64,000 nt of DNA. Source: Erysipelotrichales bacterium (GTDB lineage: Bacteria > Bacillota_I > Bacilli_A > RF39 > UBA660). Where the stretch lies: NCBI GenBank assembly GCA_022508565.1, contig JAFLUY010000001.1, positions 124,001 to 188,000 on the forward strand, read 5' to 3'. The position numbers and the translations under genes are program-made. Positions 1-64,000 of the stretch are shown piece after piece. Below the pieces are notes generated by a model. That model had not been told where the DNA came from. It saw only the letters and a list, made by a program, of their open reading frames with translations, and did no database searches. The stretch's first letter is position 1, and each line of letters starts with the position of its first letter.

Positions 1-2925
1 ATTATTAATAGAAATAATCGTTTAAAGAAACTACTTGAACTTGGAGCACCATCAATAATCGTTCAAAATGAAAAACGTATGCTTCAAGAAGCTGTAGATA
101 CATTATTTGATAATGGACGTCGTGGTAGAAGTGTTACTTCTGCAACATCAAGACCTTTAAAATCATTATCAAGTATGTTAAAAGGAAAACAAGGTCGTTT
201 CCGTCTAAACTTATTAGGAAAACGTGTTGACTACTCTGGTCGTTCAGTTATCGTTGTTGGACCATCTCTAAAGATGTATCAATGTGGTATTCCTAAAGAA
301 ATGGCACTTGAACTATTTAAACCACATGTTATTAATGGTTTAGTAGAACGTGGTTTAGCTCACAATATTAAAGGTGCTAAAAAGTTAATAGATTATCGTG
401 ATGACTGCGTTTGGGATGTTGTTGAAGATGTTATTACTGAACATCCAGTAATGTTAAACCGTGCCCCAACACTACATAGATTAGGTATTCAAGCATTTGA
501 ACCTAAATTAGTTGGTGGAAAAGCTATTAGATTACACCCATTAGTATGTACAGCATTCAATGCTGACTTCGATGGTGACCAAATGGCTGTTCACGTACCA
601 TTATCTGAAGAAGCAAAAGCAGAAGCTAGAATTTTAATGCTTGGTGCTAACAACATTCTATCTCCAAAGGATGGAAAACCAATCGTTACACCAGGACAAG
701 ATATGGTATTAGGTAACTATTATCTTACACTTGAAAAAGCAGGTGAAGAAAATGAAGGTAGAGTATTTAAAGATGAAGCAGAAGCTTTAATGGCTTATGA
801 AAGAAGAGAAATAACTCTACATACAAGAATTGCTTTACCAGTAAGAAGCTTTACTCATAAATTATTTATGGATGAAGTTCAAGATAAGTATTTAGTTACT
901 ACTGTAGGTAAGATTAAATTTAATGAAATATTACCAGATGCATTCCAATACTTAAATGAAGCATCTAAAGAAAATATTGAAGTAGCAACTCCAATGAAAT
1001 TCTTCTTAGAACAAGGAGTTAATATTCCTGAAGAAATTGCTAAGATGGATATCATTGAAGCATTTGGTAAAAAAGATTTACAAAAGATTATTGCTCAAGT
1101 ATTTAAACGTTTCAAAACAACTGAAACTTCAATCATGCTTGATAAGTTAAAAGACTTAGGATTTAAATTCTCAACTATTGCTGGTATTACATTCTCAATG
1201 GCAGATATCGTTGTATCAGAAAATAAACAAGAGTATTTAAAAGAAGGTCACGATATGGTTGAGAAAATCAACAAACAATATAAACGTGGTCTTATAACAG
1301 ATGAAGAAAGACATAATTCTGTATGTGATGTATGGAATGGTGTTCAAGATAAGGTTCATGGTGAACTTGCTGCTATTGCTAAAGTTCAAACTGATAACCC
1401 AATATTTATGATGATGAACTCTGGTGCCCGTGGTTCTGTTGGACAATTCGGTCAAATGGCTGGTATGTCAGGATTAATGGCAAAACCAGATGGTACAGTA
1501 TCAGAAGTTCCAATCACATCTTCATTAGTTGAAGGACGTAAAGTTAATGAGTTCTTCTTAAATACACATGGTGCTCGTAAAGGTTCTGCCGACACAGCAT
1601 TACGTACTGCAGACTCTGGATACTTAACACGTCGTTTAGTTGATGTATCTCAAGATATTATCGTAAAAGAAGAAGATTGTGGATGCATGTCAGGATTAGT
1701 TGTAAGAACTTTCGTAAACGAAAAAGATGGTTCTGTAATCGAATCATTATCAGATCGTATTTTAGGAAGATTTGCAGCTAAGAGAGTAATAAATCCTGAA
1801 ACTAAAGCAGTAATTGTTGAAAAAGACGAAATGATTACTGAATCAGAAGTTGCAAAAATTGAAAAAGCTGGAATCACTGAAGTTGAAATTCGTAGTGCAC
1901 TTACTTGTACATCAGCTAATGGTGTTTGTCAAAAATGTTATGGACGTAACTTGGCAACTGGTAACTTAGTTGAAACAGGTGAAGCTGTTGGTATTATGGC
2001 TGCTCAATCAATCGGTGAACCAGGTACACAATTAACAATGCGTACATTCCACTCAGGTGGAGCTGCACATGGTGGAGATGCTGATATCACTCAAGGTCTT
2101 CCAAGAGTTGAAGAGTTATTCGAAGCTCGTGTACCTAAAGCAAAAGCAACAATCGCTGAAATATCTGGTAAAGTTACAGATATTGAAAACGTTAATGGTA
2201 AATGGAAAGTTGTAATAAAAAATGATGTTGAAGAAAGAGATCATATTACAACTTATGAAGCTAAATTATTAGTTGAAGTTGGAACTGAAGTAATTGCTGG
2301 ACAAAAATTGACTCAAGGTTCAATTAGTCCAAAAGAATTACTTGCTGTAACAGACCCAATTACGACTCAAGAATATATCTTAAAAGAAGTTCAAAATGTA
2401 TATAAATCTCAAGGTGTTGATATCTCAGATAAACACGTTGAAATTATTGCAAGTAGAATGATTAATAAGATGAAAGTTGTTGATGAAGGAGATTCTGATT
2501 TAGTTGCTGGCTTAACAGTTTCTATGAGAGAATTTGCTGATAGAAATAAACCAGTTATTCTTTCAGGAGGAATACCAGCTACTGGTCGTCCAGTAATTCT
2601 TGGTATTACTAAATCTGCTCTTGAAACAGATTCATTCCTATCAGCCGCATCATTCCAAGAAACTACAAGAGTTTTAACAGATGCTGCTATCAAAGGAAAA
2701 GTGGATTACTTAAAAGGTCTAAAAGAAAATGTTATTCTTGGTAAACTAATTCCTGCCGGAACTGGTGCTAAAGAATATTCTGATATTGCAATGTCTTTAG
2801 AAAAAGAATACTTATCTGATGATGCTTCTGAAGTTTTAGAAAACCAATTCATTGATGATGAGGAAGAAAAAGTAGAAGAAGAACTAGTAATCTTAAATGA
2901 AGAAATAGAAGAGGGAACTGAATAG
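1..2925 (+). CDS. rpoC: DNA-directed RNA polymerase beta' subunit (5' end missing)
   Basis: Largest catalytic subunit of RNA polymerase, here about 974 residues, cut by the window edge. The frame is open from base 1, and the residues before the first Met ([29 protein letters not shown]) are classic RpoC, so the Met at 79 is internal and not the start. [12 protein letters not shown], around residue 185, carries the three Asp residues that hold the catalytic Mg2+. The trigger-loop/bridge-helix region is recognisable (MNSGARGS, then [12 protein letters not shown]), and the C-terminal zinc site is intact (CGCMSG, later [11 protein letters not shown]). The protein ends in an acidic tail rich in Glu. 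No lineage insertion is evident in the visible part. rpoB is expected just upstream. A strong terminator overlaps the stop codon, so this is probably the last gene of the rpoBC transcript. Confidence 0.99.
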
Positions 2926-2938
2926 TTTCCTCTTTTCT
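2911..2938 (+). terminator. Rho-independent terminator of rpoC
   Basis: A 9-bp stem (GAGGGAACT / AGTTTCCTC, one G-T pair) with loop GAAT is followed by TTTTCTT. It overlaps the last codons of rpoC and ends the rpoBC transcript. Confidence 0.9.
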
Positions 2939-2996
2939 TACTTTATACTAAAGAAAGCTCACATGAAAAAGTTGCCTTTTATGTTATTATGTACTT

Positions 2997-3110
2997 AGCA
3001 AGCAAACTTGCATAAAATAAAAAAGGGCGCATTCAGTTTTGCAATGTTGAATGTCTACCTAATACTTAAGTGAACATTTAATTCTTTATAGAATTAAGTG
3101 TCATTTTTTT
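2997..3110 (+). ncRNA. Candidate small RNA of unknown family
   Basis: An extended -10 element (TGTTATTAT, 2982-2990) would start transcription near 2997. The transcript would open with a perfect hairpin (GCAAG-CAAA-CTTGC, 2998-3011), then a second hairpin (CATTCA...TGAATG, 3030-3053) inside a GGG...ACC context, and finish with an 11-bp terminator. No ORF with a ribosome binding site is visible in it. I compared it by eye with purine, preQ1 and fluoride riboswitches and SRP RNA and found no match. The hairpins are seen in the sequence; that it is an independent RNA is inference. It could instead be the decayed 3' region of the rpoC transcript. Confidence 0.45.
3074..3110 (+). terminator. Rho-independent terminator of the candidate small RNA
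   Basis: An 11-bp stem (ACATTTAATTC / GAATTAAGTGT, one T-G pair) with loop TTTATA is followed by CA and seven T. It lies more than 130 bases after the rpoC terminator, so it probably serves a separate transcript. Confidence 0.85.
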
Positions 3111-3182
3111 GCTGTATAGGTGATGCCAAATTTATAAAAATAAAAATTATTAAAACAAATTTAAAAAATTTAAATAAATCTA

Positions 3183-3212
3183 TTGATTTAAAAGTTAGTT
3201 TTATAATATAAT
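3183..3212 (+). promoter_or_regulatory. Sigma-A-type promoter
   Basis: TTGATT (3183-3188), an 18-base spacer and TATAAT (3207-3212). The predicted start near 3219 sits just before a perfect hairpin GGGTA-CTA-TACCC (3221-3233), which would protect the RNA 5' end. Confidence 0.6.
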
Positions 3213-3244
3213 GTGTTTAAGGGTACTATACCCTAATGGGGGAA

Positions 3245-3295
3245 ATGGATTTTATATTAAAGTACGCATCTAGACTTTACAACTTACAGCAGTGA
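3245..3295 (+). CDS. Possible 16-residue peptide
   Basis: A short ORF encoding MDFILKYASRLYNLQQ, preceded by a purine-rich GGGGGAAA (3238-3245) that can act as a ribosome binding site. It lies between a promoter with a 5' hairpin and a terminator, so the unit looks like a dedicated mini-mRNA. The peptide could form a short amphipathic helix. I do not recognise it. In the same frame past the stop, the reading RLYN recurs at about 3332-3343, followed by an open stretch ending at 3396, but three stops lie between, so this may be the remnant of a longer gene. It could also be a non-coding RNA with a chance ORF. Confidence 0.3.
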   Translation: MDFILKYASRLYNLQQ

Positions 3296-3320
3296 TCACA
3301 CAACTAAGACAAGAGTACTT

Positions 3321-3373
3321 AACTTACAACAAGACTATACAACAAGATTACACAACAATGGTTTGACAACAAG
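3321..3373 (+). repeat. Four degenerate 13-14-base tandem units
   Basis: Units AACTTACAACAAG (3321-3333), ACTATACAACAAG (3334-3346), ATTACACAACAATG (3347-3360) and GTTTGACAACAAG (3361-3373) share the core ACAACAAG. The stretch lacks G and cannot fold well, so it would be single-stranded in RNA. Related but poorer copies lie upstream to about 3270. Confidence 0.6.
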
Positions 3374-3401
3374 AAATTATTATTATTTAACCCATTTAAA
3401 T

Positions 3402-3428
3402 AAAGTTTAGCTTTGCTAAACTTTTTCT
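3402..3428 (+). terminator. Rho-independent terminator before polC
   Basis: A 9-bp stem (AAAGTTTAG / CTAAACTTT) with loop CTTTG is followed by a T-rich tail. It ends the mini-transcript that starts near 3219 and separates it from polC. Confidence 0.85.
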
Positions 3429-3461
3429 TTTGTTTATATTTAAAATTTTAATATATTTTAG

Positions 3462-3467
3462 TATAAT
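3462..3467 (+). promoter_or_regulatory. -10 element of the polC promoter
   Basis: TATAAT in the context TTTTAGTATAAT, 28 bases before the polC start. No good -35 is present at the right distance (TTTAAA at best). The same AGTATAAT context precedes the gene at 30452. Confidence 0.5.
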
Positions 3468-3495
3468 ATTCTTAACAGATAGAGTAGGACGTGTT

Positions 3496-6400
3496 ATGAT
3501 GGACGATAAACTTTTAAGATTCTTTAAATTAGTAAACTTTAATGACGCAATCGCATTTGAAAATGCGACATTAAAAGAGATGAGTGTAAATACAAAACTT
3601 AATTCATGGACTTTAAAAATACATTCAAGTAATGTTATTAACATTAACTCACTTATGACTCTAAAGAGATTATGTCAAGATGGGGTAGATAATGTTAAGA
3701 AAATTAATATTGAACTAACATATGATGAAATAAGTGAAGATGATGTTTTAGAATATTTTATCTATTTTCTAAATAAAGTTATCGCATCAAGTCCATCACT
3801 TTCAAGTGTCGATACAGATAAAATAAAAATAGATGAAGAAGTAATTATTGTTGAAGTAATTTCTAAAATTGAGGAATCATCTCTAAAAAAAGAAACTAAA
3901 AAAATACTAAAACAATTGGAAGAATTAGGAATCACTGGCTATGAAGTTTCATTTGTTATAAATGATTCTGAGGTTCAAGAAATAAAAAGACAAATAAAAA
4001 AGGAAAAAGAGGAAGTAGTTATTCCTAGAAGACCAGTAGAAGAAGAAAAAACTGATAAATGGGTTCCTAAAAAGAAGGTAGAGTATCAAAGAGAAGGTGT
4101 TGTTTCAATTTTTTCAATTAATCAAGAGGAAAACGCTGTTAATTTAGATGCATATGTTTTTGATTCTGAATTTACAACATTAACAAAAAAAGATGGAACA
4201 CCTTTATACTTAGTGACCTTAAAAATAAGTGATAATACGTCATCAATTCTAGCAAAAACATTTGCTAAAGATGAAGAAGATTTTGCGTCCCACAGCAAGG
4301 CTTTAAAAACTGGTAAATGGTTTCATTTTAAAGGTCAAGTTAGATATGATAAATATGTTAAAGATTTAGTATTCATGATGAACTCTTATGAAGAGATGGA
4401 TAACCCAGAAATAAAAAGAAAAGATGAAGCACTAGAAAAAAGAGTTGAGTTACATTCGCACACAATGATGAGTCAAATGGACGGAGTCTGTGATGAAGTA
4501 AAACTAGTTAAACAAGCAATTTCCTGGGGACATGCTGGTATTGCTATAACTGATCATGACTGTTGTCAATCATTTCCACATGTTTTTGATACGGTTACAA
4601 AACATAATAAAACAATGAAAAAAGAACTAGATGCTAAAATATCTGAAAATATGGCATCTTTAGAAGAAATAAAATCTACAGGTAAAACTGAAGGTATTGA
4701 AGAACTTGAAAAATATATTGAAGAATTAACACAAGAAAAAGAAAATTATAAGCCATTTAAAGCAGGATATGGTGTTGAGCTTGAAATGTGTGAGCCATAC
4801 TTAAATGTCTGCTTTAATGCAAATAACACAAAGATTAAAGATGCTACATTTGTTGTCTTCGATACAGAAACAACAGGTTTTAACCCGGGTCTTGGAGACT
4901 CCATGATTGAGATAGGTGGAGTAAAAGTAAAAGATGGTGAAGTAGTTGACCGTTTTGACGAATTAATTAATCCTGGACACCATATAGATGAACAAATTAC
5001 AAGAGTAACAAACATCAGTGATGATGATGTAAAAGATGCTGATAATGAAGAAAATGTTACTAAAAGGTTTAAAGAATGGATTGGAAAACTTCCATTAGTT
5101 GCTCATAATGCAAGATTCGATAAAAATATGCTAGATATGGCTTATTATAAATATGATTTAGGTCCACTTGAAAACCCAATAATTGATACTCTAATGTTAT
5201 CAAGAGTAATAAATAGAGATCAAAAGAAACATAGTTTAAAAGCTTTAGGAAAACTATATGGCATTGATACTGGTGAAGAGACAGACGAAGATGATGAAAA
5301 TCCAATCAATGAAGCGGGTACTTTAATCTTTGATGAAGAAACAGCAAAAGAGATAGTAAGTATCACTGTTGATGGGGAAGAAATTATTAAATGTAATGAA
5401 ATAGAGTACAGCGAAGCAGAAATATCTACGGAAGAGAGAATTAATAAAACGAAAAAAGAGTATTTTATTAATACAGTTTATAAGGCTAGTAAAACTGAGA
5501 GTGTTGAAATTAATGTTTTACTTAATGAAGAATATGATTTAATCGACTTTAATCCAACATATAAGCTTCATCCAGCTGAAAATACTTGTGAAATAAAATA
5601 TAATACTCCATTTGGTTTAAAAACAATTGAAGTAACTATCTATGTTGGACAACACCATGGAGCTGATGTTGACTCAGAAAATACTGGTTATATTTTCAAT
5701 AAAATGTTAAAACAAATTGAAGGTATTGAGTCTTTAAATGATTTAAATGATTTAGGGTTACTTGAAGAAATAGCTATTAAAAATAATCCAAGATATTTAG
5801 CAAATATAGGAGAACTTTGTACATATAAAAACTATGTTCGAAAACTTGAAGAAGATGAAGAAGTAGAAAACAAAGATAACTTACCATTCGCAAAATATAA
5901 TAACTTTGAATACATATGGAAATACCCACATTGTAAAGATAATTTCTTACAAATGTATGAAAATATTCCTGGTAAGACGTTCACGGAAAACACAGCTAAT
6001 ATATATGATAATTTAAAACATATCACAATTATTGCTAAAAACGCGAATGGCTTAAAGAATATGTTTAAATTAATTAGCTTTGCTAATACAAATTTCATTC
6101 AAAGAAATGCCAAAATACCTAGAAATATTCTTGAAGAATATCGCGATGATATATTAATTGGCTCTGCTTGTTTAAATGGAGAGATATTCTATCTAGCAGA
6201 AACTAGAACCGAAGAAGATCTAATTGAAGCCATGAAATTCTATGATTACATTGAAGTTCAACCAATTGAAAATTATTCACATTTAATTAAAGATCATTCA
6301 ATTAATAATTTAGACCACTTAAAAAAATGTATAATGAAAATTATTAATTGTGCTAAAAAAGCAAATAAACTAATTGTAGCAACTGGAGATGTTCACAATA

Positions 6401-9255
6401 TTGATGAATCAGATAGATTATATCGTGAGATAATTGTTAATCAAAACGTCCCTGGGAAGGGAAGACACCCACTTGCTAAATATTTATCTAATTCATTAAA
6501 AAATAATGTAAATAAAGAAAATATTACAGCCGCAATAGAAAAAGCTAAAAAGAATGGCATAGAATTATCTAGTGTTGACCTTAAAGTATTAAAATATATT
6601 TATGCCTTAACTGGAATTAAAGAAATACCAATCACATCTGCAAATCTCGCTCTTATCTATTCAGTTGATAAGAAAAATAATGATGAAGATATAATGAAAA
6701 AAGATGAAAACGAGAAAAAATATACAATAGATGCATCTTTAAGGAAACTGCAAATTGGTAATTTAGTATCAGTTAATTATACTGATGGAACTTATACGCT
6801 TATATCTAAATATAACAAAACAGACAATAACGAAGAATCACATATTCCAAATCAATTCTTTAGAACTACTAATGAAATGATAAACGAATTTGCTTGGCTA
6901 GAAGATCAAGATTTAATACATGAAATAGTTGTTGAAAATCCAAATAAAATAATAGATATGTTAGATGTTATAGAGGTAGTAACATTCCCAGACAAACCAT
7001 TTTCTCCAATTATTGAAAAATCTCAAGAAACTTGTCGTGATTTAGTATTTGAAAAAGCTTGGAGCATGTATGGAAACCCACTTCCAAGAAATATCGAAGA
7101 AAGAATCGCTCAAGAGTTCTATGGAGATAAAATAACCGATTTAATTTTAGAAAAAATTACACTTGAACATCCTGAAATGTCAGATGAAGAAAAAGATGCA
7201 ATTTTACCTGTTGTAATACATGAAGTAATCATGTCTGGTTATGATGGTGTAGTTAATCTAAAAAAAGAACAAGTTTTAAGATTAAATCCTGAACTATCCG
7301 AAAGTGAAGCAATAGATAAAGCCAAAGCTGAACTTACAGGTATTATTGGTGGAGGCTTTGACGTTATTTACTTAATTGCTCAAAAGTTAGTTAAACATTC
7401 AAATGATGATGGTTATTTAGTTGGATCTCGTGGTTCAGTAGGTTCATCATTTGTTGCAAGTATGATGGGAATAACCGAATGTAATGGGTTACCAGCACAT
7501 TACTATTGTCCAAATTGTCAACACAGTGAGTTTAATGACGATGAAGGTAATCCATATTCTGATAATTATCCATCAGGTTTCGACTTACCAGAAAAGAGAT
7601 GTCCAAAATGTAGTACTGTAATGATTCATGAAGGAAATGACATGCCATTTGCAACATTCTTAGGATTTGCAGGAGAAAAGGTTCCAGATATCGACCTTAA
7701 TTTCTCAGGTGATAACCAAGCAAGTGCACATGAATATACAAAAGTATTATTTGGTACAGATAATGTTTATCGTGCTGGAACAATTGGTACAGTAGCTGAT
7801 AAAACAGCATTTGGTTATGTTCAAGGATATTTTGAGGATAAATTATACAATAGATTAAGAGCAGAAACTTCTGTTTTAGGTTTAAGTTTAACAGCAAAAG
7901 ATGAACTAAAGAAAAAAGGTTTAGTTAAGTGCACAATAAGAATACCAGAAATTGAAAGATTATCTGTAGGATGTACAGGTGTTAAAAGAACAACTGGACA
8001 ACACCCAGGTGGAATCGTAGTAGTTCCAGATTATAAAGACATTTGGGACTTTACGCCATTCCAATATCCAGCAGATGATCCAACAGCAGCATGGAGAACA
8101 ACACACTTTGATTACCATGCAATTGATGCCGACCTTTTAAAACTAGATATACTTGGGCACGATGATCCAACAGTATTAAGAATGTTACAAGATATGTCTG
8201 GTATTGATGTTACTAAGATTGATTTAGGTGACTTAGACACTATGAAAATATTCACTGGTCCAGAAGTTTTAGGTGTAGATAAATACCGCCTTCGTGGACT
8301 AACTGATAAAGAGGGAAGAAAGTATTGTCCGACTGGTACTTTAGGTGTACCAGAATTTGGAACATCATTCTTACTTGGAATGTTAGAGGAAACTAAACCA
8401 ACAACATTTGCTGAGCTTATTAAAATATCTGGTTTATCACATGGTACTGATGTTTGGTTAGGTAATGCCCGTGATCTTTGTACGCCAAATGAAAACGGAG
8501 ATATTGAAGTACCATTTAAAAATGTAATTGGTTGTCGTGATGATATCATGGTTAACTTAATTCAAATGGGGTTACCTCCAGCAAAAGCCTTCAAAATAAT
8601 GGAATTTGTTAGAAAAGGCAAACCATCAAAGGATGTTGAAACATGGCAAGGATTTGCTGAAACAATGCGCGAATACAATGTTCCGGAGTGGTATATTGAA
8701 TCTTGTCGTAAGATAAAATACATGTTCCCAAAAGCGCATGCCACAGCTTATGTTACATCAGCATTTAGAATCGCTTGGTTTAAAGTACATCATCCAATTT
8801 GGTATTACTGTGCATATCTTTCAATCAGAAAAGATCAATTTGATGTCGGATCAATGATTAGAGGCGAAGATGCAATACGTGATAAGATTGATGAAATAGA
8901 AGCTAAAGGAAATCAAGCAACTAATAAAGAAACAGATACTAGAGAAACATTGTTAATTTGCTTAGAGATGGCCGCAAGAGGTTTCCATTTTGAAAATATT
9001 AGTCTAGAAAACAGTGATGCAAAACACTTTAAGATAACTGAAGATGGTAAGGGCTTAATCATTCCATTTACAGCGTTAGATGGACTTGGTGAGAATGTTG
9101 CTGAAGCAATTGTTAAAGCAAGAAATGATTCACCATTTATATCACAAGAGGATTTACAAAAACGTGGTAAATGTCCATCATCAGCTATTGAGAAATTAAA
9201 AGCATTAGGTTGCTTAGATAACTTAAGTGAATCTAATCAATTATCATTATTCTAA
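3496..9255 (+). CDS. polC: DNA polymerase III PolC, unusually long
   Basis: Gram-positive replicative polymerase alpha subunit with built-in 3'-5' exonuclease. Domains in order: N-terminal region (1-190), OB fold (about 195-310), first PHP part (ELHSHTMMSQMDG from about 319), exonuclease (DTETTGF at about 456, HHGADVD at about 720), second PHP part, zinc module (CPNC...CPKC, about 1335-1378), catalytic palm with DIDLNFSGD at about 1397, and a C-terminal domain ending in SNQLSLF. At 1919 residues it is far longer than the Bacillus enzyme (about 1440). Most of the excess is in three blocks absent from the Bacillus protein as I know it: about 596-716 (between exonuclease motifs), 755-830, and 995-1115. 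They are charged and lack intein motifs. ATG 3496 is chosen because an in-frame upstream Met at 3430 lies before the promoter; ATG 3499 is equally possible. Confidence 0.97.
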   Translation: MMDDKLLRFFKLVNFNDAIAFENATLKEMSVNTKLNSWTLKIHSSNVININSLMTLKRLCQDGVDNVKKINIELTYDEISEDDVLEYFIYFLNKVIASSPSLSSVDTDKIKIDEEVIIVEVISKIEESSLKKETKKILKQLEELGITGYEVSFVINDSEVQEIKRQIKKEKEEVVIPRRPVEEEKTDKWVPKKKVEYQREGVVSIFSINQEENAVNLDAYVFDSEFTTLTKKDGTPLYLVTLKISDNTSSILAKTFAKDEEDFASHSKALKTGKWFHFKGQVRYDKYVKDLVFMMNSYEEMDNPEIKRKDEALEKRVELHSHTMMSQMDGVCDEVKLVKQAISWGHAGIAITDHDCCQSFPHVFDTVTKHNKTMKKELDAKISENMASLEEIKSTGKTEGIEELEKYIEELTQEKENYKPFKAGYGVELEMCEPYLNVCFNANNTKIKDATFVVFDTETTGFNPGLGDSMIEIGGVKVKDGEVVDRFDELINPGHHIDEQITRVTNISDDDVKDADNEENVTKRFKEWIGKLPLVAHNARFDKNMLDMAYYKYDLGPLENPIIDTLMLSRVINRDQKKHSLKALGKLYGIDTGEETDEDDENPINEAGTLIFDEETAKEIVSITVDGEEIIKCNEIEYSEAEISTEERINKTKKEYFINTVYKASKTESVEINVLLNEEYDLIDFNPTYKLHPAENTCEIKYNTPFGLKTIEVTIYVGQHHGADVDSENTGYIFNKMLKQIEGIESLNDLNDLGLLEEIAIKNNPRYLANIGELCTYKNYVRKLEEDEEVENKDNLPFAKYNNFEYIWKYPHCKDNFLQMYENIPGKTFTENTANIYDNLKHITIIAKNANGLKNMFKLISFANTNFIQRNAKIPRNILEEYRDDILIGSACLNGEIFYLAETRTEEDLIEAMKFYDYIEVQPIENYSHLIKDHSINNLDHLKKCIMKIINCAKKANKLIVATGDVHNIDESDRLYREIIVNQNVPGKGRHPLAKYLSNSLKNNVNKENITAAIEKAKKNGIELSSVDLKVLKYIYALTGIKEIPITSANLALIYSVDKKNNDEDIMKKDENEKKYTIDASLRKLQIGNLVSVNYTDGTYTLISKYNKTDNNEESHIPNQFFRTTNEMINEFAWLEDQDLIHEIVVENPNKIIDMLDVIEVVTFPDKPFSPIIEKSQETCRDLVFEKAWSMYGNPLPRNIEERIAQEFYGDKITDLILEKITLEHPEMSDEEKDAILPVVIHEVIMSGYDGVVNLKKEQVLRLNPELSESEAIDKAKAELTGIIGGGFDVIYLIAQKLVKHSNDDGYLVGSRGSVGSSFVASMMGITECNGLPAHYYCPNCQHSEFNDDEGNPYSDNYPSGFDLPEKRCPKCSTVMIHEGNDMPFATFLGFAGEKVPDIDLNFSGDNQASAHEYTKVLFGTDNVYRAGTIGTVADKTAFGYVQGYFEDKLYNRLRAETSVLGLSLTAKDELKKKGLVKCTIRIPEIERLSVGCTGVKRTTGQHPGGIVVVPDYKDIWDFTPFQYPADDPTAAWRTTHFDYHAIDADLLKLDILGHDDPTVLRMLQDMSGIDVTKIDLGDLDTMKIFTGPEVLGVDKYRLRGLTDKEGRKYCPTGTLGVPEFGTSFLLGMLEETKPTTFAELIKISGLSHGTDVWLGNARDLCTPNENGDIEVPFKNVIGCRDDIMVNLIQMGLPPAKAFKIMEFVRKGKPSKDVETWQGFAETMREYNVPEWYIESCRKIKYMFPKAHATAYVTSAFRIAWFKVHHPIWYYCAYLSIRKDQFDVGSMIRGEDAIRDKIDEIEAKGNQATNKETDTRETLLICLEMAARGFHFENISLENSDAKHFKITEDGKGLIIPFTALDGLGENVAEAIVKARNDSPFISQEDLQKRGKCPSSAIEKLKALGCLDNLSESNQLSLF

Positions 9256-9286
9256 AAAAAGGCATATCTTAGCGATATGTCTTTTT
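9251..9286. terminator. Bidirectional terminator between polC and the YjcZ-like gene
   Basis: Stem GGCATATC / GATATGTC (one G-T pair) with loop TTAGC, preceded by seven A and followed by five T. It can therefore terminate polC on the plus strand and the convergent small gene on the minus strand. Confidence 0.85.
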
Positions 9287-9287
9287 A

Positions 9288-9467
9288 TTAATCATTGTTG
9301 TATCCAGTCCATCCGGCACCAATGATGATGACAAGAAGAATAAATAGAACAATCCATAATGCTGCTCCCCAAGAATATCCACCAGTTGTATATCCAGCAT
9401 ATCCTGGAGTAGAGCAACATGGATTTGTATTCATTCCATAGCTGCCATTATATCCGTAATAGTACAT
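9288..9467 (-). CDS. Small YjcZ-family-like spore protein
   Basis: A 59-residue ORF with a strong ribosome binding site (AAAGGAGG, 6-8 bases before ATG 9467). The N-terminal half is rich in Gly and Tyr (MYYYGYNGSYGMN, CCSTPGYAGYTTGGY). The C-terminal half is one hydrophobic helix (ALWIVLFILLVIIIGAGW). This layout, a Gly/Tyr head followed by a short VLFILLIIIGA-type helix, is the signature of the YjcZ/YjcM-type small sporulation proteins of Firmicutes. It is transcribed alone, convergent with polC. The assignment rests on this pattern only; it could be another small Gly/Tyr membrane protein. It is the only gene in the gap at 9256-9598. Confidence 0.75.
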   Translation of the reverse strand: MYYYGYNGSYGMNTNPCCSTPGYAGYTTGGYSWGAALWIVLFILLVIIIGAGWTGYNND

Positions 9468-9569
9468 TTTTATACCTCCTTTATCTAATATAGTTTATTA
9501 AAGTATTATTATTTTTGACATTACATTTTTAAATTATCTTATAAATTTTATTTAAAATAAACAAATGTA

Positions 9570-9578
9570 TGATATAAT
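9570..9578 (+). promoter_or_regulatory. Extended -10 promoter of ruvA
   Basis: TGATATAAT (TG at 9570-9571, TATAAT at 9573-9578), 20 bases before the ruvA start. A separate TTGACA at 9515-9520, with a poor TTATAA 18 bases downstream, could be a second start. Confidence 0.6.
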
Positions 9579-9598
9579 TTATATAGGATGGTGAATGT

Positions 9599-10150
9599 AT
9601 GTACAACTACATTAAAGGAATTATAAGTTTAACAACTGTTAATTCAATAGTTATAGATAATCAAGGCATTGGATATAATATATTTGTTGCAAACCCTTAT
9701 TCATTTGAAGTGGGTAGTGAATATAAGGTTTATGTTTATACTCATCAAAACGAATATGAAACATCGCTTTATGGATTTAAAACAGAAGAAGAAAAATCAT
9801 TATTTTTAAGATTAATAGATGTAAAAGGTTTAGGGCCTAAAGTGGCACTTCCAATGTTTGCAACTGGTAGTGTTGCTGGAATAATCGATGCAATCGATAG
9901 AGAAAATGTTATTTATTTAACAAAATTTCCTAAAGTTGGTGATAAACTAGCTCGCCAAATAATTCTAGATTTAAAAGGAAAACTTGCAGCATCATCAAAA
10001 GAAGAAACTATAAATAATGAGCTTGTAGATGCATTAGAAAGTCTTGGCTATAAAAAACCAGATATTAAGAAGGTTTTACCAAATGTTGATATGGCTGCAT
10101 CTATTGAAAATCAAATTAAAGAAGCATTAAAACTTTTACTTAAAGGATAA
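9599..10150 (+). CDS. ruvA: Holliday junction branch migration protein RuvA
   Basis: DNA-binding tetramer that grips four-way junctions and loads the RuvB motor. The 183-residue protein has the OB-fold N-terminus (MYNYIKGIISLTT), the tandem helix-hairpin-helix region (DVKGLGPKVALPM at about 78, and FPKVGDKLARQIILDLKGK at about 109) and the short C-terminal domain that contacts RuvB. Length is near the family norm of about 200. A good AGGATGGTGA site precedes ATG 9599. It is followed 21 bases later by ruvB, the usual pair. Confidence 0.97.
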   Translation: MYNYIKGIISLTTVNSIVIDNQGIGYNIFVANPYSFEVGSEYKVYVYTHQNEYETSLYGFKTEEEKSLFLRLIDVKGLGPKVALPMFATGSVAGIIDAIDRENVIYLTKFPKVGDKLARQIILDLKGKLAASSKEETINNELVDALESLGYKKPDIKKVLPNVDMAASIENQIKEALKLLLKG

Positions 10151-10171
10151 AGATTATAAAGGAGAATATTG

Positions 10172-11173
10172 ATGGATAGAATAATAACAAGTGAAATTTT
10201 AGATGAAGACATAGTTGATGAAAGTATTCGTCCTCAAAGCTTAGATGAATATGTTGGTCAAGAAGAAGTAAAAGAAAATTTACGAGTATTTATAGAAGCA
10301 GCAAAAATGCGTAATGAACCACTAGACCACGTATTGTTATATGGTCCTCCAGGATTAGGAAAAACAACTCTAGCTCATATTATTGCTAATGAACTTGGTG
10401 CTAATCTTAAAACAAGCACTGGACCGGCCATTGAAAAAAGTGGTGATTTAGCTGCTGTTTTATCAACACTTGAACCAGGTGATGTATTATTTATAGATGA
10501 AATTCATCGTATGCCTAAATTTATAGAAGAAATATTATATCCAGCTATGGAAGATTTTGAACTGGATATTGTTGTAGGAAGTGATTCGTCTTCTCGTAGT
10601 ATTAAAATTGATCTTCCACCATTTACTTTAGTTGGAGCAACAACTAGAGCCGGTAATATTTCATCTCCACTAAGGGATCGATTTGGTATTGTCAATAAAT
10701 TAAATTATTATACTGAAGATGAACTTATGGGAATAATTAAAAGAACAGGAAAAGTTCTTGATATGGAAATTACAGATGAAGCAGCAAGAGAATTAGCAAA
10801 GCGAAGTAGAAAAACACCACGTATTGCTAATCGTTTGTTTAAAAGAGTTAGAGATTTTGCGCTTGTTATAGGCGATGGCGTAATTGATGAAGCAATTACT
10901 AAAAAAGCCTTAGATAGATTACATGTTGATAAACATGGGTTAGATCAAATAGATATTGAATATTTAACAAATTTAATAAAGAAATTTAACGGAGGTCCAG
11001 TTGGAGTTGAAACTATTGCATCTTCCATAGGCGAAGAAGTTTCGACTTGCGAAGATGTAATTGAACCTTACTTAATGCAAGAAGGATTTATTAAAAGAAC
11101 TCAAAGAGGTCGTGTAGCAACTGATAAAGCTTACGAGCATTTAAAAATAACATCAGATGGTGCATTATTTTAA
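10172..11173 (+). CDS. ruvB: Holliday junction branch migration ATPase RuvB
   Basis: AAA+ hexameric motor that drives branch migration together with RuvA. 333 residues: Walker [10 protein letters not shown] at about 58-66, Walker B FIDEIHR, sensor 1 VGATTRAG, arginine finger region LRDRFGI, then the C-terminal winged helix ([26 protein letters not shown]). Start chosen at ATG 10172, seven bases after AAAGGAGAA, rather than the TTG one codon earlier. No RuvC gene is seen nearby, as usual in Firmicutes, where RecU takes that role. Confidence 0.98.
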
Positions 11174-11195
11174 TATTTAATGAAAGGGGTTAACA

Positions 11196-12260
11196 ATGAA
11201 AATAGACAATTCGCTTTTAATTGAAGGTATGGTTTTATCTAAAAATATAATACTTGATGAAAATTTAAATGAAACATTAAATTGTGATACAATTTTAACA
11301 ATGGCAGATATTGTAAGAATAAAAGATGCTGGAATAAAAGAAGTTAGCGTTCATGTCGGAGATAAATATAATACCTTTGGTCCATATTTTGATTATTTAA
11401 TTAAGTCTATACTTGAAAGAAATAATATAGATGAATTTAAAGCATTAGCTAAAATCATGTGTGATATTCTAAGTAAAGAAGAATTGTTACAATATGATTT
11501 ATCCATTTATTTAAGTGAAAATTATAATCATTTAGTTAACTCCATCGAAATTGCTACAATAGTTGCTAAAAAGTATAATGACGTAACTGAAAAGAGTAAA
11601 CAAGTATCTTTAGAAAAAGTTATATTAGCCTCATTACTACAAGATAGCGGAAGAAGGGCAAAAGATAAAAAATTATTATTATCACTTAGAAATAGTGAAC
11701 CAAATATAATAGGTGAATTATTTAAAACATACAGTACATTATCTGAAGAAATATTTACTTATTATGATAGTAAATATCATCCAGTATATAGTTATCTAAT
11801 TTGTAAGAATTATAATTTAGATGATGATATATGTAAAGCTATACTTTTCCATCATGAAAAAGAAACAGGTGAGTATTCATTATTAAATTCACCATTATCT
11901 GATATAGAAGAAAGCGAATTTGTTATTATTGCTCGTATTTTAAAATTGGCGGATCTTTATGATATTATCGTTCGAAATAATGTTGAAAACAACAAAAACT
12001 TACCATTTGTGGGAATAGGTAAACAAATAGATAAAATGGTAGCATCTGGTTTTGTTAATGCAAGACTTACGAATATTTTAAAAACTGTTATTCCTATTTA
12101 TCAAGTAGGTACAAAAGTCTTACTAACTGATGGAACTAAAGGAGTTATTGAAAGTAATGATCCAAATGATTACAACAATCCTGAAGTTGTCGATTTAAAT
12201 GGAAAACCCATTGATTTAGAAAAAGAAAATATTGCTATAATTAGACATTTAGAAGATTAG
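11196..12260 (+). CDS. Degenerate HD-GYP-like domain protein
   Basis: 354 residues. The N-terminus resembles proteins that precede HD-GYP domains (EGMVLSKNIILDENLN, about 10-25). The core runs from about 130 to 290. Where an active enzyme has HD, this protein has QDSGRRAKDK (about 150); HHEKETGEY (about 224) replaces the HHE...GYP region; and ARILKLADLYDI (about 250) keeps the ADxYD element. The loss of the first metal-binding His suggests altered or absent phosphodiesterase activity. Conserved neighbours of the fold could still bind a nucleotide or a partner. It lies 22 bases after ruvB with an AAAGGGG site, so it is co-transcribed with ruvAB and ends at its own terminator. Target and role are unknown. 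Confidence 0.75.
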   Translation: MKIDNSLLIEGMVLSKNIILDENLNETLNCDTILTMADIVRIKDAGIKEVSVHVGDKYNTFGPYFDYLIKSILERNNIDEFKALAKIMCDILSKEELLQYDLSIYLSENYNHLVNSIEIATIVAKKYNDVTEKSKQVSLEKVILASLLQDSGRRAKDKKLLLSLRNSEPNIIGELFKTYSTLSEEIFTYYDSKYHPVYSYLICKNYNLDDDICKAILFHHEKETGEYSLLNSPLSDIEESEFVIIARILKLADLYDIIVRNNVENNKNLPFVGIGKQIDKMVASGFVNARLTNILKTVIPIYQVGTKVLLTDGTKGVIESNDPNDYNNPEVVDLNGKPIDLEKENIAIIRHLED

Positions 12261-12283
12261 ATACTTATGTATTTAGTCTTTTA
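12255..12283 (+). terminator. Rho-independent terminator of the ruvAB transcript
   Basis: A 10-bp stem (GATTAGATAC / GTATTTAGTC, two G-T pairs) with loop TTAT overlaps the stop codon and is followed by TTTTATTTT. Confidence 0.85.
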
Positions 12284-12328
12284 TTTTGAGTCTTTATTTA
12301 GTATACTATTATCTAAAGGAATGGTAGT

Positions 12329-13357
12329 ATGAATACAGAAGAATTTGATTATTATTTACCAGAAGAATTAATAGCTCAAACTCCTCTAGAAAATCGTTCA
12401 TCATCGAGATTACTTGTATTACATAAAAAAACAGGAGTTATAGAACATCGAGTTTTTTCTGATATTATAGAATATTTAAATCCTGGAGATGCCTTAGTAA
12501 TAAATGATACTAAAGTAATACCAGCAAGATTAATCGGTGAAAAAGAAAGTACAAAGGCTGTTATTGAACTTCTTCTTTTAAAAAATATTAAAGATAACAT
12601 TTGGGAATGCTTAGCAAAGCCACAAAAAAGATTAAAACCAGGTACAATTGTTACTTTTGGTAATGATATTTTAAAAGCTGAAGTAAAAGAAGTTTTAAAT
12701 GATGGAATTACTCATGTAGAATTAATTTATGAGGGAATACTAATGGAAGTTTTAGAATCTCTTGGGACTATGCCTCTTCCTCCATATATACACGAAAAAC
12801 TTGATAACCAAGACCGTTATCAAACAGTTTATGCAAATATATATGGATCCGCTGCTGCTCCGACTGCAGGATTACATTTTACCGATGAATTATTAAATCA
12901 TATTCAAAAAAAAGGAATTACAATAGTTCCTGTAACATTACATGTTGGACTAGGAACATTTAGACCAGTTGTTGTTGATAATATAAAGAATCACAAGATG
13001 CATACTGAAAGTTATATCATTTCACGTGAATCTGCAAACATTTTAAACAATATTAAAGAAAATGGTGGTAAAATATTTGCAGTGGGTACAACATCTACAA
13101 GGGTTTTAGAATCTAATATTAATAAATATGAAAAGTTTCAAGAAGAAGTAAGTGATACCGATATATTTATTTACCCAGGGTATGAATTCAAAGGTATTGA
13201 TAATTTAATTACAAACTTTCATTTACCAAAAAGCACACTAATAATGTTAGTATCTGCACTAGCTGGTAAAGAAAATATAATGAATGCTTATAAAGAAGCA
13301 GTAGACGAAAAATATCGTTTCTTCTCCTTTGGAGATGCGATGTTAATTATAGATTAA
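12329..13357 (+). CDS. queA: S-adenosylmethionine:tRNA ribosyltransferase-isomerase QueA
   Basis: Adds the epoxycyclopentane part of queuosine to preQ1 at tRNA position 34, using the ribose of SAM. 342 residues, full length. Family blocks are clear: N-terminal [34 protein letters not shown] at about 57, [10 protein letters not shown] at about 150, [12 protein letters not shown] at about 176, [13 protein letters not shown] at about 200, and [16 protein letters not shown] near 290. It shares the queuosine pathway with tgt, 1.6 kb downstream, with an unknown gene and a minus-strand gene between. The ATG follows AAAGGAATGG. Confidence 0.98.
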
Positions 13358-13378
13358 GTTGTTTAAGGAGGTTTTGGT

Positions 13379-13840
13379 ATGATAACAACATCAAGAAGAT
13401 ATGTAAATAGTAAAGGAGAACAAATATTTTTAAAAAGATTTAGAGGAAAATCAGATACTTATGTGTTTGAAACAGAAGATGAAACAAAAATAACACCAAC
13501 TTTTGATTTTGTTGAGTATGATGAAGAGCATGAAGCCTTTTTAGTAATGCAAAGTTATAGTGATATTTATGAAGATAATAGGCCATCAACAATGACTGAT
13601 AAAGTTTACTTTTATGTGGATTTTAATGGCAAACCAATGGGGCATGGGTTTTCATTCTTTTTAAACAAATATTATCCAATCAAGTTTATTGATGAAAACA
13701 TAGATAAAGATGATCTATGGTTTCAAGGTTTTGGAGACTCTTTAAGAAACATAGGTTTAAAATTAGGTATAGAACTAGATAATAGAAGAAAAAGCATTAA
13801 CCCAAATATGATAAAAAGATTAGAAAATAAAGAACAATAG
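13379..13840 (+). CDS. Protein of unknown function, 153 residues
   Basis: Not recognised. Soluble, charged, mixed alpha/beta composition with no signal peptide or membrane segment. The N-terminus looks like beta strands (TSRRYVNSKGEQIFLKRFRG). A central aromatic stretch (KVYFYVDFNGKPMGHGFSFF) is followed by an acidic region and a basic C-terminus. It lies 21 bases after queA with an AAGGAGG site, so it is expressed with queA. It may be a lineage-specific gene; nothing ties it to queuosine apart from position. Confidence 0.8.
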   Translation: MITTSRRYVNSKGEQIFLKRFRGKSDTYVFETEDETKITPTFDFVEYDEEHEAFLVMQSYSDIYEDNRPSTMTDKVYFYVDFNGKPMGHGFSFFLNKYYPIKFIDENIDKDDLWFQGFGDSLRNIGLKLGIELDNRRKSINPNMIKRLENKEQ

Positions 13841-13905
13841 AAATTTGGAAAAATAAGCCCTAAAAAAGCACAAAAGAGGCTATGTTTATTACAAATTTAA
13901 ATAAA

Positions 13906-13937
13906 AATGAACTATATTATAGTTCATTTCTTTTTTT
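13906..13937. terminator. Bidirectional terminator after the queA operon
   Basis: A 10-bp perfect stem (AATGAACTAT / ATAGTTCATT) with a 3-base loop, A-rich on its left and T-rich on its right. It overlaps the stop codon of the convergent minus-strand gene, so it can serve both sides. Confidence 0.85.
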
Positions 13938-14822
13938 ATATAATTTTTCTAATCTTATTATATCTTTATGGAAGTATCCAAAAGATTCCATCATTCTCGA
14001 CTTGATATTATCCCATTTACATTCTTCTTCATAAATTGTTAAAGCAATTAATTCTGGATCAAAAAGATAAACAAAGAATAATATTTTTTCTTCTAAGGTT
14101 TCTAAGTTTATACTTGTATTTTTATATAGAAGATTCCATATTAATTCATCTATATTTACCTGACTTCCGTAAGTATTTTTATACTCTTCAGCCAATTCAA
14201 GAATTTCTTTATATCTTTCTTGTGTAATTGAATCTAAACTTTTTATATCTTTTAAAAGGTCCATTAAATTTATTAAATAATTCTTTTTTGAAGTTTGTGG
14301 CTTTTGAGAAGTTTCTTCATTTTGTCCTTCTTCTTTCTTTTGTTCTGCCTTAATAAAAATTTTATAAAAATCTTTTTCATAATTAATAATTTGTAAATCA
14401 GAATAGCCAAATCTATTAAAGATATCGTTTTTTAGAAGATGAAGTTGGTTATTTTTCTTCTCATTGTATTTCTTTTCATCATCTTTAAAAACATTGTTTG
14501 TCTTTAAGACATCAAAATATCTTCGATATAGTTTATAAAAGGTAAGATCTGGATCGATAACAAATATATATATAATTAATACTTCGTCAAAAGATCTTTG
14601 CCAAAATCTTTTACTAGTCATCATTTGTAAAACTTTAATATAAAAAACAGTGCTAACAGAAACTGAGCGAGGAATATCTTTGAAAATATCATCACTTATT
14701 AAAGCAGCTTCTTGTTTTAATTCATCCACCTTTTCTGGAGATATGTTTATAAAATGATTATAGCTCTTTTTCTTATTATAAAGAGAATTTTGTAATTGAA
14801 TTAAATCTATATTATAATGCAT
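13917..14822 (-). CDS. Unknown protein, paralogue A of a duplicated-module family
   Basis: 301 residues, soluble, strongly charged, with a low-complexity linker (EQKKEEGQNEETSQKPQTSK, about 163-182) between two halves. Each half contains the same pattern: a helical block like SFDEVLIIYIFVIDPDLTFY (about 78-98) or LEEKILFFVYLFDPELIALT (about 242-262), followed by about 30-60 residues and then RFGYSDLQIINYEKDFYK or SFGYFHKDIIRLEKLYKK. The gene at 16389-17324 has the same two-module layout, so the two are paralogues on either side of tgt. No domain is recognised. Start is ATG 14822, 9 bases after GGGAGG; the GTG one codon earlier is less likely. Expressed from its own promoter (14849-14876). Confidence 0.85.
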   Translation of the reverse strand: MHYNIDLIQLQNSLYNKKKSYNHFINISPEKVDELKQEAALISDDIFKDIPRSVSVSTVFYIKVLQMMTSKRFWQRSFDEVLIIYIFVIDPDLTFYKLYRRYFDVLKTNNVFKDDEKKYNEKKNNQLHLLKNDIFNRFGYSDLQIINYEKDFYKIFIKAEQKKEEGQNEETSQKPQTSKKNYLINLMDLLKDIKSLDSITQERYKEILELAEEYKNTYGSQVNIDELIWNLLYKNTSINLETLEEKILFFVYLFDPELIALTIYEEECKWDNIKSRMMESFGYFHKDIIRLEKLYKKRNEL

Positions 14823-14848
14823 CACACATTTCCTCCCTTTTTTGCTAT

Positions 14849-14876
14849 ATTATACTGATTTATTTTTATTTTGCAA
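14849..14876 (-). promoter_or_regulatory. Sigma-A promoter of paralogue A
   Basis: On the minus strand: TTGCAA (14876-14871), 16-base spacer, TATAAT (14854-14849). It is divergent from the tgt promoter. Confidence 0.75.
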
Positions 14877-14897
14877 GTTTTCATATAATAGATGATA

Positions 14898-14906
14898 TGC
14901 TATAAT
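14898..14906 (+). promoter_or_regulatory. Extended -10 promoter of tgt
   Basis: TGCTATAAT (TG at 14898, TATAAT at 14901-14906), about 35 bases before the tgt start. No convincing -35. Confidence 0.6.
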
Positions 14907-14940
14907 AAGTTAAAGTTTAATAAATAAAGGAGTTTTGATT

Positions 14941-16056
14941 ATGAAAATAGAGTATATACTTTTAAAACGAGAAAAGACTACAAAAGCAAGATTAGGAAAC
15001 ATAAAAACTAACTATGGTACCTACGAAACTCCTATGTTTATGCCAGTTGGAACACAAGCAACAGTTAAAACATTATCACCAGAAGAACTAAAAGATCTTA
15101 ATTCCGGTATTATACTATCAAATACTTATCATTTATGGTTAAGACCGGGAGAAGATGTAGTTTTCAATGCCGGAGGTTTACATAAGTTCATGAATTGGAA
15201 TGGACCAATATTAACTGATTCGGGTGGTTTTCAAGTATTTTCACTTGCTAAGCCAAAAGATATAACAGAAGAAGGTGTTATGTTTAAAAGTCATCTTAAT
15301 GGTGATAAATTATTCTTAACACCAGAAAAAAGTATTGAAATTCAAAATAAACTTGATAGTGATATCGCTATGAGTTTTGATGAATGTCCACCGGCAAGTG
15401 CTAATTATGAATATATGAAAAATAGCATTGAAAGAACGTTAAGATGGGCAAAAAGAGGTAAAGCTGTTCATAATAATGAAAATCAAGCATTATTTGGAAT
15501 TATTCAAGGTGGAGCATATCAAGATTTACGCGAATATTCTGCAAAAGAGACCGTAAAACTTGATTTTGATGGTTATAGTATTGGTGGCGTAGCAAATGAT
15601 CATGAATCTAAAGAAGATATGTATAATGCAATTGATTATTCAATTCCTTTTATTCCAGAAAATAAAGTTCGTTATTTAATGGGAGTAGGAGAACCTATTG
15701 ATATTTTAGAAGGTGTAATTAGAGGAATTGACATCTTTGATTGTGTACTGCCAACAAGACTTGCACGTCATGGGCATGCATTTACAAAGTACGGAAAAAT
15801 CAATCTAAAAAACCAAAAGTATAAAGAAGACTTTACTCCAATTGATGAACACTGTGATTGTTACGCATGCAGGCATTTTACAAAATCTTATATTAAACAT
15901 TTAATAAATGCCGATGAAACATTTGGAGCTAGATTATTATCTATTCATAATATAAGATTCTTAATAAAATTAACAGAAGATATAAGAGATGCAATAAAAG
16001 ATGATAATTTACTTGAATTTAAAGAAAAGTTTGTGAGGGATTATTATGGAGAGTAG
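14941..16056 (+). CDS. tgt: tRNA-guanine transglycosylase
   Basis: Exchanges guanine 34 of Asn, Asp, His and Tyr tRNAs for preQ1, the step before QueA. 371 residues. [11 protein letters not shown] (about 92-102) carries the active-site Asp for base recognition; [17 protein letters not shown] (about 263-279) carries the nucleophilic Asp. The zinc site is CDCYACRHF plus a downstream His (about 305-335). Start is ATG 14941, eight bases after AAAGGAG. The next gene overlaps its 3' end by 11 bases. Confidence 0.98.
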
Positions 16057-16360
16057 AATAAATAATATTGGAATTATCTCTATATCTGCATGTATTATTG
16101 CGTTAGTTATAATAATTGCAAGCATTGCTAAAATAAGTGATAAGCATAACGAAAAACTTATTTATGCTATGGAAAGTAAAATAGAGTATTATGCTAAAAG
16201 ATGTTATCTTGAAAACAATTGTGTAAATGAAATAACATTAAATGAGTTATATGAAAAAAAATATTTAACTGAAGTAGTAAACCCAGTTACAAAAGAAATA
16301 TTAGATGGTAATTTAAAGATAAATTATATAGATGACCAAATAATTATTGAATGGAATTAA
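16046..16360 (+). CDS. Small pilin-like membrane-anchored protein
   Basis: 104 residues with one N-terminal membrane helix ([21 protein letters not shown], about 9-29) and a small outer domain. The outer part ([29 protein letters not shown]) resembles pseudopilin-type domains, where a line such as 'x-YL-x-VxNPxTKE' follows the long helix. A classical prepilin peptidase site with Gly before a hydrophobic run and Glu at +5 is not clear. It overlaps tgt by 11 bases and has its own GTGAGGG site. Function unknown; the three pilin-like genes at 52635-54879 are the closest type in the window. Followed by a terminator. Confidence 0.7.
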
Positions 16361-16362
16361 AA

Positions 16363-16392
16363 AATAACTAGAATATTCTAGTCATTTTTTAT
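16363..16392. terminator. Bidirectional terminator after the tgt operon
   Basis: Perfect palindrome ACTAGAATATTCTAGT (16367-16382) flanked by A-rich sequence on the left and TTTTTT on the right, between two convergent genes. Confidence 0.85.
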
Positions 16393-17324
16393 GCAATTAA
16401 TTCTTTTGCATGTTTATTTTCTTTACCAAATTTAACTTCCATATCCATAAGAGCTTGATTATATGTTCCATAGATATCAATTATTTCATTTCTAATTGCT
16501 GAATAACTATAGCATTTGCTATCACATTGTAAGTAGAATAGGCCATAGTCCATAACACAAATAATAAATATTACTTTGTCAGCAAATGTTTCAATACCTT
16601 GTATATCAAGTTCATATTGTAATTGATAAATTAAATCATTTAATGCAGGTGTAGTTCTTCTATCAGCTTGAAGTATAGAATCTTTTAAATATTTTAATAA
16701 ATACTTTCTAGATAATTCAATAATATTATTAAGTTTATCACCACTAACATTAAGAGTTGTACAATTTAAATTAAGTTTTCTCATAAATTGTGAAATATAA
16801 TCAACCCTAACATTAGTTGATAGTTCAGAACCATCGTCTCCCATAGATTTATTATAATATTTTTCAAATGCCTCTTCACATTGTATCAAGAATGGATTAT
16901 AGAATCTAAATTCCTTAAATATTCTTGACATTAATTCTCTTTCATCGTTTTCATCTAGGCTTGTAATTATAAAGTTTTCTTGAACAACCGGCTTATCAGT
17001 ATAAGTTTTATACATTTCATACATAGATAATGTTGGGTCAAATAACATTATTAGGAATAATATTTTTTCATCATATGAATACATACCGTTACCAGCTAAA
17101 AATTTCAATGCGCTTTCATATAAAAAACAATTATCGTATGCATCAATTCCTTGATTAAATCTTTTATTAATTTCTATAAATTCGTGAACCTTTTCATCAA
17201 GCCATTTAAGCGTTCTTTTATCAATATTTTCAAAATTATTGAAGTTGATTCTATCATCATATAAGGCATCTTCTAATCTTGCTATGTTTTCAAATGTTTG
17301 CATAGCATTATTTGTCTTTTTCAT
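16389..17324 (-). CDS. Unknown protein, paralogue B of a duplicated-module family
   Basis: 311 residues, soluble, not recognised. It has the same architecture as the gene at 13917-14822. Module 1 has YSYDEKILFLIMLFDPTLSM at about 82-101, then FKEFRFYNPFLIQCEEAFEK at about 140. Module 2 has ETFADKVIFIICVMDYGLFY at about 240, then DIYGTYNQALMDMEVKFGK at about 285. The second module lost the Pro of the FDP motif (MDY). Cys residues are more frequent than in paralogue A. The shared pattern of hydrophobic helix, acidic FDP turn and a terminal helix with EKxF suggests a helical repeat protein; that is inference. It has a strong sigma-A promoter and a GGGGAAAAA site. Confidence 0.85.
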   Translation of the reverse strand: MKKTNNAMQTFENIARLEDALYDDRINFNNFENIDKRTLKWLDEKVHEFIEINKRFNQGIDAYDNCFLYESALKFLAGNGMYSYDEKILFLIMLFDPTLSMYEMYKTYTDKPVVQENFIITSLDENDERELMSRIFKEFRFYNPFLIQCEEAFEKYYNKSMGDDGSELSTNVRVDYISQFMRKLNLNCTTLNVSGDKLNNIIELSRKYLLKYLKDSILQADRRTTPALNDLIYQLQYELDIQGIETFADKVIFIICVMDYGLFYLQCDSKCYSYSAIRNEIIDIYGTYNQALMDMEVKFGKENKHAKELIA

Positions 17325-17349
17325 AAATTTTTCCCCTTTGCTTCGGCAT

Positions 17350-17378
17350 ATTATATAGAATTATGCCTTATTTGTCAA
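17350..17378 (-). promoter_or_regulatory. Consensus sigma-A promoter of paralogue B
   Basis: On the minus strand TTGACA (17378-17373), 17-base spacer, TATAAT (17355-17350): a perfect consensus, which is rare in this window and implies strong vegetative expression of an unknown gene. Confidence 0.9.
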
Positions 17379-17514
17379 ATTCATACATATCAATTATATG
17401 ATTAATTAAACTAAAAAAATGTCGAAAATTAGCGAAAAATAAGAAAATAATCAATTTTTTCGTTAATTTAAGTAAAATTACGGAAAAACCCATATATTAT
17501 TTCGGTATTATTTA

Positions 17515-17543
17515 TTGCAATTTGGCATATTATGTGTTAAACT
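17515..17543 (+). promoter_or_regulatory. Probable rplS promoter
   Basis: TTGCAA (17515-17520), 17-base spacer, TAAACT (17538-17543). An alternative pairing is TTGGCA at 17522 with TATATG at 17543. The stretch 17380-17510 upstream is AT-rich with nothing recognisable. Confidence 0.5.
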
Positions 17544-17548
17544 ATATG

Positions 17549-17620
17549 TGCTTTTGGGAAAAAAGCTAAATATAATCCGCTGAAGATAGTTTCATGATTT
17601 TATGGGTGTAAGATATAGAA
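17549..17620 (+). ncRNA. Probable L19 leader of rplS
   Basis: The 5' untranslated region of rplS has the position and several features expected of the Firmicute L19 leader, including CCGCTGAAGATAG and TGGGTGTAAGA before the ribosome binding site. Such leaders let the ribosomal protein repress its own mRNA. I matched this by eye only. Confidence 0.45.
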
Positions 17621-17633
17621 AGGAGTGGAACTT

Positions 17634-17972
17634 ATGAATTTAGTAGATAAAGTAAACGCTAAATCAGTAAGAACTGATATTCCTGAATTCCGTGTTGGTG
17701 ATATTGTAAGAGTTGATTACAAAATTAAAGAAGGTAAAACTGAAAGAATTCAAGCTTTTGAGGGTTACGTAGTAGCTATTAAAGGCGGATCAATTAGTAA
17801 AACTTTCACTGTTAGAAAGAAAAGTGGTTCTGTAGCAGTAAAAAGAGTATTCAAAGTTAATTCACCATTAATTGATAAAGTAGTAGTTGTTAGAAAAGGT
17901 GTTGCACGCAGATCTAAACTTAACTTTATTGATAAAATGTCAAAGGAATACAAAAACAAAGAAAGAAACTAA
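17634..17972 (+). CDS. rplS: 50S ribosomal protein L19
   Basis: Large-subunit protein at the 30S-50S interface. 112 residues, normal length. Family blocks: FRVGDIVRVDYKIKEG (about 19-34), RIQAFEGYVVAIKGG (about 38-52), TFTVRKKSGSVAVKRVFKVNSP (about 57-78) and RRGVARRSKLNFID-like C-terminus. ATG 17634 is eight bases after AAAGGAG; the in-frame GTG at 17625 lies within the binding site and is rejected. In many bacteria trmD and rimM lie beside rplS; here rplS stands alone with its own leader and terminator. Confidence 0.98.
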   Translation: MNLVDKVNAKSVRTDIPEFRVGDIVRVDYKIKEGKTERIQAFEGYVVAIKGGSISKTFTVRKKSGSVAVKRVFKVNSPLIDKVVVVRKGVARRSKLNFIDKMSKEYKNKERN

Positions 17973-17993
17973 TTTTAGTTTCTTTTTTTATGT
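17963..17993 (+). terminator. Terminator of rplS
   Basis: Stem AAAGAAACTA / TAGTTTCTTT around a short TT-rich loop, followed by TTTT; it overlaps the stop codon. Confidence 0.85.
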
Positions 17994-18010
17994 TATTTTA
18001 TGATTAAAAA

Positions 18011-18019
18011 TGATATAAT
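18011..18019 (+). promoter_or_regulatory. Extended -10 promoter of lepB
   Basis: TGATATAAT (TATAAT at 18014-18019), about 18 bases before the lepB start codon. Confidence 0.6.
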
Positions 18020-18037
18020 TTTACTAAGGTGAAAAAA

Positions 18038-18652
18038 ATGACAAAAATAAGTGAAAAAGAAACATCTAAACAAGATGAAATAAAAATTGAAACAAGAAAA
18101 GCCCAAATGGACTTATTTATGGGATATATGCCATACATTATAATTATCTTTTTTGTAGTTATTATTAGATTATTTATAGCAACTCCAGTTAAAGTTAATG
18201 GTTCAAGTATGGAACCAAATCTAAAAAACGGAGACACTATGATTCTTTATAAATTAACTAAGAAGATTAAAGGTATTAAAAGATTTGATATAGTTGTAAT
18301 TCAAACTGATAGTGGAAAACTAATTAAAAGAGTAATCGGTCTTCCAGGAGACAAGGTTGCATATAAGATTGAAAAAGATGAAGAAGATAAAGAAATAGGT
18401 GTACTTTATATAAATGGCGAAAAAGTTAAAGAAGACTTTATTTCTGAAAAAGTTAAATTAAATACATGTCATGACAGTTGGGAAATATGTGAGAGTGAAA
18501 TCACTGTACCAAAAGGTGAATATTTTGTTATGGGAGATAATCGTACTGTTTCAAAAGATTCAAGAATGATTGGGACAATAGAAGAAGATAAAATATTAGG
18601 GACTACAGAAATAGTTATATTTCCATTTAGTAGAATTGGTAAAGTAGATTAA
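18038..18652 (+). CDS. lepB: Signal peptidase I
   Basis: Membrane serine protease that removes signal peptides from exported proteins. 204 residues. One membrane helix (YIIIIFFVVIIRLFIATPV, about 33-52) is followed by the catalytic Ser in VNGSSMEPNL (about 55-64) and the catalytic Lys in LIKRVIGLPGD (about 95-105). The C-terminal box GDNRTVSKDSR is the usual GDNRxxSxDSR. Start is ATG 18038, six bases after AAGGTG; the GTG at 18029 is part of that site. It has a cytoplasmic N-terminal stretch of about 30 charged residues. An insertion with two Cys (NTCHDSWEICES, about 145-156) may form a disulfide outside. Confidence 0.96.
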   Translation: MTKISEKETSKQDEIKIETRKAQMDLFMGYMPYIIIIFFVVIIRLFIATPVKVNGSSMEPNLKNGDTMILYKLTKKIKGIKRFDIVVIQTDSGKLIKRVIGLPGDKVAYKIEKDEEDKEIGVLYINGEKVKEDFISEKVKLNTCHDSWEICESEITVPKGEYFVMGDNRTVSKDSRMIGTIEEDKILGTTEIVIFPFSRIGKVD

Positions 18653-18691
18653 TAAGTAAAATAAAGATATATGATAAATCGAGGTGACGTT

Positions 18692-19009
18692 GTGAAACAT
18701 ATTATGCATTTAGATAATAGACCATTTAATCTTATTAAAGAGGGTATTAAAACAATAGAACTAAGATTATACGATGAAAAAAGGAGACAATTTAAAGAAA
18801 GAGATATAATTGAAATTATAAATAGGAATACAACTGAAAAAATATTGGTTGAAATTGAAAAACTATATGTATTTGATAATTTTAAAGAATTATATAATGA
18901 GTTAGATGAAGACTTGATAGTATATAATATAAAAGAAATGGAAGAATTTTATTCAAAAGAAGAACAAAGTGAACTTGGTGTAATAGGAATAAAAATTAAA
19001 AGAATATAG
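18692..19009 (+). CDS. ASCH-domain protein
   Basis: 105 residues, PUA-like ASCH fold. The N-terminal pattern HIMHLDNRPFNLIKEGIKTIELRLYDEKRR, split here as LDNRPFNLIKEGIKTIELRL, is diagnostic: ASCH proteins begin with 'x-L-x-PF-x-I-x-G-x-K-T-x-E-x-R'. The C-terminus ends with LGVIGIKIKRI, the closing strand. ASCH proteins are thought to bind RNA or modified nucleosides, and some have N4-acetylcytidine amidohydrolase activity; the role here is unproven. Start is GTG 18692 following GAGGTGA; an ATG at 18671 would give a poor leader. It probably reads on from lepB, as no terminator separates them. Confidence 0.85.
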   Translation: MKHIMHLDNRPFNLIKEGIKTIELRLYDEKRRQFKERDIIEIINRNTTEKILVEIEKLYVFDNFKELYNELDEDLIVYNIKEMEEFYSKEEQSELGVIGIKIKRI

Positions 19010-19037
19010 CGATATATTAGGAAAAGGTGGCTTTTTT

Positions 19038-19643
19038 ATGAAAAATAATTATATAATAATCGGAGATAGTCTTGTATATGGTATTGGTGGCTACAAACAA
19101 AACGGCTGGGTGTCTATGTTTAAAAATAAATTGCTAAATGATAATCAAACAAAATATTTAAATGACCATGTTCATTGTATAGGCTTTCCTGGTGCTACAA
19201 GTAAAGATATTGCACAGAAAATAAAATCAATTATAGAAACATATTATTTTAATGAAGTAAATAATATTTTTATTATTTCTGTAGGTGTAAACGATACACA
19301 AACAAGTGATGGAAAACAAAAAAATAGTATAGACGAATATCAAGACAATATATATAAAATAATAAATGCTATTAGATTTAAACCAAATTCTAAACTTATT
19401 TTTATAGGATTAACAAAAATACAAGAGCAAAGTGGTTTATTTATGTGGAAAGATAATAAATTTTTTGACAATTCTATAATTGAAATTTATAATCAAAGAT
19501 TAATTGATATTTGTACTAGTAATGAGCTCGAATATATTTCTATGAAGGATTTGTTAGGTAAAACTGATTATGACGATGGATTACACCCTAATGATGGAGG
19601 CTATAAAAAAATTTTAGAAAGAATTATTGATTTACTTAAGTAA
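19038..19643 (+). CDS. SGNH/GDSL-type esterase
   Basis: 201 residues, cytoplasmic (no signal peptide). Block I IIGDSLVYGIGG (about 6-17) carries the nucleophilic Ser, block II Gly is in FPGATSKDI (about 50), block III Asn in SVGVNDTQTSD (about 82-92), and the catalytic Asp-His pair is in DDGLHPNDGG (about 179-188). All four family residues are present. Substrate unknown: members act on lysophospholipids, acyl esters or acetylated sugars. It follows the ASCH gene by 28 bases with an AAAAGGTGG site and ends at a terminator. Confidence 0.92.
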   Translation: MKNNYIIIGDSLVYGIGGYKQNGWVSMFKNKLLNDNQTKYLNDHVHCIGFPGATSKDIAQKIKSIIETYYFNEVNNIFIISVGVNDTQTSDGKQKNSIDEYQDNIYKIINAIRFKPNSKLIFIGLTKIQEQSGLFMWKDNKFFDNSIIEIYNQRLIDICTSNELEYISMKDLLGKTDYDDGLHPNDGGYKKILERIIDLLK

Positions 19644-19672
19644 AAAATATTAGATAGTAACAATTTAGTAAA

Positions 19673-19697
19673 AATAACATTAGAATGTTATTTTTTA
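19673..19697 (+). terminator. Terminator of the lepB-ASCH-SGNH unit
   Basis: Perfect 9-bp stem (AATAACATT / AATGTTATT) with a 2-base gap at the loop, followed by TTTTATTT. Confidence 0.8.
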
Positions 19698-19744
19698 TTT
19701 GCATTTTTTTTATAATTTGCTAAAATAACTATCTGTGATGAATT

Positions 19745-20770
19745 ATGACTGAAATTGAAAGAACAAATGAGTTTTTAGAACAATTAATTGATGCAGAAGA
19801 AATGATTTATAAGGGTGCAAAAGGATTAAATGACGGTATACCAATTGGAGAAGCCAAAAGACAAATATCAGGACTTGAGAAGAATATTAAGATAACAAAG
19901 ATTGAACCCATTGAATATCTTAACAATCCTTACCTTAAAAATATTGAAATTAAAGATTGGATTGTTGGCAATATTTATTTATCTTATGCTAATGTTTTTG
20001 AGGAGTATAAAACATATACCAATAATTCGCGTAAAAGAGATCCAAAATCTTTAACAACAATTTATGATTTATCATATTTTCCTAAAGATATTATTTTACC
20101 GGCGCTTGGTACAGTCTTCCCATATACTAAATGGATGGGTGTTGAACCAGGAGAAATAAATACATTTTCTTCATTTATCGAAGAGGCAAGTGGTAAAGTT
20201 TTATTAATGGGCTGTGGTCTTGGCTATGTTGCCTATATGTTATCACTTAAAGATAATGTCGATGAAGTTACTGTTATAGAATTAGACTCTGATGTTAAAG
20301 CTATGTTTGATATATACTTAAAGCCACAAATGAATAATAAGATTAATGTAGTTTTAGGAGATGCAATTAAATTCTTAGAAGAGGAAGATATATCATCGTA
20401 TCAATACTGCAGTGTCGATATTTGGCACGGTATAACTGAAATGTTCCCATTCTATTTAAAATGTTTAATACTAGAAGAAAAACATCCAAATACAAAATTT
20501 CATTATTGGCTAGAAGATGATTTACATGTAACAATAGAAAAAGGATGGATTAAATTAATAAAAAGACTCATAAATAATAAATTGACAGAGGGTAAACCTG
20601 AAATATTTGCCGATATTGCAAAGATGCAAAATATAGAAACAATTGAAGATGTTAAAAGATTTATGATGGAACCTAAGAAACCTATGATTAAAGAATGGGC
20701 TTTAAATAATCAAGAAATAGCATGTAATCCTGAATATTCAGTAAAATCATTGTATAGACATATGAAATAA
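19745..20770 (+). CDS. SAM-dependent methyltransferase-like protein
   Basis: 341 residues. An N-terminal helical region (1-125) precedes a class I methyltransferase/spermidine-synthase-type Rossmann core: KVLLMGCGLGYVAYMLSLK (about 150-168) is motif I, EVTVIELDSDVKAMFD (about 173-188) is motif II with the acidic residue for SAM or adenosine, and NVVLGDAIKFLEE (about 200-212) is motif III. The C-terminus (KPMIKEWALNNQEIACNPEY) is unassigned. Substrate unknown. It has weak upstream signals and its own region between two terminators. Confidence 0.75.
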   Translation: MTEIERTNEFLEQLIDAEEMIYKGAKGLNDGIPIGEAKRQISGLEKNIKITKIEPIEYLNNPYLKNIEIKDWIVGNIYLSYANVFEEYKTYTNNSRKRDPKSLTTIYDLSYFPKDIILPALGTVFPYTKWMGVEPGEINTFSSFIEEASGKVLLMGCGLGYVAYMLSLKDNVDEVTVIELDSDVKAMFDIYLKPQMNNKINVVLGDAIKFLEEEDISSYQYCSVDIWHGITEMFPFYLKCLILEEKHPNTKFHYWLEDDLHVTIEKGWIKLIKRLINNKLTEGKPEIFADIAKMQNIETIEDVKRFMMEPKKPMIKEWALNNQEIACNPEYSVKSLYRHMK

Positions 20771-20802
20771 ACGAAAAGATTTAATTACCAGATCTTTTTT
20801 TT

Positions 20803-20811
20803 TGTTATAAT
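20803..20811 (+). promoter_or_regulatory. Extended -10 promoter
   Basis: TGTTATAAT (TATAAT at 20806-20811), directly after a T-run that closes a weak hairpin (20774-20802) of the upstream gene; 32 bases before the next start. Confidence 0.6.
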
Positions 20812-20842
20812 GATGTTAGCAAACAATAAGGAAGTGAATATT

Positions 20843-21538
20843 ATGGAATATGTTTATCATGGTAGTAAGGTTCATGGTTTAAAGTCACTTACGCCACATG
20901 AATCAACACACGGAACATATGTATACGCTACAGCATGCAAAGAAATTGCTATTATAATGTCAAAAAGATGTGGCGATGACGCCACATATAGCTTAACTAC
21001 AAATAAAGATGGGAAACTTGATTTAGTTGAAAGATTACCTCATGCTTTTGCAAAAATGTTTTCCAATGCATTTTCTTTATACACATTAGATGCATCATCC
21101 TTTAAAAATATAAATACTGGTTTTAATGAGGTAGTATCAGAAGTAGAAGTTACAGTTATTAAGGAAGAAGAATATTCAAATTTAATGGATGCACTAAATA
21201 AATTGGTTGAGGATAACTTAATTAATATATATTATTATCCCAATAGACCCGATTACATTCCTGCTGATGATAGTGACTTAATTGATAAAATTAGAAATAC
21301 ATATATAGCTAAGATGCATAAACAATACACAACGAGACAACTTGCAAGATGGATTTTCTTACACCCTAATTTAGAAGCGGAATTTAGGAGCATTGCCGAT
21401 GAACAAGGTGTTGATGTTCCATCTTATGAAGAAATTAAAGATAGATTTGTTAGTGATCAAAAAGCAGCACCAGATCATGAAATGTATATTGATAATGCAC
21501 TAGAAATGTATGAATTACATAAACACAAAAGTTTATAA
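20843..21538 (+). CDS. Unknown protein with YHGS N-terminal motif
   Basis: 231 residues, soluble. It opens with YVYHGSKVHGLKSLTPHEST and then YVYATACKEIAIIM (about 30-43). Short proteins beginning 'x-YHGS-x-x-x-L-x-P-x-x-S-x-HG-x-x-VYAT' are known in Firmicutes and the pattern resembles an ADP-ribosyltransferase-like fold, but I see no confirmed catalytic set. The C-terminal third is helical (TTRQLARWIFLHPNLEAEFR). Start is ATG 20843 after AGGAAGTG; an upstream in-frame start at 20810 overlaps the promoter. Function not assigned. Confidence 0.75.
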   Translation: MEYVYHGSKVHGLKSLTPHESTHGTYVYATACKEIAIIMSKRCGDDATYSLTTNKDGKLDLVERLPHAFAKMFSNAFSLYTLDASSFKNINTGFNEVVSEVEVTVIKEEEYSNLMDALNKLVEDNLINIYYYPNRPDYIPADDSDLIDKIRNTYIAKMHKQYTTRQLARWIFLHPNLEAEFRSIADEQGVDVPSYEEIKDRFVSDQKAAPDHEMYIDNALEMYELHKHKSL

Positions 21539-21549
21539 AATTATATAAA

Positions 21550-21573
21550 AAAGACAAAAGATTGTCTTTTTTT
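21550..21573 (+). terminator. Rho-independent terminator
   Basis: 8-bp stem AAAGACAA / TTGTCTTT with loop AAGA, then TTTTATTTT. Confidence 0.85.
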
Positions 21574-21641
21574 ATTTTGCAAATCTCATTTTTTTCACTT
21601 TTCAATCATATATTAATTCATATAAGCAAGTGAGGCAATAC

Positions 21642-22136
21642 ATGGAAAAAGAAGAGAACTTAGTCAATAGTTTTAGAATAATAAATAGAAAAGATGAAAT
21701 TTTAAAAATAGAATTATTAGATGCAAATTCTGAAATTGTAGGAGTATTTCTGACACTTAATTGGTCATTTTTAACAGATGAACAAATAAAAAGAATTACT
21801 ACTTTCTTAAAATTTTATAATGGTTATTACCCGATAACAATTAGTAGAGAAGATATGGAAATTTTAGCTCACATAATTAAAGATGATGAAAATGTTTTCA
21901 CAATAGTGTTTAAAAATAATGACAATTTTGACTTTATTAGTATAGATAAAAACGTTCCTTATTCTAAAGGTATAAATAAAAAAGTAAGAAATTATTGTGA
22001 AATAAGGCCAAACATCTATATTTTAGTGCTTGAAGATAATACATATTTGCAATATAACATAGAAACTGATGAATTAATCACTGTAAATAAAGAAAAAGAA
22101 GCAAAAGGCGTAATCTATTCATTAAAGAATAATTGA
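21642..22136 (+). CDS. Unknown protein, 164 residues
   Basis: Not recognised. Soluble, beta-rich pattern with repeated two- to four-strand units (FRIINRKDEILKIELLDANS, ENVFTIVFKNNDNFDFISID, NIYILVLEDNTYLQYNIETD) separated by a helical segment (FLTDEQIKRITTFLKFYNGY). No signal peptide. ATG 21642 follows AGTGAGG. It lies just before the CotF-type pair but a gap of 68 bases with a possible separate promoter makes co-expression uncertain. Confidence 0.75.
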   Translation: MEKEENLVNSFRIINRKDEILKIELLDANSEIVGVFLTLNWSFLTDEQIKRITTFLKFYNGYYPITISREDMEILAHIIKDDENVFTIVFKNNDNFDFISIDKNVPYSKGINKKVRNYCEIRPNIYILVLEDNTYLQYNIETDELITVNKEKEAKGVIYSLKNN

Positions 22137-22204
22137 AATAAAAAATTTAAATATTCTTGTTTAAAAAAAATTATTTTACCCATATTAATAGTGGGAGGAA
22201 TTTT

Positions 22205-22396
22205 ATGACACAAAAAGAATTAACTTATTTAGAAGACGCTGTAAAACATGAAGAGAATATTGCATTAATCATTGAAGAATCAATTGAATTATTAGAAGAT
22301 GAAGAAATTATATCTTTTATGCAAGAGCAACAAGATGATCATGAATCATTGCATAAAAAATTAATGAAATTATTGGAGGAAAAGGCTAATGAATGA
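22205..22396 (+). CDS. Small coat-associated helical protein paired with CotF
   Basis: 63 residues, entirely helical and acidic (TQKELTYLEDAVKHEENIAL, then LLEDEEIISFMQEQQDDHES). This is the small helical partner commonly found directly before CotF-type coat genes in Firmicutes, with a ferritin-like helix pair. Start is ATG 22205 following GTGGGAGGA; the in-frame ATG at 22157 has no binding site. The next gene starts 8 bases before its stop, so the two are translationally coupled. Confidence 0.8.
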   Translation: MTQKELTYLEDAVKHEENIALIIEESIELLEDEEIISFMQEQQDDHESLHKKLMKLLEEKANE

Positions 22397-22637
22397 TAAA
22401 TTAATTATGGAAAACTATTTATTGATTCTTAAAAGTGATGTAGAAGTATTTGTTCATGGAACATTAGAAAGCTCTAATCCTGATGTAAGAAATACTCTAA
22501 AAAAAGGATTAGATATGATTATGCAAGCTCAAGCTGATACATATGACACAATGACTGAACATGGTTGGTATACAGTCAATAATGTAAAAGCTAATGTTAT
22601 AAATCAAACAATAAGTAATATTGAAAGCGGAAACTAA
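22389..22637 (+). CDS. CotF-family spore coat protein
   Basis: 82 residues. It matches the coat protein F family: KLIMENYLLILKSDVEVFVH (about 4-23), then SSNPDVRNTLKKGLDMIMQA (about 28-47), then QADTYDTMTEHGWYTVNNVKA (about 49-69, here abbreviated), where the 'xYDxMxxxGWY' block is diagnostic. CotF proteins are spore coat components of Bacillus; in Clostridia related small genes are common. The gene overlaps its upstream partner by 8 bases. It supports the view that the organism makes endospores. Exact location in the coat is not known from sequence. Confidence 0.88.
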   Translation: MNDKLIMENYLLILKSDVEVFVHGTLESSNPDVRNTLKKGLDMIMQAQADTYDTMTEHGWYTVNNVKANVINQTISNIESGN

Positions 22638-22665
22638 GATAAACAATTATGTTTATCTTTTTCTT
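22636..22665 (+). terminator. Terminator of the CotF pair
   Basis: Stem AAGATAAAC / GTTTATCTT with loop AATTAT, then TTTTCTTTTT. Confidence 0.85.
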
Positions 22666-22683
22666 TTTATTAAATAATAACTA

Positions 22684-22692
22684 TGTTATAAT
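22684..22692 (+). promoter_or_regulatory. Extended -10 promoter
   Basis: TGTTATAAT (TATAAT at 22687-22692), 70 bases before the PP-loop gene. Confidence 0.55.
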
Positions 22693-22761
22693 AAAAAACA
22701 TTAATAAAAAAGAAATCTATTATTCTAAATAATATGTAAATTATGTACTAGGAGTTTATAA

Positions 22762-23949
22762 ATGGAAAAAGCGAAGTTGATAATTAAATATGATAATAAA
22801 TATATCATTGATAAAATTCATAATGAATTAAATTTTATAAATGTTCCTTTATATAACAGCAATAGTGACTTTAGTAACATAGATATTTTTATTACTTTAT
22901 TGTGTTTTGGATATATGAACAACAACCATGGTGCAACAAAAGGATTTAATTATTGTGATGGATTAAAAATATTTGAGCATTTTAATCCTGAGAATATAAG
23001 AGAAATAGATAAGAATACATTTTTTTATGATTTAGATAAATTATTAAATTATGATACTGAACTTAAAATTGTATGTGAAAGAAATTTAAAAAATTTACCG
23101 GGTAGTTTAGAAAGTTATGAATATGACGAGATACTTAGTATTGCTTGCAATAACAATTATAATGTATCCGAATCTTCAGATGATAGTATTCCACACGTTT
23201 TTGATTTTTCTATTTCAAGAGTTGATATGTCTTTACTTGAGTCTTTAAAACTTTTAAATATAAAAAGAACAGATAAAGATGTATTACTATTATATTCAGG
23301 TGGAAAAGATAGCACATTAAGTGCAGTTAGGCTTCGTAATGAAGGTTATAATATCTATTTTATTCATTTTGATAATGGAGCAATGAGAGATGCTGATAAA
23401 CCATATTTAACTTTTAAGAATAGTTTTGGTTTAAAAGATGGCTATTATTTTGACTATCGTTTTCATTCTTGTGATGTATCAAAAACATTTGACTATTTAT
23501 TTGAAAAATGGAAAAAAGAAAATGGTGATACTTTAGAACATGGAACAATGACTTCAGAAATTAGATGTTTAAGTTGCCGCATGGCAATGTATGTTGAAGC
23601 TTTATCAATCGCGAAAGCTTATGGATTTAAATACATAGCAGAAGGTGCGCGTATTAGTCAGAAATTCATGTTAGAACAAGAACAAATGACTAATCGCTTA
23701 AAAGAATTAGCCGCAATTTATGGAATAGAGTTGATCTTCCCCGTTTTAACTTTAGAAGATAACTTTGCTGAAAAAAATGAACTAATTGCTAATGGATTTT
23801 CATCTAAGGGATGGGAATCAAAATGTTTGCTTGGTAGAGAAGCTATGGATAAGAAACCAGAAGATGAGAAAATTATTCTAGATTATTATGATAATATCTT
23901 AAAACCAAAAGTATTAGGATTAGTTAATAATGAAAGATTTAAAGACTAA
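22762..23949 (+). CDS. PP-loop ATP-pyrophosphatase family protein
   Basis: 395 residues. The PP-loop YSGGKDSTLSAVRLR (about 178-192) binds ATP for adenylation of a carbonyl or carboxyl substrate. A CxxC pair lies in IRCLSCRMAMY (about 267-277), a placing seen in some RNA sulfur-transfer and queuosine-like enzymes. EGARISQKFM (about 293-302) and LIFPVLTLED follow. The N-terminal 140 residues are an extra domain that I do not recognise (FGYMNNNHGATKGFNYCDGL at about 50-69). Function could be tRNA thiolation, deazapurine or small-molecule amide chemistry; the sequence does not decide. It is monocistronic, with its own promoter and terminator. Confidence 0.8.
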   Translation: MEKAKLIIKYDNKYIIDKIHNELNFINVPLYNSNSDFSNIDIFITLLCFGYMNNNHGATKGFNYCDGLKIFEHFNPENIREIDKNTFFYDLDKLLNYDTELKIVCERNLKNLPGSLESYEYDEILSIACNNNYNVSESSDDSIPHVFDFSISRVDMSLLESLKLLNIKRTDKDVLLLYSGGKDSTLSAVRLRNEGYNIYFIHFDNGAMRDADKPYLTFKNSFGLKDGYYFDYRFHSCDVSKTFDYLFEKWKKENGDTLEHGTMTSEIRCLSCRMAMYVEALSIAKAYGFKYIAEGARISQKFMLEQEQMTNRLKELAAIYGIELIFPVLTLEDNFAEKNELIANGFSSKGWESKCLLGREAMDKKPEDEKIILDYYDNILKPKVLGLVNNERFKD

Positions 23950-23970
23950 TATTTAAATAAAATAGATACT

Positions 23971-23996
23971 CTAGTTACAAGTAGTAACTAGTTTTT
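23971..23996 (+). terminator. Terminator of the PP-loop gene
   Basis: 8-bp perfect stem CTAGTTAC / GTAACTAG with loop AAGTA, then TTTTTATT. Confidence 0.88.
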
Positions 23997-24041
23997 ATTA
24001 TGACTACAAAGTACTTAATATTAACTTTTATAACTTAAATA

Positions 24042-24050
24042 TGTTATAAT
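24042..24050 (+). promoter_or_regulatory. Extended -10 promoter
   Basis: TGTTATAAT (TATAAT at 24045-24050), 66 bases before the HAD-type gene; heads the possible unit with rbgA and rnhB. Confidence 0.55.
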
Positions 24051-24115
24051 TTGTATATAAATTATTAATATAATTTTTAATAATTGAATCGTAAGTATAA
24101 GAGTAGGTGCCTAAA

Positions 24116-24715
24116 ATGAGAATAGGAATTGATATTGACGGAGTACTTGTGGACATAGAATCTTTTGAATTAGATTATTTTAGTAAGTACTATTTTATGG
24201 AATATAATAAAGTAATTAAGAACCCAAAAGGCTATGGCTCATTTCATATTTTTAATGGATCACCAATACAAGACCGCAAACTATGGAGTAAATTAATCCA
24301 TCTCTATATAAAAGAAGTTCCGAGGAGATTTGCCAGTGAAGTTATCAAAAAACTGAGGGAAGACGGAAATGAAATATATGTAATTACCAATAGAAGTGCT
24401 AATCTTTCTTATGTAGATGATATTAATAGAAAACAAATGGAAGATATTGTAATAAAGTGGCTGAAAAAGTATAACATTGCGTATGATAAGATTTTGTTTA
24501 CACATACCAATAAATTAGATGTATGTAAAAAAGAAAATATAGATATTATGATCGAGGATAAACCTTTAAATATTAATAAAATTTCCAGAAAAATACCCGT
24601 ATTATGTTTTGATGCCTTATATAATGAGAATTGTTGTGGAAAGAATATTTATAGAGTTTATTCGTGGTATGACATTTATGCAAAAATCGAAAAATTAAAA
24701 AATAGTAAATTATAA
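24116..24715 (+). CDS. HAD-superfamily nucleotidase-like protein
   Basis: 199 residues. Motif I IGIDIDGVLVDIE (about 3-15) has the nucleophile-plus-acid pair DxDG; motif II Thr in YVITNRS (about 88-94); motif III Lys near KLDVCKKENI; motif IV IDIMIEDKPLN (about 142-152). This set and length match the NT5C/YqfW-type 5'-nucleotidase group. A dephosphorylation of nucleotides or similar phosphate esters is likely; substrate unproven. ATG 24116 follows AGGTG; GTG 24107 is inside that site. It is 16 bases before rbgA. Confidence 0.85.
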   Translation: MRIGIDIDGVLVDIESFELDYFSKYYFMEYNKVIKNPKGYGSFHIFNGSPIQDRKLWSKLIHLYIKEVPRRFASEVIKKLREDGNEIYVITNRSANLSYVDDINRKQMEDIVIKWLKKYNIAYDKILFTHTNKLDVCKKENIDIMIEDKPLNINKISRKIPVLCFDALYNENCCGKNIYRVYSWYDIYAKIEKLKNSKL

Positions 24716-24731
24716 GTAGGAAGTGATTCTA

Positions 24732-25592
24732 ATGAACGAAAATAAAACAAACATCAACTGGTACCCGGGTCATATGGCCAAAACAAAAAAACAAATCAAT
24801 GAGTTATTACCACTTATTGATATTGTTTATGAACTTATAGACGCAAGAATACCGTCATCAAGTAGAATTGATGATATAGATACAATTATAAAAAATAAAC
24901 CAAGAATAATTATTATGACTAAGGCCGATCTTTGTGATCTATCTGAAACCAAAAAATGGGTTAAAAAATATGAAGATATGGGACATAAAGTAATACTAAC
25001 AAATCTTCAAGATAATTTTGATTATAAACCCATCATGAATGCTACTAATGAGATCGCTGATGAAATAAATAACAAAAGAAAAGAAAAAGGTTTAAAACCA
25101 AAAGAATTAAAAGCTTTAGTAGTTGGTATACCAAATGTTGGAAAATCAACATTCATAAATCGTATGGCTGGAAAAAAAGTTGCAAATGTTGGCAATAGAC
25201 CAGGTATAACAACTAACTTAGTTTGGTTAAAAACAAAACTTAATATATTGCTTTTAGATACTCCAGGTATCCTTTGGCCAAAATTTTCAAATGATGAAAT
25301 AGCACTTAATTTGGCTTCCTTCCAAGCTATTAGAAGTGAAGTGTTAAATATAGATGAAGTTGCTATTCACATATTAAATAAACTTAATAAATATTATCCT
25401 GAAATATTAAAATCAAGATATAATTTAGATACAATTGATAATGATGATATAGTATCTGCATATGATATTATAGGTAAAAAAATTGGAGCCATTATTAAGG
25501 GCGGAGAAATTGATTATGATCGTGTTAGTAACGCGATCCTTAATGATATAAAAGATGAATTAGTTAAAAATATCACTTTTGATAGATACTAA
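24732..25592 (+). CDS. rbgA: Ribosome biogenesis GTPase RbgA (YlqF)
   Basis: Circularly permuted GTPase needed for late 50S assembly. 286 residues. Order of G motifs is permuted as expected: G4 MTKADL (about 60), then G1 GIPNVGKSTFINR (about 135), G2 region GNRPGITT, and G3 LLDTPGILWP (about 175). The N-terminal INWYPGHMAKTKKQI is the family signature. ATG 24732 is placed six bases after AGGAAGTGA; GTG 24723 is in the binding site. Next to rnhB (20 bases), as in Bacillus ylqF-rnhB. Confidence 0.98.
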   Translation: MNENKTNINWYPGHMAKTKKQINELLPLIDIVYELIDARIPSSSRIDDIDTIIKNKPRIIIMTKADLCDLSETKKWVKKYEDMGHKVILTNLQDNFDYKPIMNATNEIADEINNKRKEKGLKPKELKALVVGIPNVGKSTFINRMAGKKVANVGNRPGITTNLVWLKTKLNILLLDTPGILWPKFSNDEIALNLASFQAIRSEVLNIDEVAIHILNKLNKYYPEILKSRYNLDTIDNDDIVSAYDIIGKKIGAIIKGGEIDYDRVSNAILNDIKDELVKNITFDRY

Positions 25593-25612
25593 AGTAAGAA
25601 AGAAGTAACAAT

Positions 25613-26245
25613 ATGAATGATTTACTAGAATATGAGCGTGTTTTATATAATAAAGGAATAAATTTAATTGCTGGAGTTGATGAAGTAGGTAGAGGTCCTT
25701 TATGTGGGCCTGTTGTTGCTTGTGCTTGTATACTTCCAGAAAACTATTTTCTTGAAGGTTTAAATGATTCTAAAAAAGTATCTGAGAAAAAAAGAGAAAA
25801 ACTATATGAAATATTAATTAATGATGCTGTTAGTTACGGACTTGGAATAGTTTCTCCAAGAAGAATAGATGAAATAAATATCTTAGAAGCATCAAAAGAA
25901 GCTATGAAGGAAGCAATTAATAATTTAAATACTAAGCCTGAGCATGTTTTAATAGATGCGGTTAAATTAGATATTGATATTCCATCTACATCTATAATAA
26001 AAGGGGACGCAAAATCAGCATCAATTGCTGCAGCATCAATTATAGCTAAAGTTACAAGAGATAGAATGATGATAGAACTTGATAAAAAGTACCCAGAATA
26101 CGGCTATGCAAAGCATAAAGGCTACGGAACTAAAGCTCATATAGAAGCAGTAAAAAAATATGGAGTAAACGAACTTTATAGATTTACTTTTGCTCCAATT
26201 AGTGATTTAATTAATAGTAGTGAAGAATTGGTGGTAAAGAAATGA
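25613..26245 (+). CDS. rnhB: Ribonuclease HII
   Basis: Cuts RNA in RNA-DNA hybrids and single ribonucleotides in DNA. 210 residues. Active-site residues: Asp and Glu in IAGVDEVGRGPLCGPV (about 20-35), Asp in HVLIDAVKLD (about 112-121), Asp in ASIIAKVTRDRMM (about 143-155). It follows rbgA and overlaps the next start by 4 bases (ATGA), so translation is coupled. Confidence 0.97.
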   Translation: MNDLLEYERVLYNKGINLIAGVDEVGRGPLCGPVVACACILPENYFLEGLNDSKKVSEKKREKLYEILINDAVSYGLGIVSPRRIDEINILEASKEAMKEAINNLNTKPEHVLIDAVKLDIDIPSTSIIKGDAKSASIAAASIIAKVTRDRMMIELDKKYPEYGYAKHKGYGTKAHIEAVKKYGVNELYRFTFAPISDLINSSEELVVKK

Positions 26246-28341
26246 TTAAGAGGTTTTTTAAAAACAGGGTGGTTTTAAATACAATTATTTTAACTATATT
26301 TACTTATTCGACAGAATTAATAGTAAGAATATTCACAGGAGCACCATTTAAAGATTTTTCTATTGTTAGAATATTTTTATCTTCTTTAATTTTGAGTATG
26401 TTTGTATCCTTTTTAGGACACTTCTTGCCAAAATTAGGACAAAGAATAGTTAATATTATTTATGTTCTTTTTATTGGTTTACTTGAATTTTTTGAATTTG
26501 GTTTATCAAGTTATATTGGTTTCTTTATGGGAATAGGTAATGCTGAACAAGGAACAAAAATAAGTGAGTTTATAAAAGATTTCTTTAATTCATATAAATT
26601 AGTACACTGGACTATTTTAATTCCTTTAGTATTGTTCCTAGTATATTTTATCGTGTTTGATAGATTAGTACATAAGAATACTACTAGAAACGAAAAAATG
26701 ACTATGTTACAAAAAGTTTATATAGAAATTGTAACTGTTGTTATTATTGTTCTTCTAGGTGGAGCTTATTACTATACAGTCAGATCAAAAGAATTTCAAA
26801 ATAAATTACAAGTAGAAAGTAATTATTCTTTATGGTTATATCCTGTTAATTCAAATCTAACAGTTAATAACTATGGTGTAGCTGTTTATGTTTTCTGTGA
26901 TATTAGAGCAAATATCTTAGGAATCGATTCAGAATATGTAATGAAGATAGAAGAACAAATCTACGAATCAGAAAACAAAAATGAAAATAATGATAACACA
27001 CCTGTTGATTATACGAGAACAATTGATGATACAGCTTGGGAAAAATTAATTGCAAATACGAAAGATTCAACATTCAAAACATTAAATAATTATTTTATAA
27101 ATCGTAATATTACACAAAAGAATGATATGACAGGTATTTTTGAAGGAAAAAATTTAATAATAATCATGATGGAATCTACAAATGAAATATCTATATTAAA
27201 TAAGGATTATTTTCCAACTTTATATAAAATGTATCATGAAGGAATTTCTTTCCAAAATAATTTCTCACCAAGAAATAACTGTTCAACAGGAAATAATGAA
27301 TTTACAGCTTTATCAAGTCTATTTACTATAAATAATACTTGTACAGCTAATGCTTATAGATCAAACAAGTATTTTGAAGGTGTATTTAATGTATTTAATA
27401 ATGCTGGTTATAAAACATCTGCATACCATGATTATACTCAAAAATTTTATATGAGAAGCAAATCATTACCAAACTTAGGTGCAAATAAATATTATGGAGT
27501 TGAAGCGTTAGGTATACCATATTCAACAACTTATACTGAAGCAGACGACAAAGATATGTTTATGGCAGCACAACAATATTATATGAATGAAGATCAGTTC
27601 ATGGCATATTTTGCAACTGTAACACCACATCAATCATATATTGCTAGTCAAACATGTTCAGATAGATATTTTGATAAATATAGAAAACTTGGTTATTCAG
27701 CTAATTTGTCTAGATATCTTTCTAAGATGCAAGTAATGGATGAAGCATTTGCTGAATTGCTAAAAGAATTAGAAGATTCTGGAAAATTAAAAGACACAGT
27801 TATTGCTATATTTGGTGATCACTTCCCATATGGACTTGCAGACTCACAAATAAATGAATTCCTAAAAGCCAACAATGCTGAATACACTATTAGCAGAAAT
27901 TCTACAACAAATAAAAATGTTGACAGGACACCAATGATAATTTATAATTCAGAAATAGAACCGCTTGAGGTTAAAGATTATACAACTATAATAGATTTAT
28001 TACCAACTCTATTAAATATGTTTAATCTTGAATACGATCCGCGTCTTTATTTAGGAACTGATGTTTTCTCTGAATCTCATGCATCTAGAGCAGTATTTGC
28101 TGATGGATCTTGGGCAGATGAACGTGGTTATTATCATGCGCCAAACAGTAAAATGACTTATCTTGAAGGTGCTGAACACTATTCAACTGATGAATTAGTA
28201 TATATTAATCAAGAAATATCAAAAAGACAAAAAATGAGTGAATCTGCAATTAGATCTAACTACTTTAAGTATTTAGGTGAAGGATTAGAAAAATATAAAG
28301 TTAAAGAAGAAACGACGGAAAAGACTGAAGTACAAGAATAA
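26242..28341 (+). CDS. LTA-synthase-like membrane sulfatase-family enzyme
   Basis: 699 residues. Five N-terminal membrane helices (about 8-30, 40-62, 68-95, 118-140, 160-182) are followed by an extracellular alkaline-phosphatase-fold domain from about 300. The metal-binding Glu is in IIIMMESTNEIS; the nucleophilic Thr corresponds to NNCSTGNNEFTA; the metal pair is in IFGDHFPYG. This is the layout of lipoteichoic acid synthases and related phosphoglycerol transferases that use phosphatidylglycerol as donor. The predicted linker (240-300) is Asn/Asp-rich and likely cleavable. Length is near that of LtaS (about 650). True LTA synthesis versus glycolipid primase activity cannot be told apart from sequence. 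Coupled to rnhB. Confidence 0.88.
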   Translation: MIKRFFKNRVVLNTIILTIFTYSTELIVRIFTGAPFKDFSIVRIFLSSLILSMFVSFLGHFLPKLGQRIVNIIYVLFIGLLEFFEFGLSSYIGFFMGIGNAEQGTKISEFIKDFFNSYKLVHWTILIPLVLFLVYFIVFDRLVHKNTTRNEKMTMLQKVYIEIVTVVIIVLLGGAYYYTVRSKEFQNKLQVESNYSLWLYPVNSNLTVNNYGVAVYVFCDIRANILGIDSEYVMKIEEQIYESENKNENNDNTPVDYTRTIDDTAWEKLIANTKDSTFKTLNNYFINRNITQKNDMTGIFEGKNLIIIMMESTNEISILNKDYFPTLYKMYHEGISFQNNFSPRNNCSTGNNEFTALSSLFTINNTCTANAYRSNKYFEGVFNVFNNAGYKTSAYHDYTQKFYMRSKSLPNLGANKYYGVEALGIPYSTTYTEADDKDMFMAAQQYYMNEDQFMAYFATVTPHQSYIASQTCSDRYFDKYRKLGYSANLSRYLSKMQVMDEAFAELLKELEDSGKLKDTVIAIFGDHFPYGLADSQINEFLKANNAEYTISRNSTTNKNVDRTPMIIYNSEIEPLEVKDYTTIIDLLPTLLNMFNLEYDPRLYLGTDVFSESHASRAVFADGSWADERGYYHAPNSKMTYLEGAEHYSTDELVYINQEISKRQKMSESAIRSNYFKYLGEGLEKYKVKEETTEKTEVQE

Positions 28342-28361
28342 TATGAAAGCGAGGAAAGCAG

Positions 28362-30380
28362 ATGAAACTAGTAATAGTTGAGTCCCCAGCAAAAACTCAT
28401 ACAATCAGTGCTTATTTAGGTGATGAATACAAAGTTGTTTCAAGTAAAGGTCACATACGTGACCTTTCTACAACTGGAAAATATGGTTTAGGTGTTGATG
28501 TTGAAAATAATTTTGAACCAAACTATATTCCTATAGCAGGCAAAAAGAAAGATATTGCATCTTTAAAAAAAGATGTTAAAGAAAGTGATTTTATTTATCT
28601 TGCTACTGACCCTGACCGTGAAGGAGAAGCAATAAGCTGGCACTTATATGATGCTTTAGATATTGATGATTCAAAGTATGAAAGAGTAGTATTTAACGAA
28701 ATTACTAAACCTGCAGTTAAAGAAGCTTTTAATAATGCTAGAAAAATTGATTATAACTTAGTTAAATCACAAGAAACAAGAAGAATACTAGATAGAATTA
28801 TCGGGTTTAGACTTTCTAAACTTATGCAATCAAAAACTGGTGGAAAAAGTGCTGGACGTGTTCAATCTGTAGCTTTAAAACTAATTGTTGATCGTGAAAG
28901 AGAAATTGAGGCATTTATTCCAGAAGAATATTGGACAATAACAGCCAAGTTTAAAGATTTTGAAAGCACACTTGAAAAATATAAGAGTGATAAAATTGAA
29001 GTTCATTCAGAAGAAGAAGCAAATATAATTGTTGATGCTTTAAGTAATGAATACAAAATTGAATCTATTGAGCAAAAAGAGAAGAATAGAAGTGGTGTAA
29101 TGCCATTTACAACTTCAACACTACAACAAGCTTGCATTAATAAATTTAATTACAATTCAACTAAAGTAATGTCAGTTGCTCAAAAACTTTATGAAGGAAT
29201 TAATCTTGGAAATGAAACTGTCGGTTTAATTACTTATATGCGTACAGATTCAACAAGATTATCACCAATTTTTATTAATGAAACTTTTAAATATATCGAA
29301 GATACCTATGGCAAAAATTATGTTGGTGCTGTTAAAAAGGGTAAAAAAAATGATAATATTCAAGATGCTCACGAAGCTATAAGACCTACAAGCATTACTC
29401 GTACACCAGAAAGTGTCAAGAAATATTTATCAAGCGATGAGTATAAGATTTATTCAATTATATATGCACGTGCTTTAGCTTCACTTATGAAAGATGCAAA
29501 AGTTTTAGCAACAACGGTTATCTTAGATAATAATGAATATAAGTTTAAGAGCACCGGTCAAATATTAATCTTTGATGGTTTCTTAGCTGCTTATAAAGAT
29601 TATTCAGTTTCAAACGATGTAATATTACCAGACTTTAAAGAGTTTAATGGTGTTGTATCCACAACTGATGTTCTAAAAGAACAAAAATTTACTAAACCAT
29701 CTAGTAGATATACCGAAGCAACACTAATTGAGGAAATGGAAAAGTTAGGCATTGGTCGTCCAAGTACATATGCCACAACTATGAAAACATTAAAAGACCG
29801 TGACTATGTTAAAGTTGAAGAGAAAAAATTCCATCCAACTGAAATGGGTATTGAAACTACTGATAAATTACAAGAATTTTTCTCAAATATAATTAATGTT
29901 GAATATACAGCAACTATGGAAACAGATTTAGATAAGATTGCCGATGATGATTTGGATAATATTAAAGTATTAAAAGATTTTTACAAAGAATTTGAACCAC
30001 TTGTTCAAACTGCATTTAAGGATATGGAGAAAAAAGCCCCTAAACTTACAGGAGAGACTTGCCCTGAGTGTGGAAGCGAATTAGTTATCAGAAAAGGTAG
30101 ATTTGGCGAATTTACAGCCTGCAGTAACTATCCAACTTGTAAGTATATAAAGAAGGAAGAAAAAGTTATAGTTACTATATGTAAATGTTCTAAATGTTCA
30201 GGAGATATAGTAGAAAAAACAACAAGAAAAGGCAAAACTTTCTATGGATGTAACAATTATCCTAAATGTGATTTAGCCGTTTGGGATAAGCCAACTGGGG
30301 ATGTTTGTCCTGAATGTTCATCTTTATTAGTTGAAAAAAAGGATGAAATAAAATGTTCTAGTTGTGAATATACTAAATAA
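28362..30380 (+). CDS. topA: DNA topoisomerase I
   Basis: Relaxes negative supercoils by single-strand passage. 672 residues. TOPRIM VIVESPAKTHTISAYLG (about 4-20) with the acidic DPDREGEAISWH (about 86-97). Catalytic Tyr in LITYMRTDSTRLS (about 289-301). Two complete C-terminal zinc ribbons (CPECGSELV...CSNYPTC and CKCSKCSGD...CNNYPKC) plus a third (CPECSSLL...CSSCEY) bind DNA. Length and layout are normal for Firmicutes. Follows the LTA-synthase-like gene by 20 bases; terminator overlaps the stop. Confidence 0.98.
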   Translation: MKLVIVESPAKTHTISAYLGDEYKVVSSKGHIRDLSTTGKYGLGVDVENNFEPNYIPIAGKKKDIASLKKDVKESDFIYLATDPDREGEAISWHLYDALDIDDSKYERVVFNEITKPAVKEAFNNARKIDYNLVKSQETRRILDRIIGFRLSKLMQSKTGGKSAGRVQSVALKLIVDREREIEAFIPEEYWTITAKFKDFESTLEKYKSDKIEVHSEEEANIIVDALSNEYKIESIEQKEKNRSGVMPFTTSTLQQACINKFNYNSTKVMSVAQKLYEGINLGNETVGLITYMRTDSTRLSPIFINETFKYIEDTYGKNYVGAVKKGKKNDNIQDAHEAIRPTSITRTPESVKKYLSSDEYKIYSIIYARALASLMKDAKVLATTVILDNNEYKFKSTGQILIFDGFLAAYKDYSVSNDVILPDFKEFNGVVSTTDVLKEQKFTKPSSRYTEATLIEEMEKLGIGRPSTYATTMKTLKDRDYVKVEEKKFHPTEMGIETTDKLQEFFSNIINVEYTATMETDLDKIADDDLDNIKVLKDFYKEFEPLVQTAFKDMEKKAPKLTGETCPECGSELVIRKGRFGEFTACSNYPTCKYIKKEEKVIVTICKCSKCSGDIVEKTTRKGKTFYGCNNYPKCDLAVWDKPTGDVCPECSSLLVEKKDEIKCSSCEYTK

Positions 30381-30402
30381 AAGACAATTAATGTCTTTTT
30401 AT
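30378..30402 (+). terminator. Terminator of topA
   Basis: Stem AAAAGAC / GTCTTTT around an ATTAAT loop, then T-rich. Confidence 0.8.
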
Positions 30403-30451
30403 TTTGCAAAAGAAACACACATTTAGTATAATAAACCACTGAGGTGGGTAT

Positions 30452-31117
30452 ATGAATCTAATGGATTATGTGTTGGAATATTTATTACATGGATTCGAAA
30501 GTAAATCATGTGAGTTTTATCATGTTATAAGAGAAAATCCTGCACCAAAAGAAGTTATTGATTATATCTATAATGTTATCTTGCCATTAAAAGTTAAAAT
30601 ACAAGGGAACGATATTATGCCCGCCAGATGTCTATTTCACCAAGGTAAGTTTCTTAGTTGGTGTTGGGAAACCACTCAGACAATGGCACCACTTATTCAA
30701 GACGCTTATATAGCAAGAGGAATATTATTTTTCAAAAGAAGATATCCCGTATATGATCCTAAAATGATTGAATACTTTAATTATAATCATGCGTGGATTT
30801 ATTTTATGTATGATGGAGATGAATATGTTTTTGATCCATGCCTAAAGATTATTTGTTCACGTTCATTATATGATGAAGTATTTGAGGTTAATATAATAAA
30901 AGAAATACCAACTATTGAAGTAAAACAAGAAATGTTAGATACATTAGTATCTGCTGGTATATGTTTAGATAAAGAAAATAACATTTACAAAGTAAATATT
31001 CTTGGCACTTGGAGCAAGTGGAATAATTTTTATACAGGAGATATAGACTATACAGCAAAACTTCATGACAATAAAATTTTAAACTTAGAAGCTATTTATA
31101 ATAGTCATAACTCTTAA
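30452..31117 (+). CDS. Transglutaminase-like (papain-fold) protein of unknown role
   Basis: 221 residues, no signal peptide. A Cys-His-Asp set in the right order is visible: Cys in FLSWCWETTQTMAPL (about 67-81), His in YNHAWIYFMYDG (about 111-122), Asp in VFDPCLKI (about 127-134). The Trp-rich context after the Cys and the 'HAW' then 'xDP' spacing are typical of transglutaminase-like cysteine proteases. It could act as peptidase, amidase or cross-linking enzyme; this is inference from motifs. It has its own -10 element (TATAAT 30427-30432, no clear -35) and a GAGGTGGG site, and ends before the T-box promoter without a clear terminator. Confidence 0.65.
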   Translation: MNLMDYVLEYLLHGFESKSCEFYHVIRENPAPKEVIDYIYNVILPLKVKIQGNDIMPARCLFHQGKFLSWCWETTQTMAPLIQDAYIARGILFFKRRYPVYDPKMIEYFNYNHAWIYFMYDGDEYVFDPCLKIICSRSLYDEVFEVNIIKEIPTIEVKQEMLDTLVSAGICLDKENNIYKVNILGTWSKWNNFYTGDIDYTAKLHDNKILNLEAIYNSHNS

Positions 31118-31165
31118 AATATTTACATATATTATAAATATTATATCAAGTTTATACCTATTATA

Positions 31166-31194
31166 TTGACAAAAATAGGCCAAACTACTATAAT
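31166..31194 (+). promoter_or_regulatory. Consensus sigma-A promoter of the hisS operon
   Basis: TTGACA (31166-31171), 17-base spacer, TATAAT (31189-31194): a perfect consensus promoter that feeds the T-box leader. Confidence 0.95.
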
Positions 31195-31200
31195 AAAGTT

Positions 31201-31397
31201 AACTTTTGTGGGGAAGACCCGACTTAATAATTAAATATGAAAGAGAAGGCTAGATGGTGGAAATGCCGCATATGTATTATTTTGATAACACTTCCAGAAA
31301 ACAAAACGCTTGTAGCGATAAAACAAATGAAGAGTACCTATGTAAAGTAAGGTGGCACCGCGGATTCGTTCGTCCTTACATTATGTAGGTTTTTTTA
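31201..31397 (+). ncRNA. T-box leader with AACAC specifier region
   Basis: A tRNA-sensing leader of about 200 bases. Stem I base: GGAAG (31212-31216) with CTTCC (31291-31295). Above the specifier loop, AATAAT with ATTATT. The distal part AAGAGAAGGCTAGATGGTGG has the AGAGA and GATGG elements. The T-box AAGGTGGCACCGCGG is at 31349-31363. The specifier side reads TTGATAACACTTCC; helix limits place AAC (Asn, 31287-31289, followed by A) as the codon, but the overlapping CAC (His, 31289-31291) is also possible. Uncharged tRNA would stabilise the antiterminator. A 17-base near-complementary pair (31336-31352 with 31374-31390) forms the terminator stem. The operon needs His, Asp and Asn charging. Confidence 0.93.
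31336..31397 (+). terminator. Conditional terminator of the T-box leader
   Basis: ACCTATGTAAAGTAAGG pairs with CCTTACATTATGTAGGT with three mismatches or wobbles, followed by seven T. It encloses the T-box sequence, so antiterminator and terminator compete. Confidence 0.85.
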
Positions 31398-31415
31398 TTG
31401 AAAGGATTGGTTTAA

Positions 31416-32666
31416 ATGATAACAAAACAAAAAGGAACAAATGATATCTACGGGGAAGCTGCAAAAAAACGCGCATATGTTAATGAAATACTTGCAACAT
31501 TATGTGAAAAATACAATTATGGTTATATTGAAACGCCGGTATTTGAAGCAAGTGAATTATTCCATAGAGGCGTTGGCGAAACAACCGATATGGTTCAAAA
31601 AGAAACATATGATTTTAAAGATAGAGGAGATAGAGACTTAACCCTTCGTCCAGAAGGAACAGCTCCTGTTGTAAGATGGTTTATTGAAAATAAGTTATAT
31701 GGAAATATGACAGATCCAGTAAAAGTATTTTATAACATGAAAATGTACCGTTATGAGCGCCCTCAAAGTGGACGTATGAGAGAATTAACTCAATGGGGAT
31801 TTGAATGTTTTGGTTCTGATGAAGTAATAAGTGATGCTGAAGTTATTTCTCTTGCCTATAATGCTTATCGTCTTTTAGGTTTAGATGATGTAGTAGTTGA
31901 ACTTAATACTCTAGGAGATACCGAATCGAGAAGTAATTATCGCGAGGCTCTAGTTGAATATTTTAAACCGCATATTAAAGATTTATGTGAAGACTGCCAA
32001 GAAAGATTTGAAAAAAATCCCTTAAGAATATTAGATTGTAAAGTGGATGCTGGTAATGATATTTTAAAACATGCTCCTAAAACCATTGACTATTTAAACG
32101 AAGAAAGTAAAGCAAGATTTGAAAAATTAAAAGATTTACTTGAATTAATGGATATCAATTATGTTGTAAATACAAATCTTGTTAGAGGTCTAGATTATTA
32201 TAATCACACTGTTTTTGAAATCTCACTTAATGGTTCATATGCCTTAGGTGGTGGTGGAAGATATAATGGTTTAGTTGAAACATTAGATGGTCCATCAACA
32301 CCAGCAGTTGGTTTTGCTATGGGTCTAGATAGAACTATTATGGCTATGGAAGAAAATGGTGTAAACATTCCAATCAATGATTCAATAGATTTATATATTC
32401 TTTATGTATCTGATACTGAACAAGAAACAGCAGCGTACCTTACTCAAGATTTAAGATTAAATGGTTTTATTGTTGAAACTGATTCGATGAAAAAGTCATT
32501 AAAAGCACAATTTAAAAGCGTTGATAGATTTAATTCTAAATATTTAATTGTTTTAAATGAAGAAGAGTTAAAAACAAATAAAGTTACAATAAAAGATAAT
32601 AAAACAAAAGAAGAAGAACAAGTAAGTTTAAATGATATAGCAGATTATTTAGATATGCATATGTAA
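31416..32666 (+). CDS. hisS: Histidyl-tRNA synthetase
   Basis: Class II synthetase charging tRNA(His). 416 residues. N-terminal QKGTNDIYGE and motif 2 MYRYERPQSGRMRELTQWG (about 109-127), His-specific LVRGLDYYNHTVFE (about 248-261) and ALGGGGRYNGLVE (about 268-280) motifs, followed by the anticodon-binding domain. First gene of the T-box-controlled operon; spaced 11 bases from the next gene. Confidence 0.98.
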   Translation: MITKQKGTNDIYGEAAKKRAYVNEILATLCEKYNYGYIETPVFEASELFHRGVGETTDMVQKETYDFKDRGDRDLTLRPEGTAPVVRWFIENKLYGNMTDPVKVFYNMKMYRYERPQSGRMRELTQWGFECFGSDEVISDAEVISLAYNAYRLLGLDDVVVELNTLGDTESRSNYREALVEYFKPHIKDLCEDCQERFEKNPLRILDCKVDAGNDILKHAPKTIDYLNEESKARFEKLKDLLELMDINYVVNTNLVRGLDYYNHTVFEISLNGSYALGGGGRYNGLVETLDGPSTPAVGFAMGLDRTIMAMEENGVNIPINDSIDLYILYVSDTEQETAAYLTQDLRLNGFIVETDSMKKSLKAQFKSVDRFNSKYLIVLNEEELKTNKVTIKDNKTKEEEQVSLNDIADYLDMHM

Positions 32667-32677
32667 GGAGAATAAAT

Positions 32678-33967
32678 ATGGAAAGAATTTTAATTAATAA
32701 TTTAGAAGAAGAAAAAGAAGCTCGCATTAGTGGCTGGGCTGAAAAAATAAGAGATACTAAATATATGATTTTTGTAATTCTAAAGGATCGCACTGGTTCT
32801 ATACAGGTATCTATTGATAAAGAAAATAACAAAGATATTGTAGCATCTCTCGAAGGAGTACTTGCTAATTCAGTTTTAACATTCACAGGTAAAATGGTTA
32901 AAAGTGAATATGTAAAACAAGGAGGTAAAGAATTTTTACCAGTTAGTGTTGAAATACTTTCATCTGCAGAAGGACTACCAATTGATGAAACAGCAAATAT
33001 TGATACTCGTTTAGATTATCGTTGGATTGATTTAAGAAGTAGAAAAAATAATTTAATGATAAATGTTCAAACAGCATTTGTTGATGGTATGCGTTCTTTT
33101 CTAATTAGTGAAGATTTTACAGAAATTCATACGCCAAAATTGATTGCAACAGCTTCTGAATCAGGTTCAGATGTATTTGAAGTAAAATATTTTGACCGTA
33201 AGGCTTATCTTGCTCAAAGCCCACAATTTTATAAACAAATGGCAATGGCTGCTGGATTTGAAAGAATATTTGAAGTAGCTCCAGCATTTAGAGCAGAAAA
33301 TTCAAATACTAATAGACACACAACCGAGTTTACATCATTTGATTTAGAATTTTCCTATATAGATTCTTTTGAAGATGTAATGGATATGGAAGAACGTCTA
33401 ATTATTGCCGGTTTAGAGAATGTTAAAGAAAAATATGAGAATGAAATAAAAGAAGTATTTGGCGTTGATATCGTTATTCCAACGCGACCATTCCCAAGAG
33501 TTAAACTTCCTGATTTATATCAAGAACTTGCTAAACGTTATGATTATAAAATACCTGAACATGATATTGGTGATATGAATGCTGAAGCAGAAAAATTAAC
33601 TAGTCGTTATGCAATGGAAGAATTTGGACACGAATTTATCTTTGTCACAGACTTTGCTAAAACAAAGAGGGCATTCTATCATATGAGAAAAGATGATATT
33701 CCTCAAGGATATGACCTTATTTGGAAGGGTACAGAAATTACAACTGGTGCACAAAGAGAACATCGTTATGAATTAATAAAAAAACAAGCAGAAGAAAAAG
33801 GTTTAGGAAAAGATGTTGAATTCTACATTGAATTCTTCCGTTATGGTTGTCCTCCACACGGTGGCTTTGCAATTGGAGTAGACCGTTTAACAATGCTTTT
33901 ATTAGGGCTTCCAAGTTTAAAAGAAGAAATGTTTATATTTAGAGGTCCAAGTAGATTAACTCCTTAA
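32678..33967 (+). CDS. aspS2: Archaeal-type aspartyl-tRNA synthetase (probable tRNA(Asp/Asn) type)
   Basis: 429 residues, class IIb. An N-terminal OB fold (ARISGWAEKIRDTKYMIFVI) precedes a catalytic core with TASESGSDVFEVKYF, LAQSPQFYKQ, RAENSNTNRHTTEF and FFRYGCPPHGGFAIGVDRL. The short length and lack of the large GAD insertion mark it as archaeal-type, unlike the 584-residue bacterial AspRS encoded 1.4 kb downstream. In Clostridia such a second AspRS is non-discriminating and makes Asp-tRNA(Asn), which GatCAB amidates; gatCAB lies in this same operon. Known specificity residues of the archaeal enzyme (Trp versus His, and Lys versus Pro, in the OB fold) are replaced by other residues, so specificity is inference. 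Confidence 0.9.
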   Translation: MERILINNLEEEKEARISGWAEKIRDTKYMIFVILKDRTGSIQVSIDKENNKDIVASLEGVLANSVLTFTGKMVKSEYVKQGGKEFLPVSVEILSSAEGLPIDETANIDTRLDYRWIDLRSRKNNLMINVQTAFVDGMRSFLISEDFTEIHTPKLIATASESGSDVFEVKYFDRKAYLAQSPQFYKQMAMAAGFERIFEVAPAFRAENSNTNRHTTEFTSFDLEFSYIDSFEDVMDMEERLIIAGLENVKEKYENEIKEVFGVDIVIPTRPFPRVKLPDLYQELAKRYDYKIPEHDIGDMNAEAEKLTSRYAMEEFGHEFIFVTDFAKTKRAFYHMRKDDIPQGYDLIWKGTEITTGAQREHRYELIKKQAEEKGLGKDVEFYIEFFRYGCPPHGGFAIGVDRLTMLLLGLPSLKEEMFIFRGPSRLTP

Positions 33968-34010
33968 TTTTTTAGAAAGGGAATTTATTATTCTATAAAT
34001 GGTGATTTAT

Positions 34011-35372
34011 ATGGATTTAATTGATTTATTTAAAAATAAACAAATTGGTGAGAATGTAACTGTTGAAGGTTGGATTCGCAATCATCGTGATCAAAAGAAT
34101 TTTGGCTTTATTGATTTTTCAGATGGAACATGTCAAGAACATCTGCAAATTGTTTATGATGATAGTTTACCTAATTTTGATGAAATAAAAAAACTATTAG
34201 TGGGTTGTGCAATTGAAGCTAGTGGAACTATCATCGAATCAAAAGGTAGCCAAGATATCGAATTACAGGCAACAAGCATTAAAATACTAGGCACTTGCCC
34301 AAGTGATTATCCACTACAAGCAAAAGGTAGACCAACTCGTGAATTTTTAAGAGAAATTGCATACCTTAGACCTAGAACAAATTTATTTCAAGCTGTTTTT
34401 CGCGTTAGAAGTATAGCAGCTTATGCCATTCACAAGTATTTTCAAGAAAGAGGATATGTCTATTTCCATGCACCAATTATAACAGCAAGTGATTGCGAAG
34501 GTGCAGGAGAAATGTTCCAAGTTACAACTCTTCCACTTGATGAATTAAAAGGCAAGTTAGATTATACGAAGGATTTCTTTGGTAAACTTGCAGGATTAAC
34601 CGTAAGTGGCCAATTAGAAGCTGAGACATTCGCCTTAAGTTATAAAAAAACATATACTTTTGGGCCGACTTTTAGAGCAGAAAATTCCAACACAAAAGTT
34701 CATGCCTCAGAATTTTGGATGATTGAACCAGAAATGGCTTTCTGTGATTTGGAGGGTGACATGGATGTTATGGAAGATATGCTAAAATATGTTGTTAAAT
34801 ATGTTTTAGATAATGCTCCGCAAGAAATTGATCTATTTGATAAATTTGTTGAAAAAGGCCTAAAAGAAAAACTAGAAAGACTTGTAAATAGCGAGTTTAC
34901 TAGAATTGATCATAAAGATGTAATAACTATATTAAAAAAAGCTAATGTTGAGTGGGAATTTGAACCAGAGTATGGTCAAGACATTGCTAAAGAACACGAA
35001 AAATATATTACTGACTATTTTAATGGACCAGTATTTATTAAAAACTGGCCAAAAGATATAAAAGCATTTTATATGAAACAAAACAGTGATAATGAAACAG
35101 TAGCTGCCGTTGATCTAGAAGTCCCAGGTGCTGGTGAATTAATGGGTGGATCACAAAGAGAAGAAAATTATGAAAAACTATTAAATCGCATGGAAGAGCT
35201 TAATATGGAAACATCTGCTTTAGATTGGTATTTAAATTTAAGAAAATATGGAGGATGTGTTCATTCTGGATTTGGAATGGGATTTGAAAGACTTCTTATA
35301 TATTTAACAGGAGTTGAAAACATAAGAGATGTAATACCATACCCAAGAACACCAGGTAACTGCGATTATTAA
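34011..35372 (+). CDS. asnS: Asparaginyl-tRNA synthetase
   Basis: 453 residues, class IIb, charges tRNA(Asn) directly. N-terminal OB fold (VTVEGWIRNHRDQKNFGFID), core motifs FLREIAYLRPRTNLFQAVF, GEMFQVTTL, FGPTFRAENSNTKVHASEFW (about 220) with MIEPEMAF, which is AsnRS rather than AspRS, and a C-terminal GFGMGFERLLIYLTG. ATG 34011 follows weak signals; the in-frame start at 33999 is less likely. It provides a second way of making Asn-tRNA(Asn) beside aspS2 plus gatCAB. Confidence 0.96.
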   Translation: MDLIDLFKNKQIGENVTVEGWIRNHRDQKNFGFIDFSDGTCQEHLQIVYDDSLPNFDEIKKLLVGCAIEASGTIIESKGSQDIELQATSIKILGTCPSDYPLQAKGRPTREFLREIAYLRPRTNLFQAVFRVRSIAAYAIHKYFQERGYVYFHAPIITASDCEGAGEMFQVTTLPLDELKGKLDYTKDFFGKLAGLTVSGQLEAETFALSYKKTYTFGPTFRAENSNTKVHASEFWMIEPEMAFCDLEGDMDVMEDMLKYVVKYVLDNAPQEIDLFDKFVEKGLKEKLERLVNSEFTRIDHKDVITILKKANVEWEFEPEYGQDIAKEHEKYITDYFNGPVFIKNWPKDIKAFYMKQNSDNETVAAVDLEVPGAGELMGGSQREENYEKLLNRMEELNMETSALDWYLNLRKYGGCVHSGFGMGFERLLIYLTGVENIRDVIPYPRTPGNCDY

Positions 35373-35388
35373 AAGAGAGGGGATATTA

Positions 35389-37143
35389 ATGAATAAATTT
35401 CGTACACATTATATAGCTGATATAGATGATTCTTTAATATCAGAAAGTATTGTTGTAAGTGGTTGGGTTGAAAATATACGTGACCATGGTGGAGTTTTAT
35501 TTTTAGATTTAAGAGATGAAACAGGTACTTTACAAACTGTCTCAAATGATGATGATATGTTTAAAGGAATTGCTAAAGAATCTGTTGTAAAATTAACTGG
35601 AAAATTAAGAAAAAGAGATGAAGGGACTGAGAACGAACGACTAACCACCGGTTCATTAGAATTAGTTGTTGAAACTCTAGAAATGTTAGGTGAATCAGTT
35701 CACGAACTTCCTTTTGATATTATGACATCTAAACAAACAAAAGATGATGTTCGTCTTAAATATCGTTATTTAGATTTAAGAAATGAATCAGTTAAAAACA
35801 ATATTAAACTTCGTGCTGAAATCTTACATTTTTTACATAATAAAATGTACAATCTAGGATTCACACAAGTTCAAACACCGATATTAACAGCATCATCTCC
35901 AGAAGGAGCAAGAGATTTTGTCGTACCATCAAGACTTTTTAAAGGAAAATTTTATGCTTTACCACAAGCACCACAAATCTATAAAGAGTTGCTTATGGTA
36001 GGCGGTTTAGGAAAATACTACCAAATCGCGCCTTGTTTTAGAGATGAAGATGCAAGAGCAGATAGAACATTAGAATTTTACCAATTAGACTTAGAAATGA
36101 GTTTTGTTGAAGAAGAAGACATATTAAATGTTGGTGAAAGTATTTTCTATGATACATTTACTAAATTTTCTAATAAAAAGGTAACAAAACCACCATTTAG
36201 AAGAATAGCTTATCGTGATGCGATTGACTTATATGGAACTGATAAACCAGATTTACGTAATCCATTGATAATTAAAGATGCAACAAAAGTACTAGAAAAT
36301 ACAACATTTGGTCCGTTTAAAAACTCTATAATAAAAACAATTGTTGTCCATGATATAGGAGAGTATTCTAACTCTTGGTTTAATGAATTAGTAGATTACG
36401 CATCTTCAATTGGTATGCCAGGAATTGGTTATATAACACTTATGGAAGATGGCTCATTAAAAGGACCAATAGATAAGTTCTTATCTGAAGAAGAAAGAAC
36501 CAACTTGATTAACGAATTTGGAATGAAGACAAATTCTGTTATGTTCTTTATTGCTAATAAGAGACTAGCAACCGCACAAAAGTTTGCAGGTCTTATTCGT
36601 GATGAGTTAGGACGTAAATTAAATCTATTAGATCCAAATAAACTTGAATTATGTATAATCAATGATTTTCCAATGTTTGAATTAGATGAAACAACAGGCA
36701 AATATGATTTCTGTCATAATCCATTTAGCATGCCACATGGAGGAATCAAAGATTATGAAAATAAGAAACCAGAAGAAATATTAGCATATCAATATGACTT
36801 TGTATGTAATGGAAATGAAATGGCAAGTGGAGCAATAAGGAACCATGATTTAGATTCATTAGCAAAAGGATTTGAAATAGTAGGATATTCGCGTAGTGAA
36901 GTAGAAGAGAGATTCAAATCAATATTCACAGCATTTAAATATGGATGTCCACCACATGGAGGAATGGCACCAGGTATAGATAGATTAATTATGTTAATCC
37001 AAGATGAACCAAACTTAAGAGAAGTACAAGCCTTCCCACCAAACGCATCAGGAGTCGACTTAATGATGGGTTCACCAGCAACATTACAACCTGAACAACT
37101 TCGTGAATTAGGAATAGAAATTAAGGGTGATGAAGATGAATAG
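35389..37143 (+). CDS. aspS: Bacterial-type aspartyl-tRNA synthetase
   Basis: 584 residues with the bacterial layout: OB anticodon domain (VVSGWVENIRDHGGVLFLDL), class II core with ARDFVVPSR, FYALPQAPQIYKELLM, and a large GAD insertion (about 275-410), then the C-terminal box YGCPPHGGMAPGIDRL and the ending FPPNASGVDLMMGSPA. Charges tRNA(Asp). This is the normal housekeeping enzyme; the 429-residue enzyme upstream is the extra one. gatC begins inside its last codons. Confidence 0.98.
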   Translation: MNKFRTHYIADIDDSLISESIVVSGWVENIRDHGGVLFLDLRDETGTLQTVSNDDDMFKGIAKESVVKLTGKLRKRDEGTENERLTTGSLELVVETLEMLGESVHELPFDIMTSKQTKDDVRLKYRYLDLRNESVKNNIKLRAEILHFLHNKMYNLGFTQVQTPILTASSPEGARDFVVPSRLFKGKFYALPQAPQIYKELLMVGGLGKYYQIAPCFRDEDARADRTLEFYQLDLEMSFVEEEDILNVGESIFYDTFTKFSNKKVTKPPFRRIAYRDAIDLYGTDKPDLRNPLIIKDATKVLENTTFGPFKNSIIKTIVVHDIGEYSNSWFNELVDYASSIGMPGIGYITLMEDGSLKGPIDKFLSEEERTNLINEFGMKTNSVMFFIANKRLATAQKFAGLIRDELGRKLNLLDPNKLELCIINDFPMFELDETTGKYDFCHNPFSMPHGGIKDYENKKPEEILAYQYDFVCNGNEMASGAIRNHDLDSLAKGFEIVGYSRSEVEERFKSIFTAFKYGCPPHGGMAPGIDRLIMLIQDEPNLREVQAFPPNASGVDLMMGSPATLQPEQLRELGIEIKGDEDE

Positions 37144-37435
37144 TAGTTTTACACCAGAAAAAGTAGAAAAATTAGCAGATCTTTTAATGATTGGTTTAAC
37201 AGAAGAAGAAAAACAAATGGTATTTGATGAATTTGAAGTAATTGATGCAAATATTAATAAACTAAATGACATCGAAAACCTAAAAAATGTTGAACCAATG
37301 ACGCATGCATTAGATGATTTTAAATGTGTATTAAGAGAAGATGTTGCAGAAGAATCAATTCCATTAGATGAGTTACTTGAAAACTGCGATGATACAGAAG
37401 ATGGACAAGTATCAGTGCCAAAGGTGGTGGGATAA
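37136..37435 (+). CDS. gatC: Asp/Glu-tRNA amidotransferase subunit C
   Basis: 99 residues. Small subunit wrapping GatA and GatB; stabilises the complex. Helical N-terminus FTPEKVEKLADLLMIGLTEE and the central linker MTHALDDFKCVLREDVA (the usual xPMTHxxx...LREDxx block), then LLENCDDTEDGQVSVPKVVG. ATG 37136 overlaps aspS by 8 bases and follows AAGGGTGA. gatA starts on its stop codon (TAATG). Confidence 0.92.
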   Translation: MNSSFTPEKVEKLADLLMIGLTEEEKQMVFDEFEVIDANINKLNDIENLKNVEPMTHALDDFKCVLREDVAEESIPLDELLENCDDTEDGQVSVPKVVG

Positions 37436-38892
37436 TGAAATATATGGATAAAGATATTGAAACACTACATAATTTGTTGAAAAATGGTGAAGTTACAAGT
37501 GAAGAACTAGTTAAAGAATCACTTGAACTAAGTCATGAGGTACAAGAAAAGTGTAATGCCTTTGTTACTATCTTAGATGACCAATTAGGTGGTAATGTTA
37601 CAGATGATTTATTATCAGGTATTCCTTTTGGTATTAAAGATAATTATTCGACAAGAGGAATACTTTCCACTGGATCATCTAACACTTTAAAAGATTATGT
37701 ACCATTCTTTGATGCGACTGCAATTAAGAATTTATATGCTCATGGAGCCGTACCTGTTAATAAAACTGTATTAGATGAATTTGGAATGGGTGGAACAGGA
37801 ACAACTGGACACACTGGTGTTGTTAAAAATCCATGGGATCAAAACAGAATGACTGCCGGATCATCAGCTGGATCAGCTGCTGCTGTTGCTGCTGGAGTGT
37901 ATCCATACGCATTAGGAAGTGACTCAGGAGACTCAATTCGTAAACCTGCCGGATATTGCGGAATAGTTGGTTATAAACCAACATATGGAATGATTTCGCG
38001 CTATGGTTTATTTGCTTATGCATCTAGTTTAGATCATTGTGGAGTTTTAACTAGAAATGTAAAAGATGCTGCAATTGTTGTTGATGCAATGAAGGGTATA
38101 GATCCTAATGACATGACATCCTGGGATTCAAGCCATATTCATCTTAAAGACGATTTAAATAACGATGTTAAAGGTAAAAAATTATTTTATATTAAAGAGC
38201 TTTGCGATATAGAAAACTATCCTAATGCAAATGATGAATTAAAATCTCATTTGGAGAATTTTAAAAACACATTAAAAAAATGCGAAGAGCTTGGTATGAG
38301 TGTTGAAGGTGTTTCTATTGACCAAAAACTATTAAATGCTTTACCAGCTGTCTATGTTGTAATAGCTTGCGCTGAAGCGACTAGTAATATGTCTAATTTA
38401 ACAGGATTTATCTTTGGCCCTCGTGGTGAGGGAAGCAATTATGCAGAAATGATGAAAGACCATCGTACAAAAGGTTTTTCTCCATTAATTAAACGTCGTT
38501 TTATAATTGGATCTTATGTATTACAATCTGAAAATCAAGAAAGATATTTTAGAAATGCTCAAAGAGTTAGAAGATTAATAGTTGATGCAATAAAAGAACA
38601 ATTTAAAACCTATGATGGTTTAATTATGCCAGTTGGAACTGGTCCAGCTAAATCATTTGATGGAAGTGACAACATGTTAAAACAAGATGCAGAGACTCTA
38701 GAAGAGCAATTACAAATTGGTAACTTCGGAGGGTTCCCTTCAATTACGATACCAAATGGATTTGTAAATGGGTTACCTGTAGGAATAAATATTACAGGAA
38801 ATTGCTATGATGACCAAAATGTTTTAAATATGGCTTATGCTTTAGAGGGAACTATGGAATATAAAAATCAAATTGCAAAGGAGAATAAGTAA
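37435..38892 (+). CDS. gatA: Asp/Glu-tRNA amidotransferase subunit A
   Basis: 485 residues, amidase-signature enzyme releasing ammonia from Gln. The triad can be placed: Lys in [11 protein letters not shown] (about 65-75), cis-Ser in [14 protein letters not shown] (about 141-154), nucleophilic Ser in [13 protein letters not shown] (about 165-177). The canonical sequences GGSSGGS and TGGSIRQP are altered to AGSSAGS and SGDSIRKP, so the signature is diverged though the catalytic residues remain. C-terminal block [13 protein letters not shown] is normal. It pairs with gatB (TAATG overlap). Confidence 0.96.
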
Positions 38893-40334
38893 TGGGTAAA
38901 TATAATGTTACAATCGGACTTGAAATGCACTGTGAAATTTCCGAAACTAATTCAAAAGTATTTTCAAGCGCTAAAAACTCTTATTCAGATGTTGCAAATT
39001 CAAATATTAGACCATTAGATATGGGGTTTCCTGGAACTCTTCCAGTTTTAAATAAAGAAGCTGTAAGAATGAGCTTGATGATGAGTCAAATCTTAAATTG
39101 TCGTCAACCAGAATACATGTACTTTGAAAGAAAAAATTACTATTATCCTGATATGCCTAAAAACTATCAAATAACTCAAAATCCGCCAGAAGATTGTGTT
39201 GGTATGAATGGCTATATTGATATTATTAGAGATGACGGATCTACATTTAGAGTAGGAATAGATAATATTCACTTAGAAGAAGATGCTGCAAGTATGAATC
39301 ACTTATATGATACATCAGTAATTGATTATAATCGTGCAGGAGTTCCATTGCTTGAACTTGTTACTGAACCATGTATCAAATCAGCTGATGATGCAGTATC
39401 ATTCTTAGAGTATATTAGAGCGGTTTATCAGTATTGTGGTATATCAGAAGCAGATTCTAAAAAAGGTCAAATAAGGTGTGATGTAAATGTTTCTATATCA
39501 GAAGATGATAAACTTGGAACTAAAGTAGAAATTAAAAATGTTAACTCGTTTGGCGGAGTTCATGATGCAATCATCTACGAAATTAAAAGGCAAAGTGAAC
39601 TTAAAGATGCTGGACGCTATGATGAAGTAGTTCAAGAAACCAGAAGATATGACGAAGAGTCTGGTACAACTATTCATATGCGTAGTAAAGTTGATGCAAT
39701 TGATTATAAATACTTTGTTGAACCAAATATTCCAAGATATAAGATATCAAAAGAATGGTTAGACGAAATAAGAAATAGCATTCCAGAATTACCATATGAA
39801 AGAAAAGAAAAATATATAACTTCATATGGTTTATCAGATTATGATGCTGCTATACTTATTAAGGATATAAATATTGCTAAATATTTTGAGAAATGTATTG
39901 AATTATCAGTCGATGCCAAAACTGCCGCAAACTGGATTATAAGCAATATTTTAGGATATACTTATAAATATGAAATAGATATTCAAGATTTATTCTTAAC
40001 CCCAGAAAGATTAAGTGTTATTACAACTTCTGTTAAAGATGGTAAGATTTCTTCAAAACAAGCTAAAGAATTATTCTTTATGGTTCTTGAACAAGAGAAA
40101 GATCCTGATGTAATTATGAAAGAAGTTGGAATGCAACAAATAAGTGATGATGGTGCAATAATATCTGTAATTAAAGAAGTATTAGTTGAAAATCCTAATC
40201 AAATAGCAGAATACAAAAATGGTAAAACAAATATGTTTGATTATTTCGTTGGTCAAGTAATGAAAAAGACTCGTGGTCAAGCAAATCCTGTTAAAGTTAA
40301 AGAAGTATTAACAGAAGAATTAAGTAAGATGTAA
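38892..40334 (+). CDS. gatB: Asp/Glu-tRNA amidotransferase subunit B
   Basis: 480 residues. Binds the mischarged tRNA, activates the side-chain carboxylate with ATP and accepts ammonia from GatA. IGLEMHCEISETNSKVFSS (about 7-25), MGFPGTLPVLNKEAV (about 45-59), YYYPDMPKNYQITQ (about 85-98), then SGTTIHMRSKVDAIDYKYF, here noted by its MRSKED-like block, and the helical tail ending in GQVMKKTRGQANPVKVKEVL. Last gene of the operon; a terminator overlaps its stop codon. Confidence 0.97.
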   Translation: MGKYNVTIGLEMHCEISETNSKVFSSAKNSYSDVANSNIRPLDMGFPGTLPVLNKEAVRMSLMMSQILNCRQPEYMYFERKNYYYPDMPKNYQITQNPPEDCVGMNGYIDIIRDDGSTFRVGIDNIHLEEDAASMNHLYDTSVIDYNRAGVPLLELVTEPCIKSADDAVSFLEYIRAVYQYCGISEADSKKGQIRCDVNVSISEDDKLGTKVEIKNVNSFGGVHDAIIYEIKRQSELKDAGRYDEVVQETRRYDEESGTTIHMRSKVDAIDYKYFVEPNIPRYKISKEWLDEIRNSIPELPYERKEKYITSYGLSDYDAAILIKDINIAKYFEKCIELSVDAKTAANWIISNILGYTYKYEIDIQDLFLTPERLSVITTSVKDGKISSKQAKELFFMVLEQEKDPDVIMKEVGMQQISDDGAIISVIKEVLVENPNQIAEYKNGKTNMFDYFVGQVMKKTRGQANPVKVKEVLTEELSKM

Positions 40335-40347
40335 ATCTTACTTTTTT
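40322..40347 (+). terminator. Terminator of the hisS-gatB operon
   Basis: 9-bp stem AAGTAAGAT / ATCTTACTT with loop GTAA, then TTTT. Confidence 0.88.
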
Positions 40348-40410
40348 AATGACTTTTCTAAGTAACTATGATATTATTACTCTAGGTTAGAATAAAAAGG
40401 AGGGATAAGT

Positions 40411-41826
40411 TTGAGAAGAATTTTAAGCTTATTTAGCATTTTCTTAATTGGTATTTTACCTAGGACAGTTTTAGCATTTGAACTTAACTGTAATTCTAAT
40501 ACTTACCACTACAATGATTCATTTACTTGTAATTTGGTTGGTGATATTAATAATTATGAAGTAATTTCTGGTTCTATAGAAAACAATGGCATTATAGCTT
40601 GCAATAGAGTAAATATAGCAAGTGGTTTGTTAGTAGGAACTTCTTCAACTGAGAGTTATTTTGAATTAAGCGGAACCCCTGCATTTAAGGAATTAATAAC
40701 ATTCACATGTTCAGTTTCAAGAGAGGTTGAATCTCTAACAAATCTTCAAATTTCAGTTAATGATTTTTCGTATAAAGTATTTAATAACACTGGAGCTAAT
40801 AAAAACGAAGTAATTAAAAGCGATTTTATTCAAGTTGCGCCAACAGAAAAAATTGTTGAAGTAGATCCAAGACCAAGAGATACATCGGACCCTGATATTA
40901 GATTAAAATCTTTGAGTTCTCCAGAATTGAATTTTACATTTTCTCAATTTATTACAACATACAGTATTGAAGTATTACATGAAGTAGAAAAAGTAGAGTT
41001 AGATTATTCATTAAATAATATTAATTCTAGTGTAAGAATTGAGGGTAACACAAATCTTCAAGTGGGTTCTAACGATATTGATATATATGTTACAAATCCT
41101 GATGGAACTAAGATAAATTGTTATACTCTTAACATTACGAGATTGGCAAGAGGAGAAGAAATTTATTATCCAGAGAAAGATGCTACACTTGAAAGTTTAA
41201 CAATTAAAGGCTTTTCAATTGGTTTTGACAAAGGAAAAACAGAATATAGTATTCATCTTACCAGTGATGTTGATTCAGTCATTGTTAATGCTAAACCAAC
41301 ATATGAAAATGCAATTGTATCTATTTCTGAAACAGATAATTTAAAAAATGGCAGTATTATTAAAATAACAGTAACAAGCGCAGATGAATCTGTAATTCAA
41401 GAATATAGAATAAAAGTTACTAAAGATGCGCCAAAAAAAGATTACACTACAATAATCGTTATTGTGCTATTATCTTTAGCATTTGTAGGAGCTATTGCAA
41501 TGTTTATCATGACATCACAAAAGAAAAAATTAACAGATCCGTTATTAAGATTAAAAAAAGATAAAAGGAAGATTAATAGAGGTGCTAATTTTGATTCATC
41601 AGTTGTACCGGATACGGATAATAATCAAAATATTGAATCAAACAGAGAAGAAATAACCGAAACTTTGCCAGAGGAAGTAAGTAATTCTGTAGCACAAGTA
41701 GATAATATCAATACAGTAGTTAATAAACAAACAACAGAACAAATACAAGATTCTTCTAATCAAGAAATTATTAATCAAACAACTATTACAAACGAAAATA
41801 ATAATAATCAAAATAATATTCAATAA
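40411..41826 (+). CDS. Membrane-anchored surface protein with two cadherin-like domains
   Basis: 471 residues. A signal peptide (about 1-22, ILSLFSIFLIGILPRTVLAF) is followed by a first region with paired Cys (CNSNTYHYNDSFTC), then two cadherin-like beta-sandwich domains (about 165-245, ending YTLNITRLA; and about 255-340, ending YRIKVTKDAP). A membrane helix (TIIVIVLLSLAFVGAIAMFI, about 345-366) leads to a basic stop (SQKKK) and a cytoplasmic tail ending in an Asn/Gln-rich, low-complexity stretch. Start is TTG 40411 following AGGAGGG. Such domains are found in bacterial adhesion or wall-associated proteins. Target unknown. Confidence 0.8.
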   Translation: MRRILSLFSIFLIGILPRTVLAFELNCNSNTYHYNDSFTCNLVGDINNYEVISGSIENNGIIACNRVNIASGLLVGTSSTESYFELSGTPAFKELITFTCSVSREVESLTNLQISVNDFSYKVFNNTGANKNEVIKSDFIQVAPTEKIVEVDPRPRDTSDPDIRLKSLSSPELNFTFSQFITTYSIEVLHEVEKVELDYSLNNINSSVRIEGNTNLQVGSNDIDIYVTNPDGTKINCYTLNITRLARGEEIYYPEKDATLESLTIKGFSIGFDKGKTEYSIHLTSDVDSVIVNAKPTYENAIVSISETDNLKNGSIIKITVTSADESVIQEYRIKVTKDAPKKDYTTIIVIVLLSLAFVGAIAMFIMTSQKKKLTDPLLRLKKDKRKINRGANFDSSVVPDTDNNQNIESNREEITETLPEEVSNSVAQVDNINTVVNKQTTEQIQDSSNQEIINQTTITNENNNNQNNIQ

Positions 41827-41852
41827 AAACAACCATAGAGGTTGTTTTTTTC
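41826..41852 (+). terminator. Terminator of the surface protein gene
   Basis: 9-bp stem AAAACAACC / GGTTGTTTT with loop ATAGA, then TT. Confidence 0.88.
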
Positions 41853-41891
41853 TATTAAAATATATTATAATTAATTTATGATGGAGGGTTT

Positions 41892-42935
41892 ATGAAATAT
41901 TATTTAGGCTATTTTTACAATGAACAATATATTCCAATAAAAGATTCTGATATTGGACAATCAATTTTAGATGTTGTTAACTTTACAACTGATTTTCCAT
42001 CGCTTGAAAGTTTACAAGAATACTTAGTTTGTAATGGTTTAACACCACAACAAAATGTTGATTTGTTTTATTTAATTGAAAAAGGACCTAAAAACGAAAA
42101 ATATTATGAACCTCTAAAAAATACAACATCTATTTATCTTTCTAAAGATAAACAATTTTTCCAAATTGGAGATATCTATAGATTATTAGAAGATTCAGAA
42201 GCTGATCTTGAGTTTTTAGTTTATCTATTTTCTAGATATACAAAGATATTTGGAATAGATAATAAAATATTTGCTTACTTAGAAGGCTTAACTGAAAGTC
42301 CTTCAAGACTTTCAGTTGTAATAGAAGAATTAAAAAATGTAATAAGTTCAAAAGAAAGCAAAGATATTTTAGAAAAAATTTGTAGACAGCTTAGAAATAA
42401 TGAAGAAGATATTAGCCTTGATATTTTAACTAATGATGTTTTAGATTTAATTGCAGCAATATCTGATAATACTACAGACATTGCCAATGTAACAATATGT
42501 CTAATAAAATATGTTGATGTAAAAAGAATACCAGCTTATTTTGATTTAAAAAATTGGTTTAATCGTGCATTAAATAGAGAACGCATTATTAATAGTGGTG
42601 GAGTAGACGAAGATGAAAGTTTAAATGCAGCTCGTGAAAAGTTCTATTATGATGTAGTATACGATTATGATTATACAAAAAGAGAATATAAAATAGTTGA
42701 TGGACACTACAAAACTAAAGATAGAAGCGTATTTGATTTAGGTGTAATTTTAGAAGATTACTTTTATGGATTATATCTAGATTATGCTGAAAGTGTTAGA
42801 GAAAAACCAATACAAGAACCAGTATATAATAATTCAGATGATGATTATGATGAGGAATTTTTAGAGGAAGACGACTTTGCAAGAATGGGAACATCTTCTG
42901 AAAGAGAAGGAATTAAAATAAGATCGGTAAATTAA
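41892..42935 (+). CDS. Unknown protein, 347 residues
   Basis: Not recognised. Soluble. The N-terminal 80 residues are a compact alpha/beta region (MKYYLGYFYNEQYIPIKDSD), the middle (85-230) is helical (LVYLFSRYTKIFGIDNKIFA, SLDILTNDVLDLIAAISDNT), the C-terminal 110 include aromatic strands and end in an acidic disordered tail (NNSDDDYDEEFLEEDDFARM). GGAGGG site upstream. The stop overlaps an ATG of the recombinase gene, so co-expression with xerC/D is likely. It may help a chromosome or cell-division function, but only position says so. Confidence 0.75.
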   Translation: MKYYLGYFYNEQYIPIKDSDIGQSILDVVNFTTDFPSLESLQEYLVCNGLTPQQNVDLFYLIEKGPKNEKYYEPLKNTTSIYLSKDKQFFQIGDIYRLLEDSEADLEFLVYLFSRYTKIFGIDNKIFAYLEGLTESPSRLSVVIEELKNVISSKESKDILEKICRQLRNNEEDISLDILTNDVLDLIAAISDNTTDIANVTICLIKYVDVKRIPAYFDLKNWFNRALNRERIINSGGVDEDESLNAAREKFYYDVVYDYDYTKREYKIVDGHYKTKDRSVFDLGVILEDYFYGLYLDYAESVREKPIQEPVYNNSDDDYDEEFLEEDDFARMGTSSEREGIKIRSVN

Positions 42936-42952
42936 TGAATAGGATTGATATA

Positions 42953-43843
42953 ATGGATAGTTTAATAGAGAGATTCATTGATTATATAAGAATTCAAAGA
43001 AATTATTCAAATAATACTGAAATAAATTATCTAATTGACTTAGATAGTTTTTCTTCTTATTTAAAAAGTAAAAAAATTAAATATAATGAATTAAATTATA
43101 AAGAAATTAGCTTGTACACTAAATATTTAAAAGAAGTAAAAGAACTTGAATCAAGCAGTATCAATAGACACTTATCTGCTATTAGAAGTTTTTATAACTA
43201 TCTGGTTACTATAGGTGAAGTAAAATCAAATCCTTTTAAATTAGTAAGCGGCCCCAAAAAAGCAATGAAACTACCTAATTACATGAAATATTCTGAATTT
43301 GAAGAAATGATTAATGCGTGCGATGATACAGATTTAAGTATTAGAAATAGAGCTTTGCTTGAACTTCTTTTGGCAACTGGCGCAAGAATAGGAGAGTTAA
43401 TTAATATCAAAGTAAATGATATAGATTTTAGCAATAAGGAGATAAAAGTTCTTGGAAAAGGGAATAAAGAAAGAATATGTTATTTTAATGAACATGCAGA
43501 AAAATCTCTAAAAGATTATATTAATAATAGTAGATTTAATCTTTTGAAAGATAAATCTAGCGATTATTTATTTATAAACCATATTGGTACACCTTTAACA
43601 ACAAGAGGTGTTAGAACTATTATAGATAATATTATTAAAAAAAGTTCTATAAACACTAAAATCACACCTCATACATTTAGACATACTTTTGCAACTATGC
43701 TTTTAAATGAAGGGTGTGATTTAAAAAGTGTTCAAGAACTACTAGGACACGTAAATTTAAGTACAACTAGCATTTATACACATATAACAAATGATAGAAT
43801 TAAAGACATTTATTTACATGCTCATCCAAGAAGTAAAAAATGA
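42953..43843 (+). CDS. Tyrosine recombinase of the XerC/XerD type
   Basis: 296 residues. N-terminal SAM-like DNA-binding domain (SLIERFIDYIRIQRNYSNNT) and catalytic domain with the full set: Arg in ATGARIGELINI (about 145), Lys in GKGNKERICYF (about 169), HTFRHTFATML (about 244-254), His in LGHVNLSTTSIYTH (about 267), and the Tyr of that block as nucleophile. Length and absence of any phage-like neighbour favour a chromosome dimer-resolution enzyme over a mobile integrase. Start ATG 42953 has AGGATTG eight bases upstream; ATG 42935 also possible. Its 3' end overlaps the convergent gerM-like gene by 22 bases. Confidence 0.9.
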   Translation: MDSLIERFIDYIRIQRNYSNNTEINYLIDLDSFSSYLKSKKIKYNELNYKEISLYTKYLKEVKELESSSINRHLSAIRSFYNYLVTIGEVKSNPFKLVSGPKKAMKLPNYMKYSEFEEMINACDDTDLSIRNRALLELLLATGARIGELINIKVNDIDFSNKEIKVLGKGNKERICYFNEHAEKSLKDYINNSRFNLLKDKSSDYLFINHIGTPLTTRGVRTIIDNIIKKSSINTKITPHTFRHTFATMLLNEGCDLKSVQELLGHVNLSTTSIYTHITNDRIKDIYLHAHPRSKK

Positions 43844-44751
43844 GTTTCGATTAAATCATCATTTACTAAATACATAACGGAATCCACATTATTATAAGAT
43901 TCGCTAATGGATAAATTAATTGAGTACAACACTTCCTCGGATATGTTTTTACTGACTATATCTCCAAAAAGTGCTTCATCAAAGTTTAAGAGTAGTGATT
44001 TATCTAATAATTCAAAATTCATTAATTTAGTTTCTGAGTTTAAGTAATTAACTATATTGGAATTGTAAGTGTTTGAACTTTCGAGTTCACTGATTATAAT
44101 TTCAATTTTTTCTTTTTTTGTACTTTTATATTTAGTTACTGGTATGTAATAATTGTATCCATCTAATATAGCTGGATAAAAAACAGTTGTAACAACAATA
44201 TTTTCTAAATTATTGATATTATATTCTTTATTAATTTTAAACGACCTATCAATAACTTCAGGAATCCTTTTTAAAGAATGGGGTAGTTTTTGTAATAATA
44301 TATCTTCAACTTTAATCGTAACTTTATTATATTTTTCTAATGAAGTAATACTAAAAACAATTGCTTCAATAAGTTTTTCTTCAAATTTTTCAGAAATATC
44401 TAAAAAATTTTTAGAAAAGTTTAACGTAACTAAATCATCAGCAATTTCCATATTAAGAAGTTTTGTATTCTCAGGAATTATTGCACTGAATCCTGCTCTT
44501 ATTTTTGAATAATCATTACTTATGGTTAGTATATCTATCATTTCTCTAATTAAATCCTCGTCATTATCTGAATCATATGTTATTTCCAATCTTGATAAAT
44601 AATCATTATTATCAAGTAAATATATTACTCCTTTATTTATAGATATGTTATTAGCTACTATGTTTTCATTTGGATATATACGAAGTATTTGAATTATTAA
44701 TACACAAAGCAAGAGAATACCAAATTTTTTTATTATTTTGAGTTTTAGCAT
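43822..44751 (-). CDS. gerM: GerM-domain sporulation lipoprotein-like protein
   Basis: 309 residues. One N-terminal membrane helix (IKKFGILLLCVLIIQILRIY, about 6-25) and two GerMN (Germane) domains: about 45-155 (IPENTKLLNMEIADDLVTLN) and about 185-305 (LNSETKLMNFELLDKSLLLN). The order and spacing are those of GerM, which works with SpoIIIAH/SpoIIQ-type complexes in assembly of the feeding tube and cortex. A lipobox Cys is not obvious. Start is ATG 44751 after AGAGGTG; further-upstream in-frame Met is unsupported. It neighbours gerE and spoIIIAH on the same strand. Convergent 22-base overlap with xer. Confidence 0.85.
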   Translation of the reverse strand: MLKLKIIKKFGILLLCVLIIQILRIYPNENIVANNISINKGVIYLLDNNDYLSRLEITYDSDNDEDLIREMIDILTISNDYSKIRAGFSAIIPENTKLLNMEIADDLVTLNFSKNFLDISEKFEEKLIEAIVFSITSLEKYNKVTIKVEDILLQKLPHSLKRIPEVIDRSFKINKEYNINNLENIVVTTVFYPAILDGYNYYIPVTKYKSTKKEKIEIIISELESSNTYNSNIVNYLNSETKLMNFELLDKSLLLNFDEALFGDIVSKNISEEVLYSINLSISESYNNVDSVMYLVNDDLIETHFLLLG

Positions 44752-44782
44752 AATGCACCTCTTTAAATAATATGCACGCAAT

Positions 44783-44812
44783 AAAAAATAAGTCTAATTT
44801 TAGACTTATTTT
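44783..44812 (-). terminator. Terminator of gerE
   Basis: 10-bp stem AATAAGTCTA / TAGACTTATT with a 4-base loop, followed on the minus strand by TTTTTATT. It overlaps the gerE stop codon and separates gerE from gerM. Confidence 0.85.
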
Positions 44813-45012
44813 ATTTTTAATTCTCCCATTTTAATTAATTCAATAACGGCTTGATATCTTGTTTTAACTTCTAGTTTTTGCATTACATTAGAAATATGGT
44901 TGCGAACTGTTTTATCACTTATAAAAAAATGTGCAGCTATTTCTTGACTATTTTTTCCTAAAACTAATTGCTCGAATATTTCATGCTCTCGTGGTGTTAG
45001 AATTTGATTCAT
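44806..45012 (-). CDS. gerE: GerE-type LuxR-family regulator
   Basis: 68 residues, nearly all one LuxR/GerE helix-turn-helix: LTPREHEIFEQLVLGKNSQE, then IAAHFFISDKTVRNHISNVM and QKLEVKTRYQAVIELIKMGE. GerE of Bacillus (74 residues) is a stand-alone domain of this kind that acts late in the mother cell with sigma-K. Placement beside spoIIIAH and gerM supports the sporulation role over a generic LuxR fragment. The promoter matches sigma-K (see 45046-45074). GTGAGGT site before the ATG. Confidence 0.88.
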   Translation of the reverse strand: MNQILTPREHEIFEQLVLGKNSQEIAAHFFISDKTVRNHISNVMQKLEVKTRYQAVIELIKMGELKIK

Positions 45013-45045
45013 ATTTTACCTCACTTTCATAATATGTCTACAATA

Positions 45046-45074
45046 TATAATATGAAAGAAGAGGGTGATTTGTT
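45046..45074 (-). promoter_or_regulatory. Sigma-K-like promoter of gerE
   Basis: On the minus strand: AACA (45074-45071), 17 bases, then CATATTATA (45054-45046), fitting the sigma-K pattern mACm N16-17 CATAnnnTA. A second CATATTAT lies at 45036-45029. The predicted start would fall about 25 bases before the gerE ATG. Confidence 0.55.
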
Positions 45075-45076
45075 TC

Positions 45077-45568
45077 TTATTCAAATTTTACACTAACATA
45101 GTAATTTTGATCTGTCGAGTTATTAATATATTTAATTATATCATTTGCAGTTCCAACAGATTTTTCTTTATTAGCAACAACAACCTTTAAATTATTTTCA
45201 TTTATAGATACAAAAGAATTTAATTTAAAGCTATTATAAATATCTTTTTCTAATTTTTCTTCTAATGATTTATTAGCATTTAAATATTTTATCTTTTCAT
45301 AAGCATCATTTTTTTCTTCTACAGATTTTGTTGAGTCAAGTAATACTTCTTGTAAAGTTTGCATTGTTGCCAAATCTTCTTCATCTTTTGTTATTCTCAT
45401 AGCAGTTAATGCTTCACTTTCTGTAATTTCAATTTCCGAAGTATTTTCTTTATTGTTGCTTGAGAATACTAAAGATGTTGCTGGACTTGGTATTGCAATA
45501 TAATAAACAGCTAAAACTAAAATAATACTAGATAAGGTTAAAAACCACAATTTTGATTTATTAATCAT
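45077..45568 (-). CDS. spoIIIAH: SpoIIIAH-like sporulation protein
   Basis: 163 residues. One membrane helix near the N-terminus (LWFLTLSSIILVLAVYYIAI, about 7-26), a linker, a helical region (EALTAMRITKDEEDLATMQT, about 53-72) and the ring-forming C-terminal domain (FVSINENNLKVVVANKEKSV, about 118-137, then TANDIIKYINNSTDQNYYVS). Length and layout match SpoIIIAH, the mother-cell half of the channel that docks with SpoIIQ. No other spoIIIA gene is adjacent, whereas in Bacillus it is the last gene of an eight-gene operon. GGAGG site before ATG. Confidence 0.85.
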   Translation of the reverse strand: MINKSKLWFLTLSSIILVLAVYYIAIPSPATSLVFSSNNKENTSEIEITESEALTAMRITKDEEDLATMQTLQEVLLDSTKSVEEKNDAYEKIKYLNANKSLEEKLEKDIYNSFKLNSFVSINENNLKVVVANKEKSVGTANDIIKYINNSTDQNYYVSVKFE

Positions 45569-45591
45569 TTAATTTCCTCCATTACTGATAA

Positions 45592-45619
45592 ATAATATGA
45601 AAGAATTAAATATTTATAC
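45592..45619 (-). promoter_or_regulatory. Sigma-E-like promoter of spoIIIAH
   Basis: On the minus strand: GTATAAA (45619-45613), 13-base spacer, CATATTAT (45599-45592). The -10 fits the sigma-E pattern CATACAHT at six of eight positions; the -35 is weaker. The 14-base run TTCTTTCATATTAT is shared with the gerE promoter. Confidence 0.5.
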
Positions 45620-45641
45620 TATAAAAATATTAAAATTGCTT

Positions 45642-45857
45642 TTATATTGAATTCAGTTTTTTTATAATAACTTTATTTATAACTTTTAAAAATAGCTTGT
45701 TTGATAAAATTAAATTTTTGTCGCTATCTATGTTATTATCGTAAAAAGATATAAGTATGTTTTGTTTTATAAAAGTCACATATTCAGAATAACTCATTTT
45801 ATATAGTAGTTTAGACAAATTATTCTCTATATCATTAATAATTTCATCGTTGCTCAT
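45642..45857 (-). CDS. Unknown small protein, 71 residues
   Basis: Not recognised. Helical, charged: IINDIENNLSKLLYKMSYSE, then a Lys/Asn/Ile-rich tail (NKLFLKVINKVIIKKLNSI). A very strong binding site (GGGGGGAG) and an extended -10 promoter (TGTTATAAT on the minus strand, 45897-45889) argue for a real, vegetatively expressed gene rather than a sporulation one. Divergent from cca. Confidence 0.6.
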   Translation of the reverse strand: MSNDEIINDIENNLSKLLYKMSYSEYVTFIKQNILISFYDNNIDSDKNLILSNKLFLKVINKVIIKKLNSI

Positions 45858-45888
45858 AAAATTTCTCTCCCCCCCTTTAAATGGTGCT

Positions 45889-45897
45889 ATTATAACA
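45889..45897 (-). promoter_or_regulatory. Extended -10 promoter of the 71-residue gene
   Basis: TGTTATAAT on the minus strand (45897-45889), about 31 bases before the start codon. Confidence 0.5.
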
Positions 45898-45984
45898 ATT
45901 AATAAACAAAAAATTTGTCGAACAATGTCGTCATCAAAAATTTTGTAAATAAAGTTTGTTCTAATTCAAATTTATTAAATTTAT

Positions 45985-45993
45985 TGTTATAAT
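45985..45993 (+). promoter_or_regulatory. Extended -10 promoter of cca
   Basis: TGTTATAAT (TATAAT 45988-45993), 17 bases before the GTG start. Confidence 0.6.
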
Positions 45994-46010
45994 TATGTTG
46001 GTGAATAGCA

Positions 46011-47108
46011 GTGAACGAAAAGATTAAAAATGTATTAAAGAAATTAGAAGATAATGGATACAAATCATTTATTGTTGGAGGATACGTAAGGGATACTTTG
46101 CTTAATATTGAATCATTCGATGTTGATATTTGTACATCTGCTGAACCAAAAGAAGTAAGAAAAATATTTGAACTAAACAATGCTAATGACGATAACTATG
46201 GAAGCGTTTCAATTAAAGATAAATTATATAATTACGATATAACAACTTATCGTAAAGAGATACGTTATGAAAACAGAAGACCGGTAGAATATAAATATAC
46301 AGATTCTATCGAAGATGATGTTTTGAGAAGAGATTTTACGATAAATTCACTTTATATGGACATTAACGGTGATATCCATGATACTTTCGGCGGTTTAGAT
46401 GATATAAATAACAAAATTATTCGTGTAATAGGTAATATTGAATCTAAAATGATAGAAGATCCTCTAAGAATGCTAAGAGCAGTTCGTTTTGCTGCAACTC
46501 TTAATTTTGAATTGGAAAATAATTTAAAAAGTTATATTAAACAAAATAAACAACTTATAAAAACTTTAAGTTTTACAAGAAAAAAACAAGAGTTGGATTT
46601 AATTTTTAAATCAGATAATAAAATAGATGGTCTTAATTTAATAAAAGAACTTAATATCTCTGATGTATTAGATATCAAAATCGAAAGTGAAGTAATTGAC
46701 ACAATTGATCCATTAGGAATATGGGCACAAATAGAAGTAAGTGATGAGTATCCATTTAGCAATGAAGAATTAGATATAATAAACAAAATTAAAAAAATAA
46801 TAAATTATGGTATAATAGATAACATAATTTTATATGAATATGGCCTTTACCCATCTATGATTGCTGCAAATATTTTAGGATATGATAGAAACTTTGTAAG
46901 TGATATATATAAGGGTATGCCAATATATTCTCTAAAAGATATAGATATAAATGGTGATGACATAATAGAATTACTTGATATTGAACCAAGCAGCACCATT
47001 AAGGATATAATGAATGATTTAGAATTAAAGATATTAAATAATTTACTTAAAAATAATACTGAAGATATAAAAAATTATATTATAGAGAATTGGAGGAAAG
47101 AGTCGTGA
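46011..47108 (+). CDS. cca: CCA tRNA nucleotidyltransferase
   Basis: Adds or repairs the 3' CCA end of tRNA. 365 residues, class II. SFIVGGYVRDTLLNIESFDV (about 20-39) carries the GG...RD element and the DxD metal site; VLRRDFTINSLYM (about 105-117); DPLRMLRAVRFAATLNFELE (about 143-162). GTG start 46011 after GGTGA. Downstream dnaD begins within the stop (GTGA). Confidence 0.95.
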   Translation: MNEKIKNVLKKLEDNGYKSFIVGGYVRDTLLNIESFDVDICTSAEPKEVRKIFELNNANDDNYGSVSIKDKLYNYDITTYRKEIRYENRRPVEYKYTDSIEDDVLRRDFTINSLYMDINGDIHDTFGGLDDINNKIIRVIGNIESKMIEDPLRMLRAVRFAATLNFELENNLKSYIKQNKQLIKTLSFTRKKQELDLIFKSDNKIDGLNLIKELNISDVLDIKIESEVIDTIDPLGIWAQIEVSDEYPFSNEELDIINKIKKIINYGIIDNIILYEYGLYPSMIAANILGYDRNFVSDIYKGMPIYSLKDIDINGDDIIELLDIEPSSTIKDIMNDLELKILNNLLKNNTEDIKNYIIENWRKES

Positions 47109-47743
47109 ACGAAGTGGTATTTAAAACATTAAAAGAAAAAGACTTTGTTGTTAAGAATTTCTTAATTAAAGTTGCAACGGAATTAAAATTATCTCTTAAT
47201 GAAACAATTCTATTAATTTATTTTATGAATCAAGAAGTACCAACTTTAAATATTGATAATATTGCTTCAAGTGTATATTTAACTGAAGAAGAAATAATGG
47301 AAGCATTTAGTAAATTAATTAGTATTAATCTTCTTAAAGTAAATATAGTAAAACATGATGATGGAACAAGAGAAGAAGTTATATCATTAGATAGTATTAT
47401 CGAATATGTTACAACAGATATTACAAAAAAACACAAATCAAACGAAAAACAAAATCTATTTTCTATATTTGAAAAAGAATTTGGTAGACCCTTAAGCACA
47501 ATAGAATTTGAAATTATTAATGAATGGTTAGATTCTGGATATCAAAAAGATATGATTATTGAAGCACTAAAAGAATGTGTTTATAATGGATATCATAGTT
47601 TAAAAAGTGTTAGTTCAAGACTTCAATATTGGAAAGAAAAAGGTTATAAAAGTAAGGCAGATTTATCTAAAGGTTTAAAAGAAGAATCAGATAGCGCTGA
47701 TTCATCAGAATTATTTGATTGTAATTGGTTAGAAGATGAATGA
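47105..47743 (+). CDS. dnaD: DnaD-like replication initiation protein
   Basis: 212 residues. N-terminal winged-helix part (VATELKLSLNETILLIYFMN, about 17-36) and the C-terminal DnaD domain (FEKEFGRPLSTIEFEIINEW, about 120-139; RLQYWKEKGYKSKADL, about 174-189), with the YWKEKG element that binds DNA. DnaD acts in primosome assembly with DnaA, DnaB and DnaI. GTG 47105 follows GGAGGAAAG and overlaps the cca stop; the TTG at 47090 lies in the binding site. Next to nth, as in Bacillus. Confidence 0.93.
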   Translation: MNEVVFKTLKEKDFVVKNFLIKVATELKLSLNETILLIYFMNQEVPTLNIDNIASSVYLTEEEIMEAFSKLISINLLKVNIVKHDDGTREEVISLDSIIEYVTTDITKKHKSNEKQNLFSIFEKEFGRPLSTIEFEIINEWLDSGYQKDMIIEALKECVYNGYHSLKSVSSRLQYWKEKGYKSKADLSKGLKEESDSADSSELFDCNWLEDE

Positions 47744-48353
47744 TAAGTTTTTTGAACTTTTAGATGAAAAAATACCTAATCCAAAGTGTACCTTAAACTA
47801 TAATAAAGACTATGAATTATTAATTGCTACTATGTTATCTGCACAATGTACAGATGAAAGAGTAAATAAAGTAACAGAAGTATTATTTAATGATAATGAT
47901 ATATATTCATTATCAAAAGCAAAAAAAGAAGATATTATTGATATCATTAGACCATGCGGTAATATGAATAAAAAAAGTGAATATATAATCGAGATAGCGA
48001 AGCGTTTAGTTACAGATTTTGAAGGTACCGTACCAAACAATCGTGAATACCTCGAAAGTTTACCAGGAATTGGCAGAAAAACTGCAAATGTTGTTTTAGC
48101 AAACATTTTTGGGGTACCTACATTTGCAGTAGATACTCATGTTGAAAGAGTTTCAAAAAGATTTGGATTTGCTAAAAATACAGATGATGTAGTTAAAATT
48201 GAAGAAAAACTAATGAAATTATTCCCAGAAGAAAAGTGTATTAAATTACACCATCAGTTTTTATTATTTGGAAGACACATTTGTACAAGTAGAAATCCCC
48301 ACTGCGATAATTGTAATATGAAAGAATATTGCAAGGAAAAGATGCTGAAATAA
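47736..48353 (+). CDS. nth: Endonuclease III
   Basis: DNA glycosylase/AP lyase for oxidised pyrimidines. 205 residues. Helix-hairpin-helix LESLPGIGRKTANVVLANIF (about 106-125) with Lys, then catalytic Asp in VDTHVERVSKRFG (about 131-143); 4Fe-4S cluster CTSRNPHCDNCNMKEYC (about 184-200, C-x6-C-x2-C-x5-C). Overlaps dnaD by 8 bases. The dnaD-nth pair is conserved in Firmicutes. Confidence 0.97.
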   Translation: MNDKFFELLDEKIPNPKCTLNYNKDYELLIATMLSAQCTDERVNKVTEVLFNDNDIYSLSKAKKEDIIDIIRPCGNMNKKSEYIIEIAKRLVTDFEGTVPNNREYLESLPGIGRKTANVVLANIFGVPTFAVDTHVERVSKRFGFAKNTDDVVKIEEKLMKLFPEEKCIKLHHQFLLFGRHICTSRNPHCDNCNMKEYCKEKMLK

Positions 48354-48363
48354 GCATTTTTTT
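48341..48363 (+). terminator. Terminator of nth
   Basis: Short stem ATGCT / AGCAT around GAAATA, then TTTTTT; overlaps the stop codon. Confidence 0.75.
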
Positions 48364-48364
48364 C

Positions 48365-48393
48365 TTTACAAAAAAGACTAAAAAATTTATAAT
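48365..48393 (+). promoter_or_regulatory. Sigma-A promoter of lon
   Basis: TTTACA (48365-48370), 17-base spacer, TATAAT (48388-48393). No CIRCE or CtsR-type operator is visible between it and the start codon. Confidence 0.8.
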
Positions 48394-48422
48394 AAAAAAC
48401 ATATCTTGAAGGAGGTAGTACA

Positions 48423-50723
48423 GTGTTAGAAAACTTACCAGTATTATTGCTTAAAAAACTAGTATTACTTCCATACCAAGAAGTGCGTTTGGAATTAAAT
48501 ATTGAATTAAGTAAAAAAATAATTGATGTATCTATTGATAGTTATAATAGTAAACTATTAGTTATTTGTCCTAATAATACACTAGAGATAAATCCAACAG
48601 CTCAAGATTTACCTAGTATTGGAGTTATTGCAAAGATCAAATCAAAGATTGAACTACCAAATGGCAATTATCGTGTAATAATAAGCGGAATAAATCGTGT
48701 TTTAGTAAGTGTTTATAAAAACATCGAAGATAATGTAGATATTTTAGAAGCAAAGGTAAAAAGGACTTATATAGACACTTCTAATAAAATGGAAGAAGCA
48801 GCTATTTTAAGAACTTTAAAATCTGTTATCGAATCTTACATGGAACAAAATCCTCAAGCTTCTAACTCAGTAATAAACACAATATCAAACATAACTGATT
48901 TAGATATGTTAACAGATATAATAACTAACTTCATGCCATTTGATATTGCAAAAAAAGTAGCGTATATGAATGAATTTGATTATGTGGTTCGTGCAAATAA
49001 CTTAATTAAAGATATTAACTTAGAATTACAAGTTATTAATATCGAAACAAAAATTGATGACGAAATAAGAGAAAAATTTGATAAAGAACAAAGAGATTAC
49101 ATTTTAAAACAAAAGATATCAAAATTAAATGAAGAATTGGGTATTAATGTTGATAAACAAACAGAAATAGCAATATTTAATAATAAGATAGATGAATTAA
49201 TTGTTGATGAAAAAACAAAAAATAAATTTAGAGAAGAAGTAAAAAAATATTCTTATACTTCTGAATCAAATCCTGATTCATCAGTTATTAGAAATTATTT
49301 AGAAACAGCATTGAATCTACCATGGAATGTAGAATCTACTGACGAAAGAGACTTAAAAAAAATCAAGAGTAGTTTAGATAAAGAACATTTTGGTTTAACA
49401 GAAGCTAAACAAAGAATTATAGAATATATTGCAATTAAAAATAACAATGCCAATATTAATGCACCAATTATTTGTTTAATTGGTCCTCCGGGTGTTGGTA
49501 AAACTACATTAGGCATATCAATTAGCAAAGCATTAAATCGTGAATTCTGTAAGATAGGTGTTGGAGGATTAAATGATGCAACAGAACTTACTGGTCACAA
49601 AAGGACATATCTAGGTTCATCTCCTGGTAAAATAATTCAAAGTATAAAAAAATGTGGAACAAAAAATCCAGTAATATTAATAGATGAAGTTGATAAAATT
49701 GTAAGTGATTTCAAGGGTGACCCATCAGCTGTGCTATTAGATATTTTAGATCAAAATCAAAATAAAGAATTTATGGATAATTACATTGAAGAACCATTTG
49801 ATTTATCAAAAGTATTATTTATTCTTACAGCTAATGATATTAGTTTAATACCACCTGCTTTGAAAGATAGATTAGAAATAATTCAACTAAGCTCATATAC
49901 CGAATTTGAAAAAATTGATATTGCAAAGAAACATATATTACCAAAAATATATAATGAATATAATTTAAAAAAGATTAAAATCAGTGATAGTGACTTATTA
50001 TATATAATAAACTATTATACTGCTGAATCTGGAGTAAGAGATTTAACAAGAGTTTTAGAAAAATTGTGTCGTAATATAGTTATTAGTGAAAAAGAAATTA
50101 AATCAATAACCAAAAAGTTTATTACTGATGTCCTAGGACCTGTAAAATTCGATTTTAATATAAATAGAGAAATACATCCAGGATCTGTTAGCACACTTGG
50201 AGTAACACCTTATGGCGGAATTGTAATTTCAATTGAAACATTATTCACAAGTGGAGAAGGTAATATAATTATGACTGGTAATGTAAAAGAACCTGTTTTA
50301 GAAAGTGTTAAAGTGGCTTGTAGTTATATTAAAGCAAATTATAAGAAATTTAAAATAAAAAATGACATATTATCGACAAACGATATACACATAAATGCTT
50401 TAAAATATAGTATTAAAAAAGATGGGACTTCAGGAGGTATAGCATTTACAACGTCAATATTATCAGCTGCACTAAATAAAGAAATTGATAGCAAGACATG
50501 TTTTACTGGTGAGATTACATTACATGGTGATATATATAAAGTTGGTGGAGTAAAAGAAAAAATCATTGGTGCATATAATAATGGTTTTAAAATAGTTTAT
50601 ATCCCGAAAGAAAACGAAAATGATTTAGAAACAATACCTGAAGAAATAAAAAAAGATATAAAAATAAAATGCGTTTCAAATTATTCAGAAATATATAAAG
50701 ATTTATTTGTAAATAAAGAGTAA
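48423..50723 (+). CDS. lon: ATP-dependent protease Lon (LonA)
   Basis: Quality-control protease. 766 residues: N-terminal substrate domain (1-200), coiled-coil (185-245), AAA+ module with Walker A GPPGVGKTTLG (about 352-362) and Walker B PVILIDEVDK (about 413-422), and a Ser-Lys protease domain (from about 580). The catalytic Ser lies in KKDGTSGGIAF (about 666-676) and the Lys in VGGVKEKIIGAYNNGF (about 705-720). The usual sequence PKDGPSAG is altered to KKDGTSGG. GTG start after GAAGGAGG. Confidence 0.95.
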   Translation: MLENLPVLLLKKLVLLPYQEVRLELNIELSKKIIDVSIDSYNSKLLVICPNNTLEINPTAQDLPSIGVIAKIKSKIELPNGNYRVIISGINRVLVSVYKNIEDNVDILEAKVKRTYIDTSNKMEEAAILRTLKSVIESYMEQNPQASNSVINTISNITDLDMLTDIITNFMPFDIAKKVAYMNEFDYVVRANNLIKDINLELQVINIETKIDDEIREKFDKEQRDYILKQKISKLNEELGINVDKQTEIAIFNNKIDELIVDEKTKNKFREEVKKYSYTSESNPDSSVIRNYLETALNLPWNVESTDERDLKKIKSSLDKEHFGLTEAKQRIIEYIAIKNNNANINAPIICLIGPPGVGKTTLGISISKALNREFCKIGVGGLNDATELTGHKRTYLGSSPGKIIQSIKKCGTKNPVILIDEVDKIVSDFKGDPSAVLLDILDQNQNKEFMDNYIEEPFDLSKVLFILTANDISLIPPALKDRLEIIQLSSYTEFEKIDIAKKHILPKIYNEYNLKKIKISDSDLLYIINYYTAESGVRDLTRVLEKLCRNIVISEKEIKSITKKFITDVLGPVKFDFNINREIHPGSVSTLGVTPYGGIVISIETLFTSGEGNIIMTGNVKEPVLESVKVACSYIKANYKKFKIKNDILSTNDIHINALKYSIKKDGTSGGIAFTTSILSAALNKEIDSKTCFTGEITLHGDIYKVGGVKEKIIGAYNNGFKIVYIPKENENDLETIPEEIKKDIKIKCVSNYSEIYKDLFVNKE

Positions 50724-50740
50724 TTAATACTCTTTTTTTT
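50715..50740 (+). terminator. Terminator of lon
   Basis: 8-bp stem AAAGAGTA / TACTCTTT with loop ATTAA, then TTTTT; overlaps the stop codon. Confidence 0.88.
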
Positions 50741-50768
50741 CATATATATAACTAGAAAGGATGAATAT

Positions 50769-51512
50769 ATGAAAAAGATAATTAATTACGAAAAAGAAAT
50801 ATCAATTGAGGATAATGTCGCAAGTATTACTAGTATTAGTCTAGAGTGTTCTTATAACGAAAACAGAAATAATGTTGATGGGATATTTTTAATTGAAGGA
50901 AGTTATAAGACTCACGAATTATCGTTAAACAAAAAAGATTTTAGATATGAATTACCATTTAATAATGAAATAGAAGATTTTAAAAAAGAATCAGCACATG
51001 TTGAAATAGAAGATTTTACATATGAATTAGAAGATAATATCTTAAAAATCAATATTGATTATGAATTATCTTATGATGAAGAAGAAGTGAATGAAGAAAT
51101 CCAAGAAGAATTTAACGAAGATGAATTTGAAAGATTCTTAAACGAACATGAAGTCGATATTGTTTCATTTAAAGACGAAGAAGAAACAGAAGATGCAGAA
51201 GAAGGGATAGAGGTAGAAGATCGAGATGAACAAGAACAAACTATAGAAGAAATAGAAGACAATCTAGAAGATAATAGAACAATAACACTAGAACCACAAG
51301 AAAGTAATGATTCTGTAGAAGAAACTTTATTAAATAACATTTCAAAAGAAGAAAAATATATTACATATCATGTATATGTCTGTGAAAACGATGATACTAT
51401 TGAATCGATATCAAAAAAATATAATATAACAAAAGAAGAAATTTTTGACTATAATTCTGAAGAAGAAATCAGAAGTGGAGTAAAATTAATAATACCTGTA
51501 AAAGATGAATAA
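50769..51512 (+). CDS. spoVID: SpoVID-like spore coat assembly protein with LysM domain
   Basis: 247 residues. The N-terminal 95 residues resemble the SpoVID/SipL-type beta domain (ISLECSYNENRNNVDGIFLI, then ELPFNNEIEDFKKESAHVEI). A long acidic linker (about 100-195) follows, then a C-terminal LysM domain (YHVYVCENDDTIESISKKYN, about 197-216; then EIFDYNSEEEIRSGVKLIIP). SpoVID couples the coat to the spore surface through SafA/SpoIVA. It is much shorter than Bacillus SpoVID (about 575). The next gene is ysxE-like, as in Bacillus spoVID-ysxE, which supports the call. Starts 8 bases before that gene ends the overlap. Confidence 0.85.
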   Translation: MKKIINYEKEISIEDNVASITSISLECSYNENRNNVDGIFLIEGSYKTHELSLNKKDFRYELPFNNEIEDFKKESAHVEIEDFTYELEDNILKINIDYELSYDEEEVNEEIQEEFNEDEFERFLNEHEVDIVSFKDEEETEDAEEGIEVEDRDEQEQTIEEIEDNLEDNRTITLEPQESNDSVEETLLNNISKEEKYITYHVYVCENDDTIESISKKYNITKEEIFDYNSEEEIRSGVKLIIPVKDE

Positions 51513-52344
51513 AATTAAAAAAATTGGAAAAGTCACAATACATGATGAAGAAATAGTTAAAAAGACTGATAAGAATAATGAAGACACTTTTACTTATTTA
51601 GAATCTAGAGATTTTCATAATTATTTAATGTTTAGTGAAAGAACTAATGATACTTCAATTTATCCCTTTATTAAGGATTTGTCACTAGATGATTATCAAA
51701 AAAGTGAAGATTTAATTGATAATGTAGCTCTTCTACATAATAAAACTTCTTATAATAAAGAAGTAAATCAAGAAAAACACAAAAAGATTAGGGATAATAT
51801 AATTGGATATATCAATCACTTAGATAGTTATTACTATAGCATGTTGGATGCAATTGAATTAATTGAATTTCCATCACCAAGTGACACTATATTTTTAAGA
51901 AATTATTCTAAATTATTAGAATTATTTGATTTCCTTAAAAATGAAACTAATTCTTGGTATGAATTAACAAGTAATAAAACAAAAGAAAGAGTTTGTCTTA
52001 ATCATGGAGATATAAGATTAGATCACTTAATAAAAGGGGATAAAGAATATCTAATTAGTTGGGATAAATCAACATTTGATTCACCAATATTAGATATAAT
52101 TAACTTCTATCATGAAGAATGGGAAAAACTTGATTTTGAGACTCTTTTAAAAAGATATCTTGATAAATGCTCGTTAACAGAAGAAGAAAAAAAATTGTTA
52201 TTTATAAATATAGCAATTCCAGAAAAGTTAAAAAAAACTAATGATGAATTAATAAATGTTAGTAATACTAGAAGATTATTTGATTATATTTATAAAACAG
52301 AAAAATTAATAAGGCCATATTATTCGGTAGAAAAAAAAGAATAA
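51505..52344 (+). CDS. ysxE: YsxE/CotS-like spore coat protein
   Basis: 279 residues, kinase-like (APH) fold of the CotS/YsxE group. The catalytic-loop equivalent is VCLNHGDIRLDHLIKGDKEY (about 167-186), with His-Gly-Asp as in aminoglycoside phosphotransferases, then LISWDKSTFDSPILDIINFY (about 187-206) with the DFG-like Asp. The N-terminal glycine-rich ATP lobe is small and degenerate. Members are coat-associated; catalytic activity is unproven. It overlaps spoVID by 8 bases. Confidence 0.82.
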   Translation: MNKIKKIGKVTIHDEEIVKKTDKNNEDTFTYLESRDFHNYLMFSERTNDTSIYPFIKDLSLDDYQKSEDLIDNVALLHNKTSYNKEVNQEKHKKIRDNIIGYINHLDSYYYSMLDAIELIEFPSPSDTIFLRNYSKLLELFDFLKNETNSWYELTSNKTKERVCLNHGDIRLDHLIKGDKEYLISWDKSTFDSPILDIINFYHEEWEKLDFETLLKRYLDKCSLTEEEKKLLFINIAIPEKLKKTNDELINVSNTRRLFDYIYKTEKLIRPYYSVEKKE

Positions 52345-52512
52345 TAAAAAGACTTCAATTAATAGTATAAATAAATTAAATCTTAAAGGAAGTATTAAAG
52401 TAATAATAACTTGATAAAAAATAAGGACCGAAAGAAATAATATAGCAATTATAGAGAATAATCCACCACCTCTATTATTATTGTTGCAAGAATTTTGATT
52501 ACAGTTATTCAT
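52306..52512 (-). CDS. Small Asn-rich membrane protein
   Basis: 68 residues. A short Asn/Cys-rich head (MNNCNQNSCNNNNRGGG) precedes two membrane helices (LFSIIAILFLSVLIFYQVII, LFILLIEVFLLFFFFYRIIW). ATG 52512 has AGGTG six bases before it; the GTG at 52521 is within that site. The 3' end overlaps ysxE by 39 bases on the opposite strand. The Asn/Cys head and small size resemble small coat or spore-membrane proteins, and the neighbours are coat genes, but I do not recognise the family. Confidence 0.6.
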   Translation of the reverse strand: MNNCNQNSCNNNNRGGGLFSIIAILFLSVLIFYQVIITLILPLRFNLFILLIEVFLLFFFFYRIIWPY

Positions 52513-52558
52513 AATAATCACCTATAATAGTATATTCTATAGTAAAAATAATGTTATT

Positions 52559-52580
52559 AGAAAGACCAAGAGTCTTTTTT
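52559..52580 (+). terminator. Terminator after ysxE
   Basis: Stem AAAGAC / GTCTTT around CAAGA, then TTTT. It lies 215 bases downstream of ysxE and 55 bases before the pilin-like operon. Confidence 0.65.
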
Positions 52581-52582
52581 TA

Positions 52583-52611
52583 TTGTAAAAAAAATCTTTA
52601 TATTCTATAAT
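52583..52611 (+). promoter_or_regulatory. Sigma-A promoter of the pilin-like operon
   Basis: TTGTAA (52583-52588), 17-base spacer, TATAAT (52606-52611), 23 bases before the first start codon. Confidence 0.75.
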
Positions 52612-52634
52612 AATTATAGAATAGGAGAGGTTGT

Positions 52635-53624
52635 ATGAAAAAGAATGGCTTTATTGCAACAAGTGTTTTATATACATTCTTTTTGTTGTTTTTAACCCTT
52701 TTTGTTGGTTTAATAGCAAATTACATACACAATCGAGTATTACTTGCAAAAATAGAAGAAACTTCTAGAGATATTTTATATAAAATAAATAATAGAAAAC
52801 TTAATGAATTAAATATTGGAGATCACATTAAATTTGCAACAGATGATAATTTATTAAACAGCAATGCAACATGGATTGTTGCTAAAATTGAAGATTCAGG
52901 AACAAGCAAAATGTATTATTTTATTAGCGATTTAACTGCAGTCAATGTACGTGTTAATTATCAAGATGTTGGAGATAAAATACCTAAAATTCACCCATTA
53001 ACAGTTGGTTTATTTGAAACAATGAAAAATGCTGGGGAATATAGTAAATCTATTGGAATAAAAAATGGTACATATTCTGTTTACCCCGTAACATCAAGTC
53101 TTTTAACAGGGCTTCGAAATGACATTAAAGATCCATTTTTATTAGCTGAACTTTTTAACCCAGGTGGAAATTATTTAGTTTATGTAGATTCAGATATTCC
53201 AGAATACACTATTAATAATTACTATGAAACTAAAAGATATAACTTTACCAGTTCTTCTCAAACTTCACTTTTAGAATCTTACTGTGGAGGGACATTTAAT
53301 AATGGTGAAGTAATATATAATGAAAATAATACATTTGGTTATATGAATATTGATAATGATGCGATTAATGAAGAAGTAAAATACATAAGTTATTGTTATT
53401 ATTCATCACCAGTGCACTATGAACATAATTTTAGTCCTGACCATATTGTAGCTTATGATGAAGTTAAAGATAGTGATATCCTACCAACTTATACAAGCAA
53501 TGCATATACAATAAGATTAGTTGCTAAAAGAGAAATTCCAAACGGTGAAGCTAATATTTACATAGCAGGTGGAAAGGGAACCTCATTAGATCCTTACATT
53601 TATACAGATGGGAGGAAGCAATAA
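52635..53624 (+). CDS. Pilin-like protein 1
   Basis: 329 residues. A prepilin-like N-terminus (MKKNGFIATSVLYTFFLLFL) has the short basic leader, Gly-Phe junction and long hydrophobic helix of type IV pilins, but lacks the usual Glu at +5 after the cleavage site. The large outer domain is beta-rich with aromatic and Asn residues and ends near NIYIAGGKGTSLDPYIYTDG. Cys residues at about 215 (ESYCGG) and 255 (SYCYYS) may form a disulfide. Overlaps the next gene by one base. It is the largest of the set and may be a tip or adhesin subunit (inference). Confidence 0.72.
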   Translation: MKKNGFIATSVLYTFFLLFLTLFVGLIANYIHNRVLLAKIEETSRDILYKINNRKLNELNIGDHIKFATDDNLLNSNATWIVAKIEDSGTSKMYYFISDLTAVNVRVNYQDVGDKIPKIHPLTVGLFETMKNAGEYSKSIGIKNGTYSVYPVTSSLLTGLRNDIKDPFLLAELFNPGGNYLVYVDSDIPEYTINNYYETKRYNFTSSSQTSLLESYCGGTFNNGEVIYNENNTFGYMNIDNDAINEEVKYISYCYYSSPVHYEHNFSPDHIVAYDEVKDSDILPTYTSNAYTIRLVAKREIPNGEANIYIAGGKGTSLDPYIYTDGRKQ

Positions 53625-54145
53625 TGAAAAATAAAAATGGTTTTGTCTTTATGGAAACCATTGTTGTAATAGCAGTTTTATCCATTACTTTAATACTATT
53701 ATTTTCATCTTATTCATATATTTTAAGAAAATCGCGAACTAAAAAAACATATGATGTAACCGAAACTATCTATAAGACCTATTATTTTAAACAAGTTGTT
53801 GATAGTTTAAGTAATGGTTTAGGTTTAAAAAACTATATTAAGAGTAACAGTGAATGCCAAGTTATAGGTTCAACAAATTATATTTGTAGCATTTCATCTA
53901 CAACTAATTCTTTATATCAATTAAAAACTGTGTTTGAAATTGATAAATATTATCTAGTTAATCCTAAAAATATACTTACTGCAAGTAATTCTAATACATT
54001 ACTTAATAGTTTTGATGCAACAACTATAGATTATATTGTTAATTTAGGTGAAGGTGCAGATTATGATGTTTTAATTGTAAAATACAAAAAAGTTTACGAT
54101 AATGGTGAGTATGAAGTGTATCATTCATCAATGGAGGTAAACTAA
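53624..54145 (+). CDS. Pilin-like protein 2
   Basis: 173 residues with a canonical prepilin N-terminus: KNKNGFVFMETIVVIAVLSI has Gly-Phe cleavage and Glu at +5, followed by the hydrophobic helix LILLFSSYSYILR. The outer domain has two Cys (NSECQVIGSTNYICSISS, about 84-101), spaced for a disulfide loop, and ends KKVYDNGEYEVYHSSMEVN. Overlaps both neighbours by one base (TAATG style), so the set is one transcript. No PilD, PilB or PilC gene is nearby. Confidence 0.8.
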   Translation: MKNKNGFVFMETIVVIAVLSITLILLFSSYSYILRKSRTKKTYDVTETIYKTYYFKQVVDSLSNGLGLKNYIKSNSECQVIGSTNYICSISSTTNSLYQLKTVFEIDKYYLVNPKNILTASNSNTLLNSFDATTIDYIVNLGEGADYDVLIVKYKKVYDNGEYEVYHSSMEVN

Positions 54146-54879
54146 TGAGAAAGCAAAATGGAACAACAATAGTTGAAGTTTTAATAAGTATTATAATAAT
54201 CACGATAGTTTTAGGATTATTATTTAATATGTTTTTACAAATACGTAATGAAGATAACTCAAATCAAATTCAAGCTAATTTTACAATTAATCAATCAACT
54301 ATAGTTAAAGATGTTGAAGAAGATATTGTTAATTATGGCGTTAAAAGAGTTTCATCTTGTGACTTATCAGAAGCGAATATTTCATCGATTGCTACTGGTT
54401 TTGAAAATAAACATAGATGTATAAAAATTGAGTATGCAGCTGATTATATAGAAGATAAAATTGGTTTCTTGATGCTATATAATACATATTCAAGATATGA
54501 TACTGATAATGGTGCGTATGTAGGTCAATCTGATACAGCAAGTTGGATGATCCAATATGTTAGAGGCCATTATACAAAAACATATGCAAACGGTAGCGCA
54601 GACTATTCATCTTTTAAAAATGGTACACAAACAATGAAACAATATCCAACAGAGGTTTCTACAATTCCAAAAGTAGCTGTTAAATATAGTGCCACTGGCA
54701 CAGTTAATGCCGCATCAATCAATTTTCCAATTGAAACAGGTGATGGCGAACGTTATGATATTAACTTATCATTTACTTTCAATGGAAATAGTACATTTAA
54801 GTGTCTAAATAATCATGAATCATCATTTGAATGTATTTGTTTAAGTGGCGATGCCTTGTGTCAACCAACATATAGCTAG
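54145..54879 (+). CDS. Pilin-like protein 3
   Basis: 244 residues. N-terminus MRKQNGTTIVEVLISIIIIT has Gly-Thr junction, Glu at +5 and a long helix. The outer domain contains several Cys (VSSCDLSEAN; ENKHRCIKIEY; STFKCLNNHESSFECICLSG). Its 3' end overlaps the convergent ylbJ-like gene by 39 bases. With proteins 1 and 2 it forms a pseudopilin set reminiscent of competence-type or type II secretion pseudopili. Function unknown. Confidence 0.8.
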   Translation: MRKQNGTTIVEVLISIIIITIVLGLLFNMFLQIRNEDNSNQIQANFTINQSTIVKDVEEDIVNYGVKRVSSCDLSEANISSIATGFENKHRCIKIEYAADYIEDKIGFLMLYNTYSRYDTDNGAYVGQSDTASWMIQYVRGHYTKTYANGSADYSSFKNGTQTMKQYPTEVSTIPKVAVKYSATGTVNAASINFPIETGDGERYDINLSFTFNGNSTFKCLNNHESSFECICLSGDALCQPTYS

Positions 54880-55686
54880 ACTTATAATCAAAGTTATAAT
54901 TCTCGATTTAATTAATAATTTATAATCGATAAAAGTATCTTTCATGATACTTTTTATTTGTATTAATATACTAATTCCACCAAAAGATAGAGAAGCTAAA
55001 TAGAAATAGTTAATATTAAAATACGTTTTTATTTTATATAAAGAAGTAGTTAGTTCTAAGATCGAAGTTACAATCACATTAAATAAAGGATTTATAAATG
55101 GAATTGTATAACTAATTACCATAAATACAGTAATTGTTCCTAAAATGTTTATTATTATATTCATATTTTTTGCAATTGATTCACCTAAATTAAAAGAAAT
55201 ATTATAATTTTCAGTATTAGCATAATCATCAATGTATTTATTTCGTAGCAAAATACCTGTAATTAAATTACTAATCCAAAATATTATTAGGACTCTTACA
55301 TTAGTAAAAATTAAAATAAAAAAAGGATTAAAAAAGTATGTAAATGTTAATATTTTCGTAATTGATTCTTCACGGATTAGATTATTTTCATATAAATTCT
55401 TAAGTATTTTGGCATTAGTTGGAGTTCCACAAAGTAAACTAATAATTAAAACGAATGCAACATACTTTGTTGTTTTAAATATTTTACTTAAGATGCTACC
55501 AAAATATTTTGTAAATATAGTAATGAACGAGGATGAAATTATTAAATCAGCAATAATAAATGTTGGAAATAATACAGGAAACACATTTTTACTCCAAATA
55601 TTTAAAGCTGATGTAGCACCTAAGACAACAGAATCTTTATTTAACAAAAAAAGTAAAAAAGTTATAAAAATAAAAAAATTTCTCAT
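54841..55686 (-). CDS. ylbJ: YlbJ-like sporulation membrane protein
   Basis: 281 residues, about eight membrane segments, with the Gate/nucleoside-recognition-type repeat of YlbJ: NIWSKNVFPVLFPTFIIADL (about 29-48), LISLLCGTPTNAKILKNLYE (about 82-101) and FNPFFILIFTNVRVLIIFWI (about 117-136). YlbJ is a sporulation protein made in the mother cell. In Bacillus it is close to ylbL, which lies here on the other strand 43 bases away. AGGA site before ATG 55686. Confidence 0.85.
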   Translation of the reverse strand: MRNFFIFITFLLFLLNKDSVVLGATSALNIWSKNVFPVLFPTFIIADLIISSSFITIFTKYFGSILSKIFKTTKYVAFVLIISLLCGTPTNAKILKNLYENNLIREESITKILTFTYFFNPFFILIFTNVRVLIIFWISNLITGILLRNKYIDDYANTENYNISFNLGESIAKNMNIIINILGTITVFMVISYTIPFINPLFNVIVTSILELTTSLYKIKTYFNINYFYLASLSFGGISILIQIKSIMKDTFIDYKLLIKSRIITLIISLAICWLTQGIAT

Positions 55687-55729
55687 AAAAAAATCCTATT
55701 CTAATGATATAATCATATCGTGATGATTA

Positions 55730-56719
55730 ATGAAAAAAACATTTAATTTTATTAAAGAAAATTTAGTATATATATTAATTTTTGTTATTCTATTAACTAT
55801 TATTTATATTGATATACCTTATTCAGTATATTCACCTGGCGGCGTAATTAATATTGAAAATAGACTATCAAATGTATCTTATGGAACAAGCGGCAGTTTT
55901 AATATGACTTATGTTAATTTTCGAAAATGTAATATTCCAACTTGTCTTTTAGGTTTCATTTTACCTGAATGGGATATTATTGATAATAAAAATATAACTT
56001 TATCTAACGAAACAATTAATGAATCTTTAAAAAGAGATAAGATATATTTACAAGAGTCAGTTTCTAATGCTACATATGTAGCTTACACACATGCAAATAA
56101 AGATATATCTATTAAAAATGAAAATATTTATATTACTATAATTGCTGATTATGCTGACACGAACCTATCTATAGGTGATGAAATAATAAGTATTAATAAT
56201 CAACCTATTAATACTTATGAAGAGATAATAAATATTATTAATAACTATGATTATAAAGAAAAACTCGAACTAAAGGTTTTAAGAGATAATAAAGAAACCA
56301 ATTGTTATGCCATAATTCAAAATATTGAAAATTCTAAAAAAATAGGAATAGGTACTAGCAGTGTCTATGAATTTAACAAGAGTCCTGATATTAAGTATTC
56401 TTTAAAATCCAGTGAAGCCGGTCCATCTGGCGGTTTAATATTAGCGCTAGCAATATATAATTCTTTAATAAAAGAAGATATTACTAAAGGTTTAAAAATA
56501 AGTGGTACAGGTACGATTACCAAAAACGGCGAAGTAGGAAGTATTGGGGGCTTAAAATACAAGTTATCTGGAGCTGTAAAAAATAAAAGTGATATATTTA
56601 TTGTACCAGAAGAAAATTATTATGAGGCTTTAGAAATCGTAAAAAAATATAATTATCAAATTAAAATAATTAAAGCAAAGTCTTTTGAAGATGTTTTAGC
56701 TTATTTAGAAAATATGTAA
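55730..56719 (+). CDS. ylbL: YlbL/SepM-like PDZ-Lon membrane protease
   Basis: 329 residues. Membrane helix at about 11-30 (YILIFVILLTIIYIDIPYSV), a PDZ domain (LSIGDEIISINNQPINTYEE, about 148-167) and a Lon-type protease domain with the Ser in SSEAGPSGGLILALA (about 225-239) and the Lys in GGLKYKLSGA (about 276-285). Such proteases cut proteins outside the membrane; SepM of streptococci processes a competence peptide, YlbL of Bacillus acts on DNA-damage division inhibitors. Divergent from ylbJ. Both Lon-type proteases of the window lie on this strand. Confidence 0.93.
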   Translation: MKKTFNFIKENLVYILIFVILLTIIYIDIPYSVYSPGGVINIENRLSNVSYGTSGSFNMTYVNFRKCNIPTCLLGFILPEWDIIDNKNITLSNETINESLKRDKIYLQESVSNATYVAYTHANKDISIKNENIYITIIADYADTNLSIGDEIISINNQPINTYEEIINIINNYDYKEKLELKVLRDNKETNCYAIIQNIENSKKIGIGTSSVYEFNKSPDIKYSLKSSEAGPSGGLILALAIYNSLIKEDITKGLKISGTGTITKNGEVGSIGGLKYKLSGAVKNKSDIFIVPEENYYEALEIVKKYNYQIKIIKAKSFEDVLAYLENM

Positions 56720-56775
56720 GTTTTCTCTTTTTTATAAGAGCAAAATTTTATATAATAATATACATAGGTGGTAGT

Positions 56776-59319
56776 ATGAAGTTAAGTGATATTAATATAA
56801 ATGATCTATCTCCAATGATGCAGCAATATGCTGAAATCAAGAACAAATATAAAGATGAACTATTATTCTTTAGACTTGGAGATTTCTATGAATTATTTTT
56901 TGAAGATGCTGACATTGCATCGCGCGAACTAGAACTTACTTTAACAGGAAAAAATGCAGGGCTTAAAGAAAGAGTTCCAATGTGCGGAGTTCCACATCAT
57001 TCAGCAAAAAGTTATATTGAAAAACTAGTAAATAAAGGTTTTCATGTGGCTATATGCGAACAATTAGAAGATCCTAAGACAACTAAAAATATGGTAAAAA
57101 GAGATGTTATTGAAGTATTAACTAAAGGCACATTAGTTGATTTAGAATTCTTAAATGCAAGTGATACAAATTATATTGGTAGTATTATCGATTTTAATTA
57201 TATATATTTAATAACTTATACAGATATTTCCACTGGTGAGATAAATTCAGTTTTTGTAAATCATAATAATGATTCAATAATTAATGAAGTTTTAAATCTA
57301 AATTTAAAAGAAATGATTATTAAAGAAGATTTCTCATTAGAATTAATTAATATATTTAAAAATAATTATGGAATTAATATTAATATAAGTAACGAAGAAC
57401 TAAATGATAAATTCACATCTATTTATGAAGATATAGATGATGAAAGGATTATTGTTGGTGTTAAGCACGTTTTATACTATTTACATATAAAACAATTAAA
57501 AGATTTATCGCATTTATCTAAATTACAAATAATCAAAAAAGATGATTATTTGAGAATGGACGTTCATACAATTAGAAATCTTGAATTAATTGAAACGATT
57601 AGATTAAAGGAAAGAAAGTATTCGCTTATCTGGCTTTTAGATAAAACTAAAACAGCACCAGGAGCTCGTTGTTTAAAAAATTGGTTAATGAACCCATTAA
57701 AAGATAAAAATGAGATTGAAAAAAGATATGATTATGTTGATTTATTAAATAATAATTTCCTAGAAAGAGAACAACTTCGTGAGTGTTTATATGAGATATA
57801 CGATCTAGAAAGATTATGTGGAAAGGTAATTTGTGGTTCGTTAAATGCAAGAGATTTACTTCAGATTAAAAATTCAATTAAAGTTATTCCTATCATCAAT
57901 GAAATATTAAAAAATATCAAATATGGAGTAACTGTAATTGAGCATAAAGAACTTTATGAACTACTTGAAAGTGCCATAAACGAAGATGCTCCAATAAGTA
58001 TAAAAGAAGGAAATTTAATTAAAAAAGGATATTCAGAAGAGCTAGACGAATTAAGAAGCATTCGAAGTGGTGGAAAAGAATTTATTTCTAATATTGAAGC
58101 ACAAGAAAAAGCACGTACAGGAATCCAAAATTTAAAAGTTGGATTTAATAAAGTTTTTGGCTATTATATAGAAGTAACTAAAGGACAAATTGATAAAATT
58201 GATCCATCACTTGGTTGGGAGAGAAGACAAACATTAACAGGTGCTGAAAGATTTATCACTCCAGAGTTAAAAGAAAAAGAAGAATTAATTTTAAATGCAG
58301 AAGAAAAAATAAATACATTAGAATATGAATTATTTACTGAAATTAGAAATATTATTAAGGAAAATATTTTTAAATTAAAACAAACAGCACAAACTATTGC
58401 CGAAATAGACTCGCTAGCAAGTTTGTCAGTTGTTTCTGAGGAACAACATTTTATAAGACCTAAATTAAATAATGATAATAACATTAATATAATTGATGGT
58501 TTCCATCCTGTTGTTAAAGTTGTAAGTAACCAAGAATATATTAATAATGACATTATTATGGATAAAAATAAAACAACACTTCTTATTACTGGTCCAAATA
58601 TGTCAGGTAAATCAACTTACATGAGACAACTTGCAATAACAGCTATACTTGCTCAAACAGGCTCATTTGTACCAGCAAGTCATGCAGAGTTACCAATATT
58701 TGATTCAATATTTACACGTATTGGTGCATCTGATGATTTAGTCAGCGGTGAATCAACATTTATGGTAGAAATGTTAGAGGCGAAAAATGCGATATGTAAT
58801 GCTACTAAAAACTCATTAATTTTATTCGATGAATTAGGTAGAGGTACATCAACATTTGATGGTATGAGCTTGGCAAGAGCGATACTTGAATATGTAAATA
58901 CATCAATTGGGTGTAAGACATTATTTTCAACTCATTATCACGAGCTTACTGATCTTGAAAATAAGTATCAATCAATTAAAAATGTTCATGTTGATGCAAT
59001 TGAAGAAAATGGTAATATTACATTCTTACATAAAGTATTACCTGGTTCAGTATCAAAATCATATGGTATACATGTTGCAAAACTTGCAGGTATGCCAGAA
59101 GAATTGTTAAAACGCGCCGATGAATTCTTAAGTTATTATGAGAATGAAAGTAAAAATAAAAACGAAAGTGTTATGTCAGAACAAATTGCTTTTAATTTAG
59201 ATGAAAAGCAAGATAATGAATTGGAAGATTTTGTTAAGTCTATTGATCCATTATCAATATCGCCATTAGAAGCTATAAATATATTATTTAAAATCAAAGA
59301 AATATCTAATAAAAAATAG
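56776..59319 (+). CDS. mutS: DNA mismatch repair protein MutS
   Basis: 847 residues. Mismatch-binding Phe-x-Glu lies in FRLGDFYELFFEDA (about 31-44); Walker A LLITGPNMSGKSTYMRQ (about 604-620); Walker B SLILFDELGRGTSTFDGMSL (about 680-699); C-terminal dimer region around residue 760-845. Normal length. Recognises base mismatches and starts repair with MutL; no mutL follows directly, unlike Bacillus mutSL. AGGTGG site upstream. Confidence 0.98.
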   Translation: MKLSDININDLSPMMQQYAEIKNKYKDELLFFRLGDFYELFFEDADIASRELELTLTGKNAGLKERVPMCGVPHHSAKSYIEKLVNKGFHVAICEQLEDPKTTKNMVKRDVIEVLTKGTLVDLEFLNASDTNYIGSIIDFNYIYLITYTDISTGEINSVFVNHNNDSIINEVLNLNLKEMIIKEDFSLELINIFKNNYGININISNEELNDKFTSIYEDIDDERIIVGVKHVLYYLHIKQLKDLSHLSKLQIIKKDDYLRMDVHTIRNLELIETIRLKERKYSLIWLLDKTKTAPGARCLKNWLMNPLKDKNEIEKRYDYVDLLNNNFLEREQLRECLYEIYDLERLCGKVICGSLNARDLLQIKNSIKVIPIINEILKNIKYGVTVIEHKELYELLESAINEDAPISIKEGNLIKKGYSEELDELRSIRSGGKEFISNIEAQEKARTGIQNLKVGFNKVFGYYIEVTKGQIDKIDPSLGWERRQTLTGAERFITPELKEKEELILNAEEKINTLEYELFTEIRNIIKENIFKLKQTAQTIAEIDSLASLSVVSEEQHFIRPKLNNDNNINIIDGFHPVVKVVSNQEYINNDIIMDKNKTTLLITGPNMSGKSTYMRQLAITAILAQTGSFVPASHAELPIFDSIFTRIGASDDLVSGESTFMVEMLEAKNAICNATKNSLILFDELGRGTSTFDGMSLARAILEYVNTSIGCKTLFSTHYHELTDLENKYQSIKNVHVDAIEENGNITFLHKVLPGSVSKSYGIHVAKLAGMPEELLKRADEFLSYYENESKNKNESVMSEQIAFNLDEKQDNELEDFVKSIDPLSISPLEAINILFKIKEISNKK

Positions 59320-59334
59320 ATATTTCTTTTTTTA
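59296..59334 (+). terminator. Terminator of mutS
   Basis: 13-bp stem (AAAGAAATATCTA / TAGATATTTCTTT), A-rich loop, then TTTTT; overlaps the last codons of mutS. Confidence 0.92.
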
Positions 59335-59383
59335 TTCGACAAATTATTTATTTATTATTTGTTAAATTACAATTGGTGATTTT

Positions 59384-59827
59384 ATGAAGCAAAATATTTA
59401 TATTATTTGTTTAGTTGTTTTTTCTATATTTATTGTTGCACTTTTTATGGAAGTAACAGAGGATAAAGAAATAATTCCTGTTATGATAGATTCTAACAGT
59501 GCAAAACTATTTAAAACAGGCACTTATAATACTAAAGACGAAGCTGAAAAAGAAGCCTCTTTAAAAAAAGGAATAGTAATGGAAGAAAATGATACCTATA
59601 ATGTCTACATATCCATTTTAAAAAATGCATCAAATATTGAAAGAATGATTAATTATCTGGATGAAAATAATATATATTATAATCTTATTGATATTCAATT
59701 AGATTCTGAATTTGTAGAAACTTTAAATAAATATGAAGAACTTATGAATAATTCAACTTCAACAGTTGCATTTCTTCAATTAAATAAAAAAATATTAGAA
59801 AGATATGCCTTTATTTATGAGAGTTAA
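59384..59827 (+). CDS. Unknown membrane-anchored protein in spoIIB position
   Basis: 147 residues. One membrane helix (IYIICLVVFSIFIVALFMEV, about 5-24), then a small domain with a SPOR-like pattern: KTGTYNTKDEAEKEASLKKG and YNVYISILKNASNIERMINYLDENNIYYNL, here represented by its NIERMINYLDENNIYYN part. In Bacillus the gene before radC is spoIIB, which has a C-terminal SPOR domain and acts in septal thinning, so this is likely its short counterpart. The assignment is from position and pattern only. Overlaps radC by 23 bases. Confidence 0.6.
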   Translation: MKQNIYIICLVVFSIFIVALFMEVTEDKEIIPVMIDSNSAKLFKTGTYNTKDEAEKEASLKKGIVMEENDTYNVYISILKNASNIERMINYLDENNIYYNLIDIQLDSEFVETLNKYEELMNNSTSTVAFLQLNKKILERYAFIYES

Positions 59828-60494
59828 AGATTTACCAAGAGCATTACAACCTAGAGAAAGAATATTCAAATTCGGAGTAGAAAACTTAAGTGACGTAGAT
59901 TTATTAAGTATTATTTTAAGAACAGGAACCAGAGAATTTAATGTAAAAGAGGTTTCAGAAAATCTTCTAGCCAATATTGGAGGTATTAACAATTTAGCAA
60001 ATATCGGCATAAAAGAGTTATCGAACACATTTGGAATAGGAGAAGTTAAGGCAATAACTTTAATTTCTGCAATTGAATTAGGAAAAAGAGTTGTAAACAA
60101 AGAAATTGAAATCAATATGGTTTTATCAAACTCTAAGTTTATTCATGATGCTTTCAAGAGTTTATTCTTAAATGCTAATCAAGAAAAAGTCTTAGCGATA
60201 TTTTTAGATACTAAAAAGAGATTAATCTCATATAAATTTATTTTTATTGGCACAATTGATAAAAGTATTATACATCCACGAGAAATATTTAGTGAAGCAA
60301 TCAAGTTAGGTGCATCTTCGATTGTATTAATCCATAATCACCCATCGAATGACATAAAACCAAGCAATGAAGATATAGAAACCACAAAAAAACTCAAAGA
60401 ATGTGGCGAAATAATTGGAATACCGCTAATAGATCATTTAATAACTAATGGAAAGGAGTATTTCAGCTTTTATGATGAATTTTATAAAAAATAA
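59805..60494 (+). CDS. radC: RadC/JAMM-domain protein
   Basis: 229 residues. N-terminal helix-hairpin-helix (KDLPRALQPRERIFKFGVEN, about 7-26; IKELSNTFGIGEVKAITLIS) and the MPN/JAMM metalloprotease-like domain with HNHPSNDIKPSNED (about 181-194, the HxH...S..D metal site). Role unsettled in chromosomal copies; neighbours match the Bacillus cluster, so this is the housekeeping copy rather than a plasmid or phage one. ATG 59805 has AGAAAG upstream; ATG 59817 is possible. Confidence 0.95.
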   Translation: MPLFMRVKDLPRALQPRERIFKFGVENLSDVDLLSIILRTGTREFNVKEVSENLLANIGGINNLANIGIKELSNTFGIGEVKAITLISAIELGKRVVNKEIEINMVLSNSKFIHDAFKSLFLNANQEKVLAIFLDTKKRLISYKFIFIGTIDKSIIHPREIFSEAIKLGASSIVLIHNHPSNDIKPSNEDIETTKKLKECGEIIGIPLIDHLITNGKEYFSFYDEFYKK

Positions 60495-61119
60495 TTTAAT
60501 ATATCTCATTTTATTAATTTTATTTATCTATAAAGGGTTATTTGTAAATATAATTGCTAATATAAATACAATATTAAGTAAAAATAATAACATATACAAA
60601 AATCAAATAGATATTTTAGAATCAGAAAACAAAATATTAAAAGAAGATTTAGAAACCGTTACTAATTTAAAAGGTATTTATAGTGATTCCTATAAACTAA
60701 CTAAAGTTAGTTATCGTTTATCATATAATGATAACGAATTTTATATTACAGGCGATAATTACAAAGCAAATAATTTGCTGATAAATGAAAACGGTCTAGT
60801 GGGTGTTATTAAAGAAATAAAAAAAGGTTATTCTCTTTGCACAACAATCAAAGGTGTAAAAAATTTAAGTATTAAAATTAATGATAGTTTTGGTACTATA
60901 TCGGAATATAAAGATAATCTTTTTATTGTAAAAGACATCTCTAATTATGATGATGTTAAATTAAATGATGAAGTATATACATCAGTTATTGGGGATATAA
61001 ATAATAAAATATATATTGGATATGTTTATTCAATAGAAGAACATGAGGTAAGTAAAACTTTATATATTAAGAGTAAAGTTGATTTTAATAATCTAAACTT
61101 TTTATATGTGGTAGGTTAG
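60472..61119 (+). CDS. mreC: Rod-shape protein MreC
   Basis: 215 residues. One membrane helix (IYLILLILFIYKGLFVNIIA, about 9-28), a coiled coil (about 38-66) and the beta domain (LLINENGLVGVIKEIKKGYS, about 101-120). It scaffolds peptidoglycan elongation. MreC of Bacillus is about 290, so this is short. ATG 60472 lies inside the end of radC; the nearest strong GAAAGGAG is 14 bases upstream, so the exact start is uncertain. mreB, normally between radC and mreC, is missing. Confidence 0.85.
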   Translation: MMNFIKNNLIYLILLILFIYKGLFVNIIANINTILSKNNNIYKNQIDILESENKILKEDLETVTNLKGIYSDSYKLTKVSYRLSYNDNEFYITGDNYKANNLLINENGLVGVIKEIKKGYSLCTTIKGVKNLSIKINDSFGTISEYKDNLFIVKDISNYDDVKLNDEVYTSVIGDINNKIYIGYVYSIEEHEVSKTLYIKSKVDFNNLNFLYVVG

Positions 61120-61120
61120 T

Positions 61121-61459
61121 ATGGCATATTTATTCATTGATCTTTTAACATTAACACTAACCGGTATACGTACATCGACATTTTTATATTATATAAACTA
61201 TGCGAATATTAAAGAATTTATTTTAAGTATGTGTTTATTATATTTGTTAAATGAAAATATAATGTTAATAATAATTTTGAGTATTATGTTTTTTATTAAT
61301 ATTTTATTATATAAATATATAAATAAAAACTTTATTTTCGAATTAGTTGTATTTACATTTTTTTATTTTATTTTATTTAATATAGATATTTACTATGTCT
61401 TTAATATTTTCTTAGTAATAGTTTTAAAGTTTAGCAAATATAATCATACTAGGTGTTGA
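61121..61459 (+). CDS. mreD: MreD-like membrane protein (short)
   Basis: 112 residues, about four membrane helices (LYYINYANIKEFILSMCLLY, IIILSIMFFINILLYKYI, FELVVFTFFYFILFNIDIYY). It lies directly after mreC in the mreD position and is hydrophobic, but it is shorter than MreD (about 170) and has no strong family motif. The call rests mainly on synteny. Confidence 0.65.
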   Translation: MAYLFIDLLTLTLTGIRTSTFLYYINYANIKEFILSMCLLYLLNENIMLIIILSIMFFINILLYKYINKNFIFELVVFTFFYFILFNIDIYYVFNIFLVIVLKFSKYNHTRC

Positions 61460-61461
61460 AC

Positions 61462-61977
61462 TTGAGTCTATTTGAAATAAAAAATTTACTTAAAAGAATG
61501 TTTATATGCATAATTCTTTTCTTTATATTAACAATTGTAATTGATGATAATTTAATAAGTTCTAATACGATTGTTTCTAATCATCTAGATTTTTCATATA
61601 TCAGAAGTAAAACAAATATGATATTAGGTAGTTTTATAAATAAAGATAATTTATATGTATCTAGCGAAAAAATTATTTATAAAGATATTTCACCATATTA
61701 TGATGGTTATAGATTAATTGTTGATAAAAATTATATAATTAAATCTCTAAGAAGTGGAGTAGTAGTATTTATTGGCAATAAAGAAAACTATGGTTTAACT
61801 ATTATAATTAATTGCGATGATGGGACAAACATTAGTTATTCTAATTTAGAAAATATTAATGTAAATTTATATGATTATATAAATAAAGATACAATAATAG
61901 GTAGTACAGTCAATAATGAGCTTTATTTAGTATTCGAAAAAAACAAGGAATACCTAAGTTATGAAGAATATCTTTAA
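61462..61977 (+). CDS. spoIVFA: SpoIVFA-like protein with degenerate M23 domain
   Basis: 171 residues. One membrane helix (MFICIILFFILTIVIDDNLI, about 11-30) and a C-terminal M23-like beta domain (LRSGVVVFIGNKENYGLTII, about 92-111; then NISYSNLENINVNLYDYINK). The metal-binding His residues of active M23 peptidases are missing, as in SpoIVFA, which inhibits SpoIVFB until sigma-K activation. TTG 61462 follows AGGTG; the earlier in-frame GTG is within that site. Gene order to spoIVFB is as in Bacillus. Confidence 0.82.
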   Translation: MSLFEIKNLLKRMFICIILFFILTIVIDDNLISSNTIVSNHLDFSYIRSKTNMILGSFINKDNLYVSSEKIIYKDISPYYDGYRLIVDKNYIIKSLRSGVVVFIGNKENYGLTIIINCDDGTNISYSNLENINVNLYDYINKDTIIGSTVNNELYLVFEKNKEYLSYEEYL

Positions 61978-62677
61978 AATTCATATTACTACCTATATTT
62001 TTTATATTTTACTTATTCTTTCTGGTTACATTAACTATTTATTTATATTTTTAATTATAATTGTTACACATGAACTTGGACATATATTTACTATTTACTT
62101 ATGTAAATTAAGAATCAATGAAATAATTATATACCCTTTTGGTGGTGTCATAAAAACTAATATTAATTATAATATTAATTCCAATAAATTATTATTTATA
62201 AGTATTTCCGGTGTATTATTTCAAACTCTTTTATTTTTGATAATTAAAGATAATTCTAGTTATACATATCAGATATTTGAATCATTAAATTTAAGTATTA
62301 TTATCTTTAATTTAATACCAATATATCCAAGCGATGGTAATAAAATACTAGTCTCAATATTAGAAAGAATACAAAGATATAAAAACACTTTATATATTAC
62401 TAATATAATAAGTTTTATTTTTTTATTTATAGTTTTTATATTAAGAAAAAATATTTTTATCTTTATTGTTTTATATTACTTAAATATTAATTATTTTTCT
62501 CTAACTAAGTACATATTTAATAAATTTTTACTAGAAAGATACCTTTACGATAAAAAATATAAAAAGAATAAATATATAAATACAGTAAATCATATATATA
62601 AATGTAGAAATAACTGTATAAAATGTGATAATATATATATCGAAGAAAAGAAATATTTTCAAAATAAATTCGAGTGA
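61961..62677 (+). CDS. spoIVFB: SpoIVFB, site-2-protease-type intramembrane peptidase
   Basis: 238 residues. Site-2 protease motif IVTHELGHIFTIYL has the zinc-binding His-Glu-x-x-His at about 37-41, within a membrane helix. The second motif reads NLIPIYPSDGNKIL (about 114-127) where the usual form is NLLPIYPLDGGRIL; the Asp ligand is kept. SpoIVFB cuts pro-sigma-K. The C-terminal CBS part of the Bacillus protein is shorter here, and a Cys-rich tail (CRNNCIKCDNIYIEEKKYF) is unusual. Overlaps spoIVFA by 17 bases. Confidence 0.92.
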   Translation: MKNIFKIHITTYIFYILLILSGYINYLFIFLIIIVTHELGHIFTIYLCKLRINEIIIYPFGGVIKTNINYNINSNKLLFISISGVLFQTLLFLIIKDNSSYTYQIFESLNLSIIIFNLIPIYPSDGNKILVSILERIQRYKNTLYITNIISFIFLFIVFILRKNIFIFIVLYYLNINYFSLTKYIFNKFLLERYLYDKKYKKNKYINTVNHIYKCRNNCIKCDNIYIEEKKYFQNKFE

Positions 62678-62682
62678 ATATA

Positions 62683-62711
62683 TTGACAAAATAGCCACTT
62701 TTTGATAATAT
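62683..62711 (+). promoter_or_regulatory. Promoter of rplU
   Basis: TTGACA (62683-62688), 17-base spacer, TAATAT (62706-62711). Confidence 0.8.
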
Positions 62712-62717
62712 TTATCA

Positions 62718-62806
62718 TGTTTGTAAGTCTTTCTTACGAACCGCACTAAAAAGGTTAAAAAGTTGGTTTACCACACCTTCAAGGCGAGTCTTCAAAAAAA
62801 TTATAA
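62718..62806 (+). ncRNA. L21 leader of rplU
   Basis: The leader contains the conserved parts of the Firmicute L21 leader: ACGAACCGCAC, AAAAGG, and AAGGCGAG before the ribosome binding site TAAGGAGG. It allows L21 to regulate rplU-prp-rpmA. Confidence 0.8.
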
Positions 62807-62817
62807 GGAGGTTAAGT

Positions 62818-63117
62818 ATGAAAGCAATATTCGTAACTGGCGGGAAACAATATTATGTTGCTGAAGGTGATGAAATTTTCGTTGAAAAATTAGATGCTGA
62901 AGTAGGATCTACTGTTGATTTTACTGAAGTATTCCAAGTTGGAGACAAAATTGGTACACCTTATGTTAAAGGTGCTAAAGTAACATGTGAAGTTGTTAAA
63001 CAAGGAAAAGCAAAAAAGGTTATAGTATTTAAATATAGACCTAAAAAGAAATATCGTAATACAAAAGGTCATAGACAACCATATACTAAGCTTGTTGTTA
63101 AAAAGATTGTAGGTTAA
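62818..63117 (+). CDS. rplU: 50S ribosomal protein L21
   Basis: 99 residues, normal length. [20 protein letters not shown] (about 1-20), then [20 protein letters not shown] (about 71-90) with the basic KxKxKxxRxxGHRQ signature that contacts 23S rRNA, ending LVVKKIVG. The rplU-prp-rpmA trio is conserved. Strong AAGGAGG site. Confidence 0.99.
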
Positions 63118-63118
63118 T

Positions 63119-63412
63119 ATGATTACTATAAAACGTGAAGGTAATTTAATTACAATTGAAGGACATGCAGACTATAAGAATAAAGACGATATAGTATGCG
63201 CAAGTGTATCATCGATAATGTACACAACTGTAAATGCATGTTTAAAACTAAAATCTACTTCAATTGATTATAAAGATGATGGTGAAATTGTAACGATAAA
63301 CATCTTAAGCGATGATAAATATACAAAAGCACTAATTAATAATATGTTATCTTTATATATGGAATTAACTTCAAAATATCCAAATAATATAAAAGTTGAA
63401 AGCGAGGAATAA
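63119..63412 (+). CDS. prp: Ribosomal-processing cysteine protease Prp
   Basis: 97 residues. Removes the N-terminal presequence of L27. The catalytic His is in IEGHADY (His 16) and Cys in IVCASVSSI (Cys 27). It sits between rplU and rpmA as in all lineages with the long L27. L27 here carries the matching presequence. Starts one base after the rplU stop. Confidence 0.93.
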
Positions 63413-63414
63413 TT

Positions 63415-63714
63415 ATGTTTGATTTTAATAATATAATTTCAATAGATATTCAACGTTTTGCTCACGTTAAAGCTCAAGGTTCAACTCATAATGGACGTGA
63501 TAGTGAAGGTCGTAGATTAGGAGCTAAGGCAGCTGATGGACAAGTTATTAATGCTGGTTCAATCATCTATAGACAAAGAGGAACTAAGATTTACCCAGGC
63601 AAAAACGTTGGTATGGGAAAAGACCACACTTTATTTGCTCTAGTAAAAGGAACAGTTAAATTCGAAAGATGTGGAAAAAATAAGAAAAAAGTTAGTGTAT
63701 ACGAAACTATATAA
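63415..63714 (+). CDS. rpmA: 50S ribosomal protein L27 with cleavable presequence
   Basis: 99 residues. The mature part begins at about Ala 16 ([20 protein letters not shown]) and follows the family closely. It is preceded by a presequence [15 protein letters not shown], where the expected Prp site is after the Phe (IQRF|AHVK). Prp-dependent species normally have about nine residues, so this presequence is longer. The mature N-terminus reaches the peptidyl-transferase centre, so removal is essential. Confidence 0.97.
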
Positions 63715-63718
63715 TAAT

Positions 63719-63746
63719 TAATATCATCAATAGATGATATTTTTTA
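63719..63746 (+). terminator. Terminator of rplU-prp-rpmA
   Basis: 9-bp stem AATATCATC / GATGATATT with loop AATA, then TTTT. Confidence 0.9.
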
Positions 63747-63793
63747 ATGTAATTTAACATTTTTCATGATAAACTTAAGAAGAGGTGTTGTTT

Positions 63794-64000
63794 ATGCGTT
63801 ACAATGTTGTAAAAGATGCAAATAAAATTATTAATAATAGTCCTTATCTAGTAAAAAATCCAACTAATTATAAAAATAAATGGGCTAGTGTTTTTGGAAA
63901 TAACAATCCAATTTGTCTTGAACTTGGAATGGGGAGAGGTTCATTTATAATTGATATGGCAAAAACTCATCCAAATACTAATTATATTGGTTTAGAATTA
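63794..64000 (+). CDS. trmB: tRNA (guanine-N7-)-methyltransferase (3' end missing)
   Basis: The first 69 residues of TrmB, which methylates G46 of tRNA. The frame begins MRYNVVKDANKIINNSPYLV and runs open to the window edge. PICLELGMGRGSFIIDMAKT (about 39-58) is motif I with the ELG-GxG SAM-binding turn, and NYIGLEL (about 63-69) matches the start of motif II. AGAGGTG lies seven bases before the ATG. Confidence 0.93.
   Translation, partial: MRYNVVKDANKIINNSPYLVKNPTNYKNKWASVFGNNNPICLELGMGRGSFIIDMAKTHPNTNYIGLEL

Follow-up and report, generated by a model that had tools for sequence, protein, structure and literature searches.

T-box leaders of the textbook design form the 5' strand of their terminator from the 3' strands of antiterminator helices A1 and A2, carry a conserved purine directly 3' of the specifier codon, and hold Stem III within an RRRxG-Stem III-AA motif; in T-boxes with a short Stem I, the specifier has been described in the apical loop (PMC7583486). 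Reading of more than one tRNA has been proposed before: a T-box sensing both tRNA-His and tRNA-Asp was suggested for hisS-aspS in a 2009 review, as relayed in PMC4342826, so the idea of dual reading is neither new nor peculiar to the locus described here. A two-codon T-box, for Asn and Glu, is known experimentally in Clostridium acetobutylicum (PMC4052509); the preliminary description of our locus was right that such a T-box exists, and the partner of Asn is corrected to Glu from that source.

The leader studied here lies in a window of 64,000 nucleotides (the whole stretch of DNA analyzed) from an uncultured member of the Bacilli. The relatives in the HisRS comparison that bear names include Candidatus Aphodocola, Onthousia, and Pelethosoma, the first two of which are Bacilli incertae sedis in NCBI. 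The promoter, with its 12/12 match, predicts a transcript start at about 31201, and the leader precedes a seven-gene operon in the order hisS, archaeal-type aspS, asnS, bacterial aspS, gatC, gatA, and gatB, named with NCBIfam models (Table 1). The Rfam model RF00230 matches the leader at E 8e-11 with 52.3 bits, short of its gathering score, 93. The T-box leader proposed in the preliminary description is confirmed, as is an operon that begins with hisS and contains Asp/Asn genes. The same genome holds nine T-boxes with E < 1e-9, plus two weak matches. The second operon position holds an aspS of archaeal type in some genus members and of bacterial type in others, and the second aspS and asnS substitute for one another across species (window 32678-37143; loci L075-L082).

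Table 1. Features of the hisS leader and its operon, with one further RNA element of the window
Feature	Position	Strand	Basis or remark
Sigma-A type promoter TTGACA-17-TATAAT	31166..31194	+	12/12 consensus match
T-box leader	31201-31397	+	transcription-terminating class
Stem I	31204..31306	+	RNA fold; lower helix covaries across family
Stem I base helix TTTTGT/ACAAAA	31204-31209/31301-31306	+	fold
Stem I lower helix GGAAG/CTTCC, five pairs	31212-31216/31291-31295	+	fold and family covariation
Stem I upper helix AATAAT/ATTATT	31226-31231/31276-31281	+	fold
Stem I upper helix ATATG/CATAT	31235-31239/31269-31273	+	fold
Double T-loop motifs AGAGA, TGGAA	31242-31246, 31258-31262	+	sequence; motif per PMC7583486
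Specifier AAC (Asn)	31287..31289	+	Asp/Asn codon and 3' purine in 62/62 family leaders
CAC (His) triplet overlapping the specifier; judged a by-product	31289..31291	+	C31291 pairs with G31216
Conserved purine 3' of specifier	31290	+	A in 59, G in 3 of 62
Small hairpin CGCT-TGT-AGCG at Stem IIA/B position	31307..31317	+	sequence, fold
Stem III, TAC 31335-31337/GTA 31342-31344	31330..31346	+	RRRxG-StemIII-AA motif (PMC7583486), sequence
Terminator	31336..31396	+	fold z -3.2; arm-exchange test
Terminator outer helix ACCTATGTAA / TTATGTAGGT	31336-31345/31381-31390	+	encloses antiterminator
Antiterminator	31347..31379	+	Rfam alignment, fold
Antiterminator A1	31347-31352/31374-31379	+	Rfam alignment, fold
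T-box bulge TGGCACC, N = C31356	31353-31359	+	Rfam alignment, fold
Antiterminator A2	31360-31362/31371-31373	+	Rfam alignment, fold
U tract	31390-31396	+	terminator end
hisS, histidine--tRNA ligase	31416..32666	+	TIGR00442, 467.9 bits
aspS, archaeal-type, aspartate--tRNA(Asn) ligase family	32678..33967	+	NF003483, 444 bits
asnS, asparagine--tRNA ligase	33999..35372	+	NF003037, 607 bits
aspS, bacterial type	35389..37143	+	NF001750, 689 bits
gatC	37127..37435	+	TIGR00135, 63.2 bits
gatA	37435..38892	+	TIGR00132, 418 bits; below cut-off 481, best hit
gatB	38892..40334	+	NF004012, 561 bits
Ribosomal protein L21 leader	62728-62801		RF00559, 41.8 bits, above gathering

With the transcriptional class of RF00230 the leader shares a specifier in a side bulge of Stem I, the double T-loops (apical AGAGA and UGxRA motifs), a purine after the specifier, a purine string at Stem III, a 7-nt UGGNACC bulge, a closing G-U pair, and a U tract. 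Stem III, flanked by AAGAG on its 5' side and AA on its 3' side as in the RRRxG...AA motif, lends its strands to the 5' arm of the terminator as well. The leader differs from that class in its apparently degenerate K-turn, where the base of Stem I has, at the expected place, an asymmetric internal loop (GG/AGAAA) without the canonical tandem G-A, and in its reduced Stem II, of which sequence and fold reveal no full form. The AAC triplet is unpaired in the RNA fold. Folded alone, Stem I is no more stable than its shuffles (z 0.18), so that its support is comparative. Reading the specifier from the Rfam alignment was rejected: the covariance model misplaces Stem I, setting the apical loop where the specifier strand lies, and the earlier placement by hand is therefore preferred. 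T-boxes with an ultrashort Stem I were also seen, in a tyrS leader of the same genome (L009, about 1480-1560) and in five hisS leaders (L038, L098, L182, L196, and L210); each carries its specifier (TAC or GAC) in the terminal loop of a bare hairpin, after which come an antiterminator of normal form and a transcription terminator.

The specifier strand reads GAT-AAC-A-CTTCC, in which AAC and CAC overlap by one base. The preliminary description, whose letters and coordinates for this strand are exact (AAC 31287-31289, CAC 31289-31291, ATTATT 31276-31281, and CTTCC 31291-31295), proposed that one leader might sense tRNA-Asn, tRNA-His, or both. We compared 62 distinct side-bulge leaders from the same bacterial family, 61 before hisS and one before aspS (L090). 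An Asp or Asn codon occurs in all of them (GAC 47, AAC 14, GAU 1), a count that is partly built in because the leaders were parsed through an R-A-C search with some codon positions corrected by hand; this search does not predetermine the 3' purine or the loss of CAC. CAC is present in 32 leaders and absent from 30 (CAC or CAU in 47), and a purine follows it in a single one. Covariation places the last base of CAC, base 5, at the start of the helix that lies under the specifier loop. When base 5 is left out and the helix register is set from the deeper pairs alone, it is Watson-Crick complementary to its 5' partner in 37 of 62 leaders (G-C 21, A-U 15), against 22.1 after shuffling (0/20000 as high). 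Since the third base of CAC opens the lower helix, the triplet appears whenever RAC and an A precede a C-G pair; RACAC (AACAC or GACAC) is common in hisS leaders of Bacilli. Half of the 14 AAC leaders read AACAC, all seven from the window's genus, and the other seven read AACAA, AACAT, or AACGC; one relative has GATAC, in which the Asp codon is kept and CAC destroyed. Thus, the leader displays a specifier, then a purine, above a covarying helix.

We favor, with a probability of roughly 85%, the reading that this T-box responds to one tRNA, tRNA-Asn (anticodon GUU), through AAC and UGGC. Comparison of sequences supports the specifier register, the bulge match, the covariation of the terminator arms, and the association with Asn genes, and from these we infer that tRNA-Asn would be bound. 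The UGGC bulge, which is UGGU in the other eight classified T-boxes of the genome, complements G73 of its tRNA-Asn and mismatches C73 of its tRNA-His, which has an encoded G-1. As tRNA-Asp also has G73, the discriminator match moderately favors Asn or Asp over His; the case against His is only moderate because C73 of tRNA-His pairs with G-1 and the T-box database (TBDB) skips the discriminator criterion for His. UGGG was rejected as a positive control for His T-boxes: across 198 genomes from the class, AAGGTGGGACCGCG turned up a single time, in a leader that looks degenerate by eye and does not lie upstream of hisS. On contig C2 of genome G000 (L053, L057), tRNA-Met, tRNA-Pro, and a second tRNA-Asn have no encoded CCA, unlike the other tRNAs read, and are possibly of phage or contaminant origin.

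Could the same loop bind tRNA-Asn by AAC and, once the G31216-C31291 pair opens, tRNA-His by CAC, so that sensing serves hisS as well as the Asn genes? The overlap of the two codons occurs here and in seven of the genus's eight AAC leaders, the operon starts with hisS, and dual reading has been suggested for His/Asp and exists for Asn/Glu (PMC4342826 and PMC4052509). Such a T-box is nevertheless improbable: relatives do not retain both codons, CAC being missing from 7 of 14 AAC leaders and from 30 of 62 overall, its third base belongs to the covarying helix, it is without a 3' purine in 61 of 62 leaders, and UGGC mismatches C73. Of the preliminary proposal, the Asn part thus stands, with the expected purine after the codon, and the His and dual parts do not; the comparison of orthologous leaders that it put forward as a check found an Asp/Asn codon in every leader and CAC unconserved. 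That CAC alone is read and AAC is accidental would suit the position of hisS at the head of the operon, but it is scarcely credible when seven relatives keep AAC and lose CAC and others use GAC or GAU, including the GATAC leader. The tandem GAT-AAC (GAC-AAC in G006) might serve Asp and Asn together, as GA(T/C)AAC occurs in six of the eight AAC leaders of the genus and tRNA-Asp and tRNA-Asn share G73. We rejected this candidate, which we judge very improbable, because the tandem is not retained in two genus members, G004 (GTTAAC) and G007 (ACTAAC); GA is also the usual flank above the specifier, and the three-base shift exceeds the one-base shift by which the C. acetobutylicum codons reportedly overlap. 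The latter T-box, of a transamidation operon, shares with our leader the Asn specifier and GatCAB in the operon, but the second codon is not conserved here and there is no overlapping Glu codon.

Bacillaceae hisS-aspS T-boxes resemble the leader described here in having hisS at the head of the operon, a RACAC strand, and commonly a UGGC bulge, and are unlike it in their textbook terminator and their operon without Asn genes. Since CAC is found in 35 of their 37 parsed leaders, the case against a His reading is weaker in that group. In Bacillaceae and allies (L123-L174), AAC leaders stand before hisS-aspS operons that lack Asn genes, all 26 that were parsed being AACAC; they may read Asn, His, or both, and they are evidence against the Asn-only reading of our leader.

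How the Asn specifier arose is indicated by the relatives. Those of the family with plain hisS-aspS operons have GAC, and asnS or two aspS genes are found in the operons of 13/13 AAC leaders versus 9/40 GAC leaders (Fisher 6e-7, uncorrected for relatedness; a leader was omitted where its contig was too short for the operon to be judged). The HisRS tree shows six changes between AAC and GAC, four of them forced by well-supported branches, and of the independent pairs, four are supported, with a mean of 2.6 in the predicted direction and 0 in the opposite one, which is too few for significance. Because hisS-aspS relatives carry GAC, and AAC comes only with asnS or a second aspS, the leader is probably an Asn T-box whose ancestor was a GAC (Asp) T-box controlling hisS-aspS. 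A G-to-A change at the first specifier position would have turned GAC into AAC, in connection with the recruitment of Asn-tRNA genes, and hisS would have been carried along. The link is not strict, since the genus member G002 reads GAC although its operon retains asnS and gatCAB. G224, from the window's clade, has a GAC leader and asnS elsewhere in the genome. AAC is retained in the genus members G001 and G008, in which no asnS was found; two aspS genes accompany gatCAB in the G001 operon, and the AAC there fits tRNA-Asn sensing, with supply expected via Asp-tRNA-Asn. Bacterial GatCAB reportedly requires U1-A72 for Asp-tRNA-Asn. We rejected the 1-72 pair of tRNA-Asn as an indicator of the indirect route, as every tRNA-Asn found has G1-C72 and offers no contrast; G1-C72 occurs also at L243, L244, L246, and L249 (genomes G293, G233, G232, and G282), where no AsnRS/asnS was found.

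The terminator departs from that of the RF00230 transcriptional class: it is built from the Stem III strands and not from the 3' strands of A1/A2, and since its arm at 31381-31390 pairs with the Stem III strands at 31336-31345, it encloses helix A1. The textbook hairpin, a usual though not strictly defining feature that this leader does not have, amounts on its own to -3.4 kcal/mol here (family median, -1.0; Bacillaceae, -15.9). Of 67 family leaders classed by the position of the 5' terminator arm, 36 have it in Stem III or farther upstream, 29 have it in the T-box 5' strand, and 2 have it at the textbook position; in Bacillaceae, the terminator is of the textbook kind in 41/44 leaders. The classes were taken from the computed fold, by which single leaders may be misfiled. 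When arms were exchanged among the 36 leaders, own arms gave -9.46 kcal/mol and swapped arms -5.12 (0/20000 as good); the terminator arms covary. The nine T-boxes of the source genome comprise five of the Stem III form, two of the T-box-strand form, and two that use the A2 5' strand. In L083, L095, L100, and others, the 3' arm of the terminator complements the T-box 5' strand itself (e.g., AAGGTGGCAC/GTGCTACCTT), so that the off state would mask the UGGN bulge. The searched literature, which covered a minority of the primary T-box papers, gave no earlier description of a terminator that captures Stem III, and its novelty is provisional.

In the mechanism that we propose, uncharged tRNA-Asn would pair with AAC through its anticodon and with UGGC through its GCCA end. 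The bound tRNA would hold Stem III and the antiterminator together, and transcription would continue into hisS-aspS-asnS-aspS-gatCAB. With charged tRNA-Asn, the Stem III strands would pair with the downstream arm, extending the base of the antiterminator into a long terminator hairpin.

Three tests may settle claims of overlapping codons in T-boxes: whether a purine follows on the 3' side, whether the last base pairs in the helix, and whether relatives have lost the codon. They can also be applied to the His/Asp reading that has long been suggested for operons of hisS-aspS. We also consider it fairly likely that this uncultured Bacilli family has a switch point unlike the textbook one, in which the terminator takes up Stem III or the T-box strand and, in the Stem III form, A1 persists in the off state. 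The choice made by the tRNA would then lie between Stem III and the outer helix, and not between alternative partners for the 3' strand of A1/A2, and specifiers would have switched between Asp and Asn repeatedly, along with operon content. The altered terminator is a natural variant for asking how docking of Stem III governs the on/off decision.
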